Below are positions 1-64,000 of a DNA stretch of 64,000 bases, one piece after another. The DNA lies in assembly GCF_002072155.1 (NCBI RefSeq), contig NZ_BDIY01000007.1:62001-126000 (forward strand), read 5' to 3'. Source of the stretch: Roseovarius sp. A-2. GTDB lineage: Bacteria; Pseudomonadota; Alphaproteobacteria; Rhodobacterales; Rhodobacteraceae. The position numbers and the translations under genes were made by a program. Within the stretch, counting starts at the first letter, position 1. Each line of letters starts with the position of its first letter. The notes under the pieces were generated by a model, which was not told the origin of the DNA, did no database searches, and was given only the letters and a program-made list of their open reading frames with translations.

Positions 1-543
1 GACGCTGTCGTCGAGATTGCGGAACTCGCGCTTGTCCCAGACCTTGACGGCACGGCGGTGGCGGCTTTCGTCCTGACCGATGCGCACGCCCTCGGGGTTG
101 TAACCATAGGCCCCGAAGGGCGAGGTGCCCGCCGTGCCGATCCATTTCGAGCCGCCCTGATGGCGGCCCTCCTGTTCGCGCAGCCGCTCCTTGAGCGTCT
201 CCATCAGCTTGTCAAACCCACCAAGCGCCTCGATCTCGGCCTTTTCCTCGGCGCTCAGGTGCTTTTCGGCCATCTTCTCCAGCCAGTCGGCGGGCAGGTC
301 GACCGCGTCGAGCACATCCTGCATGGTGATGTTTTCCAGCCCTGCGAAACTGGCGGAAAACGCCCGGTCAAAACGGTCGATCAGGCGCTCGTCCTTCACC
401 ATCGCGCTGCGCGCGAGATAATAGAACCCCTCGACATCGTAGATCACCAGATTGGCGCGCATCGCCTCCAGAAAGGTGAGGTATTCGCGCAGCGAGACCG
501 GCAAGCCCGCTTTGCGCAAGTTTCCGAAGAATGGCAGGAACAT
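1..543 (-). CDS. CoxE-like VWA-domain protein (N-terminal part, cut by window edge)
   Basis: Reading the minus strand from the ATG at 543 gives 181 codons open to the window edge. The protein starts MFLPFFGNLRKAGLPVSLRE and contains a stretch ending GYNPEGVRIGQ, typical of the conserved N-terminal half of CoxE/YehP-like proteins, whose C-terminal half is a von Willebrand A (metal-binding) domain. That half lies outside this window, so the MIDAS motif cannot be checked. Such proteins normally work with MoxR AAA+ ATPases as chaperone-like pairs for assembling metalloenzymes or complexes. A MoxR gene lies about 2 kb upstream on the same strand, separated by a short membrane protein and a lipoprotein, which suggests one transcription unit. 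The start is chosen because it directly follows the small upstream gene with a 5-nt gap. Confidence 0.75.
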   Translation of the reverse strand, partial: MFLPFFGNLRKAGLPVSLREYLTFLEAMRANLVIYDVEGFYYLARSAMVKDERLIDRFDRAFSASFAGLENITMQDVLDAVDLPADWLEKMAEKHLSAEEKAEIEALGGFDKLMETLKERLREQEGRHQGGSKWIGTAGTSPFGAYGYNPEGVRIGQDESRHRRAVKVWDKREFRNLDDSV

Positions 544-548
544 CGCGC

Positions 549-716
549 TCAGACGGTGCTGCGGTGGATGATCAGCGTCGCGAACAGACCGGCCAGCCCG
601 AAAATCAGGCCATAGACGAAGGCATAAAGCAGGATGTCGGCCAGCTTGCCCTTGCGGCGATAGGCGACGGTCGCCCCGCCGATCATTCCTATGACTGCTC
701 CGAAAATGACGATCAT
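549..716 (-). CDS. small membrane protein, 55 aa
   Basis: A 55-codon gene, too short for most ORF filters, reads MIVIFGAVIGMIGGATVAYR and ends in HRSTV. It has one N-terminal hydrophobic helix of about 20 residues, a short basic loop (YRRKGK), and a second hydrophobic helix (about residues 29-49), so it should be a two-helix inner-membrane hairpin. It fits tightly between the DUF2927 lipoprotein gene (stop 3 nt upstream of its ATG) and the CoxE-like gene (5-nt gap), which supports real translation and coupling. I do not recognise a named family. A role as membrane partner of the MoxR/CoxE-like system is an inference from position only. Confidence 0.6.
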   Translation of the reverse strand: MIVIFGAVIGMIGGATVAYRRKGKLADILLYAFVYGLIFGLAGLFATLIIHRSTV

Positions 717-719
717 GTT

Positions 720-2084
720 CTACCCGTTCGGTCCTTTGAGAGGATTGAGCGCGCCTATATCACGCAGCTTTGCGCGCACCGCCCAATCCGCCCCATAGCC
801 GTAGCGCGCCCAGCCGAGGCTGTCCAGCCTGACGGCGCGCGCTTCGGACACGCGCCCGCTAAGCTCAAGCGCCTCGGCGCGCAGCATTTGCAGGGTCGCC
901 AGAAGGGCCGCGTTCTCGTGACGCTCCACGATGCCGAGATGCGGATCGAGCAGGTCGAGCGCCGTCGCCCCATCGCCGCGCGCGACGGCATAGCCTGCCA
1001 GTTGCGCAGCAGTAAAGGCGCGGTGGAGCCCGGCACCCGGCACGCGCTGATATAGTCGGTCGGCACGCAAGAACTGCTCCTGTGCGACGCCCGGATCAAT
1101 GGCCTGGGTCAGGCGCCCCAGGGCGAAATGACTGAAGGCGCGGCGGTGATCGGTCCAGCCCAGCCCCTGCGCGATGCGCAATGCCTCATGCGCCGCCGCA
1201 CGCCGTGCGGGGCCGCGGATATCGGGACCGAGCGCGGTCTGGATCGCCTCGATCCAGGCGCGTGGCGTCGCCTCGAGATATCGCGGCGGCATCCGGTCGC
1301 CATCGGGGTTGAGACGGCTGAGGATGGCGGGCAGACGGTCGGCGACCTGCGAAAGCGTCATGCCCGACTGTAACTCCGGCGCGTAATAGGCGCGCAGGAC
1401 CAGCATGTCGAAGCCGGTCAGCACCGCGTGCACATTGTCGTCGTTGAACACACTGTCGGTGAGCCGGTAGAGATCGTTGAGCGGCCCGAGCGCTTGCGCC
1501 AGTTCCTCGTGCAGGCAGTCACGGATCTCCTGCGGGCTGGTGTCGTTGGGCACGAAGATCGCAATCTTTTCGCGCCGGGTGATGCGCGTCCAGTCGGTGC
1601 CACGCGCGGAACGATACTGGTCGAGCCGCGAGATGTTGGGCACCACGAAACAGGCCGCCGTTGGCAGGTGACGGCGGATATCGTCGCGGGTGACGGCCTC
1701 GATCGTGATATTCGCCGAGGCGTCGCGCACCAGGCGGATGTCGATCCCGGCCTCGCTGCGCAGACGCTGCAAAAGCCGGTCGAGATCGGCCATCATCGAG
1801 GGCGGCGGCGCGCCGGTCACGCGCAGCAGGACCGGCTCTTCGAAACGCGAGAAATACGGCAGCCTGCGGCCCGATTCCAGCTCGAAGGCGAGATCGAGAA
1901 AGTCGCGGGCGATATCGCGGTTGGAGCGTTGCGGCGGCATCGGACTGGGCGTGGAAAAGACCCGCATCGGCGGCATCGCGCTGATCTGCGGCGGTGCCGC
2001 GCGCGTAGCGGCGGTATCAGGGCCGGTTCCGCCGGGCGCGCAGGCCCCCAGCATCAGGCAGAGCGGAAGAATGGAGCGGCGCAT
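720..2084 (-). CDS. DUF2927-type lipoprotein, 454 aa
   Basis: The chosen start at 2084 gives MRRSILPLCLMLGACAPGG, a lipoprotein signal with lipobox LGAC (Cys15). The reading frame stays open for 60 further codons upstream, but that part is not signal-like and is rejected as the start. The central region matches what I know of DUF2927: an Asp/Arg-rich fold with CFVVPNISRL and a zincin-like helix DCLHEELAQALG (HExxQ). The C-terminal third is alpha-helical, TPR-like (HFALGRLTQAIDP; LGIVERHENAALLATLQMLRAEALELSG). The HEE segment recalls metallopeptidases but lacks a full HExxH, so activity is uncertain. It lies between moxR and the small membrane gene on the same strand. Confidence 0.65.
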   Translation of the reverse strand: MRRSILPLCLMLGACAPGGTGPDTAATRAAPPQISAMPPMRVFSTPSPMPPQRSNRDIARDFLDLAFELESGRRLPYFSRFEEPVLLRVTGAPPPSMMADLDRLLQRLRSEAGIDIRLVRDASANITIEAVTRDDIRRHLPTAACFVVPNISRLDQYRSARGTDWTRITRREKIAIFVPNDTSPQEIRDCLHEELAQALGPLNDLYRLTDSVFNDDNVHAVLTGFDMLVLRAYYAPELQSGMTLSQVADRLPAILSRLNPDGDRMPPRYLEATPRAWIEAIQTALGPDIRGPARRAAAHEALRIAQGLGWTDHRRAFSHFALGRLTQAIDPGVAQEQFLRADRLYQRVPGAGLHRAFTAAQLAGYAVARGDGATALDLLDPHLGIVERHENAALLATLQMLRAEALELSGRVSEARAVRLDSLGWARYGYGADWAVRAKLRDIGALNPLKGPNG

Positions 2085-2267
2085 CAGATCCCCGGGAGTG
2101 GTAAGGCCCGATACACGTGCACGGGCTGTGCAGACTAGGCGCGATGATCGCGAGTCAACCTGACCTGCATAAGGTGCGACCGGGGCGAAATCGTGGCCGC
2201 GCGCACCCGCACCGCGGCTGCGGTGCGGCGTCTCATCCCGGCCGGTGCGTGCCTGCCTGCCCATATC

Positions 2268-3107
2268 TCAGCGCTGCCGCCGCGCCATGAAGGCGAGCCG
2301 TTCGAAGAGATGTACATCCTGTTCGTTCTTGAGCAGCGCGCCGTGAAGTTTCGGCAGCGCATCCGCGCCGTCGCGGCGCAGGTCCTCGGGGGCCAGATCC
2401 TCGGCAAGAAGCAGCTTGAGCCAGTCAAGCACCTCGGAGGTGGAGGGCTTTTTCTTCAGACCCGGCTGATCGCGGATCTCGTAGAACTGCGTGAGTGCGG
2501 CGGTGAGCAGTGCCTCCTTGATGCCAGGGTGATGCACCTCGACGATGCGGCGCATGGTCTCGGCCTCCGGGAAGCGGATGTAATGAAAGAAACAGCGCCG
2601 CAGAAAGGCGTCGGGCAGTTCCTTTTCGTTGTTCGATGTAATGATGATGACCGGGCGATGACGCGCGCGGATCGTTTCGCCGGTCTCGTAGACATGGAAC
2701 TCCATGCGGTCGAGTTCCTGCAGCAGGTCGTTGGGAAACTCGATATCGGCCTTGTCGATCTCGTCGATCAGCAGCACCACCTTTTCGCCCGCCTCAAACG
2801 CCTCCCAGAGCTTGCCCCGGCGAATGTAGTTGCGCACATCATGCACGCGCTCTTCGCCCAACTGGCTGTCGCGCAACCGGCTGACGGCGTCGTATTCATA
2901 GAGCCCCTGCTGCGCGCGGGTGGTGGATTTGATGTTCCATTCGATCAGCCGCAACCCGAGCGCCTGGGCTACCTGTCGCGCCAGCTCGGTCTTGCCGGTG
3001 CCGGGCTCTCCCTTGACCAGCAAAGGGCGCTCCAGAGTGACCGCGGCATTGACCGCAACAGTCAGGTCAGTGGTGGCGACATAGGCGTCGGTACCTTCGA
3101 ATTTCAT
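2268..3107 (-). CDS. MoxR-family AAA+ ATPase, 279 aa
   Basis: Walker A GEPGTGKT is at about residues 33-40, Walker B LLIDEIDKAD at about 112-121, and sensor 1 IIITSNNEKELPDAFLRRC follows. This order and the 279-aa length are typical of the MoxR subfamily that pairs with CoxE-like VWA proteins. These are cytoplasmic ATP-driven chaperones that mature metalloenzymes or membrane complexes; the client is unknown here. The ATG at 3107 (MKFEGTDAYV) is preferred over an upstream in-frame ATG at 3146, because MoxR homologues begin close to this position and the extra 13 residues are basic and unconserved. It heads the minus-strand group moxR, DUF2927 lipoprotein, 55-aa protein and coxE. Confidence 0.9.
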   Translation of the reverse strand: MKFEGTDAYVATTDLTVAVNAAVTLERPLLVKGEPGTGKTELARQVAQALGLRLIEWNIKSTTRAQQGLYEYDAVSRLRDSQLGEERVHDVRNYIRRGKLWEAFEAGEKVVLLIDEIDKADIEFPNDLLQELDRMEFHVYETGETIRARHRPVIIITSNNEKELPDAFLRRCFFHYIRFPEAETMRRIVEVHHPGIKEALLTAALTQFYEIRDQPGLKKKPSTSEVLDWLKLLLAEDLAPEDLRRDGADALPKLHGALLKNEQDVHLFERLAFMARRQR

Positions 3108-3266
3108 CGGTTTATCAATCCTTTTCCGGAGCATGCGCAGCAACATCTTGGCTAAACTAGTTGGTTCGACAATTCACATCAATGGCATGTGATTGGCTAG
3201 TGACAATCCGGGCGGTCAGGTGTAGATGACCACGCAATGGGGCACCCACTGTCTGAGGAGTTCACG

Positions 3267-3722
3267 ATGCCAGACACTGGCCTTGATGAGGGGATCGAGA
3301 TGAAAGCCGAAGTTTTCCTGCCCGAGGATTACCAACCCGCCGAAGACGAGCCGTTCATGAACGAGCGCCAGCTCGAATATTTCCGCCGCAAGCTGATCAA
3401 GTGGCGGCTGGAGTTGCTGGAAGGAAGCCGCGAGACGATCGAGGGGCTTCAGGACGGCACCCGCGCCATTCCCGACGTTGCCGACCGCGCGAGCGAGGAA
3501 ACCGACCGCGCGCTGGAATTGCGCACCCGCGACCGTCAGCGCAAGCTGGTCGCCAAGATCGACGCCGCGCTGCGCCGGATCGACCAGGGCGAATTCGGTT
3601 TTTGCGAAAAGACCGGCGAGCCGATCAGCCTCAAGCGGCTGGACGCACGCCCGATTGCCACGATGACGCTGGAGGCGCAGGAGCGCCACGAGCGGCGCGA
3701 AAAGGTGCACCGCGACGAGTGA
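3267..3722 (+). CDS. dksA: RNA polymerase-binding transcription factor DksA, 151 aa
   Basis: DksA inserts a coiled coil into the RNA polymerase secondary channel and, with ppGpp, adjusts initiation at rRNA and amino-acid promoters. The long coiled coil (about residues 32-108) has the tip motif DVADRA (residues 70-75), the essential DxxDxA pattern. The globular domain keeps RLDARP (124-129), but only Cys113 of the four zinc-finger cysteines remains (FCEKTGEPI then ATMTLEA). This one-cysteine form has been described for Rhodobacter sphaeroides DksA and does not by itself mean loss of function. The start at 3267 has GAGGAG about 8 nt upstream; an in-frame ATG at 3237 lacks such a site. Confidence 0.93.
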   Translation: MPDTGLDEGIEMKAEVFLPEDYQPAEDEPFMNERQLEYFRRKLIKWRLELLEGSRETIEGLQDGTRAIPDVADRASEETDRALELRTRDRQRKLVAKIDAALRRIDQGEFGFCEKTGEPISLKRLDARPIATMTLEAQERHERREKVHRDE

Positions 3723-3764
3723 CGGCACCGGATCGCCGCGAAGACACGTTTTTTTGCAGATGAT

Positions 3765-3793
3765 GCGCCGGGGATCACTCTCCGGCGCGTTTT
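3765..3793 (+). terminator. rho-independent terminator after dksA
   Basis: A 7-bp GC stem (GCGCCGG/CCGGCGC) with a 10-nt loop is followed by GTTTTGTCTT. It lies 43 nt after the dksA stop and just ahead of the next gene's ribosome site, so it probably separates dksA from the monooxygenase gene. Confidence 0.7.
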
Positions 3794-3810
3794 GTCTTGA
3801 AAGGGGCAGA

Positions 3811-4980
3811 ATGCATATCAATGCGCTCAGGGTATGCGTGATCGGTGCCGGGATCGGCGGTCTCGCGGTGGCGCGGGCACTGGCGCTGCGGGGCGCCGAT
3901 GTCAGCGTGCTCGAACAGGCCCCCGAGATATCAGAGGTCGGCGCAGGTTTGCAGATCAGCCCCAACGGTTTTGCGGTTCTGCGCGCGCTCGGGCTGGACG
4001 CCGATTTGCGCAATCTGGCGGTGCAGGCACGCGCGGTCAGCCTGCGTGACTATCACAAGGGCGAAGTGCTGCGGCTCGATCTCGGCGCGCTCGACAGTGG
4101 CGATTACTACTTCATCCACCGCGCCGATCTGATCGAGGTTCTGGCCGAGGCGGCGCGCGCCTCGGGCGTGCGCATCCGCCTCCTGCAAAAGGTCGCTGCG
4201 GTAGAAGGGGGTGCGCGGCCGCGCGTGTACATGGCCAGCGGCGCACAGACCGAGGCCGATCTGGTGATCGGGGCCGACGGGCTGCATTCGGTGGTCCGGC
4301 ACGCCCTGAACGGTCCCGCAACGCCGTTCTTTACCCGCCAGGTTGCCTGGCGCGCGATCGTGCCGAACCTGTGGGCGCGCGGCCCCGAGGCGCAGGTCCA
4401 TATGGGCCCGATGCGCCATGTGGTCAGCTATCCGCTGCGCGGCGGCGACATGCTCAATCTCGTGGCCGTGCAGGAACGCGCCGCCTGGACTGAGGAAAGC
4501 TGGAGCCAGCGCGACGACCCATTAGCACTGCGCGCGGCCTTTGGCGATTTCGGGCCGGAGGTGCGCGCCATGATGGGCGCGGTCGAGGAGGTGCATCTCT
4601 GGGGACTGTTCCGGCATCCGGTGGCGAAGGTCTGGCACCGCGACGGGCTGGCACTCCTGGGGGATGCGGCGCATCCCACCTTGCCGTTCATGGCGCAGGG
4701 CGCGAGCATGGCGCTCGAGGATGCCTGGGTGCTGGGCGATGCATTGGCCGCAGAGCCGGATCGCGACACCGCCCTTGCCGCCTATCAGGCCCGGCGTGAG
4801 GGGCGCGCGGCGCGGGTGGTCGCGGCGGCCAGCCGGAATGCCTGGAAATATCACCTGTCCTTCCCGCCGCTGCGATGGGCCGCGCATGCCGCGCTGCGCG
4901 CCGGCGGCCGCGTCGCGCCGGACCGGATGGTGCGCCAGTTCGACTGGCTTTACGGGCATGACGTGACCCGCGCCGCCTGA
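3811..4980 (+). CDS. FAD-dependent aromatic-ring monooxygenase (salicylate hydroxylase-like), 389 aa
   Basis: An N-terminal Rossmann GAGIGG (residues 11-16) binds the ADP of FAD. GADGLHSVVR is the conserved DG motif shared by flavoprotein hydroxylases, and GDAAHPTLPFMAQGA (from about residue 284) is the second FAD motif. The size (389 aa) and motif spacing fit single-component class A monooxygenases such as salicylate 1-hydroxylase or 3-hydroxybenzoate 6-hydroxylase, which use NAD(P)H to hydroxylate a phenolic substrate. The exact substrate cannot be read from the sequence. The ATG at 3811 follows AAAGGGGCAG; the frame is open further upstream but runs into the dksA terminator, so that part is not counted. 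No ring-cleavage gene is adjacent. Confidence 0.82.
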   Translation: MHINALRVCVIGAGIGGLAVARALALRGADVSVLEQAPEISEVGAGLQISPNGFAVLRALGLDADLRNLAVQARAVSLRDYHKGEVLRLDLGALDSGDYYFIHRADLIEVLAEAARASGVRIRLLQKVAAVEGGARPRVYMASGAQTEADLVIGADGLHSVVRHALNGPATPFFTRQVAWRAIVPNLWARGPEAQVHMGPMRHVVSYPLRGGDMLNLVAVQERAAWTEESWSQRDDPLALRAAFGDFGPEVRAMMGAVEEVHLWGLFRHPVAKVWHRDGLALLGDAAHPTLPFMAQGASMALEDAWVLGDALAAEPDRDTALAAYQARREGRAARVVAAASRNAWKYHLSFPPLRWAAHAALRAGGRVAPDRMVRQFDWLYGHDVTRAA

Positions 4981-4988
4981 GCGGGCGG

Positions 4989-5672
4989 CTACAGCAACGC
5001 TTTACGTCTTTGCGCATGGGCCGCTTGCAGCGTGTCGGGATCGTATTCCGTGGCGATCCAGTCTTCAAAGCCGATCCCTGTCTGCCGCTGCCGCGCCTCG
5101 TAATGATCGAGAATCACATCGAGAATACCGGTATGCGACCATCTGAAATGCAGGTATTTCACTGCCAGCATCCGGCGTGCGTCACGGACGGGACGACCCT
5201 CGATCACCAGAAGATAGATCGCCGCCGCCAGCCCGGCGCGATCCGCGCCCGACTTGCAATGCATCACGAAGGGGCGCTCTATCTCGCGGAAGGCGCGGAT
5301 CAGCGCCTCGAGATCTGCGCGCGGGGCAGGGGCGCGGGCCTGGAGCGGGCAACTGACGAGTTGCAGGCCAAGGCGGCGGCAGCTTGCCTCCTCGACAAGG
5401 TAATGCGCCGCCTCGGTGGCCCCGCGCAGGTTGAGTATGCTGCGCACGCCCATGGCCTTGAGCCGAAGGAACCGGGCATCGGTTGGCTGGTTCGAGCGGT
5501 AAACGCCGGGGGCGACGGGATAGTGATTGCTCCAGATCCCGCGCAGCGCCGCGTGATCGAACCACAGGTTGTAGATCCGCGCGCGACGACGATTCTCCGG
5601 CGTCGAGAGATCGGTGTTGTAAAAGGCCCGCTGCCTGCGTTCCCAATCGGCGATCCGTCTGAAAAGGCGCAT
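4989..5672 (-). CDS. protein tyrosine phosphatase-like protein, 227 aa
   Basis: The active-site loop HCKSGADRAG (His138, Cys139, Arg145) is the HCx5R signature of cysteine-based phosphatases, here in the form used by small bacterial dual-specificity or PTP-like enzymes (HCxxGxDRtG). A candidate general-acid region precedes it. The N-terminus is basic (MRLFRRIADWERRQRAFYN) with no clear signal peptide, so a cytoplasmic location is likely. Expected chemistry is hydrolysis of a phosphotyrosine or phosphoinositide-like monoester; the target is unknown. It is convergent with the monooxygenase gene (stops 8 nt apart) and divergent from the aminotransferase gene. Confidence 0.78.
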   Translation of the reverse strand: MRLFRRIADWERRQRAFYNTDLSTPENRRRARIYNLWFDHAALRGIWSNHYPVAPGVYRSNQPTDARFLRLKAMGVRSILNLRGATEAAHYLVEEASCRRLGLQLVSCPLQARAPAPRADLEALIRAFREIERPFVMHCKSGADRAGLAAAIYLLVIEGRPVRDARRMLAVKYLHFRWSHTGILDVILDHYEARQRQTGIGFEDWIATEYDPDTLQAAHAQRRKALL

Positions 5673-5814
5673 GGCGTCGGGGCTCTTTCATCATCCTCGG
5701 GGCAGGCCGTCTTCGGTTTAGGCAGGTGCAGGCGGATTGACAAGCGGCAGGCGCATTGACGCCGCCTGGCAACGGCGTAAGGTCTGCGCCGACCCCTACA
5801 GGAGACCGACCCCC

Positions 5815-7026
5815 ATGAGCCTTGCAAGCGGCCGCCCCTATCTTGCCATTCCCGGCCCCTCCGTCATGCCCGAGGAGGTGCTGCGCGCGATGCACCGCGC
5901 GGCCCCCAACATCTATGAGGGCGATCTGATCGAGATGACGGCAGGTCTCATTCCGGATCTGCGCTATGTGGCGCGCAGCACGGGTCATGTGGCGATCTAT
6001 ATCGCCAACGGCCATGGCGCGTGGGAGGCTGCACTGGCCAATGTCATCGCCCCCGGCGAGCGCGTTTTGATCCCCGCGACGGGCCGTTTCGGCCATGGCT
6101 GGGGCGAGATCGCCGAGGGGCAGGGGATCGCCGTCGAGATGCTCGATTTCGGCAAGCGCGCGCCGGTCGACCTGAACCGGCTGGAAGCGGCATTGCGGGC
6201 CGATAAAGCACATGACATCAAGGCAGTGCTGGCCACTCATGTCGATACCTCCACCTCGGTGCGCAACGATATCGCGGGCCTGCGCGCGGTGCTCGACGCG
6301 GTGGGGCATCCCGCGCTCCTGATGGCAGATTGCATCGCCTCGCTGGCCTGTGACCGGTTCGAGATGGACGCCTGGGGCGTCGATGTGATGGTGGCGGGCA
6401 GTCAGAAAGGGCTGATGGTGCCACCGGGGCTGAGTTTCGTGTTCTTTTCTGACAGGGCGGCCGAGGCGCGGCGTGCGATGGAACGGGTCAGCCGCTACTG
6501 GGACTGGACCAACCGGGCCGACCCGCAGATGTTCTACCAGTATTTTGGAGGCACGGCACCGACCCATCATCTTTTTGGCCTGCGCGCGGCCCTCGATCTC
6601 ATTCGGGCCGAGGGGATCGAGGAGATCTGGACCCGGCACGAGACGCTGGCCCGCGCGATCTGGGCGGCCTGCGAAAGGTGGGGCGAAACCGGCCCGCTGG
6701 AGTTCAACATCGCCGATGCAGATCTGCGCAGCCGGGCGGTGACCGCGCTGCGGATCGGCGCGCCGCATGGCTCTGGTTTGCGGCAATGGGTGCAGGATAA
6801 TGCCGGCGTGACGCTTGGTATCGGCCTAGGCATGGCAGAGCCCGGTGATCCGGCCTGGCACGGGTTCTTTCGGATCGGTCATATGGGGCATGTCAACGCG
6901 CATATGATCCTCGGTGCCCTCGGCGCGATCGAGGCCGGGCTGATCGCACTCGACATCCCGCACGCGACGGGCGGCGTTCAGGCGGCCGCACGCGTGGTGG
7001 CCGGTCATGCAGGGCAGGGCGTCTAG
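5815..7026 (+). CDS. class V aminotransferase, serine-glyoxylate aminotransferase-like, 403 aa
   Basis: A fold-type I PLP enzyme. The PLP-binding lysine is Lys198 in VMVAGSQKGLMVPPG, and the upstream aspartate lies in LMADCIASL (residue 172). IPGPSVMPEEVL near the N-terminus and GAWEAALANV (about 68-77) match serine/alanine-glyoxylate aminotransferases. These transfer the amino group of serine (or aspartate/alanine) to glyoxylate, as in the serine cycle or photorespiration-like carbon routing. The 403-aa length is usual. The start at 5815 follows AGGAGACC; longer in-frame extensions are rejected. A pyrimidine-degradation or purine-catabolism aminotransferase of the same family is an alternative. 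Confidence 0.82.
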   Translation: MSLASGRPYLAIPGPSVMPEEVLRAMHRAAPNIYEGDLIEMTAGLIPDLRYVARSTGHVAIYIANGHGAWEAALANVIAPGERVLIPATGRFGHGWGEIAEGQGIAVEMLDFGKRAPVDLNRLEAALRADKAHDIKAVLATHVDTSTSVRNDIAGLRAVLDAVGHPALLMADCIASLACDRFEMDAWGVDVMVAGSQKGLMVPPGLSFVFFSDRAAEARRAMERVSRYWDWTNRADPQMFYQYFGGTAPTHHLFGLRAALDLIRAEGIEEIWTRHETLARAIWAACERWGETGPLEFNIADADLRSRAVTALRIGAPHGSGLRQWVQDNAGVTLGIGLGMAEPGDPAWHGFFRIGHMGHVNAHMILGALGAIEAGLIALDIPHATGGVQAAARVVAGHAGQGV

Positions 7027-7160
7027 CCGGCGCGATGGTTTGATTCCGCACAGCGTCTGGAATTCGCAGGTCACCCGGCGCGAAAGTTGCACCGAAACTG
7101 CCTCCGTCCCGCGCAAACCCTCTTGCACGCCAGCACGCGCTTGGCTATCAGGCACGCCAC

Positions 7161-7236
<76 letters not shown>

Positions 7237-7608
7237 TTCCAGCCCGTTGCCGATCCCGTGCCGAGTTTCCGGTCGACTGTCGTATGTCGCGGCGTCAATG
7301 AAGATGCGGCTGCCGATAGCGAGAATACCGCAAGGGCGCTGATGATCCCCGGCGTCTGGTGGAGTTTCCGTTTGGCGCATAATCAGTATTATGTTAATTG
7401 ATCGCATATGCTCGAACAGAGCATGTCTGAACGTTAACAATGCAATCGCAATTGTTTATCTGGCGTGTCTCATCCAGAGAAACCACTTACCATCAGCTTC
7501 CCGTGTCCTATCCGTCGCCTGCTACGTCCGATGCAGCGCCGGTCGAACGCCACTCTCGACAGGACCTGCGAAAGCGGTTTACATCTCTTGCGCGGAGGAG
7601 TTCTCAAC
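7237..7608. other. gene-free stretch upstream of aroQ
   Basis: No convincing gene is present; short open frames here have no family-like sequence and no ribosome site. From about 7370 it becomes AT-rich, as expected for the aroQ-luxR promoter. It carries a 6-bp inverted repeat ATGCTC-GAACA-GAGCAT at 7408-7424 and a second imperfect AACAAT/ATTGTT repeat around 7436-7460. Either could be an operator for the LuxR-type protein encoded downstream, but this is inference. Confidence 0.5.
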
Positions 7609-8052
7609 ATGATGTCCATTCTCGTTCTCAACGGCCCTAACCTCAATCTTCTGGGGATACGGCAACCCGAAGTTTACGGGCACACGACGCTTGCCGATAT
7701 CGAGAGCATGTGCCGCGAACACGCAGCCACGCATGGGTTCGATCTCGATTTCAAGCAAAGCAATCACGAAGGCGTTCTGATCGATGCGATCCACGCCGCG
7801 CGCGGCCAACATGACGGGATCATCCTAAACGCCGCGGCCTATACGCATACCTCCATCGCGCTGATGGATGCGCTGAGCTCTACACAGCTACCGGCGATCG
7901 AACTGCATCTGTCGAATGTCCACGCACGCGAACCGTTCCGGCACGTATCCTATATCGCCCGGGTTGCGGTCGGGGTGATCTCGGGCTTTGGAGCGCCGGG
8001 ATATCTCCTTGCCCTCGATGCGATGCGGGGCCATCTGGAACGCTCCGAATGA
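7609..8052 (+). CDS. aroQ: type II 3-dehydroquinate dehydratase, 147 aa
   Basis: Cytoplasmic enzyme of the shikimate pathway that converts 3-dehydroquinate to 3-dehydroshikimate. [20 protein letters not shown] holds the catalytic Arg18 and Tyr23, NHEG follows, NAAAYTHTS is the conserved Asn/His segment, and HLSNVHARE contains the second active-site His/Arg region. At 147 aa it is the normal size for the dodecameric type II enzyme. The ATG at 7609 has GGAGGAG 8 nt upstream; in-frame starts further up are rejected. Its stop overlaps the start of the LuxR-type gene (ATGA), so the two are translationally coupled. Pairing a shikimate enzyme with a LuxR regulator is unusual. Confidence 0.94.
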
Positions 8053-8804
8053 TCCACGCTGCCACGATCAACCGTATGCTCAATGCGACTACGATTGAGG
8101 AATTGTGGGATCTACACACCCGCAAGATGGCGGATTACGGCTTTGACCGCTTGATCTATGGCTGTACGCGGTTCCGCACCCGCACCTCGCTTGGCGATCC
8201 GGACGATTTCGTCGTCCTGTCGAACCATCCCCCGGGCTATATTGAGGCCTTTGTGGATGACGGCCTGTATTTTCACGCGCCGATGGTGCGCTGGTCGCTG
8301 ACAAACGACGGCGCCTGTTCCTGGGCGTGGCTGGAACAGCGGGTCCAGTCCGGCGACGTCACCGCAAAAGAGCGCGCCGTGCTTGAATTCAACCGTGCGC
8401 ATGGGGTGACTGCGGGGTATTCGATCAGCTTCAAGTCAATGCGCCCTCGAATGAAAGCGGCGATGGCGCTGACGGCGCGGCGCGGCATGAGCCAGAGTGA
8501 GGTCGATGCCCTTTGGCAGGAGGCAGGTGAGATCATCATTGCCTACAACAATCTGGCACATCTGTGCATTCAGTCCCTGCCCTACGAACCGCCCAAACGC
8601 TCGCTGACCGAGCGCCAGCGCGAAGTGCTCGGCTGGGTCGGTGATGGCAAGGTGGTTCAGGATATCGCGATGCTGATGAACCTCACTCCGGCAACGGTGG
8701 AAAAACATCTGCGACTCGCGCGCAAGGCGTTGAATGTCGAGACCACCGCACAGGCGGTTCTAAAAGCGGCGTTTCAGAATCAGATTTTCTTTCTCGACGC
8801 GTGA
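8049..8804 (+). CDS. LuxR-type solo regulator with autoinducer-binding-like domain, 251 aa
   Basis: Residues about 20-165 fit the autoinducer-binding domain and residues about 185-245 are a LuxR HTH ([38 protein letters not shown]). By eye, the ligand-pocket residues that are Trp, Tyr and Asp in TraR/LuxR fall in [20 protein letters not shown] and appear as Tyr, Phe and a non-acidic residue. Binding of a standard acyl-homoserine lactone is therefore doubtful. No luxI-type synthase is in the window, so this is a solo. It starts inside the aroQ stop codon (ATGA overlap), so it is co-translated with aroQ. Confidence 0.85.
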
Positions 8805-8991
8805 AAACCCCGAAATATTGGATGTTTATCGTGCTGGTATGGAATTCCTTACTTTCCTTACGCGGCGTAATGTTGCAAACTATCACTGTTCCGTGAGTGG
8901 TGGCTATATGCCTGGAACGTATGAACGAAGGTCAGCCTTTGACGTTTTGAAGGGATCGACGTTTTTTCCGGACGTTCCGGATGTCGGCTGT

Positions 8992-9107
8992 ACCCTCCTA
9001 TTCAATCGGGGGGTGCAGTCGATGCAGTCAAGGCCGTCGTTTCATCCCCAATAGACGACCGGTCAATAGCGGTGTCGCCCGAAAGGGCGGCACCGTTTCT
9101 TCTTTCT
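8992..9107 (+). ncRNA. candidate small RNA with CCCTCC hairpin and terminator (speculative)
   Basis: A stem-loop ACCCTCC(9-nt loop)GGGGGGT is followed 56 nt later by a strong terminator hairpin. The nearest upstream gene ends nearly 190 nt before the stem-loop, so an independent transcript is plausible. C/U-rich anti-Shine-Dalgarno hairpins occur in Rhodobacteraceae stress small RNAs (CCUCCUCCC family), but this match is partial. The 5' end is not defined. A TATATG at about 8909 might be part of a promoter, without a clear -35 partner. Confidence 0.3.
9071..9107 (+). terminator. rho-independent terminator
   Basis: A 10-bp stem GGTGTCGCCC/GGGCGGCACC with one G-U pair and a GAAA tetraloop (9071-9094) is followed by GTTTCTTCTTTCT. 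It is oriented to end a plus-strand transcript coming from the LuxR-type gene or from an intergenic small RNA. Confidence 0.75.
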
Positions 9108-9125
9108 CAGGCACCAACGGACATG

Positions 9126-9147
9126 AAAAAGGGCCCGTGCGGGGCCC
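9126..9147 (-). terminator. rho-independent terminator of rpsB-tsf
   Basis: On the minus strand, GGGCCC-loop-GGGCCC (6 bp, loop CGCAC) is followed by five T. It lies 27 nt past the tsf stop. Confidence 0.75.
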
Positions 9148-9173
9148 CTTCCCTGAAAGATTGCTTCCGTGGT

Positions 9174-10046
9174 TCAGCCCTGTGCGGCCTTGGCCACTTC
9201 GGCGGCGAAATCCTCTTCCTTCTTCTCGATGCCTTCGCCCACTTCAAGACGTACGAAAGCGGCGATCGTGGTGCCCGCTTCCTTGGCGGCGGCCTCGACC
9301 GTCAGGTCGGGGTTCATCACGAAGGACTGGCCAAGAAGCGTGACCTCGGACATGAATTTCTTCATCCGACCGATGATCATTTTTTCGATCACCGCCTCGG
9401 GCTTGCCGGATTCGCGCGCGATGTCGATCTGCACCTCGCGCTCCTTTTCGACGATGGCCGGGTCGAGCGAGGCTTCATCGAGCGACGCGGGATTGGTGGC
9501 GGCGATATGCATCGCGACTTGGCGGGCAAACGCCTCGTCGCCCGAGAACGCCACAAGAACGCCAATCTTGCCCATGCCGTCACCGGCGGCGTTGTGCACG
9601 TAAGAAACGACGCCGTCGCCTTCGGCGCGGGCCATGCGGCGCAGCGACATGTTCTCGCCGATGGTGGCGATCTTGTCGGTGATCGTGTCGGCCACGGTCT
9701 TGCCGCCGAGATCGGCGGCATTGAGCGCGTCGATATCATCCGCATTCAGCGCGGCATCGGCAATCTGTGCGACCATCGCCTGGAAATCGGCGTTCTTGGC
9801 GACGAAATCGGTCTCCGCGTTGACTTCGACCGCGACGCCCTTGCCACCCTCGACCTTGACGGCGACGAGGCCCTCGGCGGCAGTGCGGCCGGATTTCTTG
9901 GCGGCCTTGGCCAGACCCTTCGTGCGCAGCCAGTCCACGGAGGCCTGCATGTCGCCGTCATTCTCGGTCAGCGCTTTTTTCGCATCCATCATGCCTGCGC
10001 CCGTGCTGTCGCGCAGTTCTTTTACCATTGCAGCAGTGATCGCCAT
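9174..10046 (-). CDS. tsf: elongation factor Ts, 290 aa
   Basis: EF-Ts recycles EF-Tu by exchanging GDP for [23 protein letters not shown] leads into DAKKAL, the conserved N-terminal UBA-like module that contacts EF-Tu. [10 protein letters not shown] (near residue 80) is the second signature, placed as in other EF-Ts proteins. The 290-aa length is standard. The ATG at 10046 follows GAGGAGAG on the minus strand; a start five codons earlier lacks support. It follows rpsB with a 73-nt gap, the usual rpsB-tsf pair, and ends at a terminator. Confidence 0.96.
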
Positions 10047-10119
10047 CTCGGCTCTCCTCAAGTTCGGTGTATCGCGGGGGCGCGATAGCCCTGCCCCCGT
10101 GTCAGTTTCGTGACAGGTC

Positions 10120-10896
10120 TCAGCCTTGGGCGGCTGCCGTTTCCTCGGCGATGACCTCTTCCACTGGGGCCTCTTCCATCGCGCCGAGATCGATACCGGC
10201 GGCCCCCATCTGGGCGGTCATGCCGTCAAGCGCCGCGCGGCTGACCAGATCGCAATAGAGCGACAGGGCGCGGGCGGCGTCGTCATTGCCGGGGATGATG
10301 TAATCGATACCATCGGGCGAGCAGTTTGTATCGACCACAGCCACGACCGGGATGCCAAGCTTGTTGGCCTCGGCGACGGCGAGCGCCTCTTTCTTGACGT
10401 CGATGACGAAGAGCATGTCCGGGACGCCGCCCATTTCGCGAATACCGCCGAGCGAGGCCTGAAGCTTGGTTTGATCGCGCTCGATGCCGAGGCGCTCTTT
10501 CTTGGTTAGGCCCTCGCCGCCTGCTTCGAGGATCTCGTCGATCTGCTTGAGGCGCTGGATGGATTTCGACACGGTCTGCCAGTTGGTCAGCGTACCGCCG
10601 AGCCAGCGGTGATTCATGTAATACTGCGCGCATTTCTCGGCGGCTTCGGCCACCGGCTGCGCGGCCTGACGCTTGGTGCCGACGAAAAGCACGCGGCCAT
10701 TCTTGGCAACGCATTCGCGGATCGCGTTGAGCGCCGCGTCGAGCATCGGCACGGTCTGCGTCAGATCCATGATGTGAATGCCGTTGCGCGCGCCGTAGAT
10801 GAATTCGCCCATGCGGGGATTCCAACGCTGCGTCTGGTGGCCGAAGTGAACGCCAGCTTCGAGCAGCTGACGCATGGTGAACTCGGGAAGAGCCAT
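10120..10896 (-). CDS. rpsB: 30S ribosomal protein S2, 258 aa
   Basis: The N-terminus [20 protein letters not shown] and the signatures [17 protein letters not shown] and [19 protein letters not shown] are characteristic of S2, a late-assembly protein on the back of the 30S subunit. The C-terminus is acidic and Ala-rich ([18 protein letters not shown]), common in alphaproteobacterial S2. AAAGGAAACGAG precedes the ATG. A promoter and a hairpin-bearing leader lie upstream, which could allow autogenous control by S2. Confidence 0.97.
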
Positions 10897-10967
10897 GTCT
10901 CGTTTCCTTTTCCGGTTTGCGCCTTGGCACGGGGTGAGAAGCGGAATGCTTCAACCGGTGGACCGCA

Positions 10968-10986
10968 ACGGGGATGTCTCCCCCGT
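10968..10986 (-). promoter_or_regulatory. hairpin in the rpsB leader
   Basis: ACGGGG/CCCCGT (6 bp, 7-nt loop) lies in the presumed 5' leader of rpsB, about 70 nt before the start codon. Ribosomal-protein leaders often bind their own product; this is the main structured element seen here. Confidence 0.35.
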
Positions 10987-11020
10987 GAGCCCGCCCATGC
11001 CTGCGGATTTCAGTGCCGCG

Positions 11021-11049
11021 CGTATAGCGGCCCCTGCCCGCCTGTGCAA
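11021..11049 (-). promoter_or_regulatory. sigma-70-type promoter of rpsB-tsf
   Basis: On the minus strand, TTGCAC, 17 bp, TATACG gives a housekeeping promoter with ideal spacing. Transcription would start near 11014, giving a leader of roughly 115-120 nt. Confidence 0.6.
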
Positions 11050-11144
11050 GCCCCGCCGGGGTTTTTTGCCGAGCCCCGTGTGCGGACCATTGTGGGGCGC
11101 GCGCAATACGCATAGATAACCCACGTTCTCTGCTGAGAGTTGCC

Positions 11145-11837
11145 ATGACCACGCCCTTCGAAGAGCATCCGATCGCGCCGAAGAAATCTGCCCGGTTCGG
11201 CGGTCTGCGCACCAGTTTTCTGACCGGTCTAGTGGTGATCGCGCCCGTCGGTCTAACGATCTGGCTGATGTGGACGCTGATCGGCTGGGTTGACGGGTTC
11301 GTGCTGCCGCTCATTCCCGACCGCTACCAGCCCGAGCAGTATATCGGCATCAATCTGCGCGGCCTTGGGGTCGTGATCTTCCTGATCTTCACCGTGCTTG
11401 TGGGGTGGGTCGCCAAGGGGCTGATCGGGCGCTCGCTCATTCGTTTCGCGGAATCGCTGGTCAACCGCATGCCGGTGGTGCGGTCTATCTATTCGGGTGT
11501 CAAGCAGATGGCCGAGACGGTCTTTGCGCAGACCGAGAGCAGTTTCGAGAAAGCCTGTCTGATCCAATATCCGCGCAAGGACATCTGGGCCATTGGTTTC
11601 ATTTCGACCGAGGCCAAGGGCGAGGTGAATGCCAAGGCGCAAACCGGAAGTGACCTGCTGAGCGTCTTCGTGCCCACCACGCCGAACCCGACCAGCGGCT
11701 TCCTTTTGTTCTTTCCGCGCGAGGATGTGATCGAGCTCGACATGAGCATCGAAGACGCCGCCAAACTGGTGATCTCGGCGGGGCTTGTCTATCCGGGCGA
11801 GAAGACGCCCGAGGAACTGCGCAAGAAAAACAGATGA
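11145..11837 (+). CDS. DUF502 family membrane protein, 230 aa
   Basis: Two transmembrane helices lie at about residues 25-48 (FLTGLVVIAPVGLTIWLMWT) and 70-92 (LGVVIFLIFTVLVGWVA). A soluble domain follows with RMPVVRSIYSGVKQ and FFPREDVIELDMSIEDAAKLV, the conserved DUF502 blocks. The GLVVIAPVGLTIW helix is itself diagnostic of the family. The biochemical role of DUF502 is not established. It is transcribed away from rpsB across a 248-nt intergenic region. The ATG at 11145 is the first of the frame and the next gene is convergent. Confidence 0.85.
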   Translation: MTTPFEEHPIAPKKSARFGGLRTSFLTGLVVIAPVGLTIWLMWTLIGWVDGFVLPLIPDRYQPEQYIGINLRGLGVVIFLIFTVLVGWVAKGLIGRSLIRFAESLVNRMPVVRSIYSGVKQMAETVFAQTESSFEKACLIQYPRKDIWAIGFISTEAKGEVNAKAQTGSDLLSVFVPTTPNPTSGFLLFFPREDVIELDMSIEDAAKLVISAGLVYPGEKTPEELRKKNR

Positions 11838-11847
11838 GGCGACGCGG

Positions 11848-12396
11848 CTACGGTGCCGCGCCAAGCGCCTTGGCCAGACGTGGCAGGCGCGCCTTTTTCA
11901 ACAGCGGGCGCATCTCCCAGTCGTCTTTGGACAGGCGGCGCGCCTTGGTTAGAACGCCCTCGGCCACCGCCGCCACCTGATCCGGCTGCGCCTGCCAGAT
12001 GCCATGCAGGAACCCATCGGGATCGGCCCGCCAAAGCCCCTCTTCGGCCAGGACGTTGCGCGGGAAATCACGCGCGTTCAGCGTGAGGATACCGTCGGCG
12101 GAGCCCGCGATGGCGGCCGCCAGAACATGCGTGTCCGCCGGATCGGGCAACCAGAGTCGGTCTTCCAGCGAGGGCGAATAAGTGACGCTGGCCTCAGGCC
12201 AGCGTGCCGCCATCATCGCCGCCTCGCCCGCGGCCTGCGCCTGTGCCTCGGGGCCCAGTTTCACCGCCGCATGCAGCCACTCATTGATGATCCGTTCGGA
12301 CCAGAGCGGGGTGAAGGCCCCTGCCCCGGCCACGCCGAGGATCATCTCGCGCATCACCGTAGGGTAGATCACGCAGGTATCCAGCAGGACCTTCAT
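11848..12396 (-). CDS. PIN-domain ribonuclease-like protein, 182 aa
   Basis: MKVLLDTCVIYP carries the first PIN acidic residue (Asp6), ERIINEW (about 39-45) a glutamate, and DPADTHVLAAAI with GILTLNARDFP the distal aspartates. These are the features of a metal-dependent PIN nuclease. Most small PIN proteins are toxins with an upstream antitoxin. Here none is present, and the start codon instead overlaps the stop of the upstream RNA methyltransferase gene (ATGA). That suggests a chromosomal RNA-processing role or an orphan toxin. The frame is open upstream of 12396, but only this start gives a PIN N-terminus. Confidence 0.8.
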   Translation of the reverse strand: MKVLLDTCVIYPTVMREMILGVAGAGAFTPLWSERIINEWLHAAVKLGPEAQAQAAGEAAMMAARWPEASVTYSPSLEDRLWLPDPADTHVLAAAIAGSADGILTLNARDFPRNVLAEEGLWRADPDGFLHGIWQAQPDQVAAVAEGVLTKARRLSKDDWEMRPLLKKARLPRLAKALGAAP

Positions 12397-13589
12397 AGCC
12401 GGTAAAAGAGCGCCTTGAGATAACCCGATTCCGCCAGTTGCGGATGCAGCGGATGATCCGGCCCAGCAAAACCCGTGTGAATGAGCGCGCCCGCGCGCCC
12501 CGCCCGCCCGATGCCGCGATTGCAGGCGGTGCGGAACCGCGTCAGATCGGCGGCATGCGAGCAGGAACACAGCCCCAGATAGCCACCCGGGGCGACCAGC
12601 CCCGCCGCCAGCCGCGCCACCCGCTCATAGGCGCGCAATCCCTTTTCCAGCGCCGGTTTGGCGGGGGCAAAGGCCGGCGGGTCGCAGATCACCACGTCGA
12701 ACTGCGCGCCCTCCTGCGCCAGTGCCTCCATCACCTCGAACGCATCGCCCTTGCGCGTGTCGAGGCGGGCATCCTGTCCCATCCGCGCCGCGCCCTCGCG
12801 CGCCAGGTCGAGCGCCGGGGCAGAGCCATCGACCGCCAACGCATGCGAGGCCCCACCGGCCAGCGCGGCCAAGGCAAAGCCGCCGACGTGGGCAAACACA
12901 TCAAGCACCCGCGCGCCTTGGGCCAGACGCGCGGCGAAGGCGTGATTGGGGCGTTGGTCGTAGAAAATGCCGGTCTTCTGTCCGCCCAGAAGGTCGGCCA
13001 TGTAAGTGGCGCCGTTCATCAGCACCGGCACCGGACCCGAGGGCGCCGCGCCCGCCAGAACACCGCTCAGGTCGTCCAGCCCCTCCAGCCCCCGCGCGCG
13101 GCCCGAGGCGTTCTTGAGCACGGTGGCGACCCCCGTCACCTCTTGCAGGGCCGCCGATATCTCGGGCAGTAGAACGTCGGCCCAGGCCGCATTGGGCTGG
13201 ATCACGGCGATGTCGTCGAAGCGGTCGATCACCACGCCGGGTAACCCGTCCGCCTCGGCATGGACGAGCCGATAAAACGGGGCCTCGAACAGCCGGGCCC
13301 GCAATTCCAGTGCCCGCGAGAGCCGCGCCGCAAACCACGCCGCATCAATCCGTGCGCCCGCGTCGCGGTCAAGCATCCGCGCCATGATGCGCGAGGCAGG
13401 GTTGACGGCCACGATGCCAAGCGGCGCGCGCTCGGCGTCCTCCAGCACGGCGATGCTGCCGGGGGCAAGGGCGCGCGTGCGTCGGTCGGTGACAAGCTCG
13501 TTGTCGAACACCCAGGGCGCGCCGTGCCGGATGGCGCGCGCGTCGGTCTTGGGTTTCAGGCGGATCACGGGATAAGGGGGCGGTGTCAT
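12393..13589 (-). CDS. RlmI/RlmK-like class I rRNA methyltransferase with PUA domain, 398 aa
   Basis: An N-terminal PUA-like RNA-binding domain (about residues 1-75, VIRLKPKTDARAIRHGAPWV) is followed by an EEHD-type domain and a Rossmann SAM domain. The latter has VLDVFAHVGGFALAALAGGA (SAM loop) and VVICDPPAFA (motif IV, DPP-F). This architecture is that of RlmI, which makes m5C1962 in 23S rRNA, and relatives. The likely job is methylation of a cytosine in large-subunit rRNA, but which base cannot be read. It lacks the paired PCxxxPC/TC cysteines of the RsmB/F type, as expected for RlmI. It is coupled to the PIN gene. Confidence 0.85.
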   Translation of the reverse strand: MTPPPYPVIRLKPKTDARAIRHGAPWVFDNELVTDRRTRALAPGSIAVLEDAERAPLGIVAVNPASRIMARMLDRDAGARIDAAWFAARLSRALELRARLFEAPFYRLVHAEADGLPGVVIDRFDDIAVIQPNAAWADVLLPEISAALQEVTGVATVLKNASGRARGLEGLDDLSGVLAGAAPSGPVPVLMNGATYMADLLGGQKTGIFYDQRPNHAFAARLAQGARVLDVFAHVGGFALAALAGGASHALAVDGSAPALDLAREGAARMGQDARLDTRKGDAFEVMEALAQEGAQFDVVICDPPAFAPAKPALEKGLRAYERVARLAAGLVAPGGYLGLCSCSHAADLTRFRTACNRGIGRAGRAGALIHTGFAGPDHPLHPQLAESGYLKALFYRL

Positions 13590-13626
13590 GCCGCCCCCTT
13601 ACGCCGTTTCCCGAGCCCGGGAAAGA

Positions 13627-14262
13627 TCATATTTGGTTGAGCGCGCCTATGAGGCCGAGGGCCTGCGCGTGGTAGCCTTCCGGGTCCTGCAACTCGGTGC
13701 GGATCACTTTTGACAGATGCTCGGAGATGCGCAGCTTTTGGGTGATGCCCTCACGCTCGGCATTGATCGCCTTCTGGCCGCCGAACGCCTTGAGATCGGC
13801 CTTGACGAATTTCGGCGCGCCATAGGCCTCGCCGGTGTCGGGGTTGCGCAGCACGAATTCGAATTGCACCGCATGCACGCCGCCGATGGTGTAGCGTGCC
13901 TTTTCGCTGAGCGCATGAAAGCGGGTGACCGTGACATCGAGCACAGCAGGTACGGCCCCCTTCGGCATTTGCGCCACGCCATCGTGCAATGCGGCCTCGA
14001 AGATCGCCCTGACCTGTGCGTGGCGGTCGCCGGGAGGGTCCTCACGCCAGACGATGTCGCCGCCGGGGTAATAGCGGTTGGCCTCGGATACGCGCAGCGT
14101 GTCGGGCACCGACACGCGAATGTCCTGAATGTCGAGTGAGACCGGCACCGGCTGCACCATCGGGCTGTCGAGCAGGGCATTGCGGCTGGCGGTATCGACG
14201 CTGGCGCAAGCCGACAGGCCGAATCCCAGGGCCAATGCGGCGGCGAGACGAAAAGCGATCAT
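13627..14262 (-). CDS. DUF6778-like lipoprotein, 211 aa
   Basis: MIAFRLAAALALGFGLSACA is a lipoprotein signal with lipobox LSAC (Cys19). The mature part has DIQDIRVSVPDTLRVSEANR and later KARYTIGGVHAVQFEFVLRN. I associate this pattern with a Rhodobacteraceae-restricted lipoprotein family (DUF6778); function unknown. The start at 14262 follows GGAGGACACC and is preferred over one four codons upstream. It is flanked by the methyltransferase gene on the same strand and a short family-restricted gene upstream. Confidence 0.65.
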   Translation of the reverse strand: MIAFRLAAALALGFGLSACASVDTASRNALLDSPMVQPVPVSLDIQDIRVSVPDTLRVSEANRYYPGGDIVWREDPPGDRHAQVRAIFEAALHDGVAQMPKGAVPAVLDVTVTRFHALSEKARYTIGGVHAVQFEFVLRNPDTGEAYGAPKFVKADLKAFGGQKAINAEREGITQKLRISEHLSKVIRTELQDPEGYHAQALGLIGALNQI

Positions 14263-14381
14263 GGTGTCCTCCAAGGCGTTGCCTGTTGATCTTGCAAACG
14301 GAGGATGTCGTGGGAATAGGGCGCATTTGAGACGAATTCAGCGCATTTTATGTGCATTGCCGGGGCACTGTGGGCCTTGTT

Positions 14382-14660
14382 TCAGCCCTCTCGCGGGCGC
14401 GACCGCCATCCACCGCGTCGCCGCGCGGGCGCGGATTTCACCACCCCCTCGCGCAGCACCTGCGTCATCGGGTGATCGGGATTGTCAGGCGCATATCGCT
14501 CGATCAGCGCGGCAATCGCCACCTGCGGGTTGTCTTCCTGCGGCTGCGACAGCGCCCAGTCGAGAAAGATCGAACGGCATTCCCCCGGCCCGATCCCGTG
14601 GATGCTGTACGCCTCGCGGATGAGCCCCTTGGGATCCAGCGGATCACGCTGCATGGCCAT
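14382..14660 (-). CDS. conserved short protein, 92 aa, coupled to glnE
   Basis: MAMQRDPLDPKGLIREAYSI opens a cytoplasmic, mostly helical 92-residue protein; GIGPGECRSIFLDWALS and DNPDHPMTQVLREG are the most distinctive parts. Its ATG lies 3 nt after the glnE stop, so it is almost certainly co-translated with glnE. I recall short proteins of this pattern beside glnE in Rhodobacteraceae but know no function. The C-terminal tail is very basic (ARRRGGWRSRPREG), consistent with nucleic-acid or membrane-surface binding. Confidence 0.65.
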   Translation of the reverse strand: MAMQRDPLDPKGLIREAYSIHGIGPGECRSIFLDWALSQPQEDNPQVAIAALIERYAPDNPDHPMTQVLREGVVKSAPARRRGGWRSRPREG

Positions 14661-14663
14661 CGC

Positions 14664-17450
14664 TCAACCCTCCCCGGGGCGGCGGTCAAGGCAGGCGTCG
14701 ATCACCTCCGCCGCCGCCGCGCAGGTGGCGGTCAACCGATCTTCAAGCATGTCCAGCGTCTCCTCCGCAGTCTCGCGCCGCAGGAATGCCGCGCCGCCCT
14801 CGCCGATGCGGTCGGGCGCGAGCGTCTTGTCGCTGATCAGCCGGGCCACCATCTGCACCCGCCAGCAAAGCGCATAGGCACGTGTGAGCGCTGCGCTGTC
14901 GGCGTCACTCAACCAGCCGATTGCGACACCGCCCGCAAAGCCCGAGGCCACATCGCGCGCCGCCTGCCCTGCCATCAGGTTCCCGGCCTGCGCCACGAGC
15001 TCCAGATCGAGCAGGCGGCCCGGCCCCAGCTTGGCATCCCAAGGCCCGTCGGAGGGCTTGGCCTGGGCCACGCGGGCACGCATTTCCCGGACTGCGGCAA
15101 GCGCGGGTTCGGGCGCGGATGTCTCGGCAAGGAGGCTGGCACGGAATGTCTCTACATCCGCCGCAAGCCCTCCATCCCCGGTGATCACCCGCGCCCGGGT
15201 CAGCGCCAGATGCTCCCATGTCCAGGCCTCGTTCTGCTGGTAATTCCTGAACGACGGCCAGCTTGTCGCGACAGGCCCCTGATTGCCCGAGGGGCGCAGG
15301 CGCATATCGACCTCGTAAAGCCGCCCCTCGGCCATCGGCGCAGTCAGCGCGGTGATCATCGCCTGCGTGAGCCGTGCGTAATAGGGCCGGGCCGCCAGCG
15401 GTCGCCGCCCGTCTGACCCCTCCGCATCGCCCGCATCATAGATCACGATCAGATCGAGATCGGAACCGGCGTTGAGCCGTTCGGCCCCGAGCGAGCCCAT
15501 GCCCACCACGACGGCCCCCCGCCCCGGAGGCTGCCCATGTTTCTCACTGAATTGCGCGACCACTCGCGGCCAGACCGCCGCAATTACCGCGCCGGCCAGA
15601 TCGGCATAGTGCTGCCCCGCATGATCCGCGTCGATGAGACCGCGCAGGTGATGCACGCCGATGCGGAAATGCCATTCCTTGTGCCAGCGGCGGGCGGCAT
15701 CGAGGGCACGCTCGTAATCCGCCTCGTGCGCCAGCCGTGCCGCCAGTTCGTCTTCCAGCGCCGCACGGCCCGGCCAATCTGCAAAGAAATCCCCGGCAAT
15801 CACCGCGTCGAACACGCTCGCGTTTCGCGAAAGGTATTGCGCCAGCACCGGGGCTGTGCCGACGATATCGACAAGCAGGTCGATCAGCTGCGGGTTGGCC
15901 TCGAAGAGCGAAAACACCTGCACCCCCGCAGGCAGGCCGGACAAAAAACCGTCAAACGCCAGCAGCGCCTCGTTCGGCTCGGTGGTGCGGTCGAGACGCG
16001 CGAGGATATCGGGCTTGAGGCGGTTGAAAATCTCCACCGCCCGGGCCGAGCGCAGCGCCGGATAGCTGGGCCAACGGGCGATCACATCACCGTCTAGCGC
16101 GTCAGGCACGATGCATTCCTCCGCGCCGGTATCCTGCGCAAAAAAGCCTTCGATCAGCTCATGCACCTCGGTCAGCCGCGCCTCCAGATCGGCGCGCAGA
16201 TCCCCCATGTCGCGGCCCATGAAGGCGGCGAGCCGGTCGAATTCCTGCGCCGAATCGGGCAACAGATGCGTCTGCGCATCGCGCAACATCTGCACCCGGT
16301 GCTCAACCTCGCGGTGAAAGCGGTAATGGCGGGTCAGCGTCTCGGCAGCACTCTCGGGGATCCAGCCCTTCTCGGCCAGCCGCGCCAGTCCCGGCACCGT
16401 ACCGCGCACCCGCAGGTCAGTGTCGCGCCCACCCGCGATCAGTTGCCGTGTCTGGGTAAAAAACTCGATCTCGCGGATGCCGCCGCGCCCCAGCTTCATG
16501 TTGTGCCCCTCAAGGCAGAGCCGCCCGCCCAACCCCTTATGCTCGCGGATCGCGAGGCGCATGTTATGGGCGTCCTCGATGGCCGCGAAATCTAGATGCT
16601 TGCGCCAGACAAACGGTGTCAGCGTCGTGAGAAAGCGATCACCCGCCGCGATGTCGCCCGCACAGGCCCGCGCCTTGATATAGGCCGCGCGCTCCCATGT
16701 GCGCCCCAGGCTTTCGTAATAGGTCTCGGCGGCGGCCATCGCCATGCAGACCGGGGTGACGCCCGAATCCGGGCGCAGCCGCAGGTCAGTGCGAAAGACA
16801 TAGCCCTCGGCGGTGCGGTCGCTCAACAGCGCGGACATCTTGCGCGTGGCGCGCACAAAGCTGGCGCGAGCCTCGTGGAAATCGTCGCGGTCAAAGCGGG
16901 TCTCGTCAAACAGGCAAATGAGGTCGATATCGGAGCTGTAATTGAGCTCATGCGCGCCCATCTTGCCCATGGCTAGCACCACCATTCCGGCACCAGTCGC
17001 GATGTCATCCTCACTCATCCCCGGCAGCTTGCCGCGCCGGATTTCCGCGGCCAGTGCGGATTTCAGCGCCAGATCGCAGGCCAGATCGGCGAACTGTGTC
17101 AGACGGCCCGTCACCTCCTCCAGCGGCCAGACGCCCGCCAGATCGGCAAGCCCGGTGAGCAGCGCCACACGCCGCTTGGCCTCGCGCAGGGCCGCTCCGA
17201 GACGGTCCGACTGCACCTCTTTCAACTTATCGAACAGCCCCGTCAACGCCGCCTCGGGCGCGTCGAGCGCGGTCCCAAGCCACGCCGCCTCCTGCAGGAT
17301 CAGCGTCTTCAGGAACGGGCTGCACCCTCCGGCCCCGGCCAGCAGATCCGACAGCGGCCCGGTGAGATCAGGCAACGCCGCGCGCGCCTCCTCTCCCTCG
17401 GCAGGGTCAAAGGGGCGCGGCAGGCGGGTCAGGCGGTCGGTGAATGTCAT
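14664..17450 (-). CDS. glnE: bifunctional glutamine synthetase adenylyltransferase/deadenylyltransferase, 928 aa
   Basis: GlnE attaches and removes AMP on a tyrosine of glutamine synthetase in response to the PII protein, linking nitrogen status to ammonia assimilation. Both nucleotidyltransferase halves are visible: LNYSSDIDLICLFDE (deadenylylating half) and LNAGSDLDLIVIYDA (adenylylating half). Each has the paired catalytic aspartates after G/S. The length of 928 aa is close to the about 945 aa of enterobacterial GlnE. The frame stays open 395 codons upstream, over the antisense of two plus-strand genes; the start MTFTDRLTRLPRPF at 17450 gives the normal N-terminus. Confidence 0.95.
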   Translation of the reverse strand: MTFTDRLTRLPRPFDPAEGEEARAALPDLTGPLSDLLAGAGGCSPFLKTLILQEAAWLGTALDAPEAALTGLFDKLKEVQSDRLGAALREAKRRVALLTGLADLAGVWPLEEVTGRLTQFADLACDLALKSALAAEIRRGKLPGMSEDDIATGAGMVVLAMGKMGAHELNYSSDIDLICLFDETRFDRDDFHEARASFVRATRKMSALLSDRTAEGYVFRTDLRLRPDSGVTPVCMAMAAAETYYESLGRTWERAAYIKARACAGDIAAGDRFLTTLTPFVWRKHLDFAAIEDAHNMRLAIREHKGLGGRLCLEGHNMKLGRGGIREIEFFTQTRQLIAGGRDTDLRVRGTVPGLARLAEKGWIPESAAETLTRHYRFHREVEHRVQMLRDAQTHLLPDSAQEFDRLAAFMGRDMGDLRADLEARLTEVHELIEGFFAQDTGAEECIVPDALDGDVIARWPSYPALRSARAVEIFNRLKPDILARLDRTTEPNEALLAFDGFLSGLPAGVQVFSLFEANPQLIDLLVDIVGTAPVLAQYLSRNASVFDAVIAGDFFADWPGRAALEDELAARLAHEADYERALDAARRWHKEWHFRIGVHHLRGLIDADHAGQHYADLAGAVIAAVWPRVVAQFSEKHGQPPGRGAVVVGMGSLGAERLNAGSDLDLIVIYDAGDAEGSDGRRPLAARPYYARLTQAMITALTAPMAEGRLYEVDMRLRPSGNQGPVATSWPSFRNYQQNEAWTWEHLALTRARVITGDGGLAADVETFRASLLAETSAPEPALAAVREMRARVAQAKPSDGPWDAKLGPGRLLDLELVAQAGNLMAGQAARDVASGFAGGVAIGWLSDADSAALTRAYALCWRVQMVARLISDKTLAPDRIGEGGAAFLRRETAEETLDMLEDRLTATCAAAAEVIDACLDRRPGEG

Positions 17451-17529
17451 GGCATGAGTGATACAAGCCGGGCGGGTCTGGTCAATGGCTGACGGAGTTG
17501 AAATAAGGGGAAAAAACCGGAGGATAATG

Positions 17530-17997
17530 ATGAGCAAGAGCCTTGCTCGCGTGACCCGTGCCCTGCAGGAGGCCGGACTGGCGATCACGCCCGCCGAGAT
17601 CGGCAACGCCACTACGGCGCAGATGGCCGCCGATCTTGTGGGCTGCGATATCGCGCAGATCGCCAAGTCGATCATGTTTCGCGGGCACGATAGCGGCACG
17701 GCGATCCTGTTTGTCACCTCGGGGGCTAACCAAGTCGACGATGCGCGCGCGAGTGTTGTGGCAGGTGAGGCGCTCGGCAAGGCCGATGCCGCGCTGATCC
17801 GGGCGCAGACCGGCTTTGCCATCGGGGGCGTCTCGCCGGTGGGGCACCTGACGCGCCCGCGCGCGTTCTTTGATCCGCATCTTCTGATCTTCGCAGAGGT
17901 CTGGGCGGCGGCGGGCACACCCCGACATCTCTTTGGCATCGCTCCACGGCAACTGATGAGAATCGCGGGCGCGCAAGAGGCGGATTTCACCGCCTGA
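17530..17997 (+). CDS. YbaK/EbsC-type aminoacyl-tRNA deacylase, 155 aa
   Basis: This family hydrolyses mis-charged tRNAs (for example Cys-tRNA-Pro) in trans. IAKSIMFRGHDSGTAILFVT contains the conserved lysine region of the binding cleft. GFAIGGVSPVGH is the family signature loop, and RPRAFFDPHLLIFAEVWAAAG completes the fold. The 155-aa size is normal. Two ATGs are adjacent (17527, 17530); the second has better spacing (6 nt) from GGAGG and is used here. Expressed divergently from glnE across about 80 nt, and followed by the RDD gene. Confidence 0.85.
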   Translation: MSKSLARVTRALQEAGLAITPAEIGNATTAQMAADLVGCDIAQIAKSIMFRGHDSGTAILFVTSGANQVDDARASVVAGEALGKADAALIRAQTGFAIGGVSPVGHLTRPRAFFDPHLLIFAEVWAAAGTPRHLFGIAPRQLMRIAGAQEADFTA

Positions 17998-18062
17998 CCC
18001 CTTGCAAATGCGCGGCACATGCCCATCCTAAAGCGAATGACCCAGACCCGATTGGCCCCCGC

Positions 18063-18512
18063 ATGAGCGACATCACCTGGCACCTGCCCGACCCCCAGCG
18101 GCAGCCGGAATTCTATGCCGATGTAGCCTCGAAGAGGCTCGTCGCCTTCGTGGTGGACACGATTTTGATTATCGCCATTTGCCTGCTGATTGTCCCCTTC
18201 ACGGCCTTTACCGGTCTGTTCTTCTTTCCGGTCCTGATGACGGTGGTCGGCTTTGCCTACCGCGTCGTGACCATCGCGCGCGGATCGGCCACATGGGGCA
18301 TGCGGCTGATGGCGATCGAGTTTCGCGCGTCCGACGGCCAACGCTTCGGTCTCGGGCTCGCCTTCGTGCATACGCTCGGGCTGACGATTTCCTTTACGCT
18401 GCCAATCTTGCAGGTGATTTCCATCGTCTTGATGCTCACCGGGCCGCGCGGCCAGGGTCTGAGCGACCTGGTTCTGGGCAGCGTTGCCGTCAACCGCCGT
18501 GCTGCAATGTGA
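18063..18512 (+). CDS. RDD family inner-membrane protein, 149 aa
   Basis: The RDD signature appears as the degenerate SKRLVAFVVDTILI near residue 30 (Arg, Asp, Asp pattern), opening the first of three hydrophobic segments (about 32-55, 57-78 and 100-125). ATWGMRLMAIEFRASDGQR is the second conserved block of the family. Function is unknown in general; some RDD proteins act as ion antiporters. It lies between ybaK-like and bpt on the same strand, with gaps of 65 and 77 nt. Confidence 0.82.
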   Translation: MSDITWHLPDPQRQPEFYADVASKRLVAFVVDTILIIAICLLIVPFTAFTGLFFFPVLMTVVGFAYRVVTIARGSATWGMRLMAIEFRASDGQRFGLGLAFVHTLGLTISFTLPILQVISIVLMLTGPRGQGLSDLVLGSVAVNRRAAM

Positions 18513-18589
18513 CAGAGGCGTGACAAGCCCCTTGGCGGGGGCGATGATGGTTGTTATCGTCGCGCACAAGGATAACGCGGAATACCCCC

Positions 18590-19420
18590 ATGCGACACAC
18601 CCTTCCCATAGCGCCCCAGTTCTATGTGACGGCACCGCAACCCTGCCCCTACCTGCCGGGGCGGATGGAACGCAAGCTGTTCACGGCGCTGCAGGGCGAG
18701 AGCGCGCAGCGCCTGAATGACGGGCTGTCCAAACAAGGGTTTCGGCGGTCGCAGAACGTGCTTTACCGGCCGTCCTGCGCCGATTGCGCGGCCTGTCTTT
18801 CGGCGCGGATCAGCGTGGCAGAGTTCACCGCCTCCAAGAGCCAGAAGCGCACCGCGCGCCGCAATGCGCATCTCAAGCGCCGGGCGACCTCTCCCTGGGC
18901 GACCGAAGAACAATACGATCTCTTCCGCCGCTATCTGGAGAGCCGTCACGCCACCGGCGGCATGGCCGATATGGACACGTTCGAGTTTGCCGCGATGATC
19001 GAGGAAACGCCGATCCGCACGCGCGTGGTGGAATATAGCGACCCGGAAGAGGATACGCTGATCGCCGTCTGCCTCACCGACATCCTCGATGACGGGGTGA
19101 GCATGGTCTATTCCTTCTACGAGCCCGACCTGCCCCGCGCATCGCTCGGCACCCATGTGATTCTGGATCATATCGAGATCGCGCGCGAGAATGACCTGCC
19201 CTATGTCTATCTCGGCTACTGGGTGCCGGGCAGCCCCAAAATGGGCTACAAGGCAGCGTTTTCCGGGCTTGAGGTCTATATCGGCAACTCTTGGCAAAAG
19301 ATGCGCGACCCGGAGGCGTTCCGCGCACAGGCGCATCCGCTTGTGAATGATCCGATTTCCGAGCAGGTGGCCAATATCGCCCTGCCCGATGGTGGCCCGT
19401 CGCAACGATTGCGTCCTTGA
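18590..19420 (+). CDS. bpt: aminoacyl-tRNA--protein transferase (Bpt/Ate type), 276 aa
   Basis: N-end-rule enzyme that transfers leucine (Bpt) or arginine from tRNA to proteins with acidic N-termini, marking them for ClpS-ClpAP. The cysteine cluster [13 protein letters not shown], the block [20 protein letters not shown], and [18 protein letters not shown] are family hallmarks. Bacterial members are usually Leu-transferring to Asp/Glu termini; some alphaproteobacterial annotations say arginyltransferase, and the sequence alone does not settle this. The ATG at 18590 gives [14 protein letters not shown]; an earlier in-frame start is rejected. Confidence 0.88.
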
Positions 19421-19438
19421 GCGGGGTTCAGTGCCGGA

Positions 19439-20260
19439 TCAGTTGGCCGGACAGCCTTGTATATCGACCGCATCCCCGGTACTCAGCACCGTCAGGCGCA
19501 GCCCCGAGCGATTAAGCATGAAGCCCTGCTGCTCGACGTGGTGCAGTTCGGTCTCGGCATGCAGGGTCTGGCCGGATCGTCGAGTCTCGGTCTGCGCGAC
19601 CCAGAGCTGCGGATTATCGGTTTCCACCACGACCATTTCCTGCGCACCCATCTGTGTCATTTCGATCTCGGCCATCAGCCGCATGCCGCCCCCGATTCGC
19701 GGCGCGACGCTACAGACAACCCGCCCGACCCCGGCCTCCTCGGCGGTGTAGGGCCGCGTCGCGAGCGCCGCGGCGATCCTGGGGTCGCGCTCTCCCACCC
19801 CAAGCGGCAGGTCGAGCCCGGCCTCCATCTGTACGGGCACGCAGATATCACTGCACAGACCGATCTCGATATCGGCAACGAGCGAGATCGGCTGATCCGC
19901 ACGATCCGGCGTAAGCCGCACCGGTAGCACCAGATCATGCTCATAACCGATCGTGCGCAACCCGCTGGTCATGGTCTGCTGCGGCGTAGGCCAGATGATC
20001 TCGACCGCCTTGAGGTTGCGTGATCCGCGCCAGTAGAAGCGCGGCGGAATTCCGGCGTCGCCCGGTGCGCGCCAATAGGTCTTCCAGCCCGGCTCCATCT
20101 CGAATCGCAGCGCCGCCATATGGCTGCCATCCTGCATCCGCCAGCCCGGAAGCACCGAAACGGCGACCATGTCATCGACAGACTGCGCCGATGTCGGGGC
20201 CGCGAAAACCAGCATGACCGGCATGATAAGAGGGATCAGCAATTTGAACATGACTATCAA
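19439..20260 (-). CDS. secreted DsbD N-terminal-domain protein (stand-alone), 273 aa
   Basis: A Sec signal peptide (about residues 1-26, ending APTSAQ) is followed by an immunoglobulin-like domain with [20 protein letters not shown], typical of the DsbD-alpha/ScsB N-terminal domain. The redox pair is in [14 protein letters not shown] (CxxxC). In full DsbD this domain passes electrons from the membrane core to periplasmic thiol proteins. Here the protein ends without the eight-helix core or thioredoxin domain, and neither is adjacent, so it must work with a partner elsewhere. It is convergent with bpt and divergent from yqgE. Confidence 0.8.
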
Positions 20261-20385
20261 ATGGGGGATTCCACCGGAAATGCCAACTCACATTCCAGCG
20301 AGAAATCTTGCCCCAAGGTGAACGCCCATCTTGCACCCGGCAGCGCGTACCCCCATTCTTGAACTACCATGACGAGAGGCAAAAG

Positions 20386-20952
20386 GTGACGGAAAATACC
20401 GATCTGACAGGAAAAATCCTGATCGCCATGCCCGAGATGGGCGATCCGCGTTTCGTAAATGCGGTGGTGTTCCTGTGCGCGCATTCCGCAGAAGGAACGA
20501 TGGGGCTGATCATCAACAAACCGACGCAGGAGTTGCGCATGCGCGACCTGCTCGAGCAGTTGGAGATCGCGCCGGGCATCGAGATGCGCAATCTGCCGGT
20601 GCATTTCGGCGGGCCGGTCGAGCATGGGCGCGGCTTTGTGCTGCACGATGGCGATTATCACTCGGCGATCTCCTCGCTCGACGTGAACGACGCCTTCGCG
20701 ATGACCGCGACGCTCGACATCCTCGAGGATCTCGCCGAAGGGCGCGGCCCGGCCCATGCGATCCTGGCGCTTGGCTATGCCGGATGGGGACCGGGGCAGC
20801 TTGAAGAGGAAATCGCGCAGAACGGCTGGCTGACCTGCGAGGCGGACATGGATCTGGTCTTTGACACGCCCGACGCCGACAAGTGGGAAACCGCGCTCGG
20901 TCGGCTTGGCGTCTCGGCGCTGATGCTCTCGTCGGACGCGGGCCGCGCCTGA
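20386..20952 (+). CDS. YqgE/AlgH family protein, 188 aa, GTG start
   Basis: [20 protein letters not shown] is the family N-terminus, and [12 protein letters not shown] and [14 protein letters not shown] are its signatures. Function is unresolved; homologues sit near the Holliday-junction resolvase YqgF in other bacteria. The GTG at 20386, with GAGAGG about 6 nt upstream, puts LTGKIL at the expected position. In-frame codons further upstream overlap the promoter of the divergent DsbD-like gene. The next gene (dctB-like) begins 49 nt downstream. Confidence 0.85.
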
Positions 20953-21001
20953 GCGGATTGCCGCTGGTCAAGCGCTGGCGCGCGCTGATAGATTGGTGCC
21001 C

Positions 21002-22762
21002 ATGTTTCTCCGCGCCTCACGGACCCTGCTTGTCGCCCCGTTCCTGCTGGTCACTGCCCTGGTGACCGGCGCGGTCTGGCAGTATGGCTACGGCCAGGCG
21101 CTCGACAGGCTGGCGCGCCGGGGCACGGCGGATATGTCGCTGGTGCTGGGCGGGCTGGTCTCGGATCTGCAACGCTACCGCGATCAGGCTGTGGCGCTGG
21201 CCGGGCATCCGACGCTGACCGTGCTGACCGGCGCGCGCGCGCCGCATCAGGAGGCGGCGGCGAACCGGCTGCTGATCGCCTCGGCAGACCGCACCGGGGC
21301 GACCGGGCTATATTTCGTGGACGACCGGGGCGATTTGCTGGCGGGCACCCGAGGCACTCCACCGCCAAACCTCACCCGCTCCGGGGCCTTTGCCCGGGCG
21401 ATGGACGGCGCGCTCGGCACGACCCACTCCATGCAGCGCTCGGGCTCGGCACGGCTGTTTCAATTCGCCGCCCCCTCCTTTGGTGCGGATGGCAAGGTCA
21501 ACGGCGCGCTGATCGCCGTGGCCAATGCCGAGAATGTGGAATTCGGATGGCGCGGATTGCAGACGGCGGTGTTCCTGGTCGACGAGGCGGGCCGTGTCTT
21601 CATGTCCAACCGCTCCGAGCTTCTGGGCTGGGGCAAGCTACCGGGTGAGGCGCAGCTGGTGCCGCCAGACGGCGCGCCGATCCGGTTCACGCAGACCCGC
21701 AGCGGCCCGCATGAAATCTGGCAGATCGACCTTGGCCCCTATCTGCCGCGCCGCGCGTTGCAGGTCAGCCAGGCACTGCCGCGTATTGGCATGACCGGCG
21801 CGGCACTGGTCGATGTGGCCCCGGCGCGACGCATCGCGATGCTGCAGGCGGGGGCCGTGGGCGGGCTGCTTCTGTTCTTCGGCGCGCTGCTGCTTTTTGC
21901 GCAGGAACGGCGCCGCACGCTGGCGCGCGCCAATGCCGAACTGGAACGCCGCGTGGCCGACCGCACGACCAGCCTGACCGAAACCAACCGCGCCCTGCGC
22001 CGCGAGATCCATGAGCGCGAGGAGGCCGAGGCCGCGCTGCGCCGCGCTCAGGCCGAACTGGTGCAGGCCGGCAAGCTCAGCGCGCTTGGCAAGATGAGCG
22101 CGGGCATCAGCCACGAGCTCAACCAGCCCTTGATGGCGATCCGGCAATTCGCGGCGAATGGCGGCGCGTTCCTGCAACGCGGAACGCCTGACAAGGCCGC
22201 CGAAAACCTTGCCCGCATCGACGAGATGGCCCACCGGATGAGCCGCATCATCCGCAACCTGCGTGCCTTTGTGCGCAACGAGAATGAGCCGGTGACCTGT
22301 GTCGACATCGTGCAGGTTGTGCAGGCCGCGCTCGAGATGACCGCCGAACGGCTGGCCAAGGATGGCATCGAGGTCGATTGGCAGCCCCCGGCCCGGCCCG
22401 TTCCCGTGCGCGGCGGCGAGGTGCGGCTCGGGCAGGTCGTGCTCAACCTCATCACCAATGCCGCCGACGCCATGGCCCAAAGCGCCGAGCGACGGTTGTC
22501 GATCAGCCTCACCGACGGCGCGCCGGTCACGCTGCGCCTGTCGGATACCGGGCCTGGCATCGAGGAGCCGGAGAAAATCTTCGACCCGTTCTATTCCACC
22601 AAGCTGATCGGTGCGGGTGACGGGATGGGGCTGGGCCTGTCGATCTCCTACGGCCTGGTCCAGAGCTTCGGCGGCAAGATCACCGGGGCCAATACTGGCC
22701 ATGGCGCGGAATTCACTGTCGAGCTGGAGCCCTGGACAGAGCAACAGAAAGGGGCGGCATGA
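21002..22762 (+). CDS. dctB: DctB-like sensor histidine kinase, 586 aa
   Basis: Topology is that of DctB: a helix at about residues 5-25, a periplasmic dCache-type sensor (about 30-275), and a second helix (about 280-302). A coiled coil follows (ERRVADRTTSLTETNRALRR). The kinase core has HisKA LGKMSAGISHELNQPL (phospho-His), N-box NLITNAADAM, G1 DTGPGIE and G2 GMGLGLSISYGLV. In rhizobia DctB senses C4-dicarboxylates with the transporter. Here it is followed by a regulator (ATGA overlap) and a TRAP transporter, so it likely controls dctPQM. The ATG at 21002 is used; a TTG nine bases earlier is possible. Confidence 0.88.
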   Translation: MFLRASRTLLVAPFLLVTALVTGAVWQYGYGQALDRLARRGTADMSLVLGGLVSDLQRYRDQAVALAGHPTLTVLTGARAPHQEAAANRLLIASADRTGATGLYFVDDRGDLLAGTRGTPPPNLTRSGAFARAMDGALGTTHSMQRSGSARLFQFAAPSFGADGKVNGALIAVANAENVEFGWRGLQTAVFLVDEAGRVFMSNRSELLGWGKLPGEAQLVPPDGAPIRFTQTRSGPHEIWQIDLGPYLPRRALQVSQALPRIGMTGAALVDVAPARRIAMLQAGAVGGLLLFFGALLLFAQERRRTLARANAELERRVADRTTSLTETNRALRREIHEREEAEAALRRAQAELVQAGKLSALGKMSAGISHELNQPLMAIRQFAANGGAFLQRGTPDKAAENLARIDEMAHRMSRIIRNLRAFVRNENEPVTCVDIVQVVQAALEMTAERLAKDGIEVDWQPPARPVPVRGGEVRLGQVVLNLITNAADAMAQSAERRLSISLTDGAPVTLRLSDTGPGIEEPEKIFDPFYSTKLIGAGDGMGLGLSISYGLVQSFGGKITGANTGHGAEFTVELEPWTEQQKGAA

Positions 22763-23988
22763 ACGGTGAGGTTCTTGTCGTCGATGACGACCGCCCGGTG
22801 CGCGAGGCGCTGACGCAAACGCTGGAGCTGGCAGATTACACCGTGCGCGCGGCGGGATCCTTCATCGAGGCCAAGGACCATATCACACCCGATTTTCCCG
22901 GCGTGATCCTGTCGGATATCCGCATGCCGGGGCGCGACGGGTTCCACCTGCTATCGCATACCCGCGCCCTGGACGACGAACTGCCGGTGATCCTTCTGAC
23001 TGGCGAGGGCGACGTGCCGATGGCGGTCAAGGCCATGGGCGACGGCGCCTTCGACTTCCTGGAAAAGCCTTGCGCGCCGGATCAGTTGATCCCGGTGCTT
23101 GAACGCGCATTAAAAAACCGTCGTTTGGTGCTGGAGAACCGCCGCCTGAAGGCGCAGTTGGAAATCGGCGATCCGGCGGCGCGCATGCTCTTTGGCACCT
23201 CGCAACTGGCCGAGGATATGCGCCAGACCGTTCGGCAGGCGGCGCGCGCGGGCACCGAGGTGCTGGTCACCGGCCCGCCCGGCGCGGGTGTGTCCAAGGT
23301 GGCCGAGGTCATCCACCTGATGTCGAAGGGCGCGGGCGGCCCCTTTGTCAAGCGCGCGGCGGCGGGGCTCGACCCGGACGCGCTCGATACCGCCTATGAA
23401 CAGGCGGCGGGCGGCAATCTCTTTCTCGACGAGATCCCCGCCCTGCCCACGGCCAGCCAATACGCGCTCCTCGAACGGCTCGACCCCGGCGGTGACGCGC
23501 GGCTCATTGCGGGCAGCACCGCCGATCTGGCACAGGCAGCCGCCGAGGGCCGCTTCAACGCCGATCTCTACTACCGGCTGGAGGTGCTGCGCGTGCGCAT
23601 CCCCGCGCTGTCGGAACGGCCCGAGGATATCCCCGTGCTGTTTCGCCACTACGTCGCGCAGGCCGCCGAACAGGCCGGCCTCGCCGCGCCCGAAATAAAC
23701 CCCGATCACCTCGCAGCCCTCATGGCGCAGGACTGGCCGGGCAACGCGCGCTCGCTCATGTCGGCCGCGATGCGCTTCGTCCTCGGCATGCCCGACACTG
23801 CGGCGGAAGCGGCGGAATTGGGGCTCGCGGAACAGATGGCGCGAGTCGAGCGTTCGCTGCTGATCGCGGCTTTGGGGCGGCAGAACGGACGCGCGGCGCA
23901 GGCGGCACAGGCGCTCAAACTGCCGCGCAAGACCTTCTACGACAAGCTGGCGCGATACGGGATTCGCCCCGAGGACTATCGCCGCTGA
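22759..23988 (+). CDS. dctD: DctD-like response regulator with degenerate AAA+ domain, 409 aa
   Basis: A receiver domain (residues 1-120) has VVDDD at the N-terminus, the phospho-Asp in ILSDIRMPGRDGF, Thr in LLTGEGD and Lys in LEKPC. The AAA+ region (about 140-365) is degenerate. The P-loop reads GPPGAGVS, lacking the Walker A lysine, and the block that should carry GAFTGA is absent between FVKRAAAGLDPDAL and GGNLFLDEI. Those elements are needed to hydrolyse ATP and contact sigma-54. Arg-finger-like FNADLYYRL and a Fis-type HTH (RAAQAAQALKLPRKTFYDKL) remain. It probably controls dctP without sigma-54. Confidence 0.88.
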   Translation: MNGEVLVVDDDRPVREALTQTLELADYTVRAAGSFIEAKDHITPDFPGVILSDIRMPGRDGFHLLSHTRALDDELPVILLTGEGDVPMAVKAMGDGAFDFLEKPCAPDQLIPVLERALKNRRLVLENRRLKAQLEIGDPAARMLFGTSQLAEDMRQTVRQAARAGTEVLVTGPPGAGVSKVAEVIHLMSKGAGGPFVKRAAAGLDPDALDTAYEQAAGGNLFLDEIPALPTASQYALLERLDPGGDARLIAGSTADLAQAAAEGRFNADLYYRLEVLRVRIPALSERPEDIPVLFRHYVAQAAEQAGLAAPEINPDHLAALMAQDWPGNARSLMSAAMRFVLGMPDTAAEAAELGLAEQMARVERSLLIAALGRQNGRAAQAAQALKLPRKTFYDKLARYGIRPEDYRR

Positions 23989-24001
23989 GTCGCGCCCTGA
24001 C

Positions 24002-24051
24002 TGTGCGGAAATCCGCACAAGCACCACATCACCCGTGCGGATTACCGCACA
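24002..24051 (+). promoter_or_regulatory. tandem 18-bp inverted repeats, probable DctD operators
   Basis: Site 1 (24002-24019) is TGTGCGGAAATCCGCACA, a perfect palindrome around AA. Site 2 (24034-24051) is CGTGCGGATTACCGCACA, sharing both arms. Their centres are 32 bp apart, about three helical turns, so two dimers would bind on the same face of the DNA. They lie just after the dctD stop and about 195-245 bp upstream of the dctP start. I saw no convincing -24/-12 sigma-54 promoter between them and dctP. Confidence 0.75.
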
Positions 24052-24244
24052 AGCCATGCCACAGGTGCAAGGCCGACATGTCATATCCGCTCGGCAAACC
24101 TCTGATAAACGGTCAGAAATCGGGCAGAGCGCCCAGAAATATCGCAGGATCTTGAGCAGCACGTGTGATTCTCTCACGATATCGGCACCGCGCCCGGAAC
24201 CGGGCGTTTCGGAACAGACTGTAATCCATGGGAGGAGATCCAAG

Positions 24245-25246
24245 ATGAAATTCATGACCGCTGCCGTATCGGCACTGGCCCTTACCGCCTTTGCAGGCAC
24301 CGCGATGGCCGCCTGTGACGACGGCGAGATCGTCGTCAAGTTCAGCCACGTCACCAACACTGACAAGCATCCCAAGGGCATCGCCGCCTCGCTGCTGGAA
24401 TCCCGCGTCAACGAGGAAATGAACGGCACCATGTGCATGGAGGTCTATCCGAACTCCACGCTCTACAACGATGACAAGGTGCTCGAGTCGATGCTGCAGG
24501 GCGACGTGCAGCTCGCCGCACCCAGCCTCTCGAAATTCGAGAAATTCACCAAGCAGTTCCGCCTTTTCGACCTGCCGTTCCTGTTCTCGGACGTGCATGC
24601 CGTCGACCGCTTTCAAGCGTCCGAAACCGGTCAGGCGATGCTCGACTCGATGCAACGCCGCGGCCTTCAGGGTCTGGCATACTGGCACAACGGCATGAAG
24701 CAGATGTCGGCGAACGTGCCGCTGCTGGAGCCGTCGGATGCCAACGGCCTCAAGTTCCGCGTTCAATCCTCGGACGTGCTCGTGGCGCAGATGGAGGCGA
24801 TCGGCGGCAGCCCGCAAAAGATGGCCTTTTCCGAGGTCTACGGCGCGCTGCAACAAGGCGTTGTGGACGGGCAGGAAAACACCTGGTCCAATATCTACGG
24901 CAAGAAGTTCTTCGAGGTGCAGGACGGCATCACCGAGACCAATCACGGCATCATCGACTACCTGCTGGTGACCAGCGTCGATTGGCTGGACAGCCTGGAC
25001 GCCGATGTACGTGACCAGTTCCTGACCATCGTGGGTGAGGTGACCGAGACCCGCAATGCCGAGTCGTCCAAGGTCAACCAAGATGCCAAGCAAGCGGTGA
25101 TCGACGCCGGTGGCGAGGTGCGGCAACTTTCGGCCGAGCAGCGCGAAAAGTGGGTCGAGACGATGAAGCCCGTCTGGGAGCAGTTCGAGGGCGATGTCGG
25201 TGCCGAGAATATCGACGCCGCCGTGGCCTCGAACAGCAGTTCGTAA
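24245..25246 (+). CDS. dctP: TRAP transporter substrate-binding protein DctP, 333 aa
   Basis: Periplasmic binding component of a sodium- or proton-driven TRAP transporter. The Sec signal runs to about residue 22 (FAGTAMA then ACDDGE). VKFSHVTNTDKHPKGIAA, a DKVLESMLQGDVQLA block and KFRVQSSDVLVAQMEAIGG carry the binding-site Arg region. PQKMAFSEVYGALQQGVVDG and QENTWSNIY are the classic DctP signatures, and all fit C4-dicarboxylate (malate, succinate, fumarate) binders. The start follows GGGAGGAGATCCAAG. It is the first gene of dctPQM, preceded by the inverted repeats and dctBD. Confidence 0.93.
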   Translation: MKFMTAAVSALALTAFAGTAMAACDDGEIVVKFSHVTNTDKHPKGIAASLLESRVNEEMNGTMCMEVYPNSTLYNDDKVLESMLQGDVQLAAPSLSKFEKFTKQFRLFDLPFLFSDVHAVDRFQASETGQAMLDSMQRRGLQGLAYWHNGMKQMSANVPLLEPSDANGLKFRVQSSDVLVAQMEAIGGSPQKMAFSEVYGALQQGVVDGQENTWSNIYGKKFFEVQDGITETNHGIIDYLLVTSVDWLDSLDADVRDQFLTIVGEVTETRNAESSKVNQDAKQAVIDAGGEVRQLSAEQREKWVETMKPVWEQFEGDVGAENIDAAVASNSSS

Positions 25247-25264
25247 ATCTGCATTAACGGTGCT

Positions 25265-25322
25265 GCCCCGTATAATCGGGGCATGGGTATCAGTATCGGG
25301 CGGGCCCCCGTGGCCCGCCCGA
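25265..25322 (+). terminator. two hairpins between dctP and dctQ (attenuator or mRNA stabiliser)
   Basis: Hairpin 1 (25265-25282) is GCCCCG-TATAAT-CGGGGC. Hairpin 2 (25296-25322) has an 11-bp perfect stem with loop CCCGT. There is no T-run, so full termination is unlikely. The pair probably protects the dctP mRNA end or reduces read-through, giving more binding protein than permease. Confidence 0.6.
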
Positions 25323-25360
25323 CCTGCAACAGACTTCTGCAAGATCAGGGGACCGGGACG

Positions 25361-26041
25361 ATGCAGCACAGGACAGGGCTAATCGACCAGATCGAGGAGA
25401 CGGTGATCGCCGTGCTGCTCGGGCTGATGACACTCACCACCTTCGCCAATGTGGTGGCGCGCTACATTTTCAATTCGAACATCCTCTGGGCACTCGAACT
25501 GACGGTGTTCATGTTCGGATGGCTGGTGCTGCTGGGTGCCTCCTACGCAGTCAAGAAACACGCGCATCTCGGCGTGGACGCGATCCTCAACATGGTGTCG
25601 CAACCGGCGCGTCGCGTGCTTGCGCTCATCTCGGTCGCGGCCTGCCTGATGTTTTCGCTGCTGCTGCTCAAGGGCTGTTACGATTACTGGGCGGTCTTCG
25701 CCGACCTGCCCCCCACATCGGGGCGCTGGTTTCCGACGGGCTTCGACATGAGCGCCCGCAGCCAGAGCTTCTACGAGGTGCAGGACGTGCCGATGGTCGG
25801 TGTCTTCCGCTTTCTGGAGGACATGATCAACTACGGCGAAACCTACGAGAAACTGCCCAAGGTCGTGCCCTATATCGTGCTGCCGATCTCGGCGCTCCTG
25901 CTGGTGCTGCGATTTTCACAGGTCGCGGTCGCAATCTGGCGCGGCGACGTGGATCGTCTGGTTGCCAGCCACGAGGTCGAGGACGAGCTTGACGAGATCC
26001 GCGCCGAACATGCGCGCGACGCGAACGGGGGATCGAACTGA
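25361..26041 (+). CDS. dctQ: TRAP transporter small permease DctQ, 226 aa
   Basis: Four transmembrane helices: about residues 12-35 (VIAVLLGLMTLTTFANVVARY), 48-68, 85-110 and 170-195. RYIFNSNILWALELTVFMFGWL and GASYAVKKHAHLGVDAI are the conserved DctQ motifs. A soluble stretch between helices 3 and 4 (about 55 residues) makes it longer than minimal DctQ proteins, as in C4-dicarboxylate systems. The ATG at 25361 follows AGGGGACCGGGACG. Its stop overlaps the dctM start by one nucleotide (TGATG). Confidence 0.92.
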   Translation: MQHRTGLIDQIEETVIAVLLGLMTLTTFANVVARYIFNSNILWALELTVFMFGWLVLLGASYAVKKHAHLGVDAILNMVSQPARRVLALISVAACLMFSLLLLKGCYDYWAVFADLPPTSGRWFPTGFDMSARSQSFYEVQDVPMVGVFRFLEDMINYGETYEKLPKVVPYIVLPISALLLVLRFSQVAVAIWRGDVDRLVASHEVEDELDEIRAEHARDANGGSN

Positions 26042-27417
26042 TGGATGTCGTCCTTCTCTTCTCGATGGTGATCGGCCTTCTGCTGATCGGTGTGCCGATT
26101 GCCATCTCGCTCGGGCTCAGCTCGACCCTCTTCCTGCTGATCTATTCCGAAAGCTCGCTGGCCTCGGTCGCAGGCACCCTGCTCGAGGCCTTTGTCGGCC
26201 ACTACACCCTGCTCGCGATCCCGTTCTTCATTCTCGCCTCGGCCTTCATGACGACGGGCGGCGTGGCGCAGCGGATCATCCGCTTCTCCATCGCCTGCGT
26301 CGGGCACCTGCCGGGCGGGCTCGCCATCGCGGGCGTGTTTGCCTGCATGCTCTTCGCCGCGCTGTCCGGCTCTTCACCGGCGACCGTTGTGGCCATCGGC
26401 ACGATCGTCATCGCAGGGATGCGGCAGGTCGGCTATACCAAGGAATTCGCGGCTGGCGTGATTTGTAACGCTGGCACGCTCGGCATCCTGATCCCGCCCT
26501 CCATCGTCATGGTGGTCTATGCCGCCTCGGTCGATGTGTCGGTGGGTCGGATGTTCCTTGCGGGCGTCATTCCCGGCCTTCTGGCGGGCCTGATGCTGAT
26601 GACGACGATCTATGTCATCGCGCGGGTGCGCAACCTGCCGAAAGGCGACTGGCAAGGCTGGGGCGAGATCTGGGCCTCGGGGCGCGAGGCGGGCTGGGGC
26701 CTCTTTCTGATCGTCATCATCCTCGGCGGCATCTATGGCGGCATCTTCACGCCCACAGAGGCGGCGGCGGTTGCGGCGGTCTATTCCTTCTTTATCGCCT
26801 GCTTCATCTACCGTGACATGGGGCCGCTTGCCACCTCCGGCGAGGGCCGGAATACCAGCCTCAGCCGCAAGCCCTGGGCTGTTGTCACCGCCTTCGTGCA
26901 CCCTGACACCAAGAAGACGCTGTTCGACGCCGGGCGGCTCACGGTCACGCTTTTGTTCGTGATCGCCAACGCCCTCATCCTCAAGCACGTGCTGACCGAC
27001 GAGCAGATCCCGCAATCCATCGCCAATGCCATGCTGTCGGCGGGCTTCGGCCCGGTCATGTTCCTGATCGTGGTCAACGTGATCCTGCTCATCGGCGGGC
27101 AGTTCATGGAGCCGTCGGGCCTTCTGGTGATCGTGGCACCGCTGGTCTTTCCCATCGCCATCGAACTGGGGATCGACCCCATTCACCTTGGCATCATCAT
27201 GGTAGTGAATATGGAAATCGGGATGATCACGCCGCCGGTAGGGCTCAACCTCTTTGTCACCTCGGGCGTTGCGGGCATGCCGATGATGTCGGTCGTTCGC
27301 GCCGCCCTGCCCTTCCTCGCGGTGCTCTTCGTGTTCCTGATCATGGTCACCTATATTCCGTGGATCTCGACCTTTCTGCCCAACACATTCATGGGGCCGG
27401 AGATCATCACCAACTGA
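26041..27417 (+). CDS. dctM: TRAP transporter large permease DctM, 458 aa
   Basis: The transport channel of the TRAP system, with about 12 hydrophobic segments. Signatures include MTTGGVAQRIIRFS, SGSSPATVVAIGTI, AGVICNAGTLGILIPPSI and GIYGGIFTPTEAAAVAAVYS. The late block GMITPPVGLNLFV is invariant in DctM. The 458-aa length includes a cytoplasmic insertion around residues 265-290 (SGEGRNTSLSRKPWAVVT), common in C4-dicarboxylate members. It ends the dctPQM operon at a terminator. Confidence 0.94.
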   Translation: MDVVLLFSMVIGLLLIGVPIAISLGLSSTLFLLIYSESSLASVAGTLLEAFVGHYTLLAIPFFILASAFMTTGGVAQRIIRFSIACVGHLPGGLAIAGVFACMLFAALSGSSPATVVAIGTIVIAGMRQVGYTKEFAAGVICNAGTLGILIPPSIVMVVYAASVDVSVGRMFLAGVIPGLLAGLMLMTTIYVIARVRNLPKGDWQGWGEIWASGREAGWGLFLIVIILGGIYGGIFTPTEAAAVAAVYSFFIACFIYRDMGPLATSGEGRNTSLSRKPWAVVTAFVHPDTKKTLFDAGRLTVTLLFVIANALILKHVLTDEQIPQSIANAMLSAGFGPVMFLIVVNVILLIGGQFMEPSGLLVIVAPLVFPIAIELGIDPIHLGIIMVVNMEIGMITPPVGLNLFVTSGVAGMPMMSVVRAALPFLAVLFVFLIMVTYIPWISTFLPNTFMGPEIITN

Positions 27418-27437
27418 CCCGGCTCATCACAGCAGAT

Positions 27438-27475
27438 ACGCCACGCGAGGAATGCCCCCTTTGCGTGGCGTTTTC
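27438..27475 (+). terminator. rho-independent terminator of dctPQM
   Basis: A 9-bp stem ACGCCACGC/GCGTGGCGT (27438-27471) is followed by TTTTCATTT, 20 nt after the dctM stop. Confidence 0.8.
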
Positions 27476-27584
27476 ATTTGCGATTTGAAACGCTGCGCGC
27501 CGCGCGCTACCTGCGGTGTCGCAATGGCGTCTTTACCACGCCATGTTTCGCCGCTACCCATAAGGCCCAACCAAGGAGAGACGC

Positions 27585-28088
27585 GTGACCCAAGAGACCG
27601 TGAGCGTGGAACGCGACGCCTTCCTGGCGGCCATGCGTCAGGTCGCCTCCACCGTCACCGTGGTCACCACCGACGGTACGGCGGGCCGCGCAGGTGCCAC
27701 CGTAAGCGCCTTCACCTCGCTCTCGGCCGATCCGCCGTCGGTGCTGATCTGCCTACGCTCAGACAGCAGGATTGCCCGCACCGTGGCCGAAAATCGCGCC
27801 TTCTGCGTCAATATCCTGCCGGAACATGCCGTCGAGGTGGCGCGCGCCTTTGCCGGACCCTCGCCCGACAATCCCGAAGATCGCTTTGCCGGGCTCCCCT
27901 TCGAGGCCGACGCGCATGGCCCCATCCTGCCGCGCGCCACCGCTTTTTCCTGTGCGCTGACCGATCTGATGATGCATGGCAGCCACGCGATCTGCATCGG
28001 ACAGGTCGCGCGGCTGACCAATACCGGCGAACGCCCGCTGACTTATATGAGCGGCGACTACCATATCGTGCGCCCGCATCGCGACTGA
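27585..28088 (+). CDS. flavin reductase-like protein (FMN-binding split barrel), 167 aa
   Basis: The flavin reductase domain spans nearly the whole protein. FLAAMRQVASTVTVVTTDG, GATVSAFTSLSADPPSVLIC (flavin-contact block), NRAFCVNIL and GSHAICIGQV are family motifs (HpaC/NtaB/RutF type). Such proteins use NADH to make free reduced FMN or FAD for a separate monooxygenase. No partner oxygenase is adjacent, and the class A monooxygenase at 3.8 kb does not need one. The start has AAGGAGAGACGCGTG upstream. A copy of the dispersed intergenic motif follows the stop. Confidence 0.83.
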   Translation: MTQETVSVERDAFLAAMRQVASTVTVVTTDGTAGRAGATVSAFTSLSADPPSVLICLRSDSRIARTVAENRAFCVNILPEHAVEVARAFAGPSPDNPEDRFAGLPFEADAHGPILPRATAFSCALTDLMMHGSHAICIGQVARLTNTGERPLTYMSGDYHIVRPHRD

Positions 28089-28097
28089 CACCGTCTC

Positions 28098-28120
28098 GTT
28101 TCTTTATGGCGAAAATACTC
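28098..28120 (+). repeat. dispersed intergenic motif, copy A
   Basis: GTTTCTTTATGGC then GAAAATACTC, 9 nt after the flavin reductase stop. Related copies lie at 49367-49414, 53765-53815 and, in reverse orientation, about 56402-56430. This copy lacks the G-rich hairpin seen after copies B and C. Confidence 0.5.
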
Positions 28121-28191
28121 GAATTGCTCCGCTGGCCAAACCGCGCCTGCCCTGCCATATCTGCGCGCGACCCAGCCAAGGAGACGCGCCC

Positions 28192-29064
28192 ATGACCCGT
28201 ATCATCACCGCCCTGAGCGAGATTTCCGACCGCTACGACGCGCTCTTTGTCGATCTATGGGGCTGCGTCCACGACGGCGTGCGCGCCCTGCCCGACGCCG
28301 TCTCGGCATTGCAGGCCTATCGCAAGGCCGGTGGCACCGTGATCCTGGTGACCAACGCACCGCGTGCCCGCGACTCGGTGGCGCGCCAACTCGATAGGTT
28401 CGGCGTGCCAACCGATGCCTGGGACAGCATCGCCACCTCCGGTGACAGTGCCCGCGCGGCGATGTTCCGCGGCGTCGTGGGGCAAAAGCTGTGGTTCATC
28501 GGCCAGCCCCATGACGAGAGTTTCTTCGAGCTGCTCCAGATCATCGAGGACCCGGTCGAGGTGAGCCGCGTGCCGCTGGAAGAGGCCGATGGTATCGTCT
28601 GTGCCGGTCCCTTCGATCCCAATGCCGACCCCGCCGAAATGCGGCCGCACTTTCTTTATGCCAAGCAGAAGGGCCTGAAGCTGCTCTGCGCGAACCCCGA
28701 TATCGTCGTTGATCGTGGCGAAACCCGGGAATGGTGCGCAGGCGCATTGGCGCAGCTTTACACCGAGATGGGGGGGACAAGCCTCTATTTCGGCAAGCCA
28801 CACCCGCCGATCTACGATCTTGCGCGGCGTCGACTCGCATCCCTGGGGCGCGACGTGGAAAACCACCGCATCCTCGCCATCGGCGACGGGGCGCAGACCG
28901 ATATCAAGGGTGCAATGGGTGAGGATATCGATTCTCTTTTCATTACCGGCGGCCTCGCTGCGAAAGAGACCAAAACGTCGCAGCAACCTGAAGAGCAGGC
29001 GCTAAACACCTATCTAGAAAAGGAAATGTCCGCACCAACCTATGCAATCGGGTTTCTGCGCTGA
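28192..29064 (+). CDS. TIGR01459-type HAD-superfamily hydrolase, 290 aa
   Basis: HAD motif I is ALFVDLWGCVHDG (nucleophile Asp in DLWG, replacing the usual DxDGT with DLWGC). Motif II Thr lies in VILVTNAPRA, the motif III lysine in YFGKPHPPIYDLA, and motif IV in ILAIGDGAQTDIKGA. The layout (class IIA cap between motifs II and III) and the DLWG start fit the alphaproteobacterial TIGR01459 family, related to NagD-like phosphatases; substrate unknown. The stem AAGGAGACGCGCC precedes the ATG. Confidence 0.88.
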   Translation: MTRIITALSEISDRYDALFVDLWGCVHDGVRALPDAVSALQAYRKAGGTVILVTNAPRARDSVARQLDRFGVPTDAWDSIATSGDSARAAMFRGVVGQKLWFIGQPHDESFFELLQIIEDPVEVSRVPLEEADGIVCAGPFDPNADPAEMRPHFLYAKQKGLKLLCANPDIVVDRGETREWCAGALAQLYTEMGGTSLYFGKPHPPIYDLARRRLASLGRDVENHRILAIGDGAQTDIKGAMGEDIDSLFITGGLAAKETKTSQQPEEQALNTYLEKEMSAPTYAIGFLR

Positions 29065-29165
29065 CAGAAAGCGCTTGCTTTTTCTGCGACTGCGAAGTAA
29101 TAAAATTCCAACTCCGGGCATCATACAGCCCGATTATTACACGCCAAACCAAGCGGAGGGCGGAG

Positions 29166-29609
29166 ATGTTGGATAATATGCCGCGCGGCACGATCTGTAT
29201 CGAAGATATCGAAATGGGCATGACGCGCCACCTGCGCAAAGTCGTGACCGACCGCGATATCGAGATGTTCGCCGAGGTCTCGACCGACCGCAACCCGGTC
29301 CATCTCGATGATGCCTATGCGCAGGACACGATCTTTGAGGGGCGCATCGCGCATGGCATGCTGACGGCCGGGCTGATCTCGGCGGTGATCGGCGAGCAGC
29401 TGCCGGGCCATGGCACGGTCTATATGGGCCAGACACTGAAATTCCTCGCCCCCGTGCGCCCCGGCGACATGGTGCATGCCGAGGTCGAGGTGGTGGGAAT
29501 CGACCATGGCAAGCGCCGCGTGCAGCTTGATTGCCGCTGCCTGGTGGAGGGCAAGAAGGTGCTGATCGGCGAGGCCACCGTACTCGCGCCGTCGCGCAAG
29601 TTCGACTGA
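29166..29609 (+). CDS. MaoC-like (R)-specific enoyl-CoA hydratase, 147 aa
   Basis: A single hot-dog domain with the hydratase-2 motif STDRNPVHLDDAYAQDTIFE then GRIAHGMLTAGLIS. The catalytic Asp and His are in D-x4-H (DRNPVH), as in PhaJ. It adds water to trans-2-enoyl-CoA to form (R)-3-hydroxyacyl-CoA, supplying polyhydroxyalkanoate synthesis or beta-oxidation side routes. The 147-aa length matches PhaJ-size enzymes. GCGGAGGGCGGAG sits directly before the ATG at 29166. It lies 101 nt after the HAD gene and 39 nt before the glycosyltransferase gene. Confidence 0.87.
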   Translation: MLDNMPRGTICIEDIEMGMTRHLRKVVTDRDIEMFAEVSTDRNPVHLDDAYAQDTIFEGRIAHGMLTAGLISAVIGEQLPGHGTVYMGQTLKFLAPVRPGDMVHAEVEVVGIDHGKRRVQLDCRCLVEGKKVLIGEATVLAPSRKFD

Positions 29610-29648
29610 TCCCTTGCGCCGCACAACGCCGCACCGCATGCTCTGCGC

Positions 29649-30617
29649 ATGACCCCTACCCCTACATGGGGCCTTGTCGCCACGATCAAGGCCCCCGCCC
29701 GCGACATCCTGAATTTCGCCGCCCATCACCTCGATCTGGGCGCTCATCGCCTGCATGTCTATCTCGACGCCGCCAATCCGCAGGCCGAGGCCGCGCTGCG
29801 CGCGCATCCGAAATGCCGGGTGATCCTGTGCGATGACGATTACTGGCAACGCCGCCGGCGCAAGGGGCGACCGGACAAGCACCAGCCGCGCCAGAGCCTC
29901 AACGCCACCCATTGCCTCAACAAGCGCCCACAGGTGGATTGGCTGGCGCATATCGACGTGGATGAATTCCTCTGGCCCGCCAGCCCCCTGCCCGCGCAAC
30001 TGGCCGCCCTACCCGAGGACACGCTCAGCGCCCGCATCCGCCCGATCGAGGCGCTCGCCGCAGACCCCGCCGATCCTCCGGCGGCGGGTACGCACTGGTT
30101 CAAGTCCTGTGCACTGTTCCAGATGCCCCGCCGCGAGCAGACCAACGCCATCTACCCCACCTACGGCCCGCATCTCAACGGCGGCTTTCTCAGCCATGTG
30201 GCAGGCAAGGTATTCGTCCGCACCGGCCTGCCCGACATCAGCCTGCGCATCCACAACGCCTTTCGGGACAAGGTGATGGATGACGCACCCGCGGAATTGC
30301 CCGACACGCATCTCTGTCACCTCCACGCCCCCTCATGGGATGATTGGCAGGCCGCCTATCGCTTTCGCCTCGAACAGGGCTCGTACCGCGACAACCTCAA
30401 ACCCGCGCCGCAGCCCGGCGGTGGCGGGCTCAACTTGCATGCCTTATTCCGGATGCTCGAAGACGAGGGCGGCGAGACGGCGCTGCGCCGCTTTTACGAC
30501 GAGGTCTGCGTCGCCTCCCCTGCCCTGCGTGCGCGCCTCGCCGCGCATGGGGCCCTGCATTCCATTCCTCTCGCGCTCGATGAAAAACGTCAAAAGCACT
30601 TCGCCGATTTCGTCTGA
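29649..30617 (+). CDS. glycosyltransferase family 2/92-like protein, 322 aa
   Basis: WGLVATIKAPARDILNFAAHH matches the start of the Glyco_tranf_2_4 (GT92-like) family, in which ATI/VKNEEDYL-type residues open the nucleotide-sugar domain. VDWLAHIDVDEFLWP contains the DxD-type metal motif (DVDEF). HLHAPSWDDWQAAYRF near residue 222 carries a late conserved His/Asp region. There is no signal peptide, so it is cytoplasmic, probably acting on an envelope glycan or capsule precursor. Acceptor and donor are unknown, and no other glycan genes are nearby. Confidence 0.78.
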   Translation: MTPTPTWGLVATIKAPARDILNFAAHHLDLGAHRLHVYLDAANPQAEAALRAHPKCRVILCDDDYWQRRRRKGRPDKHQPRQSLNATHCLNKRPQVDWLAHIDVDEFLWPASPLPAQLAALPEDTLSARIRPIEALAADPADPPAAGTHWFKSCALFQMPRREQTNAIYPTYGPHLNGGFLSHVAGKVFVRTGLPDISLRIHNAFRDKVMDDAPAELPDTHLCHLHAPSWDDWQAAYRFRLEQGSYRDNLKPAPQPGGGGLNLHALFRMLEDEGGETALRRFYDEVCVASPALRARLAAHGALHSIPLALDEKRQKHFADFV

Positions 30618-30815
30618 TTGTTTCGCGTTCATACACGATCTGCGGCCCCTCGGGCCATTGCCCTATCGCCTCGGAGGCATGTCATTGACCGCACCCGGCG
30701 CTTCAGGTAAGGGAGGCGCAGCGGGTCACCCATGTGGAGAACCACAGGCCCAGGAGGGGTCTGACCCGGCGACAGACGTACGGGCCAGGATTGTGTCCGT
30801 AAACCACGGATACGC
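30618..30815 (+). promoter_or_regulatory. upstream region/leader of the DEAD-box helicase gene
   Basis: Just under 200 nt without a gene. A short stem CCGT-AAACC-ACGG (30797-30809) lies immediately before the ATG, and no strong Shine-Dalgarno sequence is visible, only GGA in the stem. DEAD-box helicase genes often have long structured leaders that give cold or helicase-level control; that is inference here. Confidence 0.35.
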
Positions 30816-32330
30816 ATGACCAAATTTTCAGATCTGAATCTCAACCCCAAGGTCCTCAAGGCGATCGAGGAAGCGGGATATGAAACCCCGACCCCCATTC
30901 AGGCGGGGGCCATCCCCCCGGCCCTAGAGGGGCGCGACGTGCTGGGTATCGCGCAGACCGGCACCGGCAAGACCGCGGGCTTTACGCTGCCGATGCTGTC
31001 GCTGCTGTCGCGGGGACGTGCCCGCGCGCGCATGCCGCGCAGCCTCGTGCTCTGCCCGACGCGCGAATTGGCGGCGCAGGTGGCCGAGAATTTCGACACC
31101 TATTCCAGACACCTCAAACTGACCAAGGCCCTACTGATCGGCGGGGTCAGCTTCAAGGAGCAGGACAAGCTGATCGACAAGGGCGTCGATGTGCTGATCG
31201 CCACCCCGGGCCGGTTGCTCGACCATTTCGAGCGCGGCAAGCTTTTGCTCACCGGCGTGCAGATCATGGTGGTGGACGAGGCCGACAGAATGCTGGATAT
31301 GGGATTCATCCCTGATATCGAACGGATTTTCAGCCTTACGCCCTTCACCCGGCAGACGCTGTTCTTCTCGGCCACAATGGCCCCCGAGATTGAGCGCATC
31401 ACCAACACGTTCCTGTCAGCCCCCGCCCGGGTCGAGGTGGCCCGGCAGGCTACGGCGAGCGAGACCATCGAACAGGGCGTCGTGATGATCAAAGCCACCC
31501 GCCGTGACCGCGCCGATAGCGAGAAACGCGCCGTTCTGCGCGCGCTTGTCGACGGCGAGGGCGAGGCCTGCACCAATGCGATCGTGTTCTGCAACCGCAA
31601 GATCGACGTCGATGTTGTCGCCAAATCGCTCAAGAAATACGGCTATGACGCAGCCCCCATTCACGGCGATCTCGATCAGAGCCAGCGCACGCGCACGCTC
31701 GATCAGTTCCGCGCCGGGGACCTGAAGATTCTCGTGGCGTCGGACGTCGCCGCACGCGGCCTTGATGTGCCGGCCGTCAGTCACGTATTCAACTACGATG
31801 TGCCCAGCCATGCCGAGGATTACGTCCACCGCATCGGCCGCACTGGTCGTGCCGGGCGCTCGGGCAAGGCGATGATGATCTGCAATCCTCGCGATGAGAA
31901 GAACTTTGCCGCGATCGAGGCGCTTCTCCAGAAAGAAATCCCCCGGCTCGACAGCCCGGTGAAATCCGGGGGCAGCGACACGCCGGCCGAGGCAGAGGAC
32001 AAGCCCGCCAAGCCGAGCCGAAGCCGCAGTCGCACTGTCAGCCGCAAGAAGGCCGACGCATCGCAGGAGGCCTCCGTCGAGGCGCAAGTCGAGACACCGA
32101 AGACGGAGCTTGAGCCCCAGGCAAAATCCCAGTCCAAATCCCAGGACAAGCCGCAAGACAGTTCCCAGGACCGTGGTGGCCACGAGCGCAGCAGCCATGG
32201 CCGCAGCAACAGCGGCTCTGGCCGCAGTGGCGGAGGCCGCGGCGGAGATCACGGCAACAAGGTGGTCGGCATGGGCGATCACATGCCCAGCTTCATCGCG
32301 CTCAGCTTCGAGGAGCGGCGCGCGGGCTAA
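30816..32330 (+). CDS. DEAD-box ATP-dependent RNA helicase (RhlE-like), 504 aa
   Basis: All core motifs are present: F-x-Q region YETPTPIQ (Q motif), AQTGTGKT (I), PTRELAAQ (Ia), TPGRLLD (Ib), VDEADRMLD (II, DEAD), SATMA (III), ASDVAARGLDVPAV (V) and HRIGRTGRAGR (VI). The C-terminal about 115 residues are low-complexity, rich in Lys/Ser/Gln, then Arg/Gly/Ser (SHGRSNSGSGRSGGGRGG), a disordered RNA-binding tail typical of RhlE/DeaD-like helicases in ribosome assembly and mRNA turnover. It is a single-gene unit, convergent with the kinase gene. Confidence 0.93.
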   Translation: MTKFSDLNLNPKVLKAIEEAGYETPTPIQAGAIPPALEGRDVLGIAQTGTGKTAGFTLPMLSLLSRGRARARMPRSLVLCPTRELAAQVAENFDTYSRHLKLTKALLIGGVSFKEQDKLIDKGVDVLIATPGRLLDHFERGKLLLTGVQIMVVDEADRMLDMGFIPDIERIFSLTPFTRQTLFFSATMAPEIERITNTFLSAPARVEVARQATASETIEQGVVMIKATRRDRADSEKRAVLRALVDGEGEACTNAIVFCNRKIDVDVVAKSLKKYGYDAAPIHGDLDQSQRTRTLDQFRAGDLKILVASDVAARGLDVPAVSHVFNYDVPSHAEDYVHRIGRTGRAGRSGKAMMICNPRDEKNFAAIEALLQKEIPRLDSPVKSGGSDTPAEAEDKPAKPSRSRSRTVSRKKADASQEASVEAQVETPKTELEPQAKSQSKSQDKPQDSSQDRGGHERSSHGRSNSGSGRSGGGRGGDHGNKVVGMGDHMPSFIALSFEERRAG

Positions 32331-32351
32331 TGCCCCTGCCCGCCGCTGGCG

Positions 32352-33647
32352 TCAGCGCGCGATTACGATATCGGCGCAGAGCCCGCCCAGCCTCTCGCTT
32401 TCGGCCAGTCGCAGCGTCCCGCCATGCGCGCGCGCCACGTCGACCACGATCGACAGGCCCAGCCCCACGCCGGTGCCACGATTCTGGTTGCGTGCGGGCT
32501 CCAGCCGGGTGAAGGGCTTGATTGCCTCGCCACGGCTCTCGGGCGGGATGCCGGGACCGTCATCCTCCACCCGGATGCGCAGCAACCGCTCGGTCAGCGT
32601 CACCGACACCTCGGCGCGCGTGCCGTAACGCACCGCGTTGTTGATCAGGTTCTCCAGCGCCCGCCGGATGCCGGCCGCGCGCAAGCCCACCTCGCCCGTC
32701 CCGTCGGCTTCGACCAGCGTCACATCGACCCGCGCGCGGCGCATGTCCTCGACAACCTGCCGCACCAGCGTCACCGGATCGACCGGTTCCGCCTCGCCCT
32801 CCTGCGCGCCGCGCGCGAAGTCGAGAAAGCCGTCGAGCAACCGCTCCATGTCGGCCACGTCGCGCAGCATCGGTTCTGCCTCCTCCTCGTCGAGCATCGC
32901 AAGGCTCAGCCGCAGCCGGGTCAGCGGCGTGCGCAGATCGTGGCTGACCCCCGACAGCATCAGCGTGCGCTGCTCGATCTGCCGCTCGATCCGGGCGCGC
33001 ATGTCGACAAAGGCGCTGCCCGCCGCGCGCACCTCGGTGGCCCCCTTGGGCTTGTAGGGCACATGCCGCCCGCGCCCGAACGCCTCGGCCGCCTCGGCCA
33101 GCCGCCGGATCGGCTGCACCTGCTTGCGCAGGTAGAGAAACGACACCACCGTCATCAACACGCCGAACACCGCCATGTTGACCAGCAATTGATGCGGCTG
33201 CCGCGCCGAGACGCGCCGCCGCTCGAACATCAGCACAAGGCCGCCACCGGGACGGTCGAAATACAGCTCCACGATATTGTTGTCGCGCAGCGCGACCCGG
33301 CGCAGATCCGGAAAATAGGCGCCAAATTCGCGGATCACGACGATGCCGGAGAAATCGTACCAACGCCGGAAATGCTGCTCAGGGAGTTCGGCAGGCTCTA
33401 TCGGGCGCACGCTGATCCCGAGCGTGCGCGCCACCGAGCCATCCCCGTCCCGGTCCTGTTCCCGCAGTACCGCGCGGATCTCGCGCGCCACGGTTTCGGT
33501 CATCTGTTGGGTGACGCCCTCGAAATGCCGCTGGATGAAGACGATCGAGACCACCAGAAGCAGCGTGATCACCGGCAGCAGCAGGATCAGCGTGGCCCGG
33601 CCGAACAGGCCGCGCGGCATATAGGGTTTGAGCCAGCGTAAGGACAT
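32352..33647 (-). CDS. EnvZ-like sensor histidine kinase without adjacent regulator, 431 aa
   Basis: Transmembrane helices at about residues 15-37 (LILLLPVITLLLVVSIVFI) and about 155-175 flank a periplasmic domain. A HAMP domain follows (RKQVQPIRRLAEAAEAFGRG), then HisKA LSGVSHDLRTPLTRLRLSL (phospho-His), N-box NLINNAVRYG, G1 VEDDGPGIPPE and a GTGVGLGLSIV G2 box. This is the EnvZ/RstB architecture, usually encoded right after an ompR-like gene. Here both flanks are unrelated genes (helicase, MBL hydrolase), so its regulator lies elsewhere or is shared. The ATG at 33647 gives MSLRWLKPYMPRGLFGRA; a longer version is rejected. Confidence 0.87.
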   Translation of the reverse strand: MSLRWLKPYMPRGLFGRATLILLLPVITLLLVVSIVFIQRHFEGVTQQMTETVAREIRAVLREQDRDGDGSVARTLGISVRPIEPAELPEQHFRRWYDFSGIVVIREFGAYFPDLRRVALRDNNIVELYFDRPGGGLVLMFERRRVSARQPHQLLVNMAVFGVLMTVVSFLYLRKQVQPIRRLAEAAEAFGRGRHVPYKPKGATEVRAAGSAFVDMRARIERQIEQRTLMLSGVSHDLRTPLTRLRLSLAMLDEEEAEPMLRDVADMERLLDGFLDFARGAQEGEAEPVDPVTLVRQVVEDMRRARVDVTLVEADGTGEVGLRAAGIRRALENLINNAVRYGTRAEVSVTLTERLLRIRVEDDGPGIPPESRGEAIKPFTRLEPARNQNRGTGVGLGLSIVVDVARAHGGTLRLAESERLGGLCADIVIAR

Positions 33648-33686
33648 GGCTAAACCTATCCTTGGGCGGCAGCGGAAGAAAGAGCG

Positions 33687-34667
33687 ATGCGAGCAAATCA
33701 GCAAGAGAGACCCAGTGTTGGGATACCGCAGCGGATCGGCGACGACCTGCGGTGCATTCTCGCGCCCAACCCGTCACCGATGACCTTCTGGGGCACCAAT
33801 ACCTATGTGCTCGGCCATCGACAGCTTGCGGTGATTGACCCCGGGCCCGATAACGAGGCCCATCTCGCGGCCATTCTGGACGCATTGGACCCGGGTCAGA
33901 GCATCAGCCATATCCTTGTCACCCATGCCCATCTCGATCATTCCCCGCTTGCCGCGCGATTATCGCGGGAAACCGGCGCGCCGGTGCTCGCTTTCGGCGA
34001 CGCGCAGGCGGGGCGCAGCGCGACCATGCAGGCGCTTGCCGCGGGCGGCGATGTCGGCGGGGGTGAGGGCGTGGATGCGGATTTCACCCCCGATCTGCTA
34101 CTCTGCGATGGTGAGCGGGTGACGGGCGACGGCTGGTCGCTCACCGCGCTCTGGACACCTGGGCATTTCGGAAATCATCTGTGTTTCGATACGGGGCGCG
34201 ACCTCTTCAGCGGCGATCTGGTGATGGGCTGGGCGAGTTCGCTGGTCTCGCCGCCCGATGGCGATCTGACACAGTTCATGGCCTCTTGCGCCCGGCTGCG
34301 CTCCCGTGCGCCCGCACGCCTGCTGCCCGGCCATGGCGCGCCGGTCGCCGATCCCGTAGCGCGGCTTGACTGGCTGATCGCGCATCGCAAGGGGCGCGAG
34401 GTGGCCATCCTGAATGCGCTGGCCGACGGGCCGCAGACCGCCTGGGCATTGGCCACGCGGCTCTATACCGATACGCCGCACACGCTCCTGCCTGCTGCGG
34501 CGCGCAATGTCCTCGCCCACCTGATCGACCTGCATGGCCGAGCGTTGGTGACGGCAGAGGGCACGCTCCACCCTGCGACCCGGTTCAGGTTGTCACACAT
34601 CCCCGGCCGGTCGGAGCCCGCGCAGAAATCGCCGATCCCGCCACTGTCGGGACCCATGGGCAGTTGA
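33687..34667 (+). CDS. MBL-fold metallohydrolase (LACTB2-like), 326 aa
   Basis: The metal-binding motif THAHLDHSPLA (HxHxDH) is followed by the His in TPGHFGNHLC, the Asp in LFSGDLVMG and a late His in LLPGHGAPV. These are the complete ligand set for two zinc ions. A C-terminal winged-helix region (ATRLYTDTP to LIDLHGRALV) matches LACTB2/beta-CASP-less hydrolases often called hydroxyacylglutathione hydrolase-like. The last about 25 residues (LSHIPGRSEP onward) look non-conserved and run into rearranged DNA, so the original C-terminus may have been altered at the island boundary. Divergent from the EnvZ-like gene. Confidence 0.8.
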   Translation: MRANQQERPSVGIPQRIGDDLRCILAPNPSPMTFWGTNTYVLGHRQLAVIDPGPDNEAHLAAILDALDPGQSISHILVTHAHLDHSPLAARLSRETGAPVLAFGDAQAGRSATMQALAAGGDVGGGEGVDADFTPDLLLCDGERVTGDGWSLTALWTPGHFGNHLCFDTGRDLFSGDLVMGWASSLVSPPDGDLTQFMASCARLRSRAPARLLPGHGAPVADPVARLDWLIAHRKGREVAILNALADGPQTAWALATRLYTDTPHTLLPAAARNVLAHLIDLHGRALVTAEGTLHPATRFRLSHIPGRSEPAQKSPIPPLSGPMGS

Positions 34668-34858
34668 TGGCGCAGTTCGGGCGCGATGCAGGCGATCGTG
34701 AATTGCCCCAAGCCGGTGATCGCCGAGGTGACGGGCGTGGCCGCGGCGGCGGGTTGTCAGCAGATTGCCACCGAATGGCTCTGGTCCTACAACAACGAGC
34801 ATCCCAATGTGGGCAACGGCGGGATGACCCCGCACAGTAACTGAAGATGGCCGCGTAA
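34668..34858 (+). pseudogene. enoyl-CoA hydratase shard joined to an IS3-type transposase tail
   Basis: Immediately after the MBL stop, in the same frame, comes AMQAIVNCPKPVIAEVTGVA then AAAGCQ, an internal enoyl-CoA hydratase segment. From about 34760 it switches to IATEWLWSYNNEHPNVGNGG, the C-terminal signature of IS3-family transposase OrfB. That part hits a stop at 34842, but in the +1 frame ends LKMAA-stop at 34858, as IS3 transposases do, so a frameshift is present. No start codon with a ribosome site and no complete domain remain, so this is a chimeric relic rather than a gene. Confidence 0.75.
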
Positions 34859-34861
34859 ATT

Positions 34862-35246
34862 CTACGACCAAGCCCACGCAAAAATGGGGAGATTACCATC
34901 CGTTATATTGGGATCGTGGGACGGCATAATGATAAGATCTGCACCAATCTTGTTGGCGTGGTTCAAGATCGTCCGCGCGGGGTTGCCCTCTAGCAAGACA
35001 AGCCCGAATGATCGTTCAACCCAGCAGTTTGCGCCGTGCTTCAAGCTTTCTCTCGGCTTCCGCCATAATTTTCCGGTTGGTCGCGTTCGACACAGAACTC
35101 TGCGCATAGCCTGGAAGATTGCGCCGCACATGCAGAACTGTGACCTTGCCGCCATGTGATTCTACGAAACGTTTGGCTGCCGACAACTGCCGAGCAGACA
35201 CAAGTTCAATTGCCAGATCGATCGGCACCAGGATATTCTTGAACGT
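34862..35246 (-). pseudogene. universal stress protein (Usp) gene, start-mutated, frameshifted and truncated
   Basis: On the minus strand AAGGAG is followed 7 nt later by ACG at 35246 where ATG is expected, then FKNILVPIDLAIELVSARQL, a UspA N-terminus. The frame runs to a stop near 35016. A second frame continues the homology with LVLLEGNPARTILNHANKIG and ADLIIMPSHDP, the Usp nucleotide-binding region. At about 34897 the Usp sequence ends at GGTAATCTCCCC, which looks like an IS3-type terminus. The ADP/ATP-binding G-x2-G-x9-G(S/T) C-terminal motif is missing. Three lesions make it a clear pseudogene. Confidence 0.75.
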
Positions 35247-35322
35247 AGACTTTCTCCTTTTTCAGATTTTCGGACCGTTACACTCATGGTTTCGAAACAC
35301 TAAGATGTCTGACCCAAGCCCG

Positions 35323-36912
35323 TTAATAAGCAGCCACAATGCCGTCCCCGCGCGGATCAACAGCTCCCTCAAAGACACCCGACGGATGCCTTACAATTGC
35401 CCCGGCATGTCCCATGATTTCATCAAACTGGCCGATGACCTCTGTGTCGTGACCCGCTGCAACAAGTGCGTCGATGACCTGAGGCGATAATCGGTTTTCG
35501 ATCCTAAGGTTCATTTTTGCTTCACCCCATGTGCGCCCCAAAAGCCAACGCGGCGCGGTGACCGAATGCTGCAATTCCTGACCGTATGCAGAATATCTCG
35601 TAAAGACCATTGCCTGTGTCTGAGGTTGCCCCTCGCCACCCATCGTCCCGTAAACCATCGACCGACCGTCATCGAACACAGCAATGGGAGGTTGTATAGT
35701 GTGAAACGGTTTTCGGCCCGGTGCAATTGGATTACGGTCCGATGAATCCAGCGAAAACGTTGTGCCGCGGTTTTGCCAGGTAATGCCGGATTGAGGAAGA
35801 ACGACGCCTGAACCAAACTCCCAGTAGAGGCTCTGAATAAAGCTGACGGACCGTCCTTCTCCGTCGATAGCGCCCAACCAGACTGTATCGCCTTTGTTGG
35901 TCGCATCGTCCCAAGGGGCGGCCTTTTGTGCGTCGATTTGCGCAGCCAGTTTATCAAGGTGACCTGGATCAAGTAGGTCCTGTGGCGCCTTGGTCATGTA
36001 TTTCGGGTCCGTCACATGCGCATTGCGTGCGCGGAATGCCCGTTTGGTGGATTCAACCAACCCGTGCACAAACCCATAATCTTCTGACGTTTTGTGCTGC
36101 AACCGTTCATAAATTCCAAGGATCATCAAGGATGCGATCCCCTGCGTCGGCGGCGGCATATTATAGACGGTTGCACCAAAGGCCCGCACAGATAGCGGTT
36201 CAACCTGTCGCGCCCGGTGCGCCTTAAGGTCTTCAAGGCGGATGGGGCTGCCAGCCTGTTCAAGGTCTTCGCTGATGGCCCTTGCCAGATCGCCAGTGTA
36301 GAAATCATCCAGCCCCTTACTGGCGAGATGTTCCAACGTCGCCGCGATCTTTTTTTGAAGGAACAACTCCCCGACCTCGGGAACTTTTCCGTTGTGCAAA
36401 TATGTATCGGCATAGCCTGAAACACCGTCGAATTCACTCAACTTAGATTTGGTGTTTTCGTGTTGGGTTCGAGAAGTGGGGACACCGTTGCGCGCATAGT
36501 AGATCGCATCTTCAAACAACCGAGACAGGGGCAGCTTGCCACCTTCGGCAGCAGCAAGTTTATGTGCAGCCGCCCAACCGGAAACCGCACCGGCAACCGT
36601 AATCGCCGCCAAAGGACCGCGTGACGGGATCCTGTCGAGGCCAAGATCGCAGTAAAAGTCTGCACTTGCATTGTTCCAGAGTCCACCACAGGCATCGATG
36701 CCAACCGGTTTACCGTCGCTACCGCGTATCAGCCAGAAGTTGTCACCTCCAAGCCCATTCATATGCGGATAGACAACGGAAATCGTGGCGGCTGATGCAA
36801 TCATGGCTTCAATGGCATTTCCCCCATCGCGAAGGACACGCAACCCGGACTCTGATGCCAAATGATGCGGTGCGACGACCATTCCGCGTGTTGATCGTGG
36901 AGTCTGCAACAT
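35323..36912 (-). CDS. gamma-glutamyltransferase-like Ntn hydrolase (HpxW/oxamate amidohydrolase type), 529 aa
   Basis: A GGT-fold proenzyme that should cleave itself before Thr343 (NKGDTVWLGAID), where Thr becomes the nucleophile. MVVAPHHLASESGLRVLRDGGNAIEA, GLGGDNFWL and TMGGEGQPQTQ are the conserved blocks. The GDTVWLG cleavage site and WEFGSGVVLPQSGI are, as I recall, closer to HpxW (oxamate amidohydrolase of purine-nitrogen use) than to periplasmic GGT (TTHFSV type). There is no signal peptide, so it acts in the cytoplasm. Base composition is visibly lower in GC than the flanks. It lies downstream of a TRAP operon on the same strand and likely processes the imported compound. Confidence 0.8.
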   Translation of the reverse strand: MLQTPRSTRGMVVAPHHLASESGLRVLRDGGNAIEAMIASAATISVVYPHMNGLGGDNFWLIRGSDGKPVGIDACGGLWNNASADFYCDLGLDRIPSRGPLAAITVAGAVSGWAAAHKLAAAEGGKLPLSRLFEDAIYYARNGVPTSRTQHENTKSKLSEFDGVSGYADTYLHNGKVPEVGELFLQKKIAATLEHLASKGLDDFYTGDLARAISEDLEQAGSPIRLEDLKAHRARQVEPLSVRAFGATVYNMPPPTQGIASLMILGIYERLQHKTSEDYGFVHGLVESTKRAFRARNAHVTDPKYMTKAPQDLLDPGHLDKLAAQIDAQKAAPWDDATNKGDTVWLGAIDGEGRSVSFIQSLYWEFGSGVVLPQSGITWQNRGTTFSLDSSDRNPIAPGRKPFHTIQPPIAVFDDGRSMVYGTMGGEGQPQTQAMVFTRYSAYGQELQHSVTAPRWLLGRTWGEAKMNLRIENRLSPQVIDALVAAGHDTEVIGQFDEIMGHAGAIVRHPSGVFEGAVDPRGDGIVAAY

Positions 36913-37036
36913 TTCTTTTCTCCAGTGTTCTTACCGCAATCCGGACAGTCTTGTTCGGTTTGGCGGTTTTTACGTTGGCGGTGTTAGTCAGGCGAACCCG
37001 GCGTCTGCCCGGGGTCACTCGTGTTTTACTTCGGGT

Positions 37037-38359
37037 TTACCAACCCAGATAACGCGGCAGCCACAGCGCGATGTCAGGGAAGTTGAAGATCATGACCACC
37101 GCGATAACCTGCAAAATCAAGAACGGCATAGCGCCTAGGTAAATGTCCCGTGTTGTCACTTCTGGAGGGGCAACCCCTTTAAGGAAGAATAACGACCATC
37201 CAACCGGCGGGCTGAGGAATGTTGTTTGCAGGGTCATACTGATCAGCATCGCCAACCAAACCATGTCCACGCCTGCATTCGCGAAGATGGGAACAAACAA
37301 CGGCAGGACGATGTAGGAAATTTCAATCCATTCGAGGAAGAAACCCAGAACGAAAACCAGCAGCAGCATAAAGACCAAGTCTGCGGTTACCCCACCCGGG
37401 ATTAATTCGAAAAGGGATGCCACAAGATGATCGCCCCCAAGCCCACGGAAAGACAACGAAAACACCTGCGAGGAGATCAGAATGAAGAATATCATGGCCG
37501 TAATCTTGAGCGTTTGATCCAATGTTCCGATCAGGGCTTCTTTGTCGAGACGGCCGCTTATTGCGACGATGAGCAATGCGCCCAGCGAACCCATTGACGC
37601 CGCTTCCGTCGGAGCAGCAACGCCCCCGATGATCGACCCCAGCACTGCGAGGATCAAACCGATAACCGGCACGACGACGCGGAAGAACTCTTTGAGCAGT
37701 TTCGACTTGGTCATGGCGTCACGTTCTTTGCTGGGAATGGGCGGAGCCCAGTCCGGCCGAAACGCGCCGATGCACAAGACGAAGGCAATATAAATGGCAG
37801 ACAGTACCAATCCCGGGATCATGGCTGCGGCAAAAATTGTACCGACGGATACTGACAGGATATCCGCCAGAAGAATGAGAACCAAGCTTGGTGGAATGAT
37901 TTGCCCCAATGTGCCGGAACTACAGATAATACCGCAGGACAGAGCCTTGTTGTAGTTGCGGCGCAGGAACACCGGCAGCGTCAGCAAGCCAAGCGTCACA
38001 ACGGTTGCGCCAACAATTCCGGTCGATGCCCCCATAAGCACGCCAACAACGATGACCGAAACGCCCATTCCCCCGGGCAGCCGACCGAACATATGACCGG
38101 CAATATCAAGTAGGTCTTCGGCCAATCGCGATTTTTCGAGCATCACCCCCATGAAGACGAACAACGGTGCCGCCATCAGTGTGTAGTTTGTGACCACCCC
38201 AAAGAATCGCGCGGGCAACAGGTCAAACAGAAAGGATCCGAACCCAAGATATCCAAAGACAAACCCGGAAATCAGAAGCGATGTGGCGACCGGTACACCG
38301 ACAAACAGCAGGCCCAGAAATCCACCGGCCATCAACAGAGCAAATGTTTCATTTTCCAT
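37037..38359 (-). CDS. TRAP transporter large permease (island copy), 440 aa
   Basis: About 12 hydrophobic segments with DctM signatures: GASTGIVGATVVTLGLLTLP, GIICSSGTLGQIIPPSLVLI, GGVAAPTEAASMGSLGAL and TTFLSPPVGWSLFFLKGVAP. Compared with the dctM at 26 kb it belongs to a different subgroup (SPPVGWS rather than TPPVGLN), the type usually found with Tat-exported, TakP-like binding proteins. Overlaps the stop of the small permease gene by one nucleotide. The next gene downstream, 124 bp away, is the GGT-like gene. Confidence 0.92.
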   Translation of the reverse strand: MENETFALLMAGGFLGLLFVGVPVATSLLISGFVFGYLGFGSFLFDLLPARFFGVVTNYTLMAAPLFVFMGVMLEKSRLAEDLLDIAGHMFGRLPGGMGVSVIVVGVLMGASTGIVGATVVTLGLLTLPVFLRRNYNKALSCGIICSSGTLGQIIPPSLVLILLADILSVSVGTIFAAAMIPGLVLSAIYIAFVLCIGAFRPDWAPPIPSKERDAMTKSKLLKEFFRVVVPVIGLILAVLGSIIGGVAAPTEAASMGSLGALLIVAISGRLDKEALIGTLDQTLKITAMIFFILISSQVFSLSFRGLGGDHLVASLFELIPGGVTADLVFMLLLVFVLGFFLEWIEISYIVLPLFVPIFANAGVDMVWLAMLISMTLQTTFLSPPVGWSLFFLKGVAPPEVTTRDIYLGAMPFLILQVIAVVMIFNFPDIALWLPRYLGW

Positions 38360-38910
38360 TAAGAATTACTCCCGGTGATGCGCGTGAAATACAAAATGCT
38401 GTGCGCAGCGGCCTGAATCGCAAGTAATGTGAAGCCAAGAGGCACCATCGCCTTCAAAAGAAAGCGATGCGGCAATCCTCCGGGATCAGGAGACCCTTCC
38501 GATATGTCGTACGCCATTGATACAAAATTGAGCGAAAGCTTGACGGTGAGGACACAGAGAATGAACAAAGCAATTGAAGTAAACAGGTTGACAAAGTTCT
38601 GCGTTCGGGGGGCGAACTTGTCATACAGCAAGTCGACCCGAACATGCCCGTGGTGGCGCATCGTGTAGGCACATCCGATCATCGCCACGGGTGCCAAAAT
38701 GTGCCACTCCAATTCCTGCATGGAAACGGGGCCAATCGAAAAGAAGTACCGCAGCACGACGTTTGCAGAAACCAGCAATACCAAGGCAAGCACGAGAAAC
38801 ATCGCGATCCTGCCGGACATCTCTACAATCCATTCTAATCCGCGGCCGAGGCGGCCAAGTGCGTCGGTGCCATAGGCGTTTGACGGGTTTATGTCGTCCG
38901 GATCATCCAT
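38359..38910 (-). CDS. TRAP transporter small permease (island copy), 183 aa
   Basis: Four hydrophobic helices lie at about residues 32-52, 65-85, 105-125 and 148-168. NVVLRYFFSIGPVSMQELEW and the preceding helix correspond to DctQ helix 1 and its loop, and HHGHVRVDLLYDKF matches the HLGVDAI-type motif. The N-terminal about 28 residues (DDPDDINPSNAYGTDALGRL) form a hydrophilic extension. Gene order on the minus strand is binding protein, small permease, large permease, with an 86-nt gap after the binding protein. Confidence 0.88.
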   Translation of the reverse strand: MDDPDDINPSNAYGTDALGRLGRGLEWIVEMSGRIAMFLVLALVLLVSANVVLRYFFSIGPVSMQELEWHILAPVAMIGCAYTMRHHGHVRVDLLYDKFAPRTQNFVNLFTSIALFILCVLTVKLSLNFVSMAYDISEGSPDPGGLPHRFLLKAMVPLGFTLLAIQAAAHSILYFTRITGSNS

Positions 38911-38996
38911 TTGCTATCCTCAAGATGGGCGTTCATGCAACAGACTGGACCCGGCCGGCAACCATCCAAAGCTGGCGCAGCCGGATCCGGTAGGAC

Positions 38997-40079
38997 CTAC
39001 AAAATATTCCTGTAGTAGTTCCCTTCGCTTATTCCGGCCCAGCCTTCCCACTTCTTCTTGAAGTCGAAGAAGGCGTCGTGAACCTTCTTGACCGTTGGGT
39101 CGGCCGCAGCTTTTTCTTCGAGGACATCGAAAGTGATCTCGCGCATCCTGCTAACGATGTCATCGGGAAGTACATGCTGCTGCACACCCTCGTTGGTGAC
39201 CAGATCTTCCAGGGCTTCGGCGTTGACGGCTTCGGACCAGGAATAGCTTTCCAATGTCGTTGCCTGTGCTGCAGCCCGAACAATCGCTTTCAAATCATCA
39301 GGCAGGCCTTCCCAGGCCTTTGCGTTGATCAGCAGTTCACCTGTGTTCTGCGGTTCGTGCCAGCCGGTGGTGTAATAGTGGCTGGCCGCGTTGTGCAAAC
39401 CCATGCGGCGGTCTTGATAGGGGCCAACAAACTCTGCCGCATCAATGACGCCGCGCTCCAAAGCCGGGAAGATTTCCCCGCCGGGCAGCAGCTTTACGTT
39501 GACGCCAAGCTCGGCATAAACCCTGCCCGCCAGACCGGGGATACGCATTTTCAGACCCTTGTAGTCTTCAACGCTTGTAATCGGGTCGCGATACCAACCC
39601 GTCATCTGAATGCCGGTGTTGTTCAACGGCATGGCGATCATGCCAAAGTCTTTATAGAGCTCGTTCCACAGATCAATTCCACCTCCGTGATACAACCACG
39701 CATTCTGCCCGGCAAAGTTCAGGCCGAACGGAACGGTTGTGAAATACTGGGCTGCAAAGCTTCTGCCCGCCCAGAAGTACGAATTGGCGGCGTTCATCTG
39801 GATTGTGCCGCTGCGCACCGCGTCGAATCCTTCCAGCGCCGGGATCAGCTCCCCCGCGGCGAAATGCTGAATCTCCATCCTTCCGCCAGACATATCCGAT
39901 ACGCGCTGCGCAAAATCGGCAGGACTACCGGGTCCTGCGGAATAGAAAGGCGCGCCCGGTCCGTACGCGTTTGTCATGCGCCAACGGACTTTGTCCTGAG
40001 CTCGTACAACTGACGGCGTGCTTACAGCGGCGGCAACACTGCCGACCAGGCCAGCTCTAAGTAGATTGCGTCGTTTCAT
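38997..40079 (-). CDS. Tat-exported TRAP substrate-binding protein, TakP-like, 360 aa
   Basis: A Tat signal (RRNLLRAG, twin Arg at residues 3-4; cleavage after about VVRAQ) shows export in folded form. The mature part has VRWRMTNAYGPGAPFYSAGP, PFGLNFAGQNAWLYHGGG, GLKMRIPGLAGRVYAELGV and AAEFVGPYQDRRMGLHNAASHYYTTGW, the pattern of the TakP/TtLctP-like group that binds 2-oxo acids or lactate, often as dimers. A 2-oxo-acid-like substrate would include oxamate, an amide analogue of pyruvate, matching the HpxW-like hydrolase; that is inference. A palindrome-bearing AT-rich promoter region separates it from the regulator gene. Confidence 0.86.
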   Translation of the reverse strand: MKRRNLLRAGLVGSVAAAVSTPSVVRAQDKVRWRMTNAYGPGAPFYSAGPGSPADFAQRVSDMSGGRMEIQHFAAGELIPALEGFDAVRSGTIQMNAANSYFWAGRSFAAQYFTTVPFGLNFAGQNAWLYHGGGIDLWNELYKDFGMIAMPLNNTGIQMTGWYRDPITSVEDYKGLKMRIPGLAGRVYAELGVNVKLLPGGEIFPALERGVIDAAEFVGPYQDRRMGLHNAASHYYTTGWHEPQNTGELLINAKAWEGLPDDLKAIVRAAAQATTLESYSWSEAVNAEALEDLVTNEGVQQHVLPDDIVSRMREITFDVLEEKAAADPTVKKVHDAFFDFKKKWEGWAGISEGNYYRNIL

Positions 40080-40152
40080 TATGTAGTCCTCCCAAGAGTC
40101 TAGCTCAAACGCACCCGTAAGAGCTTAGTATTTTTAGGCCAATAAAAAATTG

Positions 40153-40170
40153 GAATCAAATATTTGATTC
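40153..40170. promoter_or_regulatory. perfect 18-bp palindrome in the TRAP/regulator intergenic region
   Basis: GAATCAAATATTTGATTC is fully self-complementary and lies 74 nt upstream of the TRAP binding-protein start, within AT-rich DNA. It is a likely operator for the adjacent GntR-type regulator. Confidence 0.6.
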
Positions 40171-40262
40171 TATTTCAGATCTTTCAATCCATCAGATAAT
40201 TGTTTTTACGCATAAAAAAGATTAGTGGGAATTTTAAAATTGACTTTTTATTTGTCTTATTA

Positions 40263-40281
40263 TACCAATTTATTAATGGTA
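40263..40281. promoter_or_regulatory. inverted repeat TACCA-N9-TGGTA before the regulator gene
   Basis: It lies 22-41 nt upstream of the regulator ATG, a position suited to autorepression. TGGT/ACCA half-sites are common in FadR-type GntR operators, although the spacer here is longer than usual. Confidence 0.4.
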
Positions 40282-40303
40282 CATTTCAACAGATAGAGCC
40301 CAA

Positions 40304-40996
40304 ATGAAGAGAACTGAAGATGCTGAGACAGCACTGTGTCACATGATAGAGGCGATGGCTCCGGGTGAGCGCCTTCCGTCCGAACGTTCGCTCTGCGAAG
40401 ACCTGAAAATCAGCCGCGGAACGCTTCGCGTGTTCCTTGAACGGCTGGAAGCAAGAAAGAAGGTCTGGCGCCATGTGGGGCGCGGCACATTTGCGGGCAG
40501 TCGCCCTTTGGAAACCAATCCGGGTCTTTCAGTGGTGGCGGATACAACCAGCCCACACGAGTTGTTGGAAATGCGGCTCATTTTCGAACCAAAAGTCGCA
40601 CAACTGGCAGCCCTGCGGGCAAGCCGACAACAGATTTCCCAAATGTGGTACTGCGCAAAGAAAACAGGAATTGTGACGGACTCAAAGGCCTACGAGCTTT
40701 GGGATGCAACGTTGCACCGTACTATCGCGGAGGCCGCGCACAACAAACTGCTGCTTGATGTGTTTGACGCGATCAACGATGTCCGCAACAACACCGATTG
40801 GGGGCGCCTGCGTGACATGGTTGTCAGCACACCTGCCAGACAGCGTCAGTGGTGGATGCAGCACGAAGATCTCGTCGACGCAATCGCCGCTCGAAATGAA
40901 AGCAGAGCCGAAGAAGCAATGAGAAAGCACATTGAATCGGTTCAACTAATGATCCAGGGGGCCGCCAGAAACCAGCTGTCGCTTATGCCGGAATGA
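40304..40996 (+). CDS. GntR family regulator with FCD domain (FadR subfamily), 230 aa
   Basis: A winged HTH (about residues 10-75) has GERLPSERSLCEDLKISRGT then LRVFLERLEARKKVWRHVGRGTF, the GntR recognition helix and wing. An all-helical FCD ligand domain follows (about 85-220) with LLEMRLIFEPKVAQLAALRA, the metal-site Asp and His residues in LWDATLHRTIAEAAHN, and late HEDLVDAI and MRKHIE. FadR-subfamily proteins usually repress a neighbouring operon until its substrate binds. Divergent from the TRAP operon, so it probably controls TRAP and the GGT-like gene. Same low-GC composition as those genes. Confidence 0.9.
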   Translation: MKRTEDAETALCHMIEAMAPGERLPSERSLCEDLKISRGTLRVFLERLEARKKVWRHVGRGTFAGSRPLETNPGLSVVADTTSPHELLEMRLIFEPKVAQLAALRASRQQISQMWYCAKKTGIVTDSKAYELWDATLHRTIAEAAHNKLLLDVFDAINDVRNNTDWGRLRDMVVSTPARQRQWWMQHEDLVDAIAARNESRAEEAMRKHIESVQLMIQGAARNQLSLMPE

Positions 40997-41037
40997 CTGG
41001 CACAAGGCTGGGCTTTCATTCACGGAGGCCTTGCTTG

Positions 41038-41290
41038 GGCCCTGTCGCAAATTTTGGAAAATTGCGGATTCGTGCGTGGCCCTGTACACAGTTATCCAGC
41101 GAGCGCCGTGAAACGCTGGAATGCGGTTTGGCCCGTCGCTTCGAATTGTCGCTTGTGGATCATGTGCGCGACTTCGATGCCTTCCAGTGTTGCAGAGGCT
41201 GAATTGAAGGATTTGAAGCCCTTCATTTGTCGCGTCAGTTCTTTTGATGAACCGATGATCCTGCTTGATGATGTTGTTTAAAGCACTTCG
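41038..41290 (-). mobile_element. IS6-family transposase C-terminal remnant with right terminal repeat
   Basis: The minus strand encodes LNNIIKQDHRFIKR, then after a one-nucleotide insertion near 41239 continues LTRQMKGFKSFNSASATLEG and IEVAHMIHKRQF, stopping at 41092. This is the C-terminus of an IS6/IS26-type DDE transposase. GGCCCTGTCGCAAATTTTGG at 41038-41057 matches the form of IS6-family terminal repeats (GGCNCTGTTGCAAA). The catalytic N-terminal part and the other repeat are gone. It marks past transposition on the right side of the island and is not functional. Confidence 0.8.
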
Positions 41291-41603
41291 GCAAAAACCT
41301 AAATCAGGGGATTTCTACGCTCTGCTGGGGAAGTGTCCCCGGAGATGGTGTAGGACACACCCTAAAATTGAGCATCACTTGCTGCGAACAAAAATCGCCC
41401 CTCTCCTTCGAAGGGAGCGATTGACCTTTTGCTGCATGCGACGGAAAGGTGCTGTTGGCGGTTGTTTGCCAAACTTTGAGATCGGTGCTGACATGATCAA
41501 TCCTCCCAAACAGGATGAATCACAGATCAGCAGCTATGGGAATCCCTCGCGATTCAGCTTTTCAGTCGGATGCTTTAAAACAAGAATTATGGCTTGATTG
41601 AAC
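41291..41603. other. gene-free junk between the IS6 remnant and tRNA-Arg
   Basis: No gene recognised. A hairpin-forming stretch AATCGC...GCGATT with inner CTCC/GGAG pairing and a following CCTTTT (about 41395-41435) resembles a terminator. GGGGAAGTGTCCCC near 41328-41341 is another short inverted repeat. An open frame at 41265-41597 has no family resemblance. Confidence 0.5.
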
Positions 41604-41680
41604 TGGCGGTCCCAGCAGGATTCGAACCTGCGACCTCACGCTTCGGAGGCGTGCACTCTATCCAGCTGAGCTATGGGACC
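41604..41680 (-). tRNA. tRNA-Arg (anticodon CCG), intact
   Basis: A 77-nt cloverleaf: acceptor GGTCCCA/TGGGACC, D-arm TAGCTCAGCTGGAT, anticodon stem CACGC/GCGTG around CTCCGAA (CCG at 41644-41646), and T-arm GCAGGTTCGAATCCTGC. CCA is encoded after discriminator G. It lies on the island side, 119 nt from a truncated tRNA-Arg with the same anticodon but a different stem sequence. Confidence 0.96.
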
Positions 41681-41799
41681 GCTGTGCGAGGCTTCTATCT
41701 TGTCCGGAAACTAGGTGCAATAAGAGAGTTTTAGGACTGTTTTGCAGAAAATTCGATTATAGGTCGTTTTTATCTATTAAAATCAGATTATTAAAAATA
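41681..41799. other. AT-rich spacer between intact and broken tRNA-Arg
   Basis: Strikingly AT-rich compared with both flanks; no gene. The promoter of the intact tRNA-Arg must lie here or further right. TTGCAC on the minus strand near 41715-41720 is a possible -35 element, with only a weak -10 partner. Confidence 0.5.
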
Positions 41800-41848
41800 G
41801 GCCTCTGCCTTCGGAGGGCAGCGCTCTATCCAGCTGAGCTATGGGTCC
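41800..41848 (-). pseudogene. truncated tRNA-Arg (CCG), 5' 49 nt only
   Basis: GGACCCATAGCTCAGCTGGA then TAGAGCGCTGCC, CTCCGAA and GGCAGAGGC give the acceptor 5' strand, D-arm, full anticodon arm (CCG) and variable loop. The sequence then switches to AT-rich DNA at 41800, just where the T-arm should begin. No 3' half is found in the window. Loss at the T-arm border is typical of recombination at integrase attachment sites in tRNA genes. Confidence 0.85.
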
Positions 41849-41895
41849 ACATGCGCGCGGTATTGCGGGGCCGACACGGCCCCGCAATCTTAAAA

Positions 41896-43116
<1,221 letters not shown>

Positions 43117-43117
43117 C

Positions 43118-43714
43118 TCAGCCCCCTCTCATCACGACGACACCGACAAGGCTGAAAAACGCGCTCAGCCCGATCGCCATCGCCACGAGCGACAATAGGA
43201 TCACCCCCGCCGCCTTGAACATGCTGCCGAAGCGATGTGCGGCATCGACAAAGCCTATCAGTATGTAAATGCCCCAGACCGCCGCGACCATCACCACAAG
43301 CGCACCCAGTACGGGCGCCACGTCTGCCAGAATCAACACCGCGAGTTGCACCATAAGCCGCAACACCTGCAACCATGTCAGCAGGACGAGGATATCGTTC
43401 ATCGACGCGGGCGCACCGCCCAGACCCTGCCCCACGTAATGGAGTGTGATCACCGTGATCGCCAGGGCCCCGAACAGGAAAACCGCAAACAGAATCGGCG
43501 AATGGAAGGCCGGTGGCATCAACGCGGCCGACGGATCGCTCGGCGGGCTCAGTTGCAGCGACAGCGAATAGACAATGGCATTGAGGATCGACATCAGCGC
43601 AAGGGCTGTCCACAACCACTGCCCCGGCAATTGCATCCCGATCAGCGCGCGCGCGGCCTCGCGCGGCTGGAACAGCGTCTGCCGCACCAGATCCTTGACG
43701 TGATCGCTTGTCAT
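43118..43714 (-). CDS. YIP1-like membrane protein, 198 aa
   Basis: Five hydrophobic segments follow a short soluble N-terminus with VRQTLFQPREAARALIGMQL, the usual entry of bacterial YIP1-type proteins. Segments run about 32-52, 72-95, 108-130, 135-157 and 170-195. The start at 43714 follows GGAGCAGCGC, overlaps the stop of the upstream membrane gene (ATGA), and the stop is 1 nt from sufS. It is therefore embedded in the suf operon. No role in Fe-S assembly is known; association with membrane-bound SufBCD is a guess from position. Confidence 0.75.
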   Translation of the reverse strand: MTSDHVKDLVRQTLFQPREAARALIGMQLPGQWLWTALALMSILNAIVYSLSLQLSPPSDPSAALMPPAFHSPILFAVFLFGALAITVITLHYVGQGLGGAPASMNDILVLLTWLQVLRLMVQLAVLILADVAPVLGALVVMVAAVWGIYILIGFVDAAHRFGSMFKAAGVILLSLVAMAIGLSAFFSLVGVVVMRGG

Positions 43715-44196
43715 GCGCTGCTCCATTCCGCCTCTCGCAGTCCGGATAGCCAGAACCAGACGAAAACACCACACCAGATCAGCCCGACGCCCTGCAAACC
43801 GGGCCCGGGGCCGATGAACCCGGCCACCAGACCATGCAGCAGGATCAGCGGGCTTGCCGCCAGAAAGGCCCAAAACAGCGCCAACCGCGCGCCATAACCC
43901 GTACCTCGCCCGCCCATCAGCCGCGCGATCCCGTGGCTGATCAGCGCGATCGCATAGAGCAGCAGCGGTGCGATGAAGATCCACGCCATCAGAGCCCCGC
44001 CCAGAAGCGGGTTGAGATCCTGCCCGGTCAGATGCGCCTCGCGCGCCAGGCGCGGCCATTGCGCGACGAACACAACGACGCAGGCGGCGACCAGCATCAC
44101 CAGCGCGCGATCCTCGCGCGTGCCCATCTCCAGCAGGCGCCGCACCACCCGGCGCGGCCCGCAGTAGGTAGCGACAATGTCGCGCGTGACCGGCAT
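43711..44196 (-). CDS. YIP1-like membrane protein, 161 aa
   Basis: MPVTRDIVATYCGPRRVVRR opens the protein, followed by four hydrophobic helices (about residues 31-50, 66-90, 102-124 and 133-152). It resembles the neighbouring YIP1-like protein in layout, and the two may act as a pair. Its ATG overlaps the sufD stop region (44196), and its stop overlaps the next start, so both are translated with the suf genes. Function unknown. Confidence 0.7.
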   Translation of the reverse strand: MPVTRDIVATYCGPRRVVRRLLEMGTREDRALVMLVAACVVVFVAQWPRLAREAHLTGQDLNPLLGGALMAWIFIAPLLLYAIALISHGIARLMGGRGTGYGARLALFWAFLAASPLILLHGLVAGFIGPGPGLQGVGLIWCGVFVWFWLSGLREAEWSSA

Positions 44197-45485
44197 CAGC
44201 TGCGCCGCCGCTCCAGCCAGCTCGCAAGCCGCGTATTGATCTCGTCGCGCAGGCCCTCGTCCTCGATCTCCTCGACCGCTTCGGCGAGGAAGGACAGCGT
44301 CAGAAGGTCGGTGGCAATCGGTTTAGGAATTCCGCGCGCGCGCAAGTAGTAAAGCGCATCCTCGTCGATCGCGCCCGAGGTGGAGCCATGCGAGCAGGCC
44401 ACATCATCGGCGTAGATTTCCAGTTCCGGCTTGGCCAGAAACTCGCTGTCCTCGTCAAGCAGAAGCGACTGGCTGATCTGGTAGCCGTCGGTCTTCTGCG
44501 CACCGGGTTTCACCAGAATCTTGCCCTGAAACACGCCCACAGCACCGTTGCGCAGCACTTTCTTGAAAACCTGCCGACTCTCACAGCGCTCCGCGTCATG
44601 GGTGACAAACACCGTGTCATCCTGATGGAAATCGCCGTCGCCCATGGCCGCGCCGGCGACATGCGCGATGGCGTCGTCACCGGTCAGCTCGATCACGCAT
44701 TCGTTGCGCGTCATCACGCCATTGGCGGTCATGGTAAAGGATTTGAACACGCTCTGCGCGCCCAGCCGGGCAAAGACATGCGTCGCCGCGCGCCGCTCAT
44801 GGTCGCGGCCTTGGGTGCGCAGGTGGTGAAAGGTCGCGCCATCGCCGACCTCGACCTCCATCACCTTGTTAAAGCGCGCCGCCGCCGGGCCGTCCTCCAG
44901 AACGGTCAGCTCCGCGCCCGGATCAAGCTTCACCAAGTGATGCAACATCGCATCGGAAGAGTCTGATTTATGGACATAAATCAGGTTGATCGGCTTGGCG
45001 GCCCTGCCCGTGACATGGATCAACATCCCGTCGCTTGCCAGCGCAGTGTTCAGCGCGGCGAGCGTGCGCGGCACCGGGGTCTGCCCGCGTTCCTCAAGCA
45101 CGCCGTAAAGGTCGCGCGCCCAGTGAATGTCACGCTGCCCGGCCTCGCTCAGCCGCTCGACCCGCACGGCCTCCAGCGCCAGCTCGTCGCTCGCCTGCGG
45201 GTCGAACACGCCATCGACAAAGACGAGGCGGAGCCTGTCAACATCGCCGAACATCTCCGGCTCGTCCGAGTCGTCATACAACGCGGCCTGCGGCACGGCG
45301 GGCGCGGTCAGGCTGTCGGGGCGGGTGAACTTCCAATACTCGTGCCGCCGCTCGGGCAGGCCCAACGCCCGGACCCGCGCCAGCGCACCCTCACGCGCGG
45401 CGGTGATCCAGCCTGCGCCCTCGGGCAGGTGCACCCCCGCCAGACGGGCCTCGGTCACGGTCTCCTTCGCCTGCGCGACCGCCAT
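44196..45485 (-). CDS. sufD: Fe-S cluster assembly protein SufD, 429 aa
   Basis: A SufB/SufD beta-helix protein. KILVKPGAQKTDGYQISQSL and LEIYADDVACSHGSTSGAID are the family core, with the conserved His of CSHGST, and ALYYLRARGIPKPIATDLLT is the C-terminal block. SufD partners SufB and the SufC ATPase in the scaffold that builds Fe-S clusters and helps iron entry. The ATG at 45485 overlaps the sufC stop by one nucleotide (TGATG); a GTG one codon earlier is also possible. Lengths near 430 aa are normal. Confidence 0.94.
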   Translation of the reverse strand: MAVAQAKETVTEARLAGVHLPEGAGWITAAREGALARVRALGLPERRHEYWKFTRPDSLTAPAVPQAALYDDSDEPEMFGDVDRLRLVFVDGVFDPQASDELALEAVRVERLSEAGQRDIHWARDLYGVLEERGQTPVPRTLAALNTALASDGMLIHVTGRAAKPINLIYVHKSDSSDAMLHHLVKLDPGAELTVLEDGPAAARFNKVMEVEVGDGATFHHLRTQGRDHERRAATHVFARLGAQSVFKSFTMTANGVMTRNECVIELTGDDAIAHVAGAAMGDGDFHQDDTVFVTHDAERCESRQVFKKVLRNGAVGVFQGKILVKPGAQKTDGYQISQSLLLDEDSEFLAKPELEIYADDVACSHGSTSGAIDEDALYYLRARGIPKPIATDLLTLSFLAEAVEEIEDEGLRDEINTRLASWLERRRS

Positions 45486-46240
45486 CACGCCACCTCCGAT
45501 TTCAGGTCTTCATAACCGTTCTTCTCGACTTCGAGCGCCAGTTCCGGCCCGCCCGTCTTGATGATCCGGCCCTCGGACATGATATGCACTACGTCCGGCT
45601 TGATGTGATCCAACAGGCGCTGATAGTGGGTGATCACCAGAAACCCACGCCCGTCCTGCCGCAGCGCGTTCACACCGTCGGCCACCAGCTTCATCGCATC
45701 CACATCAAGGCCCGAATCGGTCTCGTCGAGAATGCACATCTTGGGGGCCAGCATCGCCATTTGCAGGATCTCGTTGCGCTTTTTCTCGCCGCCGGAAAAG
45801 CCTACATTGACCGGTCGCTTGAGCATGTCGGCGTCGATCTTGAGCGTCTTGGCTTTCTCGCGCACCTCCTTGAGGAAATCTGCGGCGCTCATTTCCTCTT
45901 CGCCGCGCGCTTTGCGCTGCGCGTTCACCGCCGTGCGCAGAAAGGTCAAGTTGCCCACACCGGGGATCTCAACTGGATATTGGAACGCCAGAAAGAGCCC
46001 CTGCGCCGCGCGCTCTTCGGGTTCCAGATCGAGCAGATCCACACCGTCCAGCGTGGCTGAGCCTTGGGTAACCTTGTAACCGTCGCGCCCCGACAACACG
46101 TAGCTCAGCGTCGACTTGCCAGAGCCGTTCGGCCCCATGATCGCATGCACCTTGCCGGCCTCGACGGTCAGGTCGACACCTTTCAGGATGGTCTTGTCCT
46201 CGTCTTCAAGATCGACGTGCAGATTCTTGATTTCCAACAT
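45485..46240 (-). CDS. sufC: Fe-S assembly ABC-type ATPase SufC, 251 aa
   Basis: Walker A GPNGSGKSTL (about residues 36-45), Q-loop region FLAFQYPVEIPGV, signature FSGGEKKRNEILQMAML, Walker B CILDETDSGLD and switch His in VITHYQRLL are present. The EKKRNEI variant after SGG is diagnostic of SufC rather than a transporter ATPase. It energises the SufBCD scaffold. Preceded by a methyltransferase relic, which spaces it about 30 nt from that relic's stop. Confidence 0.97.
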   Translation of the reverse strand: MLEIKNLHVDLEDEDKTILKGVDLTVEAGKVHAIMGPNGSGKSTLSYVLSGRDGYKVTQGSATLDGVDLLDLEPEERAAQGLFLAFQYPVEIPGVGNLTFLRTAVNAQRKARGEEEMSAADFLKEVREKAKTLKIDADMLKRPVNVGFSGGEKKRNEILQMAMLAPKMCILDETDSGLDVDAMKLVADGVNALRQDGRGFLVITHYQRLLDHIKPDVVHIMSEGRIIKTGGPELALEVEKNGYEDLKSEVA

Positions 46241-46272
46241 TTTATTATGTCCTTCCTAGTGTCCTCGCAGCG

Positions 46273-46464
46273 TCATGGCCGCTGCATCATCTCAATCGTC
46301 GTCAACAGAATCTCGGGCCGCAGCAGCGTCGGCACCACCACGGTTGACCCGCCAGAACCGTATTCGAGGACCACCTCCGCCCCGGCACAGGCCTCGCGCA
46401 GATGCGCCGCCTTCGCCTCGGGCAGGGTCAATCCGGGCCGGATGATCGCCTCCACGTGGCCCAT
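46273..46464 (-). pseudogene. N-terminal fragment of a SAM-dependent methyltransferase-like gene
   Basis: From the ATG at 46464 (MGHVEAIIRPGLTLPEAKAA) the frame encodes 63 residues, including AEVVLEYGSGGSTVVVPTLL, a SAM-binding loop (E/DxGxGxG-type, here EYGSGGS). It then stops after IEMMQRP, where a methyltransferase would continue for another 120-150 residues. Starts at 46479 or 46497 are possible. Remaining in the suf operon between the 102-aa membrane gene and sufC, it looks like a decayed passenger gene. A functional short protein cannot be excluded. Confidence 0.5.
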
Positions 46465-46465
46465 G

Positions 46466-46774
46466 TCAGTGCCGCGCATCCGCGCGCGCCCGGTCAATCA
46501 TCCGCACCATCGCCACGGTCAGCACACTCCAGCACAGGAACAGGCCCAGCCCGATGCCAAGTTCGACCGTCTCGGCCCGCCCTGCGGCGATCATCCCGTT
46601 CTCCACGCATTCCGCAACGATCTCGTCATGGCCGAGCGCCAACAGGAAGATCGTGAAATGCCCGAGGATCAACAGCCCAAGCCGCCGCCCCTCCTGCCGC
46701 AATCGCGGCGGAAACCGCGTCAGCCACGCGATGGCAAGCCGCTGCGGCCCCTTGATAGTGCCCTGCCCGGCCAT
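46466..46774 (-). CDS. small membrane protein in suf operon, 102 aa
   Basis: [20 protein letters not shown] is followed by two hydrophobic helices, about residues 31-48 (RLGLLILGHFTIFLLALG) and 70-92 (ELGIGLGLFLCWSVLTVAMV). The ATG overlaps the sufB stop (TGATG), which is good evidence of translation. I do not recognise a family. Two small hydrophobic suf-linked genes plus two YIP1-like ones suggest a membrane context for this operon. Confidence 0.6.
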   Translation of the reverse strand: MAGQGTIKGPQRLAIAWLTRFPPRLRQEGRRLGLLILGHFTIFLLALGHDEIVAECVENGMIAAGRAETVELGIGLGLFLCWSVLTVAMVRMIDRARADARH

Positions 46775-48297
46775 CAGCCGACCGACCCCTCAAGCGAGAT
46801 CGCCACCAATTGCTGCGCCTCCATGGCGAACTCCATCGGCAGTGCCTGCAACACATCCTTGCAAAAGCCGTTGACGACGAGGGCAACCGCCTCTTCCTCG
46901 TCCATCCCGCGCGAGCGGCAATAGAACATCTGATCGTCATCGACCTTGGAGGTCGTCGCCTCATGCTCCACGCGAGAGGAGTTGTTCTTGACCTCGATAT
47001 AGGGCACCGTATGCGCCCCGCATTTGTCGCCGATCAGCAGGCTGTCGCATTGCGTGTAGTTGCGGCTGTTCTTGGCCTTGGGATGCATCGAGACTAGCCC
47101 GCGATAGGTGTTCTGTGCCACCCCGGCGCTGATCCCCTTCGACACGATCCGCGACCGGGTGTTCTTGCCCAGATGTATCATCTTGGTGCCGGTATCGGCC
47201 TGCTGATGGTTATTGGCGATGGCGATGGAATAGAACTCGCCCTGGCTCTCGTCGCCGCGCAGGATGCAACTGGGGTATTTCCACGTCACCGCCGATCCGG
47301 TCTCGACCTGTGTCCACATCACCTTGGCCCGGTCGCCCCGACAATCGGCGCGCTTGGTGACGAAATTGTAGATCCCGCCCTTGCCGTTCTCGTCGCCCGG
47401 ATACCAGTTCTGCACCGTGGAATATTTCACCTCGGCATCTTCCTCGACGATGATCTCGACCACGGCGGCATGCAATTGACTCTCGTCGCGCTGCGGCGCG
47501 GTGCAGCCTTCGAGGTAGCTTACATACGACCCCTTGTCGGCAATGATCAGCGTCCGCTCGAACTGCCCGGTGTTTTCGGCATTGATTCGGAAATAGGTGC
47601 TCAACTCCATCGGGCAGCGCACGCCCGGCGGAATATACACGAAGGACCCGTCCGAAAAGACCGCCGAATTCAGCGTCGCATAGAAATTGTCACTGACCGG
47701 CACGACGCTCCCGAGATACTTCTTCACCAGTTCGGGATGCTCCTTGATCGCCTCTGAGATCGAGCAGAAGATCACCCCCGCCTTGCGCAATTCGGCCTGA
47801 AAGGTGGTGCCGACGCTGACACTGTCAAACACCGCATCGACGGCCACCTTGCGGCCCTCGGCGGGCGCGTCCTCGGCCCCCTCGACCCCGGCAAGGATCA
47901 TCTGTTCCTTCAGCGGAATGCCCAGCTTGGCATAGGTCTCCAGCAGCTTGGGGTCGACATCGTCAAGCGATTTGGGCTTCTCGGCCATGCTCTTGGGGCG
48001 CGCATAGTAATACTGCGCCTGAAAGTCGATCCTGGGGTAATCGACCATCGCCCAGTCGGGTTCTTTCTTCTCCAGCCAGCGCCGATAGGCCGCCAGCCGC
48101 CACTCGGTCATCCATTCCGGCTCTTCGTTCTTGGACGAAATCAGCCGCACGATGTCCTCATTCAGGCCAAGCGGAGCGTAATCCATCTCGATATCGGTGT
48201 TCCAGCCGTGCTTGTAGGCGCCGCCCACCTGCCGCACCGCATCGACCGTTTCCTGATCAACGCCTTCCTTGACCTGGGTCTCGTCCAAAGCATCCAT
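46774..48297 (-). CDS. sufB: Fe-S cluster assembly scaffold SufB, 507 aa
   Basis: The central scaffold of [43 protein letters not shown] (conserved Cys), [20 protein letters not shown] and [20 protein letters not shown] (His and Cys near the C-terminus) are family landmarks. About 500 residues is the alphaproteobacterial norm. It follows the desulfurase gene by 18 nt and overlaps the next gene by one nucleotide. Confidence 0.96.
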
Positions 48298-48315
48298 CGG
48301 CTTTCTCCCTTCCTC

Positions 48316-49359
48316 TCAGGCCATGCGAGCCCGATGTTTTTTCCAGCGCGTCAGCCAGCTTTCGGCAAAGCGCATGATCTCGTCTTCCGTCACATCCGGC
48401 CCCAGAGAGACACGGATCGCGCAGCTGGCATGGGCGTCGTCATATCCCATGGCGCGCAACACCCGACTCGCCCTGACCTTGCCGCTCGAACAGGCACTGC
48501 CTGCCGAAATCGCAAAGCCTGCAAGGTCCATTGCCATGACCTGCGTCTCGCCCTTCCAGCCCGGCGTGATGAAACAACTGGTGTTGGGCAGGCGCGACGC
48601 TGCTTTCCCGACAAAAATAGTCTCATTCGCGGTCGCTGCAATAGTTGATTCTAGAATGTTTCTAAGTTTTTCGACCCGGCCCCAGACCCCCGCCGCCAGA
48701 TCGCATGCGGCGGCCTCGGCCGCCGCACCGAACCCGGCGATGCCGATGACGTTCTCGGTGCCCGCGCGGCGGCCCATCTCCTGCCCGCCGCCCTTGATCT
48801 GCGCCGCAAGATCGGTGCCGCGCCGAATGATCAGCGCGCCCACACCCTTGGGCCCGCCCAGCTTATGCGCCGACACCAGCGCCATCTCCGCGCCCGACCA
48901 GTTGAAGGCCACCGGCAGCTTGCCAAAGCCCTGCGTCACGTCGCTGACGGCCAGACCCTCGGGCAGGTCCTGCACAACGCCGGTCTCGGAATTGGCCAGT
49001 TGCAGCACCGAATGCGCGGGGTCCACCACCGTGACGCGTCCCGCCGCGTCTACCGCCAGATCCTCGCTCACCCAGGCCCCGACCGCATCATGCTCGATCA
49101 TCGCACCGCTCAGACCGCGCCCGGCACAGGCCAATGCGGCACCTTCCGTCGCCCCAGAGGTAAAGATCACATCCGCGCCTTCAGCCCCAAACGCGGCCGC
49201 CACCTGCGCGCGGGCGCGCTCCACCAGACCCTTGGCGGCGCGTCCCTCGGCATGCACGCTCGACGGGTTGCCCAGCAGGTCCATCGCGGCAATCATCGCC
49301 GCCCGCGCCTCCGTGCGCAGCGGGGCCGTCGCATTGTAATCGAGGTAAACCCTGTCCAT
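48316..49359 (-). CDS. NifS/IscS-like (group I) cysteine desulfurase, 347 aa
   Basis: The second desulfurase of the operon. MDRVYLDYNATAPLRTEARA is the NifS-type N-terminus. VSAHKLGGPKGVGALIIRRG holds the PLP lysine, and SAGSACSSGKVRASRVL is the group I catalytic-cysteine loop. At 347 aa it is shorter than IscS (about 400) and lacks the C-terminal IscU-docking tail, as in the nifS-like gene often found between iscR and sufB in Rhodobacteraceae. The start at 49359 is used; the frame is open 65 codons upstream into the intergenic repeat and the iscR 3' end. Confidence 0.9.
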   Translation of the reverse strand: MDRVYLDYNATAPLRTEARAAMIAAMDLLGNPSSVHAEGRAAKGLVERARAQVAAAFGAEGADVIFTSGATEGAALACAGRGLSGAMIEHDAVGAWVSEDLAVDAAGRVTVVDPAHSVLQLANSETGVVQDLPEGLAVSDVTQGFGKLPVAFNWSGAEMALVSAHKLGGPKGVGALIIRRGTDLAAQIKGGGQEMGRRAGTENVIGIAGFGAAAEAAACDLAAGVWGRVEKLRNILESTIAATANETIFVGKAASRLPNTSCFITPGWKGETQVMAMDLAGFAISAGSACSSGKVRASRVLRAMGYDDAHASCAIRVSLGPDVTEDEIMRFAESWLTRWKKHRARMA

Positions 49360-49366
49360 GGCTGCC

Positions 49367-49414
49367 GTTTCTTTATGGATCCAATACTCCGGGGGCGTGG
49401 GGGCTGGCCCCCAC
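49367..49414 (+). repeat. dispersed intergenic motif, copy B, with hairpin
   Basis: GTTTCTTTATGGATCC then AATACTCCGGGGG (49367-49395) is followed by a 7-8 bp hairpin GTGGGGGC/GCCCCCAC (49397-49414). It lies between iscR and the desulfurase gene, antisense to their transcription. It shares the box with copies A and C and the box-plus-hairpin layout with copy C. Confidence 0.55.
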
Positions 49415-49427
49415 CTGTCGCCCGGTC

Positions 49428-49889
49428 TCAGTCCTCGTCCACCACCGAGAAAAGATGCGGCACCGCCGGGCACGGGGCCAGCGAATTGCCCGCCACATCG
49501 CTCAGCCGTGTCTGGTGCAGGAACACATAGACCTGCGCGCTCAACCCTTCCCACAGCCGGTTTGCCATGGATTGCGCGCGCGACCCGCTCGCCCCGCCCG
49601 AGGCACCGGCACCTTTATGCAGCGCATCGACCGTCTCATCGACCGCCGCCAGCACATCGGCCACCCGGATTTCCGTCGCGGGTCGTGCCAGCCGGTAGCC
49701 ACCGCCAGGGCCGCGCACCGAGGTCACCAGTTCCGCGCGCCGCAGCTTGACGAAAAGCTGTTCGAGATAGGGCAACGAGATATCCTGCCGTCGCGACACC
49801 TCGCCCAGGGTGACCACTTCGCCGACGGGCTGCAGCGCGATATCGACCAGCGCCACCATCGCGTAACGCCCCTTGGTGCTGAGTTTCAT
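49428..49889 (-). CDS. iscR: Rrf2-type Fe-S regulator IscR, 153 aa
   Basis: MKLSTKGRYAMVALVDIALQ and the winged HTH ISLPYLEQLFVKLRRAELVT with SVRGPGGGYRLAR are the IscR/Rrf2 signatures. Instead of the three-cysteine cluster (C-x5-C-x7-C) of enterobacterial IscR, only one cysteine remains (LAPCPAVPH, about residue 142). This matches reports that Rhodobacter sphaeroides IscR has a single cysteine and unusual cluster ligation. It heads the leftward operon iscR-desulfurase-sufBCD-sufS, which it presumably represses. An ICE-like box lies about 80-100 nt upstream. Confidence 0.92.
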   Translation of the reverse strand: MKLSTKGRYAMVALVDIALQPVGEVVTLGEVSRRQDISLPYLEQLFVKLRRAELVTSVRGPGGGYRLARPATEIRVADVLAAVDETVDALHKGAGASGGASGSRAQSMANRLWEGLSAQVYVFLHQTRLSDVAGNSLAPCPAVPHLFSVVDED

Positions 49890-49970
49890 GGGCCTCTCCC
49901 CTCGCGAACAGATTGACCTTGCGCGACGCAGGGCTTATCTCGCTCTGAGCCAGTCTGGCACTGACCGTAA

Positions 49971-49987
49971 TTTAGAAACGTTCTAAG
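49971..49987. promoter_or_regulatory. Irr box / iron control element (ICE) candidate
   Basis: TTTAGAAACGTTCTAAG fits the alphaproteobacterial Irr motif TTTAGAA-N3-TTCTAAA at every position but the last. It sits between iscR (start 49889) and the divergent hydrolase gene, so iron control of the suf operon through the haem-responsive regulator Irr is likely. It could also affect the divergent gene. Confidence 0.75.
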
Positions 49988-50048
49988 GTGGCTAAGCGAA
50001 TTCGTCAAGATTTTCGCCAACCCCCGCAACAAGGACAAAAGGGACCCT

Positions 50049-50702
50049 ATGCCCGAGGTAATCTTTCCCGGCCCCGAAGGCCGTCTCGAAGGCCGCTACC
50101 ATCCGCAAGCCGACAAGGACGCACCGATCGCGATCGTGCTGCACCCGCATCCGCAATTCGGCGGCACGATGAACAACAAGGTCGTCTACAACCTGCATTA
50201 CGCCTTCTACAACATGGGCTTTACGGTGCTGCGCTTCAACTTTCGCGGCGTCGGGCGGTCCCAGGGCGAATACGATCAGGGCGTGGGCGAGCTTTCCGAT
50301 GCCGCCTCGGCGCTGGATTACCTGCAATCGATGAACAACAATTCCAAGCATTGCTGGGTCGCGGGCTTTTCGTTTGGCGCGTGGATCGGCATGCAGCTTC
50401 TGATGCGCCGCCCCGAGATCACCGGCTTCATCTCGGTCTCGCCCCCCGCCAACATGTATGATTTCAGCTTTCTCGCCCCCTGCCCTGCCTCGGGTCTGAT
50501 CATCAACGGCAGCAGTGACCGCGTGGCCCCTCCGGCGGATACCACGTCGCTGGTTGGCAAACTGCACGAGCAGCAGGGCATCACCATCACCCATGAAGAG
50601 GTCGAGGGTGCCGACCATTTCTTCAAGGAACCGTATATGGACGGCATGATCGACACGGTCTCGACCTATGTCAAACGCCGCCTGACCGAAACGACGCGCT
50701 GA
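50049..50702 (+). CDS. alpha/beta hydrolase (dienelactone hydrolase-like), 217 aa
   Basis: The oxyanion region HPHPQFGGTMNNKVVY (HPHP start), nucleophile Ser in AGFSFGAWIG (GxSxG), Asp in INGSSDRVAPP and His in EGADHFFKEP form a full catalytic triad. The short 217-aa fold without lid suits esterases of the uncharacterised COG2945 group. Substrate unknown. It begins 62 nt after the ICE-like box and diverges from iscR. The 83-aa gene follows 12 nt later, so the two form an operon. Confidence 0.88.
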   Translation: MPEVIFPGPEGRLEGRYHPQADKDAPIAIVLHPHPQFGGTMNNKVVYNLHYAFYNMGFTVLRFNFRGVGRSQGEYDQGVGELSDAASALDYLQSMNNNSKHCWVAGFSFGAWIGMQLLMRRPEITGFISVSPPANMYDFSFLAPCPASGLIINGSSDRVAPPADTTSLVGKLHEQQGITITHEEVEGADHFFKEPYMDGMIDTVSTYVKRRLTETTR

Positions 50703-50714
50703 GGGCTTGCACCG

Positions 50715-50966
50715 ATGGGTATCACCGAGGACCTCGCGGATGAGCTGGCCCGCGACGTGATCAAGGCGATCGAGGCCACCGGCAACGAAGATCTCGTCTC
50801 CGATATTCAACAGGTGCTCGGGGCCACCTCGCAGACCGCCGAAGAGGCGTTCCTTGCAGCCGTCCGCGTGCGCCGCGCCAATATCAAGGCGCGCGCGGTG
50901 TTGATGACCAAGCTCAAGAAGTTCAAGGCCGAGAAAGAGGCGGCCGCCGGCAAGGCCGACGGCTGA
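50715..50966 (+). CDS. conserved short protein, 83 aa
   Basis: MGITEDLADELARDVIKAIE and DIQQVLGATSQTAEEAFLAA form helical, acidic segments. A Lys-rich C-terminus follows (MTKLKKFKAEKEAAAGK). The N-terminal part has the look of a short helical adaptor. I do not know a named family. The ATG is 12 nt after the hydrolase stop, so co-transcription is expected. Confidence 0.6.
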   Translation: MGITEDLADELARDVIKAIEATGNEDLVSDIQQVLGATSQTAEEAFLAAVRVRRANIKARAVLMTKLKKFKAEKEAAAGKADG

Positions 50967-51234
50967 ACGGTCGAGCGTCGCGATTTTTTGGCCTTGAGCG
51001 GTCGTTGGACTGAGCCGCGCATCGTCGTGCCGCGGTGTGGCGATCCAACGTCCGCTTTGTAGCGCTTTATCTCAGCCAAACCCGAAAAGCATCAGAGCGC
51101 AGAGCAGGTTGTAGCCAAATCGCCGCGCCGGGGGGCGGCACGGCGATGCGCGGCGGCCTTACGGCCTTGATTCCGCGCAGAGGCATAAGGGCCAACGGCA
51201 GCTTCAGGTCAAACACACCCCCCGTGTCCGCCTC

Positions 51235-53661
51235 TCACGCCCTGAGCCGCCCCCCCTCCGGATCGAACGGCGGCGCGTGCAGGATACGCGCGCGGTGTGG
51301 CTGGCCCAGCACCATCACCTCCACCGCATCACCGGGGCCGGCATCGCCCTTCACATATCCAAGCGCCAGGCTCATCCCCACGCCATAGCCGTAAGCCCCG
51401 GACGTCACGCGCCCCACCCCCACGCCATCCTTGAAGATCGGCTCGCCGCCCGTCGCATCGGCGTTCGAGGCACTCACATCCTCCTCGTCCAGCGCCAGCA
51501 GCACCAGCCGCTCGCGCGGCGCCTCACCGATCACCCGCTCCAGCGCCTGCTTGTTCAGGAAATCCTTGTCCATCTTGCACAGCCCCGCCAGCCCGGCCTC
51601 CTGCGGCCAGTATTCGGGGCTGTATTCGCGCGACCATGATCCATAGCCCTTCTCGATCCGCAGGCTCATCAGCGCGCGGCTGCCGACCGGCCCGGCACCC
51701 ATTTCGCGCCCCGCCTCGATCAACGCGGAGTAGAGCCGCGTCTGATCCTCGGCCGCACAATGCAACTCCCAGCCCAGATCGCCGGTGAAACTCACCCGCA
51801 GCGCCACGCACGTCACCCCCGCGATCTCGATCTGTTGACTTGCCATGAACGCAAAATCCTCCGTGGCCAGCGACGCATTGGTCAGTCGCTGCAACATCTC
51901 GCGCGAGCGTGGCCCCGCCACGTTGAAGCCGCAAACCGCCTCGGTCAGGCTCTCGAACACGGTCCCTTCCGGCAGTGGCACGGCATCGAAGAACCGCTTG
52001 TGATAACGCTCCGCCATGCCCGAGGAGATCACCAGGAACTCCTCTTCGCCCAACCGCGTCACCGTCGCATCCCCGGCAATCCCGCCGCGCACGCCAATCA
52101 GCGGCGTCAGGCACGACCGGCCCACAGCTTTCGGCATCCGGTTGGCGAAAACGGCGTTGAGCCAATCCTCCGCCCCCGGCCCCTTGACCCGATACTTGGC
52201 GAAATTCGAGATGTCGATGATGCCCGCCCGCTCGCGCAGCATGCGGGCCTCGGCGCCCACCGGCCCCCACCAGTTCTGCCGGGTGAAACCGTTGGTATCG
52301 ACCACCCCCGGCTCATCGGCGAACCACAAAGGATGCTCCCAGCCATAGTTGAGGCCAAAGACCGCACCCATGTCCTTCTGCATCCCGTAGGCGGGCCGCA
52401 TCCGCAAGGGCCGCCCCACCGCGCGCTCTTCATTTGGGTAATGGATGGCAAAGCGATGCGCGTATTGATCGCGCACCTTCGCCTTGACGAACGCCCGGTC
52501 ATTGGCCCACAGCCCGAACCGCGCGATATCCCAGGCGAACATGTCGTATTTCATCTCGCCATGCACCAGCCATTCCGCCACCATCCAGCCCATGCCCGCC
52601 GATTGGCTGAATCCGGGAATAATCCCGTTACAGCAGAAATAACCCTTCAACTCCGGCACCGGCCCAAGGATCACATTGGCATCGGGCGACCAGATCATCG
52701 GGCCGTTGATGACCCGCTTGATGCCTGCCTCGCCCACCACCGGAACCCGGTCGATGGCGCGCATCATGTTCTCCTCGATCCGCTCCAGATCGTCGGGAAA
52801 GAGGTCATGCGCGAAATCGAGCGGCGTGCCATCTTCCGCCCAGAACCGCATGTCACGCTCATAGGCCCCGATCAGCAGGCCCTTACCCTCCTGCCGCAGG
52901 TAATACTCCCCATCCCGGTCCGCGACCGAGGGCAGCCGCCGGTCCATCCCGGCGATTTCCGCGATCGTCTCGGTCACGAAATACTGGTGTTCGGTCGGCT
53001 GCAAGGGCAGGTCGATCCCAGCCAGCTTCGCCACCTCACGGCCCCAGAGGCCCGCTGCATTGATCACCCAAGGGGTGTGAATATTGCCCTTGGGCGTCTC
53101 GACGATCCATGTCCCGTCGGGTTGCGGCACTGTCGCCATAACCGGGGTGAAGCGATGGATCTCCGCCCCCCGCTGCCGCGCCCCTACCGCATAGGCATTG
53201 GTCACGCCCGAAGGATCAACATTGCCGCCATCGGGCTCATACATGATGCAGCGGATGCCGTCGAATTCAACCAACGGGTGCAGCCGCTCGGCCTCGTCCC
53301 GGGAAATCTCGTGGAAATTCATTCCGTAAAGCTTGGCCTTCGCGGCCTGCAACCGCAACTGATGCGCCCGGTTCTCGGTCTGCGCCAGATAGAGTGACCC
53401 CGGCTGAAATACCCCGCAGCTTTGCCCGGTCTCCTCCTCCAGCGCGTTATACAAATTCATCGTGTAATGCTGCAGGCGGCTGATATTGGCGCTGTCATGC
53501 AACCCATGAATATTGGCCGCTGCATGCCATGTGCTGCCGCTCGTCAACTCGTCGCGTTCCAGCAGGACGACATCGCTCCAACCCAGCTTGGCCAAGTGAT
53601 AGAGGATCGAACATCCGATAACGCCGCCGCCGATCACGACAGCCTGTGCATGGGTCTTCAT
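51235..53661 (-). CDS. FAD-dependent GcvT-family dehydrogenase (dimethylglycine/sarcosine dehydrogenase-like), 808 aa
   Basis: An N-terminal DAO-type flavin domain has VVIGGGVIGCSILYHLAKLG (GxGxxG), then LTSGSTWHAA, the loop whose His carries covalent FAD in DMGDH and SARDH. A C-terminal aminomethyltransferase (GcvT-like, about residues 420-800) has SFTGDLGWELHCA. Together they oxidise N-methylglycines and pass the one-carbon unit to tetrahydrofolate in choline/glycine-betaine breakdown. Within one residue of the other paralog's length (802 aa). Divergent from the paralog gene across 299 nt. Confidence 0.88.
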   Translation of the reverse strand: MKTHAQAVVIGGGVIGCSILYHLAKLGWSDVVLLERDELTSGSTWHAAANIHGLHDSANISRLQHYTMNLYNALEEETGQSCGVFQPGSLYLAQTENRAHQLRLQAAKAKLYGMNFHEISRDEAERLHPLVEFDGIRCIMYEPDGGNVDPSGVTNAYAVGARQRGAEIHRFTPVMATVPQPDGTWIVETPKGNIHTPWVINAAGLWGREVAKLAGIDLPLQPTEHQYFVTETIAEIAGMDRRLPSVADRDGEYYLRQEGKGLLIGAYERDMRFWAEDGTPLDFAHDLFPDDLERIEENMMRAIDRVPVVGEAGIKRVINGPMIWSPDANVILGPVPELKGYFCCNGIIPGFSQSAGMGWMVAEWLVHGEMKYDMFAWDIARFGLWANDRAFVKAKVRDQYAHRFAIHYPNEERAVGRPLRMRPAYGMQKDMGAVFGLNYGWEHPLWFADEPGVVDTNGFTRQNWWGPVGAEARMLRERAGIIDISNFAKYRVKGPGAEDWLNAVFANRMPKAVGRSCLTPLIGVRGGIAGDATVTRLGEEEFLVISSGMAERYHKRFFDAVPLPEGTVFESLTEAVCGFNVAGPRSREMLQRLTNASLATEDFAFMASQQIEIAGVTCVALRVSFTGDLGWELHCAAEDQTRLYSALIEAGREMGAGPVGSRALMSLRIEKGYGSWSREYSPEYWPQEAGLAGLCKMDKDFLNKQALERVIGEAPRERLVLLALDEEDVSASNADATGGEPIFKDGVGVGRVTSGAYGYGVGMSLALGYVKGDAGPGDAVEVMVLGQPHRARILHAPPFDPEGGRLRA

Positions 53662-53764
53662 GGGGTGCCCTTCATTTTTTTCTCGCCCTCCACCCTGAAG
53701 CGCGCAGTCTTAGCGCGATTGCCCGTTTCCGACACGTTCTGTCGCGGTGATACACGGCCCCGCT

Positions 53765-53815
53765 GTTTCTTTACGGCTCAAGTACTCCGGGGAGTTTGAG
53801 GGGCAGCGCCCCTCA
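53765..53815 (+). repeat. dispersed intergenic motif, copy C, with hairpin
   Basis: GTTTCTTTACGGC then TCAAGTACTCCGGGG (53765-53792) is followed by an 8-bp hairpin TGAGGGGC-AGC-GCCCCTCA (53797-53815). It lies between the two divergent GcvT-family genes, where a terminator would not be expected for either. Confidence 0.55.
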
Positions 53816-53960
53816 TCCCGACAAATGCAGCGCGGCGCAGCCGCCCTGCATCGAAAGACACAGACACCCAAGAAAAACGACACATCCTGTCGCAAACCGG
53901 CATGCGGCGCGGTGGCGCGGCCTCAAATCTGGGCGCAGCATCAGCGAGGAGGCCGCATCC

Positions 53961-56369
53961 ATGAAAACCAGCACCCGTGTGGTCGTGATCGGCGGCGGCG
54001 TCGTCGGCTGTTCCGTGCTCTATCACCTGACCAAGCTGGGCTGGTCCGATGTCATGCTGCTGGAACGCTCGGAACTCACCTCCGGCTCCACCTGGCATGC
54101 GGCGGGCGGATTTCACACGCTCAATGGCGACACGAACATGGCCGCGCTTCAGGGCTACACCATCCGGCTTTACAAGGAACTCGAAGAGATCACCGGCATG
54201 TCCTGCGGACTGCATCACGTCGGCGGCGTGACGCTCGCCGACAATCGCGACCGCTTCGACATGCTGCTCGCCGAGCGCGCCAAGCATCGCTACATGGGCC
54301 TCGAAACCGCGATCGTCACGCCCGATGAAATCCGTGAAATTGCCCCCGTTACCAACATCGAAGGCATCATCGGCGGGCTTTATGACCCGCTTGACGGCCA
54401 TCTCGACCCGTCTGGCACCACTCATGCCTATGCCAAGGCCGCGCGCATGGGCGGCGCGCAGATCGAAACCCATTGCATGGTGCAAGAAACCAATCAGCGC
54501 CCCGACGGCACTTGGGACGTGGTGACGGACAAGGGCACCATCCACACCGAACACGTGGTCAACGCGGGCGGCCTCTGGGCGCGCGAGGTCGGGGCTATGG
54601 CGGGCGTCTACCTGCCGCTGCACCCGATGGAGCACCAGTATATCGTCACCGACGAAATACCGACAATATACGACCGCGACTCCGAACACCCCCACGTGAT
54701 GGATCCGGCGGGCGAAAGCTATCTGCGGCAGGAAGGGCGCGGGCTGTGTATCGGCTTCTACGAGCAGCCCTGCAAACCCTGGGCGGTGGACGGCACGCCT
54801 TGGGATTTCGGCCATGAACTGCTGCCTGACAACCTCGACAAGATCGAGGCCAGCATCGAATTTGCCTATCGTCGCTTTCCGGTGCTGGAGAAAGCTGGCG
54901 TGAAATCGGTCATTCACGGCCCCTTCACCTTCGCCCCCGACGGCAACCCGCTGGTCGGCCCCATCCCCGGTCTGCGCGGCTACTGGTCGGCCTGCGGCGT
55001 GATGGCGGGCTTTTCCCAGGGCGGCGGCGTCGGCCTCATGCTGGCGCAGTGGATGACCGAAGGGGAATGTGAACGCGACGTGACGGCGATGGACGTGGCC
55101 CGCTTCGGCGACTGGATCAGCCCGGGCTATACGCGTCCGAAAGTCATTGAAAACTATCAGAAAAGATTCTCCGTCTCCTACCCGAACGAGGAACTGCCCG
55201 CCGCCCGCCCCTTCCGTCAGACGCCAATGTATGATGTCTTTGACGACATGGGCGCGGTCTGGGGCGCGCAATACGGGCTTGAGGTGGTCAATTACTTTGC
55301 CACCGGCGATGAACCGCGATACGAGACTCCGTCGTTTCGCCGCTCAAACGCCTGGGAGGCCACCGCGCGCGAGGTGAAAGCGGTGCGCGAGGCCGTCGGC
55401 ATCAACGAGGTCCACAATTTCGGCAAATACCTCGTCAGCGGCACTGGTGCCCGCGACTGGCTCGACCGGATCATGGCGGGCCGCATCCCCAAACCGGGGC
55501 GGCTCTCGCTCACGCCGATGCTGTCGCCCAAGGGGCGGCTCTGGGGCGATTTCACCGTGTCCTGCCTCAACGACGAGACCTTCCAGCTCACCGCCTCCTA
55601 CGGCGCGCAGGCCTTCCACATGCGCTGGTTCGACCAGAACGGGGCCAGGGACGTTAGGGTCGAAAACATCTCCGACCGGCTGAACGGATTTCAGATCGCA
55701 GGACCAAAGGCGCGCGAGGTGCTCATCGCCTGCACCCGTGACAGGCTCGCGGACATGAAATTCATGGATATCCGTCCCGCCGTGCTCGGCATGGTCGATT
55801 GCCTCGTGCAGCGCGTCAGCTATACCGGCGATCTGGGATACGAGATCTATTGCGACCCGATGGCGCAACGCGCGCTGTGGGATGTGCTGTGGTCCGAGGG
55901 GCGAAAGCACGGCATGCGGCCCTTTGGCATGCGCGCGATGATGTCGCTGCGGCTTGACCGGTTCTTCGGTGCGTGGCTGCGTGAATTCTCACCCGATTAC
56001 ACCCCCGGCGAGACCGGGATGGACCGGTTCATCGCGTGGAAGAAAAACACCGATTTCATCGGCCGCGCGGCGGCAGAGGCCGAACGCACCCAAGGGGCCG
56101 CGCGCGCGCTCGTCGCTTTTGAGGTAGAGGCCGAGGATGCCGACGTGAACAGCTATGAACCGGTCTGGATTGAGGGCGCGGTGCGCGGGTTCTGTACCTC
56201 GGGCGGCTATTCGCATCATACGGGCAAATCCATCGCCCTTGCCCTCATTCCGACCGAACACGCGCAGGGCGGGCTGGAGGCCGAGATCGAAATCCTCGGA
56301 CACCGCCGCGCCGCTCGGCTCATCACCGAACCGCTCTTTGATGCGGACGGGACGCGGATGCGGGGCTAA
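53961..56369 (+). CDS. FAD-dependent GcvT-family dehydrogenase, second paralog, 802 aa
   Basis: Same architecture as the divergent neighbour: VVVIGGGVVGCSVLYHLTKLG flavin motif, LTSGSTWHAAGGFH covalent-FAD-type loop, a central flavin barrel, and a C-terminal folate-binding aminomethyltransferase domain with SYTGDLGYEIYCD and GMRAMMSLRLD. The AAGGFHTLNGDTNM variant after the FAD His differs from the partner (AANIHGLHDSANI), so the substrates may differ (for example dimethylglycine versus sarcosine). GAGGAGG sits 8 nt before the ATG at 53961; the frame is open further upstream but overlaps intergenic repeat C. Ends at a terminator. Confidence 0.88.
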   Translation: MKTSTRVVVIGGGVVGCSVLYHLTKLGWSDVMLLERSELTSGSTWHAAGGFHTLNGDTNMAALQGYTIRLYKELEEITGMSCGLHHVGGVTLADNRDRFDMLLAERAKHRYMGLETAIVTPDEIREIAPVTNIEGIIGGLYDPLDGHLDPSGTTHAYAKAARMGGAQIETHCMVQETNQRPDGTWDVVTDKGTIHTEHVVNAGGLWAREVGAMAGVYLPLHPMEHQYIVTDEIPTIYDRDSEHPHVMDPAGESYLRQEGRGLCIGFYEQPCKPWAVDGTPWDFGHELLPDNLDKIEASIEFAYRRFPVLEKAGVKSVIHGPFTFAPDGNPLVGPIPGLRGYWSACGVMAGFSQGGGVGLMLAQWMTEGECERDVTAMDVARFGDWISPGYTRPKVIENYQKRFSVSYPNEELPAARPFRQTPMYDVFDDMGAVWGAQYGLEVVNYFATGDEPRYETPSFRRSNAWEATAREVKAVREAVGINEVHNFGKYLVSGTGARDWLDRIMAGRIPKPGRLSLTPMLSPKGRLWGDFTVSCLNDETFQLTASYGAQAFHMRWFDQNGARDVRVENISDRLNGFQIAGPKAREVLIACTRDRLADMKFMDIRPAVLGMVDCLVQRVSYTGDLGYEIYCDPMAQRALWDVLWSEGRKHGMRPFGMRAMMSLRLDRFFGAWLREFSPDYTPGETGMDRFIAWKKNTDFIGRAAAEAERTQGAARALVAFEVEAEDADVNSYEPVWIEGAVRGFCTSGGYSHHTGKSIALALIPTEHAQGGLEAEIEILGHRRAARLITEPLFDADGTRMRG

Positions 56370-56375
56370 GCGCAC

Positions 56376-56409
56376 AACCCCGGCGCAGATGAAGAATCGA
56401 GCCGGGGTT
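56376..56409 (+). terminator. rho-independent terminator of the second GcvT-family gene
   Basis: AACCCCGGC/GCCGGGGTT (9 bp, 16-nt loop) is followed by TATTTGAGTATTTT, 6 nt after the stop. The following TTGAGTATTTT also resembles the reverse of the dispersed motif (copy D). Confidence 0.65.
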
Positions 56410-56443
56410 TATTTGAGTATTTTCAGAACGATGAATGGCAAAG

Positions 56444-56665
56444 TTAATCTTTTGTCTCGTCTGGATCGGCTTGTCCCACGCCGAGGAACAGCCGCTTGAG
56501 CGGCGCGATCCAGATGAATCCCAGCCCCACATAGACCAGCAGTTCGATCCAGAAAGATGGCCGGTCGATCCAGTTCACGATGGTCACGGCGGTCACGATG
56601 TAGGCGGGCAAACCCACCAATAGCACCACCAGCGACCAGCGTTTCCGGGCCTTGTAGCTGAGCAT
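56444..56665 (-). CDS. DUF2842 small membrane protein, 73 aa
   Basis: MLSYKARKRWSLVVLLVGLP is followed by two helices (about residues 11-30 and 36-58, LLVYVGLGFIWIAPLKRLF). This is the pattern of DUF2842, a short family nearly limited to Alphaproteobacteria, frequently beside purA as here. Function unknown. The start is 9 nt after the purA stop, so it is likely in the same transcript. Confidence 0.85.
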   Translation of the reverse strand: MLSYKARKRWSLVVLLVGLPAYIVTAVTIVNWIDRPSFWIELLVYVGLGFIWIAPLKRLFLGVGQADPDETKD

Positions 56666-56674
56666 TGCGCCTCC

Positions 56675-57970
56675 TCAATCCGCGAACGGGTCGGTCACCA
56701 GGATGGTGTCCTCGCGTTCCGGTGAGGTGGAGAGTAGTGCTACGGGGCAGTCGATCAACTCTTCGACGCGGCGCACGTATTTGATCGCGTTGGCGGGCAG
56801 ATCGGCCCAGCTGCGTGCGCCTTCGGTCGAGTCTGTCCAGCCCGGCAGTTCTTCGTAGACGGGCGTGCAGCGGGCCTGTTCCTCGGCGGCAATCGGCAGG
56901 TAATCCAGCCGCTTGCCGTCAAGATCATAGCCCACACAGATCTTGAGCGTCTCGAACCCGTCGAGCACGTCGAGCTTGGTGAAGGAAATGCCGTTCACGC
57001 CGCTCGTGACGCAGGTCTGCCGCACCAGGCAGGCATCGAACCAACCGCAGCGCCGCTGCCGCCCGGTCACCGTGCCGAATTCATGCCCGCGCTCACCCAG
57101 CCGCTGACCATCGGCGTCTTGCAACTCGGTCGGGAACGGCCCCTCGCCCACACGGGTGGTATAGGCCTTGACGATGCCCAGCACGTAATCGATCGAACCC
57201 GGCCCGATCCCGACACCCGTCGCCGCCTGTCCCGCAATCACATTCGACGAGGTGACAAAGGGGTAGGTGCCGAAATCAATATCCAGCAGCGCGCCCTGCG
57301 CGCCCTCGAACAGGATGCGCTTGCCCGCCCGGCGCTGCTCGTTGAGCACCTTCCAGACCGGTGCGGCATAGGGCAGGATCTGCGGTGCGATCTCGATCAG
57401 CTGCGCAATCAGTGCCTCGCGGTCCACCGCCTCGATCCCCAGTCCCCGGCGCAGCGGATCGTGATGCTGCAACGCCCGGTCAACCCGTGCGATCAGAGTC
57501 TCCTCATCGGCCAGATCGGCCACCCGCACTGCGCGGCGGCCCACCTTGTCCTCATAGGCGGGGCCGATGCCGCGCCCGGTGGTGCCGATCTTGGTGCCCT
57601 TGCTCGCCGCCTCTTCGCGGGCCCGGTCCAATTCGCCGTGAATCGGCAGGATCAGCGGTGTGTTCTCGGCGATCATCAGCGTCTCGGGCGTGATCTCCAC
57701 CCCTTGCTCGCGGATCTGCGCGACCTCATTCATCAGATGCCACGGGTCGAGCACCACGCCATTGCCGATCACGCTCAGCTTACCGCCTCGCACTACGCCC
57801 GAAGGCAGCGCGTTGAGCTTGTAGACCTTGCCGTCGATCACGAGGGTATGGCCCGCGTTGTGGCCACCCTGAAACCGCGCGATCACATCGGCGCGCTCGC
57901 TCAGCCAGTCCACGATCTTGCCTTTTCCCTCGTCCCCCCACTGGGCCCCGACGACGACGACATTTGCCAT
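56675..57970 (-). CDS. purA: adenylosuccinate synthetase, 431 aa
   Basis: Makes adenylosuccinate from IMP, aspartate and GTP, the first committed step to [19 protein letters not shown] (residues 8-23) is the GTP/catalytic loop with Asp13. [13 protein letters not shown] has the catalytic His, [14 protein letters not shown] the IMP loop, and [15 protein letters not shown] the aspartate/GTP region. The 431-aa length is exact for the family. Cytoplasmic. Preceded by about 140 bp of intergenic sequence facing the DUF6524-like gene. Confidence 0.97.
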
Positions 57971-58119
57971 GATTTACCCCTCGGCATTTGGTCCAAACCG
58001 CACGCCGGTATAACGGTGCGCGGCCCCGGGCGAAACAGCTAAATGGTGACGACCCACTGGACAGCCCGCGCGCCCTGCGGCACATCTTGGCAAGGTATTG
58101 GGCGATGGGGGTATAAGAC

Positions 58120-58515
58120 ATGGGATTTCTGGCAAGGTGGGTGGTGGCCTTTGGGCTTTTGGCGTCGACCTTCAACCCGACTGAGCTGAATTTCATCAGC
58201 TGGGCACGGGCGAATGTCAGCACGCAACTGCCGCTCACTGTGCTGCTTGGGCTGCTGCTGATGGTGGGTTACATCATATACCTGCGCGCCACGCTGCGCT
58301 CCATCGGCGGGGTCGGAATGGGGCTGGTTCTGGCGATCGCGGCATCGTTGATCTGGGTGCTGCACGATTTCGGACTGATCAGCTTCGACGATCCGACGCT
58401 CAATGTCTGGCTGGCGCTCGTGGCGCTGTCGCTGGTGCTCGGCATCGGGCTAAGCTGGAGCCACGTGCGCCGAAGACTTTCGGGTCAGGCGGATATGGAT
58501 GATGTGGATGAATAG
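58120..58515 (+). CDS. DUF6524-like membrane protein, 131 aa
   Basis: MGFLARWVVAFGLLASTFNP and WARANVSTQLPLTVLLGLLL open a protein with four hydrophobic helices (about residues 4-20, 37-55, 62-82 and 92-112). It ends in a soluble tail (RRRLSGQADMDDVDE). The FNPTELNF segment after helix 1 is, as I recall, typical of DUF6524, seen mainly in Rhodobacteraceae. Function unknown. It is divergent from purA and ends at a bidirectional terminator shared with lon. Confidence 0.7.
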   Translation: MGFLARWVVAFGLLASTFNPTELNFISWARANVSTQLPLTVLLGLLLMVGYIIYLRATLRSIGGVGMGLVLAIAASLIWVLHDFGLISFDDPTLNVWLALVALSLVLGIGLSWSHVRRRLSGQADMDDVDE

Positions 58516-58592
58516 GGCGCGCGGCCGATAAGGCCCGATTGAACACACGGTCCTCACACAACTGACCTGGCACAACTGATCCCGGTCAAAAG

Positions 58593-58619
58593 AATGCCCC
58601 GGACATGATCCGGGGCATT
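58593..58619. terminator. bidirectional rho-independent terminator
   Basis: An 11-bp stem AATGCCCCGGA/TCCGGGGCATT with loop CATGA. T-rich tails are present in both directions (TTCAT on plus, CTTTT on minus). It serves the convergent DUF6524-like and lon genes. Confidence 0.85.
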
Positions 58620-58629
58620 TTCATCTCTC

Positions 58630-61041
58630 TCAGTGGGCAACCGCTCCCCGGCCTTCATTGCCGGATTTGAGCGCCGTCTCGGCGGCGGCGGCCTCTTCGG
58701 CTTCCTCGTCCCAGTCCACCGGCTCGGGCGTGCGCGTCAGCGCCAGTTTCAGCACATCGCGAACATGATCGACCGGAATGATATCGAGCCCCTCCTTCAC
58801 GTTGTCGGGAATCTCGGTCAGGTCCTTCTCGTTGTCGCGCGGGATAAGCACCGTCTTGATCCCGCCCCGCAGCGCCGCCAGCAGTTTCTCCTTGAGCCCG
58901 CCGATGGGCAGCGCGTTGCCGCGCAGCGTGACCTCGCCGGTCATGGCGATATCCTTGCGCACCGGGATGCCGGTCAAGACGGATACGATCGAAGTCACCA
59001 TCGCCAGACCGGCCGACGGCCCGTCCTTGGGCGTCGCCCCTTCGGGCACGTGGACGTGGATGTCCCACTTCTCGAACTTTGGCGGTTTAACCCCGATTTC
59101 GGGCGCAACCGAGCGGACATAGCTTGACGCGGCGTCGATCGATTCCTTCATCACGTCGCCAAGTGTGCCGGTCGTCTTCATCCGGCCCTTGCCCGGCAGG
59201 CGCAACGCCTCGATATTCAACAGCTCGCCCCCCACCGAGGTATAGGCCAGCCCGGTGACCACGCCGACCTGATCGCTCTCTTCGGCCAGACCGAACTTGT
59301 ATTTCCGCACCCCAAGGAAATCTTCAAGGTTCTCGGGCGTCACGGTGATCGCCTTGTCCTCGCCCTTGATGATGCGTGTCACCGCCTTGCGCGCGATCTT
59401 GGCGATCTCGCGTTCCAGGTTCCGCACCCCGGCCTCACGGGTGTAGTAACGCACGATATCTGTCAGCGCCGCGTCGGTCAGCTCGAACTCGCCCTTCTTC
59501 AGGCCATTGTTCTTGATTTGCTTGTCGAGCAGATGCTGCTTGGCAATCTCGCGCTTTTCATCCTCGGTATAGCCTGCCAGCGGAATGATCTCCATCCGGT
59601 CCAAAAGCGGGCCTGGCATGTTGTAGCTGTTGGCCGTGGTCAGGAACATCACGTTCGACAGGTCGTATTCCACCTCGAGGTAGTGATCGACGAAGGTCGA
59701 GTTCTGTTCCGGGTCCAGCACCTCGAGCATCGCGCTCGCCGGATCCCCCCGGAAATCCTGCCCCATCTTGTCGATCTCATCGAGCAGAATCAGCGGATTT
59801 GTGGTCTTGGCCTTCTTCAGCGCCTGGATGATCTTGCCCGGCATCGAGCCGATATAGGTCCGGCGGTGACCACGGATCTCGCTCTCGTCGCGCACGCCGC
59901 CCAGCGAAATACGGATGAACTCACGCCCCGTTGATCGCGCCACGGATTTTCCGAGGCTCGTCTTGCCCACGCCCGGCGGGCCGACAAGGCACATGATCGG
60001 GCCTTTCAGCTTTTTGCTGCGTTGCTGCACCGCCAAGTATTCGACGATCCGTTCCTTGACCTTCTCCAGCCCGTAGTGATCGGCATCGAGAATGTTTTGT
60101 GCCTTGTGCAGGTCCTTCTTCACGCGGCTTTTCACGCCCCACGGAATACCCAGCATCCAGTCGAGGTAATTGCGCACCACGGTGGCCTCGGCGCTCATCG
60201 GGCTCATGTTCTTGAGCTTCTTGAGTTCGGCCGCGGCCTTGTCTTTGGCCTCTTTGCTCAGCTTGGTGTTGGCGATGCGCTCTTCCAGTTCGGCAATCTC
60301 GCCTTCGCCGTCCTCGCCATCGCCCAGTTCCTTCTGAATGGCCTTCATCTGCTCATTCAGGTAATACTCGCGCTGCGTCCGCTCCATCTGGGATTTCACG
60401 CGCGTCTTGATCTTCTTCTCGACCTGCAAAACGCTCATCTCGCCCTGCATCAGGCCGTAAACCTTCTCCAGCCGCTCGCTTACGCTCAGCGTCTCCAGCA
60501 GGTCCTGCTTGCGATCGACCTCGATGCCCAGATGCCCGGCCACAAGATCAGCCAGCTTCGCCGCCTCGTCGGAATCCGTCACAGCGGCCAGCGCCTCGTC
60601 GGGGATGTTCTTCTTGACCTTGGCGTAGCGTGCGAACTCGTCGCCGACGCTGCGCAGCAGCGCCTCGATGGTGGTCGCGTCACCGGGCGTCTCGTTCACA
60701 TATTCGGCGCGCGCTTCGAAGAAATCGTCATTCTCCAGGTACTCGGTGATGCGCACCCGCGCCACGCCCTCGACCAGCACCTTGACGGTGCCGTCGGGCA
60801 ATTTCAGCAATTGCAGCACATTGGCCAGCACGCCGACGCGGTAGATATCGCCTTCTGCGGGGTCGTCATCGGCAGGGTCGATCTGGCTCGACAACAGGAT
60901 CTGCTTGTCGTCCTGCATCACCTCCTCCAGCGCGCGCACCGACTTGTCGCGCCCCACGAAAAGCGGCACGATCATGTGTGGAAACACCACGATATCTCGC
61001 AGCGGCAGCACGGGATAGGATGCGTTGAGTGGGTCTTGCAT
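58630..61041 (-). CDS. lon: ATP-dependent protease La (Lon), 803 aa
   Basis: LonA architecture: an N-terminal substrate-binding domain (LPLRDIVVFPHMIVPLFVGR), a coiled coil, an AAA+ domain with GPPGVGKTSLGK and LLDEIDKMG, and the protease domain with catalytic Ser in PKDGPSAGLAM and Lys downstream in GGLKEKLLAALRGG. Cytoplasmic; degrades misfolded and regulatory proteins. In alphaproteobacteria these include DnaA and CcrM-type targets. The 803-aa length is standard. A sigma-32-like promoter lies about 80 nt upstream. Confidence 0.97.
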   Translation of the reverse strand: MQDPLNASYPVLPLRDIVVFPHMIVPLFVGRDKSVRALEEVMQDDKQILLSSQIDPADDDPAEGDIYRVGVLANVLQLLKLPDGTVKVLVEGVARVRITEYLENDDFFEARAEYVNETPGDATTIEALLRSVGDEFARYAKVKKNIPDEALAAVTDSDEAAKLADLVAGHLGIEVDRKQDLLETLSVSERLEKVYGLMQGEMSVLQVEKKIKTRVKSQMERTQREYYLNEQMKAIQKELGDGEDGEGEIAELEERIANTKLSKEAKDKAAAELKKLKNMSPMSAEATVVRNYLDWMLGIPWGVKSRVKKDLHKAQNILDADHYGLEKVKERIVEYLAVQQRSKKLKGPIMCLVGPPGVGKTSLGKSVARSTGREFIRISLGGVRDESEIRGHRRTYIGSMPGKIIQALKKAKTTNPLILLDEIDKMGQDFRGDPASAMLEVLDPEQNSTFVDHYLEVEYDLSNVMFLTTANSYNMPGPLLDRMEIIPLAGYTEDEKREIAKQHLLDKQIKNNGLKKGEFELTDAALTDIVRYYTREAGVRNLEREIAKIARKAVTRIIKGEDKAITVTPENLEDFLGVRKYKFGLAEESDQVGVVTGLAYTSVGGELLNIEALRLPGKGRMKTTGTLGDVMKESIDAASSYVRSVAPEIGVKPPKFEKWDIHVHVPEGATPKDGPSAGLAMVTSIVSVLTGIPVRKDIAMTGEVTLRGNALPIGGLKEKLLAALRGGIKTVLIPRDNEKDLTEIPDNVKEGLDIIPVDHVRDVLKLALTRTPEPVDWDEEAEEAAAAETALKSGNEGRGAVAH

Positions 61042-61122
61042 GCTCGTTTTCCTGTTCTTGGCAAGAGGACACCGGCCCCGGCTTCGCGGCAGCCCCGGCC
61101 CTCTCCGTTTCGCTTGGGTCTT

Positions 61123-61151
61123 ACTTGGGGCAGACCCGGCCCCGTTTCAAC
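61123..61151 (-). promoter_or_regulatory. sigma-32 (heat-shock) promoter candidate of lon
   Basis: On the minus strand GTTGAAAC, 13 bp, CCCCAAGT matches the CTTGAAA/CCCCAT heat-shock pattern with correct spacing, giving a leader of about 75 nt. Lon is a classic heat-shock gene. The remaining upstream sequence to 61287 shows no gene. Confidence 0.5.
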
Positions 61152-61287
61152 GGATGTGGCGCAGAATGCCCCGCCACGCCGGTGGGGGCAAGCGGCGAAT
61201 CCGCCGGGTTTGAGGCATTCCGCTGCGCCAAACGCGACGGATCCGGGTTTTCGCGCGGCGGCTGTCTGCACGCGGCTGATCCCTGCG

Positions 61288-62523
61288 TCACACCCGCGCC
61301 TGCGTGTGCTTGCGCAGTTCCGCGCGGGCCACCTGGCGGCGATGCACCGCGTCCGGCCCGTCGGCCAGCCGTAATGTGCGCACATGGGTCCACATCGAGG
61401 CCAGCGGCACATCCTGTGAAATGCCTTGTGCCCCGAACATCTGCACCGCCTCGTCGATCACCCTGAGCGCTACCCGCGGGGCCACCACCTTGATCTGGCT
61501 GATCCACGGCGCCGCGGCGCGCGCGTCACCCTGATCCATCACCCACGCGGCCTTGAGACACAAAAGCCGCGCCTGCTCGATTTCCATCCGGCATTCGGCG
61601 ATGATGTCGTAATTCGCCCCCAGCTGCGCCAGCGGCTTGCCGAACGCCTCGCGCGCGATGCTGCGTTTGCACATCATCTCTAGCGCGGCCTCGGCCTGCC
61701 CTATCGCTCGCATGCAATGATGTATGCGGCCCGGCCCGAGACGTCCCTGCGCGATCTCGAACCCGCGACCTTCGCCCAACAGCATGTTTCGGGCGGGTAC
61801 GCGCACATTATCGAACTTGAAATGCATATGACCGTGCGGCGCGTCGTCATGGCCGTAGACCTCCATCGGGCGCAGCTTCTTGATGCCGGGCGTGTCGGCG
61901 GGCACGACGATCATCGAATGACGCTGATGTTTGGGCAGGTCATCACCCCCCGTCCGGACCATCACGATGTAAACCCGGCACCGCGGATCACCTGCCCCGG
62001 TGGCCCACCATTTCTGGCCGTTCAGCACGTAGTGATCGCCGTCGCGCACGCAGGACATGGCAATGTTGGTCGCATCAGAACTGGCGACCTCCGGCTCGGT
62101 CATGAGGTAAGCGCTGCGGATCTCTCCCTCCAGCAGCGGCACCAGCCACTGGGCCTTCATCGCCTCGGTACCGTAACGCTCGAACACTTCCATATTGCCG
62201 GTATCGGGGGCGTTGCAGTTGAACACCTCCGCACCCATTGGCGTGCGCCCCATCGCTTCGGCGAAATAGGCATATTCGACCGTAGTCAGGCCAAAGCCGC
62301 GCGCGCTGTCGGTCAGCCAGAAATTCCACAGCCCCTCAGCCTTGGCGCGCGCCTTCAGACCTTCGAGAATCTCGGCCTGGCGGGGGGTGTAGGTCCAACG
62401 GTCGCCTTGGCCCACCTCGGCGTGATACTCGGCCTCCAGCGGCATGATCTCGTCGCGCACCACTGCCTCAACGCGTTCCAGCAGCGCACGAATCTCGGCC
62501 CGCATTCCAAGGTTCATCTGCAT
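61288..62523 (-). CDS. acyl-CoA dehydrogenase, 411 aa
   Basis: A FAD enzyme that desaturates acyl-CoA in beta-oxidation-like steps. LMTEPEVASSDATNIAMSCV has the FAD/substrate loop, NGQKWWATGAGDPRCRVYIV the conserved NGxKxW block, and IHHCMRAIGQAEAALEMMC and MFGAQGISQD the C-terminal helical domain. The ARGFGLT-type N-terminus and 411-aa size are nearest ACAD10/11-like bacterial members. The ATG at 62523 has GGAGACGG just upstream; an in-frame ATG at 62535 is possible. Not in an operon with lon; 246 bp separate them. Confidence 0.88.
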   Translation of the reverse strand: MQMNLGMRAEIRALLERVEAVVRDEIMPLEAEYHAEVGQGDRWTYTPRQAEILEGLKARAKAEGLWNFWLTDSARGFGLTTVEYAYFAEAMGRTPMGAEVFNCNAPDTGNMEVFERYGTEAMKAQWLVPLLEGEIRSAYLMTEPEVASSDATNIAMSCVRDGDHYVLNGQKWWATGAGDPRCRVYIVMVRTGGDDLPKHQRHSMIVVPADTPGIKKLRPMEVYGHDDAPHGHMHFKFDNVRVPARNMLLGEGRGFEIAQGRLGPGRIHHCMRAIGQAEAALEMMCKRSIAREAFGKPLAQLGANYDIIAECRMEIEQARLLCLKAAWVMDQGDARAAAPWISQIKVVAPRVALRVIDEAVQMFGAQGISQDVPLASMWTHVRTLRLADGPDAVHRRQVARAELRKHTQARV

Positions 62524-62858
62524 GCCCGTCTCCATTGGTCTACTGCGTATCGCGGTCCAGGGCAGAGCCTTGCAACCTCTGCGCGACATGCCTGTGGTGG
62601 CGCGCAATCACAGGCGGGCGAACCCGGCCAAATGACAAAACCTTACCCGTGCCCGTGCCAAATTCCGCCACATTACAGGTGTTATCTACTCTTGCGCCGG
62701 TCACGCTTCGCCGCACCGCGAGCGACCCGCGCATTTAGTGACGTGAGTGATTTAAAGAGTGATCTGTTTTCAGTACGGTAAGCAATAGTAAATCAGGTGG
62801 CCGCCGCGCGGCGGTCGCCTGATCTCAAAGCAAAGCCCAACCGGGCCCCCGCGATTAC
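62524..62858. other. gene-free stretch between the acyl-CoA dehydrogenase gene and bdhA
   Basis: No gene seen. The right part holds a long hairpin (62792-62823) with ATCAGG/CCTGAT outer arms and GCCGCC/GGCGG inner pairing, followed on the minus strand by a T-rich run. It probably terminates bdhA. The left part should contain the acyl-CoA dehydrogenase promoter. Confidence 0.5.
62792..62823 (-). terminator. probable terminator of bdhA
   Basis: Large interrupted hairpin ATCAGG-TG-GCCGCC-GCGC-GGCGG-TCG-CCTGAT, 35 nt past the bdhA stop, with a weak T-rich tail on the minus strand. Confidence 0.5.
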
Positions 62859-63632
62859 TCAGAGCGCAGTCCAGCCGCCATCGACGCTGATCGTCGTTCC
62901 GGTGATCTGCGCCGCTGCGTCGGAACACAGGAACAGCGCCGTGCCGCCCAGTTGCTCTGTGGTGGCAAACTCCTTCGATGGCTGACGCTCCAGCATGACC
63001 TTCTCGATCACCTCGTCGCGGTCCATGCCGTATTTCTCCATCGTGTCGGGGATCTGCGATTCGACCAGCGGAGTCAGCACGTAGCCCGGGCAGATCGCAT
63101 TCGCGGTGATCGGCTCTTTCGCGGTTTCCAGCGCCACCACCTTGGTCATGCCGACGATGCCGTGCTTGGCCGCCACATAGGCCGATTTGTAGGGGCTCGC
63201 GGTCAGACCATGCGCCGAGGCGATGTTGACCACCCGGCCCCAGCCCGCCTTGCGCATCATGGGCAGCGCGGCGGCGGTGGTGTGATAGGCCGAGTTGAGG
63301 TTGATCGCGATGATCGCGTTCCACTTGTCTGCCGGAAACTCGTCGATTGGGGCGACGTGCTGGATGCCCGCGTTGTTGATCAGGATATCGCAGGTCCCGG
63401 CCTGTTCGATCAGCGCGCGGCACTGGTCGCCATCGGACATGTCGGCCTGAATGTAGCGCGTTTTCGTGCCGGTCTCGTCGGCGATCTTTTTGGCCAGCGC
63501 GTGATCCTCATCCGAATCGGTAAAGGAGTTCAGCACCACATTGACCCCCGCGCGCGCCAGTTCCCACGCGATGCCCAGACCGATACCGGAATTCGATCCG
63601 GTGATGACTGCGGTTTTGCCTTTGACGCTCAT
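62859..63632 (-). CDS. bdhA: D-3-hydroxybutyrate dehydrogenase, 257 aa
   Basis: A short-chain dehydrogenase. TGSNSGIGLGIAWELA binds NAD (TGxxxGxG), NNAG follows in ILINNAGIQHVAPI, the catalytic Ser lies in NIASAHGL, and YVAAKHG is the YxxxK motif. GIQHVAP and the C-terminal SVDGGWTAL match 3-hydroxybutyrate dehydrogenases that link polyhydroxybutyrate-derived 3-hydroxybutyrate to acetoacetate. Start at 63632 (MSVKGKTAVITGS); a longer in-frame start at 63692 is rejected. 257 aa is normal. Confidence 0.92.
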   Translation of the reverse strand: MSVKGKTAVITGSNSGIGLGIAWELARAGVNVVLNSFTDSDEDHALAKKIADETGTKTRYIQADMSDGDQCRALIEQAGTCDILINNAGIQHVAPIDEFPADKWNAIIAINLNSAYHTTAAALPMMRKAGWGRVVNIASAHGLTASPYKSAYVAAKHGIVGMTKVVALETAKEPITANAICPGYVLTPLVESQIPDTMEKYGMDRDEVIEKVMLERQPSKEFATTEQLGGTALFLCSDAAAQITGTTISVDGGWTAL

Positions 63633-63725
63633 GCGCGTTCTCCCTTGTTTAGAATGCACGCGCAGCATATGTGCCGCATCTGCAAATTGCACGGGGAATG
63701 AGGATCACGAGGGGGCGAGCGGGCC

Positions 63726-63753
63726 AAAAAAAACGCCCGCACGAGGCGGGCGT
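63726..63753 (-). terminator. rho-independent terminator on the minus strand
   Basis: ACGCCCGC-ACGAG-GCGGGCGT (8-bp stem) is followed on the minus strand by eight T. No recognised minus-strand gene ends just before it, so it may close a small RNA or a gene beyond the window. Confidence 0.75.
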
Positions 63754-63915
63754 CAAGTTATTGAGGCAGGTTTCATACAGGCAAGAAACCTATCGAGCAG
63801 TGCATCCGTTATAAGCAATCCTGCGCCGCAGTCCAAGCTAAAAGTTTGAAAAGACGTGAATCCGCCTCTACCCTCAGCGTCTGATAAACAAGGATCATTG
63901 AGGATTGTCGCCAAA

Positions 63916-64000
63916 ATGGGATCAGAATTTTTCCACAAAATACGGGGGGCCCTCTGCGCGATAATCCTTGCAGGGGCGGCCACACAGGCACTGTCGCAAC
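63916..64000 (+). CDS. start of a secreted protein (cut by window edge)
   Basis: From the ATG at 63916 the plus strand encodes MGSEFFHKIRGALCAIILAG then AATQALSQ to the window edge. This is a good Sec signal peptide: basic n-region, 14-residue hydrophobic core, and a likely cleavage after ALS. GAGG lies about 12 nt upstream. Only 28 codons are visible, so the function cannot be named. An overlapping minus-strand frame (63753 to the edge) is the alternative; the signal peptide makes the plus strand more likely. Confidence 0.45.
   Translation, partial: MGSEFFHKIRGALCAIILAGAATQALSQ

Follow-up and report, generated by a model that had tools for sequence, protein, structure and literature searches.

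A DctD-type regulator in Roseovarius that has probably been uncoupled from sigma-54 while keeping its operators

Next to the C4-dicarboxylate transporter genes of Roseovarius sp. A-2, in the 64,000-nucleotide stretch of DNA that we analyzed (the window), we identified a response regulator that appears to be a DctD by descent, neighborhood, and target sites, and that has probably been uncoupled from sigma-54. We are fairly confident that it is a phosphorylation-switched activator, and not an ATPase, which acts on the housekeeping RNA polymerase from about -145 and -177; that the sigma-54 contact loop was lost first and the Walker A lysine later; and that a -24/-12 promoter gave way to a -35/-10 promoter. 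The original prediction was of a DNA-binding regulator that works with the housekeeping sigma factor. Our sequence comparisons favor this view: we found no rpoN in the genome, a conserved sigma-70-type promoter, sigma-54-like elements at chance level, and what seems to be a stepwise loss in the tree.

The 409-amino-acid reading frame of the regulator starts within the end of the kinase gene upstream (Table 1). As expected for an ortholog of DctD, open reading frames and Pfam matches link it to a DctB-type kinase (whose dCache_1 match is below the Pfam cut-off) and to a C4-dicarboxylate transporter. Two other identities were rejected. The best-scoring full-length match in NCBIfam is to PgtA (NF047793), which is involved in phosphoglycerate transport, but its 286 bits (residues 4-408; profile length 414) are far under the curated cut-off of 650. 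We looked for the Salmonella PgtA in PMC3844500 and found nothing. NtrX (NF051870) scores 244 bits against a curated cut-off of 600; the genome's own NtrX (L003, 742 bits) retains the P-loop lysine.

Table 1. Features of the dctBD-dctPQM locus, in window coordinates.
Feature	Coordinates	Strand	Basis
dctB-type sensor histidine kinase (dCache_1-like, HisKA, HATPase_c)	20993..22762	+	ORF call, Pfam
dctD-type response regulator, lacking the Walker A lysine and both sigma-54 contact loops	22759..23988	+	ORF, Pfam, alignments
Receiver domain of DctD, residues 5-112	22771..23094	+	Pfam, alignment
P-loop relic GPPGAGVSK, residues 172-180, Walker A Lys to Val	23272..23298	+	sequence, alignments
Missing 19-residue L1 (GAFTGA) loop, between residues 212 and 213	23389..23400	+	alignments
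Walker B NLFLDEI, kept	23416..23436	+	alignment
Missing L2 / pre-sensor-I loop, about 12-13 residues, near residues 238-239	23467..23478	+	alignments
R-finger segment RFNADLYYRL	23551..23580	+	alignments
Fis-type HTH, residues 360-400	23836..23958	+	Pfam
Putative DctD operator 1, TGTGCGGAAATCCGCACA	24002..24019	+	identical to published R. meliloti site
Putative DctD operator 2, CGTGCGGATTACCGCACA, 32 bp downstream of operator 1	24034..24051	+	sequence match
Predicted IHF site, TATCAGAGGTTTG, 9 of 9 defined positions	24095..24107	-	consensus match
Putative -35 element TTGAGC	24152..24157	+	conservation across loci
Putative weak -10 element CACGAT, 17-bp spacer	24175..24180	+	conservation across loci
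dctP, C4-dicarboxylate TRAP binding protein	24245..25246	+	Pfam DctP 1.8e-100; start codon set
dctQ	25283..26041	+	Pfam DctQ
dctM	26041..27417	+	Pfam DctM

The regulator has the NtrC-type domain order (Response_reg 5-112, Sigma54_activ_2 145-284, AAA_lid_14 286-354, and HTH_8 360-400) without GAFTGA, as do relatives that act with sigma-70, such as NtrC or HupR of Rhodobacter capsulatus. The receiver and the Fis-type helix-turn-helix are intact, as had been predicted, and the residues of a DctD-type phospho-acceptor pocket (D10, D53, T81, and K103) are invariant in all 48 aligned sequences. The AAA+ fold is kept as well: it superimposes on FlrC, FleQ, and PspF at 1.7-2.5 Å over about 205-211 residues. 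The original prediction also had the Arg-finger region kept. This is half right, as the second arginine of the RxDLYYR segment is present (R273) and the first is lost (N267).

Both defects that were initially read from the sequence, the loss of the Walker A lysine (V178 here) and of GAFTGA, were confirmed by alignment with homologs. We compared the window's DctD to the best 80 of 433 matches from a contig search; because the best 80 were taken, this set of 81 sequences is biased towards close relatives. Neither the P-loop core lysine nor a GA[FY][TS]G string, the marks of a sigma-54-dependent activator, is present in any of the 81. The lysine position is instead I (53), V (26), L (1), or F (1), and the first finger arginine is missing throughout. 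About 31-32 residues are missing, which fits the predicted 30-40, but a single deletion was rejected because the alignments (to NtrC1 and to an intact relative) place two gaps, of 19 residues at L1 and 12-13 at L2. The L1 segment has the same length in all 81 sequences and the L2 segment in 80. Since the losses are common to the whole set, they are not a local error. Another 29 loci from a family sample (L107-L135) have the same P-loop. We do not expect ATP-driven remodeling from a protein that has lost the Walker A lysine, one finger arginine, and both sigma-54 loops.

With its key catalytic residues gone, the gene might be taken for a decaying, functionless pseudogene. We give this idea virtually no credence: the frames are open, with at least 409 codons, at all 81 loci, which also led us to reject a frameshift. 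Among 43 aligned orthologs, the mean share of the majority residue is 0.83 in the receiver, 0.73 in the AAA+ domain, 0.87 in the lid, and 0.90 in the HTH, and the operators are kept alongside.

The modified P-loop, GxxGxG[IV]SK, might still bind nucleotide, with binding and not hydrolysis as the switch. A hydrophobic residue at the Walker A lysine position normally abolishes nucleotide binding, and all 81 sequences have one there. On the other hand, the three P-loop glycines are present in all 43 orthologs, Lys180 in 41, and the Walker B D and E in 91% and 95%. Also, for the NtrC of R. capsulatus, which lacks the L1 loop, it is ATP binding and not hydrolysis that is reported to matter (PMC10274813, a preprint on Caulobacter NtrC). 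On balance, we think that a nucleotide-binding switch is unlikely, while giving it some weight. It is compatible with the proposal of a sigma-54-independent activator and differs only in the ATP step.

Between dctD and dctP lies a pair of palindromes with the pattern TGTGCGG-N4-CCGCACA, which are predicted operators. Across 110 loci, a tandem pair was found in all 86 distinct loci where dctP is 60-700 nt away, spaced by 32 (65 loci), 33 (20), or 31 (1) bp; in the remaining 24, no dctP lay in that range by the rule used, or the gap was already counted. These loci are related by shared ancestry, so the counts are not independent events. Among the 80 named loci (the best 80 of 433 matches), 79 have the pair before dctP. 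Ten lack it within 600 nt: in nine of these, dctP lies farther away and is preceded by the pair there; at L025, both the pair and a distant dctP are absent. The pattern is not enriched in the genome, with 2 matches versus 4 for a reversed control. Both matches fall in the dctD-dctP gap, so it is their location that stands out.

Downstream of the operators, conservation points to a core promoter. Among 89 distinct anchored loci, TTGA is found at an offset of 114-118 in 69 (the median of other offsets is 1) and is absent there from 20; TTGA followed by 17 bp and NANNNT is found in 44 (median elsewhere 0). Among 70 loci with TTGA, the last T of the -10 element is present in 96% and the A at position 2 in 63%. 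A generic sigma-70 scan of the window's locus gave no promoter above threshold, because the -10 is weak, so we call the dctP promoter putative, on the basis of conservation. The start of dctPQM would be near 24187, about 145 and 177 bp downstream of the two operators. The IHF consensus is matched at 7 or more of 9 positions at a fixed distance in 74 of the 89 loci (median 3). The opposite strand has a second, unexplained enrichment of IHF-like matches (29 of 89 loci at 104-108; median 2). Sigma-54-like elements before dctP are at chance level (10 of 86 loci, with 10.4 expected); the window's locus, which has no -24/-12 match, is not one of the ten.

This arrangement also bears on whether DctD represses dctPQM, or blocks another activator, instead of activating. 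Activators that act from far upstream of a sigma-70 promoter are uncommon. Also, the Caulobacter NtrC, which lacks GAFTGA, is reported as both an activator and a repressor at sigma-70 promoters (PMC12421884; PMC10274813). But the operators do not overlap the -35 element, being about 100 bp farther upstream, and a poor -10 fits an activated promoter. In Ruegeria pomeroyi, mutants of SPO2630 fail to grow on fumarate, as do dctM and dctP mutants (PMC10130141; PMC10041152), which argues for positive control if SPO2630 works through DctD. SPO2630 is described as a regulatory gene, without statement of whether it is the kinase or the regulator; it is numbered next to dctMQP and is presumably equivalent to the window's locus. 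Overall, repression seems improbable.

We prefer activation, as follows. DctB would sense C4-dicarboxylates and phosphorylate D53 of DctD; the phosphorylated regulator would occupy the two tandem operators; and IHF, whose site-like sequence is present, would bend the intervening DNA. DctD would then activate the housekeeping RNA polymerase at a promoter whose -35 is good and whose -10 is poor, although RpoH or another sigma-70-type factor might be the partner instead. The AAA+ fold would remain as a scaffold, probably for oligomerization.

It is very improbable that DctD still serves sigma-54, either indirectly or via a sigma factor missed by the assembly. In the draft genome (126 contigs, 99.98% complete), neither Sigma54_DBD nor Sigma54_CBD has a match; each matches 4 of the 14 genomes used as controls, among them E. 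coli, B. subtilis, and Caulobacter. Also, both contact loops are absent from DctD, and 8 of the genome's 9 NtrC-type proteins lack GAFTGA. Some relatives do have sigma-54: we searched 79 genomes that carry a named degenerate ortholog and found a clear rpoN in 11 (8/49 and 3/30; the genome of L068 was outside the search). Many of these genomes are MAGs or drafts, of unstated completeness, so the absence of rpoN from them is weaker evidence. A 9-of-12 match to a sigma-54 element precedes dctP at four of the 11 rpoN-positive loci (0.12 expected per locus), but three of these matches are upstream of operator 2, the downstream one (L020) lacks the GC of -12, and all 11 loci retain the operator pair and TTGA at 115-118. 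Mutants of the Caulobacter NtrC are reported to alter sigma-54 genes even though that protein lacks GAFTGA (PMC12421884).

In the family sample of 394 genomes from a larger group, where places are given for the best matches listed, rpoN was found in 37 of 166 genomes with an ortholog (E below 1e-129) versus 90 of 228 without (odds ratio 0.44). We dropped 13 rpoN matches in the E range of 1e-4 to 1e-3 and took 127 genomes as rpoN-positive, versus 129 over the cut-off. We rejected a strict coupling of degenerate DctD to the absence of rpoN; the association is modest, so DctD stays degenerate for some reason other than a lack of rpoN.

How DctD may have left sigma-54 can be followed in its relatives. 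Trees of 52 and 42 chosen rows, with L164 and L165 as outgroups of our choosing (one tree was without trait columns), indicate that loop loss preceded lysine loss. All three dctP-linked proteins of the family with both GAFTGA and GK (L142, L143, and L186, from two genera, as L142 and L186 share one) have the operator pair, a -24/-12-like element (9-10 of 12), and rpoN in the genome. The element is imperfect, with TTGA rather than TTGC at -12 in L142 and L186. Measured from operator 2, it starts at 113-115 bp in one of the intact genera and at 69 bp in the other, versus 114-118 for the -35 of the degenerate loci. In another family, the intact, dctP-linked L173 has an 11-of-12 element and rpoN, without such operators. 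Two loop-less cases, L138 and L139, lack both the fixed TTGA and any sigma-54-like element; the pair of L138 is poor (20 of 28). The lysine-less L147 also lacks the fixed TTGA. The core promoter would have been swapped with no change to the operator pair or to its 32-bp spacing.

More tentatively, and at somewhat less than even odds, we suggest that DctD is an enhancer-binding protein without its motor and with its geometry kept: it would act without ATP hydrolysis from about 145-177 bp, via the IHF bend, on a sigma-70 promoter exchanged in place. The regulator would have left sigma-54 before rpoN was lost, and such weaning across the set of enhancer-binding proteins would have let many roseobacters drop sigma-54.

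Control by sigma-54 is usually seen as all-or-nothing, with the promoter staying closed without its ATPase activator. The DctD circuit would be an example of an entire control circuit being rewired, with motor parts lost and DNA target sites kept, and living relatives show it in stages: intact with a -24/-12-like element, loop-less, and without loop or lysine but with -35/-10. This makes it testable how a lineage leaves sigma-54, what goes first, and whether activation at long range persists without ATP. As dctMPQ has been suggested as the sole fumarate importer of R. pomeroyi (PMC10130141), the phenotype should be easy to score. We found no title or abstract that describes such a DctD in roseobacters or in GAFTGA-less relatives, in a search with most subscription journals outside its coverage.

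Compared to the sigma-54-dependent (group I) DctD of Sinorhizobium and Rhizobium, the window's DctD has a similar receiver and linker (49% identity; 1.8 Å over 139 residues to 1qkk), kinase partner, transporter neighbor, and paired predicted operators, one of which has the published sequence. It differs in lacking the Walker A lysine, GAFTGA, the L2 loop, and a sigma-54 promoter, in a genome where no rpoN was found. NtrX structures are its top structural matches; the NtrC-type folds of NtrX, VpsR, and TyrR are alike and their regulons differ. TyrR and VpsR are listed as GAFTGA-defective, as is the NtrC-type HupR of R. capsulatus, which is called sigma-70 dependent (PMC3162934). The NtrC of R. 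capsulatus, proposed initially as the analog, and that of Caulobacter share the deletion of L1/GAFTGA and are reported to act at sigma-70 promoters, but ATP is said to matter for them, through binding in R. capsulatus and through both binding and hydrolysis in Caulobacter (PMC10274813). The analogy thus holds for the loop and not for Walker A, which the R. capsulatus subtype keeps for ATP binding and the window's DctD has lost; the genome's own NtrC-like protein (L007) retains the lysine.

Among known systems, our best reading is that the window's DctD is most like HupR (and HoxA-like regulators), and nearer to it than to the NtrC of R. capsulatus by promoter layout. HupR differs in that it controls hydrogenase and acts unphosphorylated, and it is not known to be an ortholog. 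At hupSL, the activator site is near -150 and IHF binds near -87, and this layout matches that proposed for the window's dctP.

The DctD-type response regulator is encoded by an ORF at 22759-23988 (plus strand). Its start lies within the final codons of the gene for a DctB-type kinase, and dctP, dctQ, and dctM follow it. ORF calling and domain profiles give a product of 409 residues, with a receiver, an AAA+ domain, a lid, and a Fis-type HTH. The original prediction, that both the Walker A lysine and GAFTGA are absent, was correct: the P-loop reads GPPGAGVSK, and the L1 loop, the site of GAFTGA, has a gap. The loss had been put at about 30-40 residues including GAFTGA. GAFTGA is gone, but alignment to NtrC1 and to L142 (an intact relative from the same family, 45% identical) gives two gaps instead of one: 19 residues in L1 and 12-13 residues in the L2/pre-sensor-I stretch. 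L1 and L2 are the two loops by which NtrC-type activators engage sigma-54. The arginine finger segment, predicted to be retained, is so only in part: the second arginine (R273) is kept, but the first is replaced by N267. Walker B and sensor II are retained. So are the receiver and the Fis-type HTH, as predicted, and D53, D10, T81, and K103 of the receiver are invariant in all 48 aligned proteins.

We compared this protein to the best 80 of 433 matches in a contig search, all of them from Rhodobacteraceae; the nearest orthologue among the matches listed is from Roseovarius tolerans (93%). In none of the 81 proteins does the P-loop core contain a lysine, and none carries a GAFTGA-like string. 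The place of the Walker A lysine is taken by isoleucine (53 proteins), valine (26), leucine (1), or phenylalanine (1). The first finger arginine is missing from all 81, and the second is arginine in 74 and lysine in 7. The three glycines of the P-loop do not vary across 43 aligned orthologues. The AlphaFold model (mean pLDDT 88, pTM 0.58) has a normal AAA+ fold, at 1.7-2.5 A over ~205-211 residues from the domains of FlrC, FleQ, and PspF, and its top whole-chain structural matches are NtrX and NtrC-type regulators. Judging from its residues, the AAA+ domain looks dead as an ATPase, and the model indicates that it is preserved as a structure. In one orthologue from the family sample (G058:C3:908073-909296), the match contains an in-frame TAA.

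In the genome of Roseovarius sp. A-2 (99.98% complete, 126 contigs), two profile models, for the DNA-binding and core-binding domains of sigma-54, had no match; each matches in 4 of 14 control genomes. A search with the activator domain gave 15 match rows, from which we counted nine NtrC-type proteins; we read the remaining rows as second pieces of the nine or as Clp- or MoxR-like proteins. GAFTGA is missing from eight of the nine and the Walker A lysine is kept in eight, and only the window's DctD has lost both. The exception (L001, also L189; C6:52941-53438 of G000) has an intact Walker A and GAFSGA, despite the lack of a detectable rpoN. By our reading, it adjoins [NiFe]-hydrogenase-like genes, and it looks like a HupR/HoxA-like regulator. 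The other seven (L002-L007 and L010) keep the Walker A lysine and lack GAFTGA, and therefore the NtrC-type set as a whole seems to be weaned from sigma-54.

Candidate DctD-type operators in the window
Feature	Sequence	Position	Location	Status
Operator 1	TGTGCGGAAATCCGCACA	24002-24019	between dctD and dctP	candidate site
Operator 2	CGTGCGGATTACCGCACA	24034-24051	between dctD and dctP	candidate site

Operator 1 is identical to the DctD-binding sequence of R. meliloti as given in PMC11077940. Across the whole genome, the operator pattern (at most one mismatch) matches at just two places, which are these two operators. Since the reversed control pattern gives 4 matches, this count is no excess; the excess is the pairing of both operators in one gap. 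At two mismatches, the window has 4 matches versus 0.6 expected. Among 110 loci with degenerate DctD (the window, the 80 named loci, and 29 others), 86 are distinct and have dctP at 60-700 nt. All 86 have the operator pair, spaced by 32 (65 loci), 33 (20), or 31 (1), against a background of 0.04 single sites per 600 nt. Ten of the 80 named loci have no pair within 600 nt. In nine of these, the pair lies further on, ahead of a more distant dctP; in L025, neither the pair nor dctP was found within 3.5 kb. In those nine (L028, L031, L041, L056, L068, L071, L072, L075, and L079), ~0.6-2 kb of extra sequence separates dctD from the operators, and the pair has stayed with dctP.

For promoter statistics, we anchored 89 distinct loci on operator 2. 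An IHF-consensus match lies at offset 57-61 in 74 loci (median at other offsets, 3), and TTGA lies at offset 114-118 in 69 loci (median 1). TTGA followed by 17 bp and NANNNT is found in 44 of the 89 loci (median 0). In the 70 loci with TTGA near 114-118, T6 of the putative -10 is present in 96% and A2 in 63%; these are the positions of the -10 that matter most for sigma-70. Sigma-54-like elements were found in 10 of 86 loci, versus 10.4 expected. We infer that dctP transcription starts near 24187. Counted from there, the IHF match would lie near -86 and the two operators would be centred near -145 and -177. A generic scan for promoters did not call the site. IHF-like matches are also enriched, less strongly, on the other (plus) strand at offset 104-108 (29/89 loci); in the window, this is near 24138-24142, just before the -35.

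A clear rpoN is present in 11 of the 79 searched genomes of named degenerate orthologues (8/49 and 3/30). The operator pair is present at each of these 11 loci, as is TTGA at 115-118. A sigma-54-like string (9 of 12) precedes dctP in four of them; operator 2 lies downstream of three of these strings, and the remaining one lacks the GC of the -12. In the family sample, rpoN is found in 37 of 166 genomes with a DctD orthologue versus 90 of 228 without. Given the 11/79 and 37/166 genomes with rpoN, the degenerate form of DctD does not require that rpoN be absent today. In an R. pomeroyi strain (L190 in G035), rpoN adjoins IS66-like transposase genes, by our reading, which suggests an acquired copy; one R. 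mucosus rpoN is near a flagellin-like gene, also by reading.

An intact DctD, with both GAFTGA and GK, is encoded ahead of dctP in three genomes of the same family (L142 and L186, from one genus, and L143). All three contain rpoN and an operator pair 32 bp apart (scores of 24-25 out of 28). The -24/-12-like element of L142 and L186 reads TGGCACGCATCTTGAA (offsets 115 and 113, 10 of 12) and has TTGA in place of the expected TTGC; that of L143 is TGGCATGGATTCTGCA at offset 69 (9 of 12). In another family of the class, L173 combines an intact, dctP-linked DctD with rpoN and an 11 of 12 element, without such an operator pair. Sinorhizobium medicae has an element scoring 12 of 12, which we take to be the dctA promoter, ~75 bp from TGTGCGGATTTCCGCACA, upstream of dct regulator genes.

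We built a tree without the P-loop, L1, L2, and finger columns, using L164/L165 as the outgroup; the branching order is unchanged if all columns are kept. Intact family members branch outside. Proteins that lost the loop and kept the lysine split off at 99/97 (L138) and 97/92 (L136 and L139), followed by the L140 group (95/90) and the lysine-less clade (100/97). The genomes of L138 and L139 contain rpoN, and that of L136 has no match. Given this order, loss of the sigma-54 loop preceded loss of the lysine and apparently happened when the genome still had rpoN. The promoters of L138 and L139 have neither the fixed TTGA nor a sigma-54-like element, and that of L136 has TTGA at offset 116. The sister group of the lysine-less clade (L140, L141, L144, L145, and L160) has lost Walker B and retains GK in 4/5 members, and we saw no dctP or DctD operator pair alongside. 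Outside the clade, the DctD-like proteins L167 (Paracoccus denitrificans) and L170 (Rhizobium tropici) lost GAFTGA and kept the lysine, apparently independently. A separate DctD-like group from Rhodobacteraceae (L148-L163 and most of L171-L184) mostly carries GAFPGA or GAFAGA instead of GAFTGA, next to an intact Walker A, and occurs in both rpoN-positive and rpoN-negative genomes; proline is described as preferred at that place in deviating EBPs (in part of PMC3162934).

We propose that D53 would be phosphorylated by DctB, as the phospho-acceptor pocket is intact. The regulator would then occupy both operators, which are about three helical turns apart, IHF would bend the DNA, and the regulator would help the housekeeping polymerase to use an intrinsically weak promoter. 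ATP hydrolysis is not expected to be the driver. Data from R. pomeroyi suggest positive regulation of dctPQM: mutants in the regulatory gene SPO2630 fail on fumarate, like dctM and dctP mutants (PMC10130141), and a passage of PMC10041152 terms SPO2630 a C4-dicarboxylate TRAP regulatory protein. As far as our searches of the literature tell, the GAFTGA-less, sigma-70 type has not been described in DctD, nor has the double loss of lysine and GAFTGA, nor the visible replacement of the core promoter while the operator pair stays in place. The kind itself, NtrC-class regulators that lack GAFTGA and act with sigma-70, is already known: examples are TyrR, DhaR, and HupR (as given in part of PMC3162934) and the NtrC proteins of R. 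capsulatus and Caulobacter (from a section of PMC10274813).
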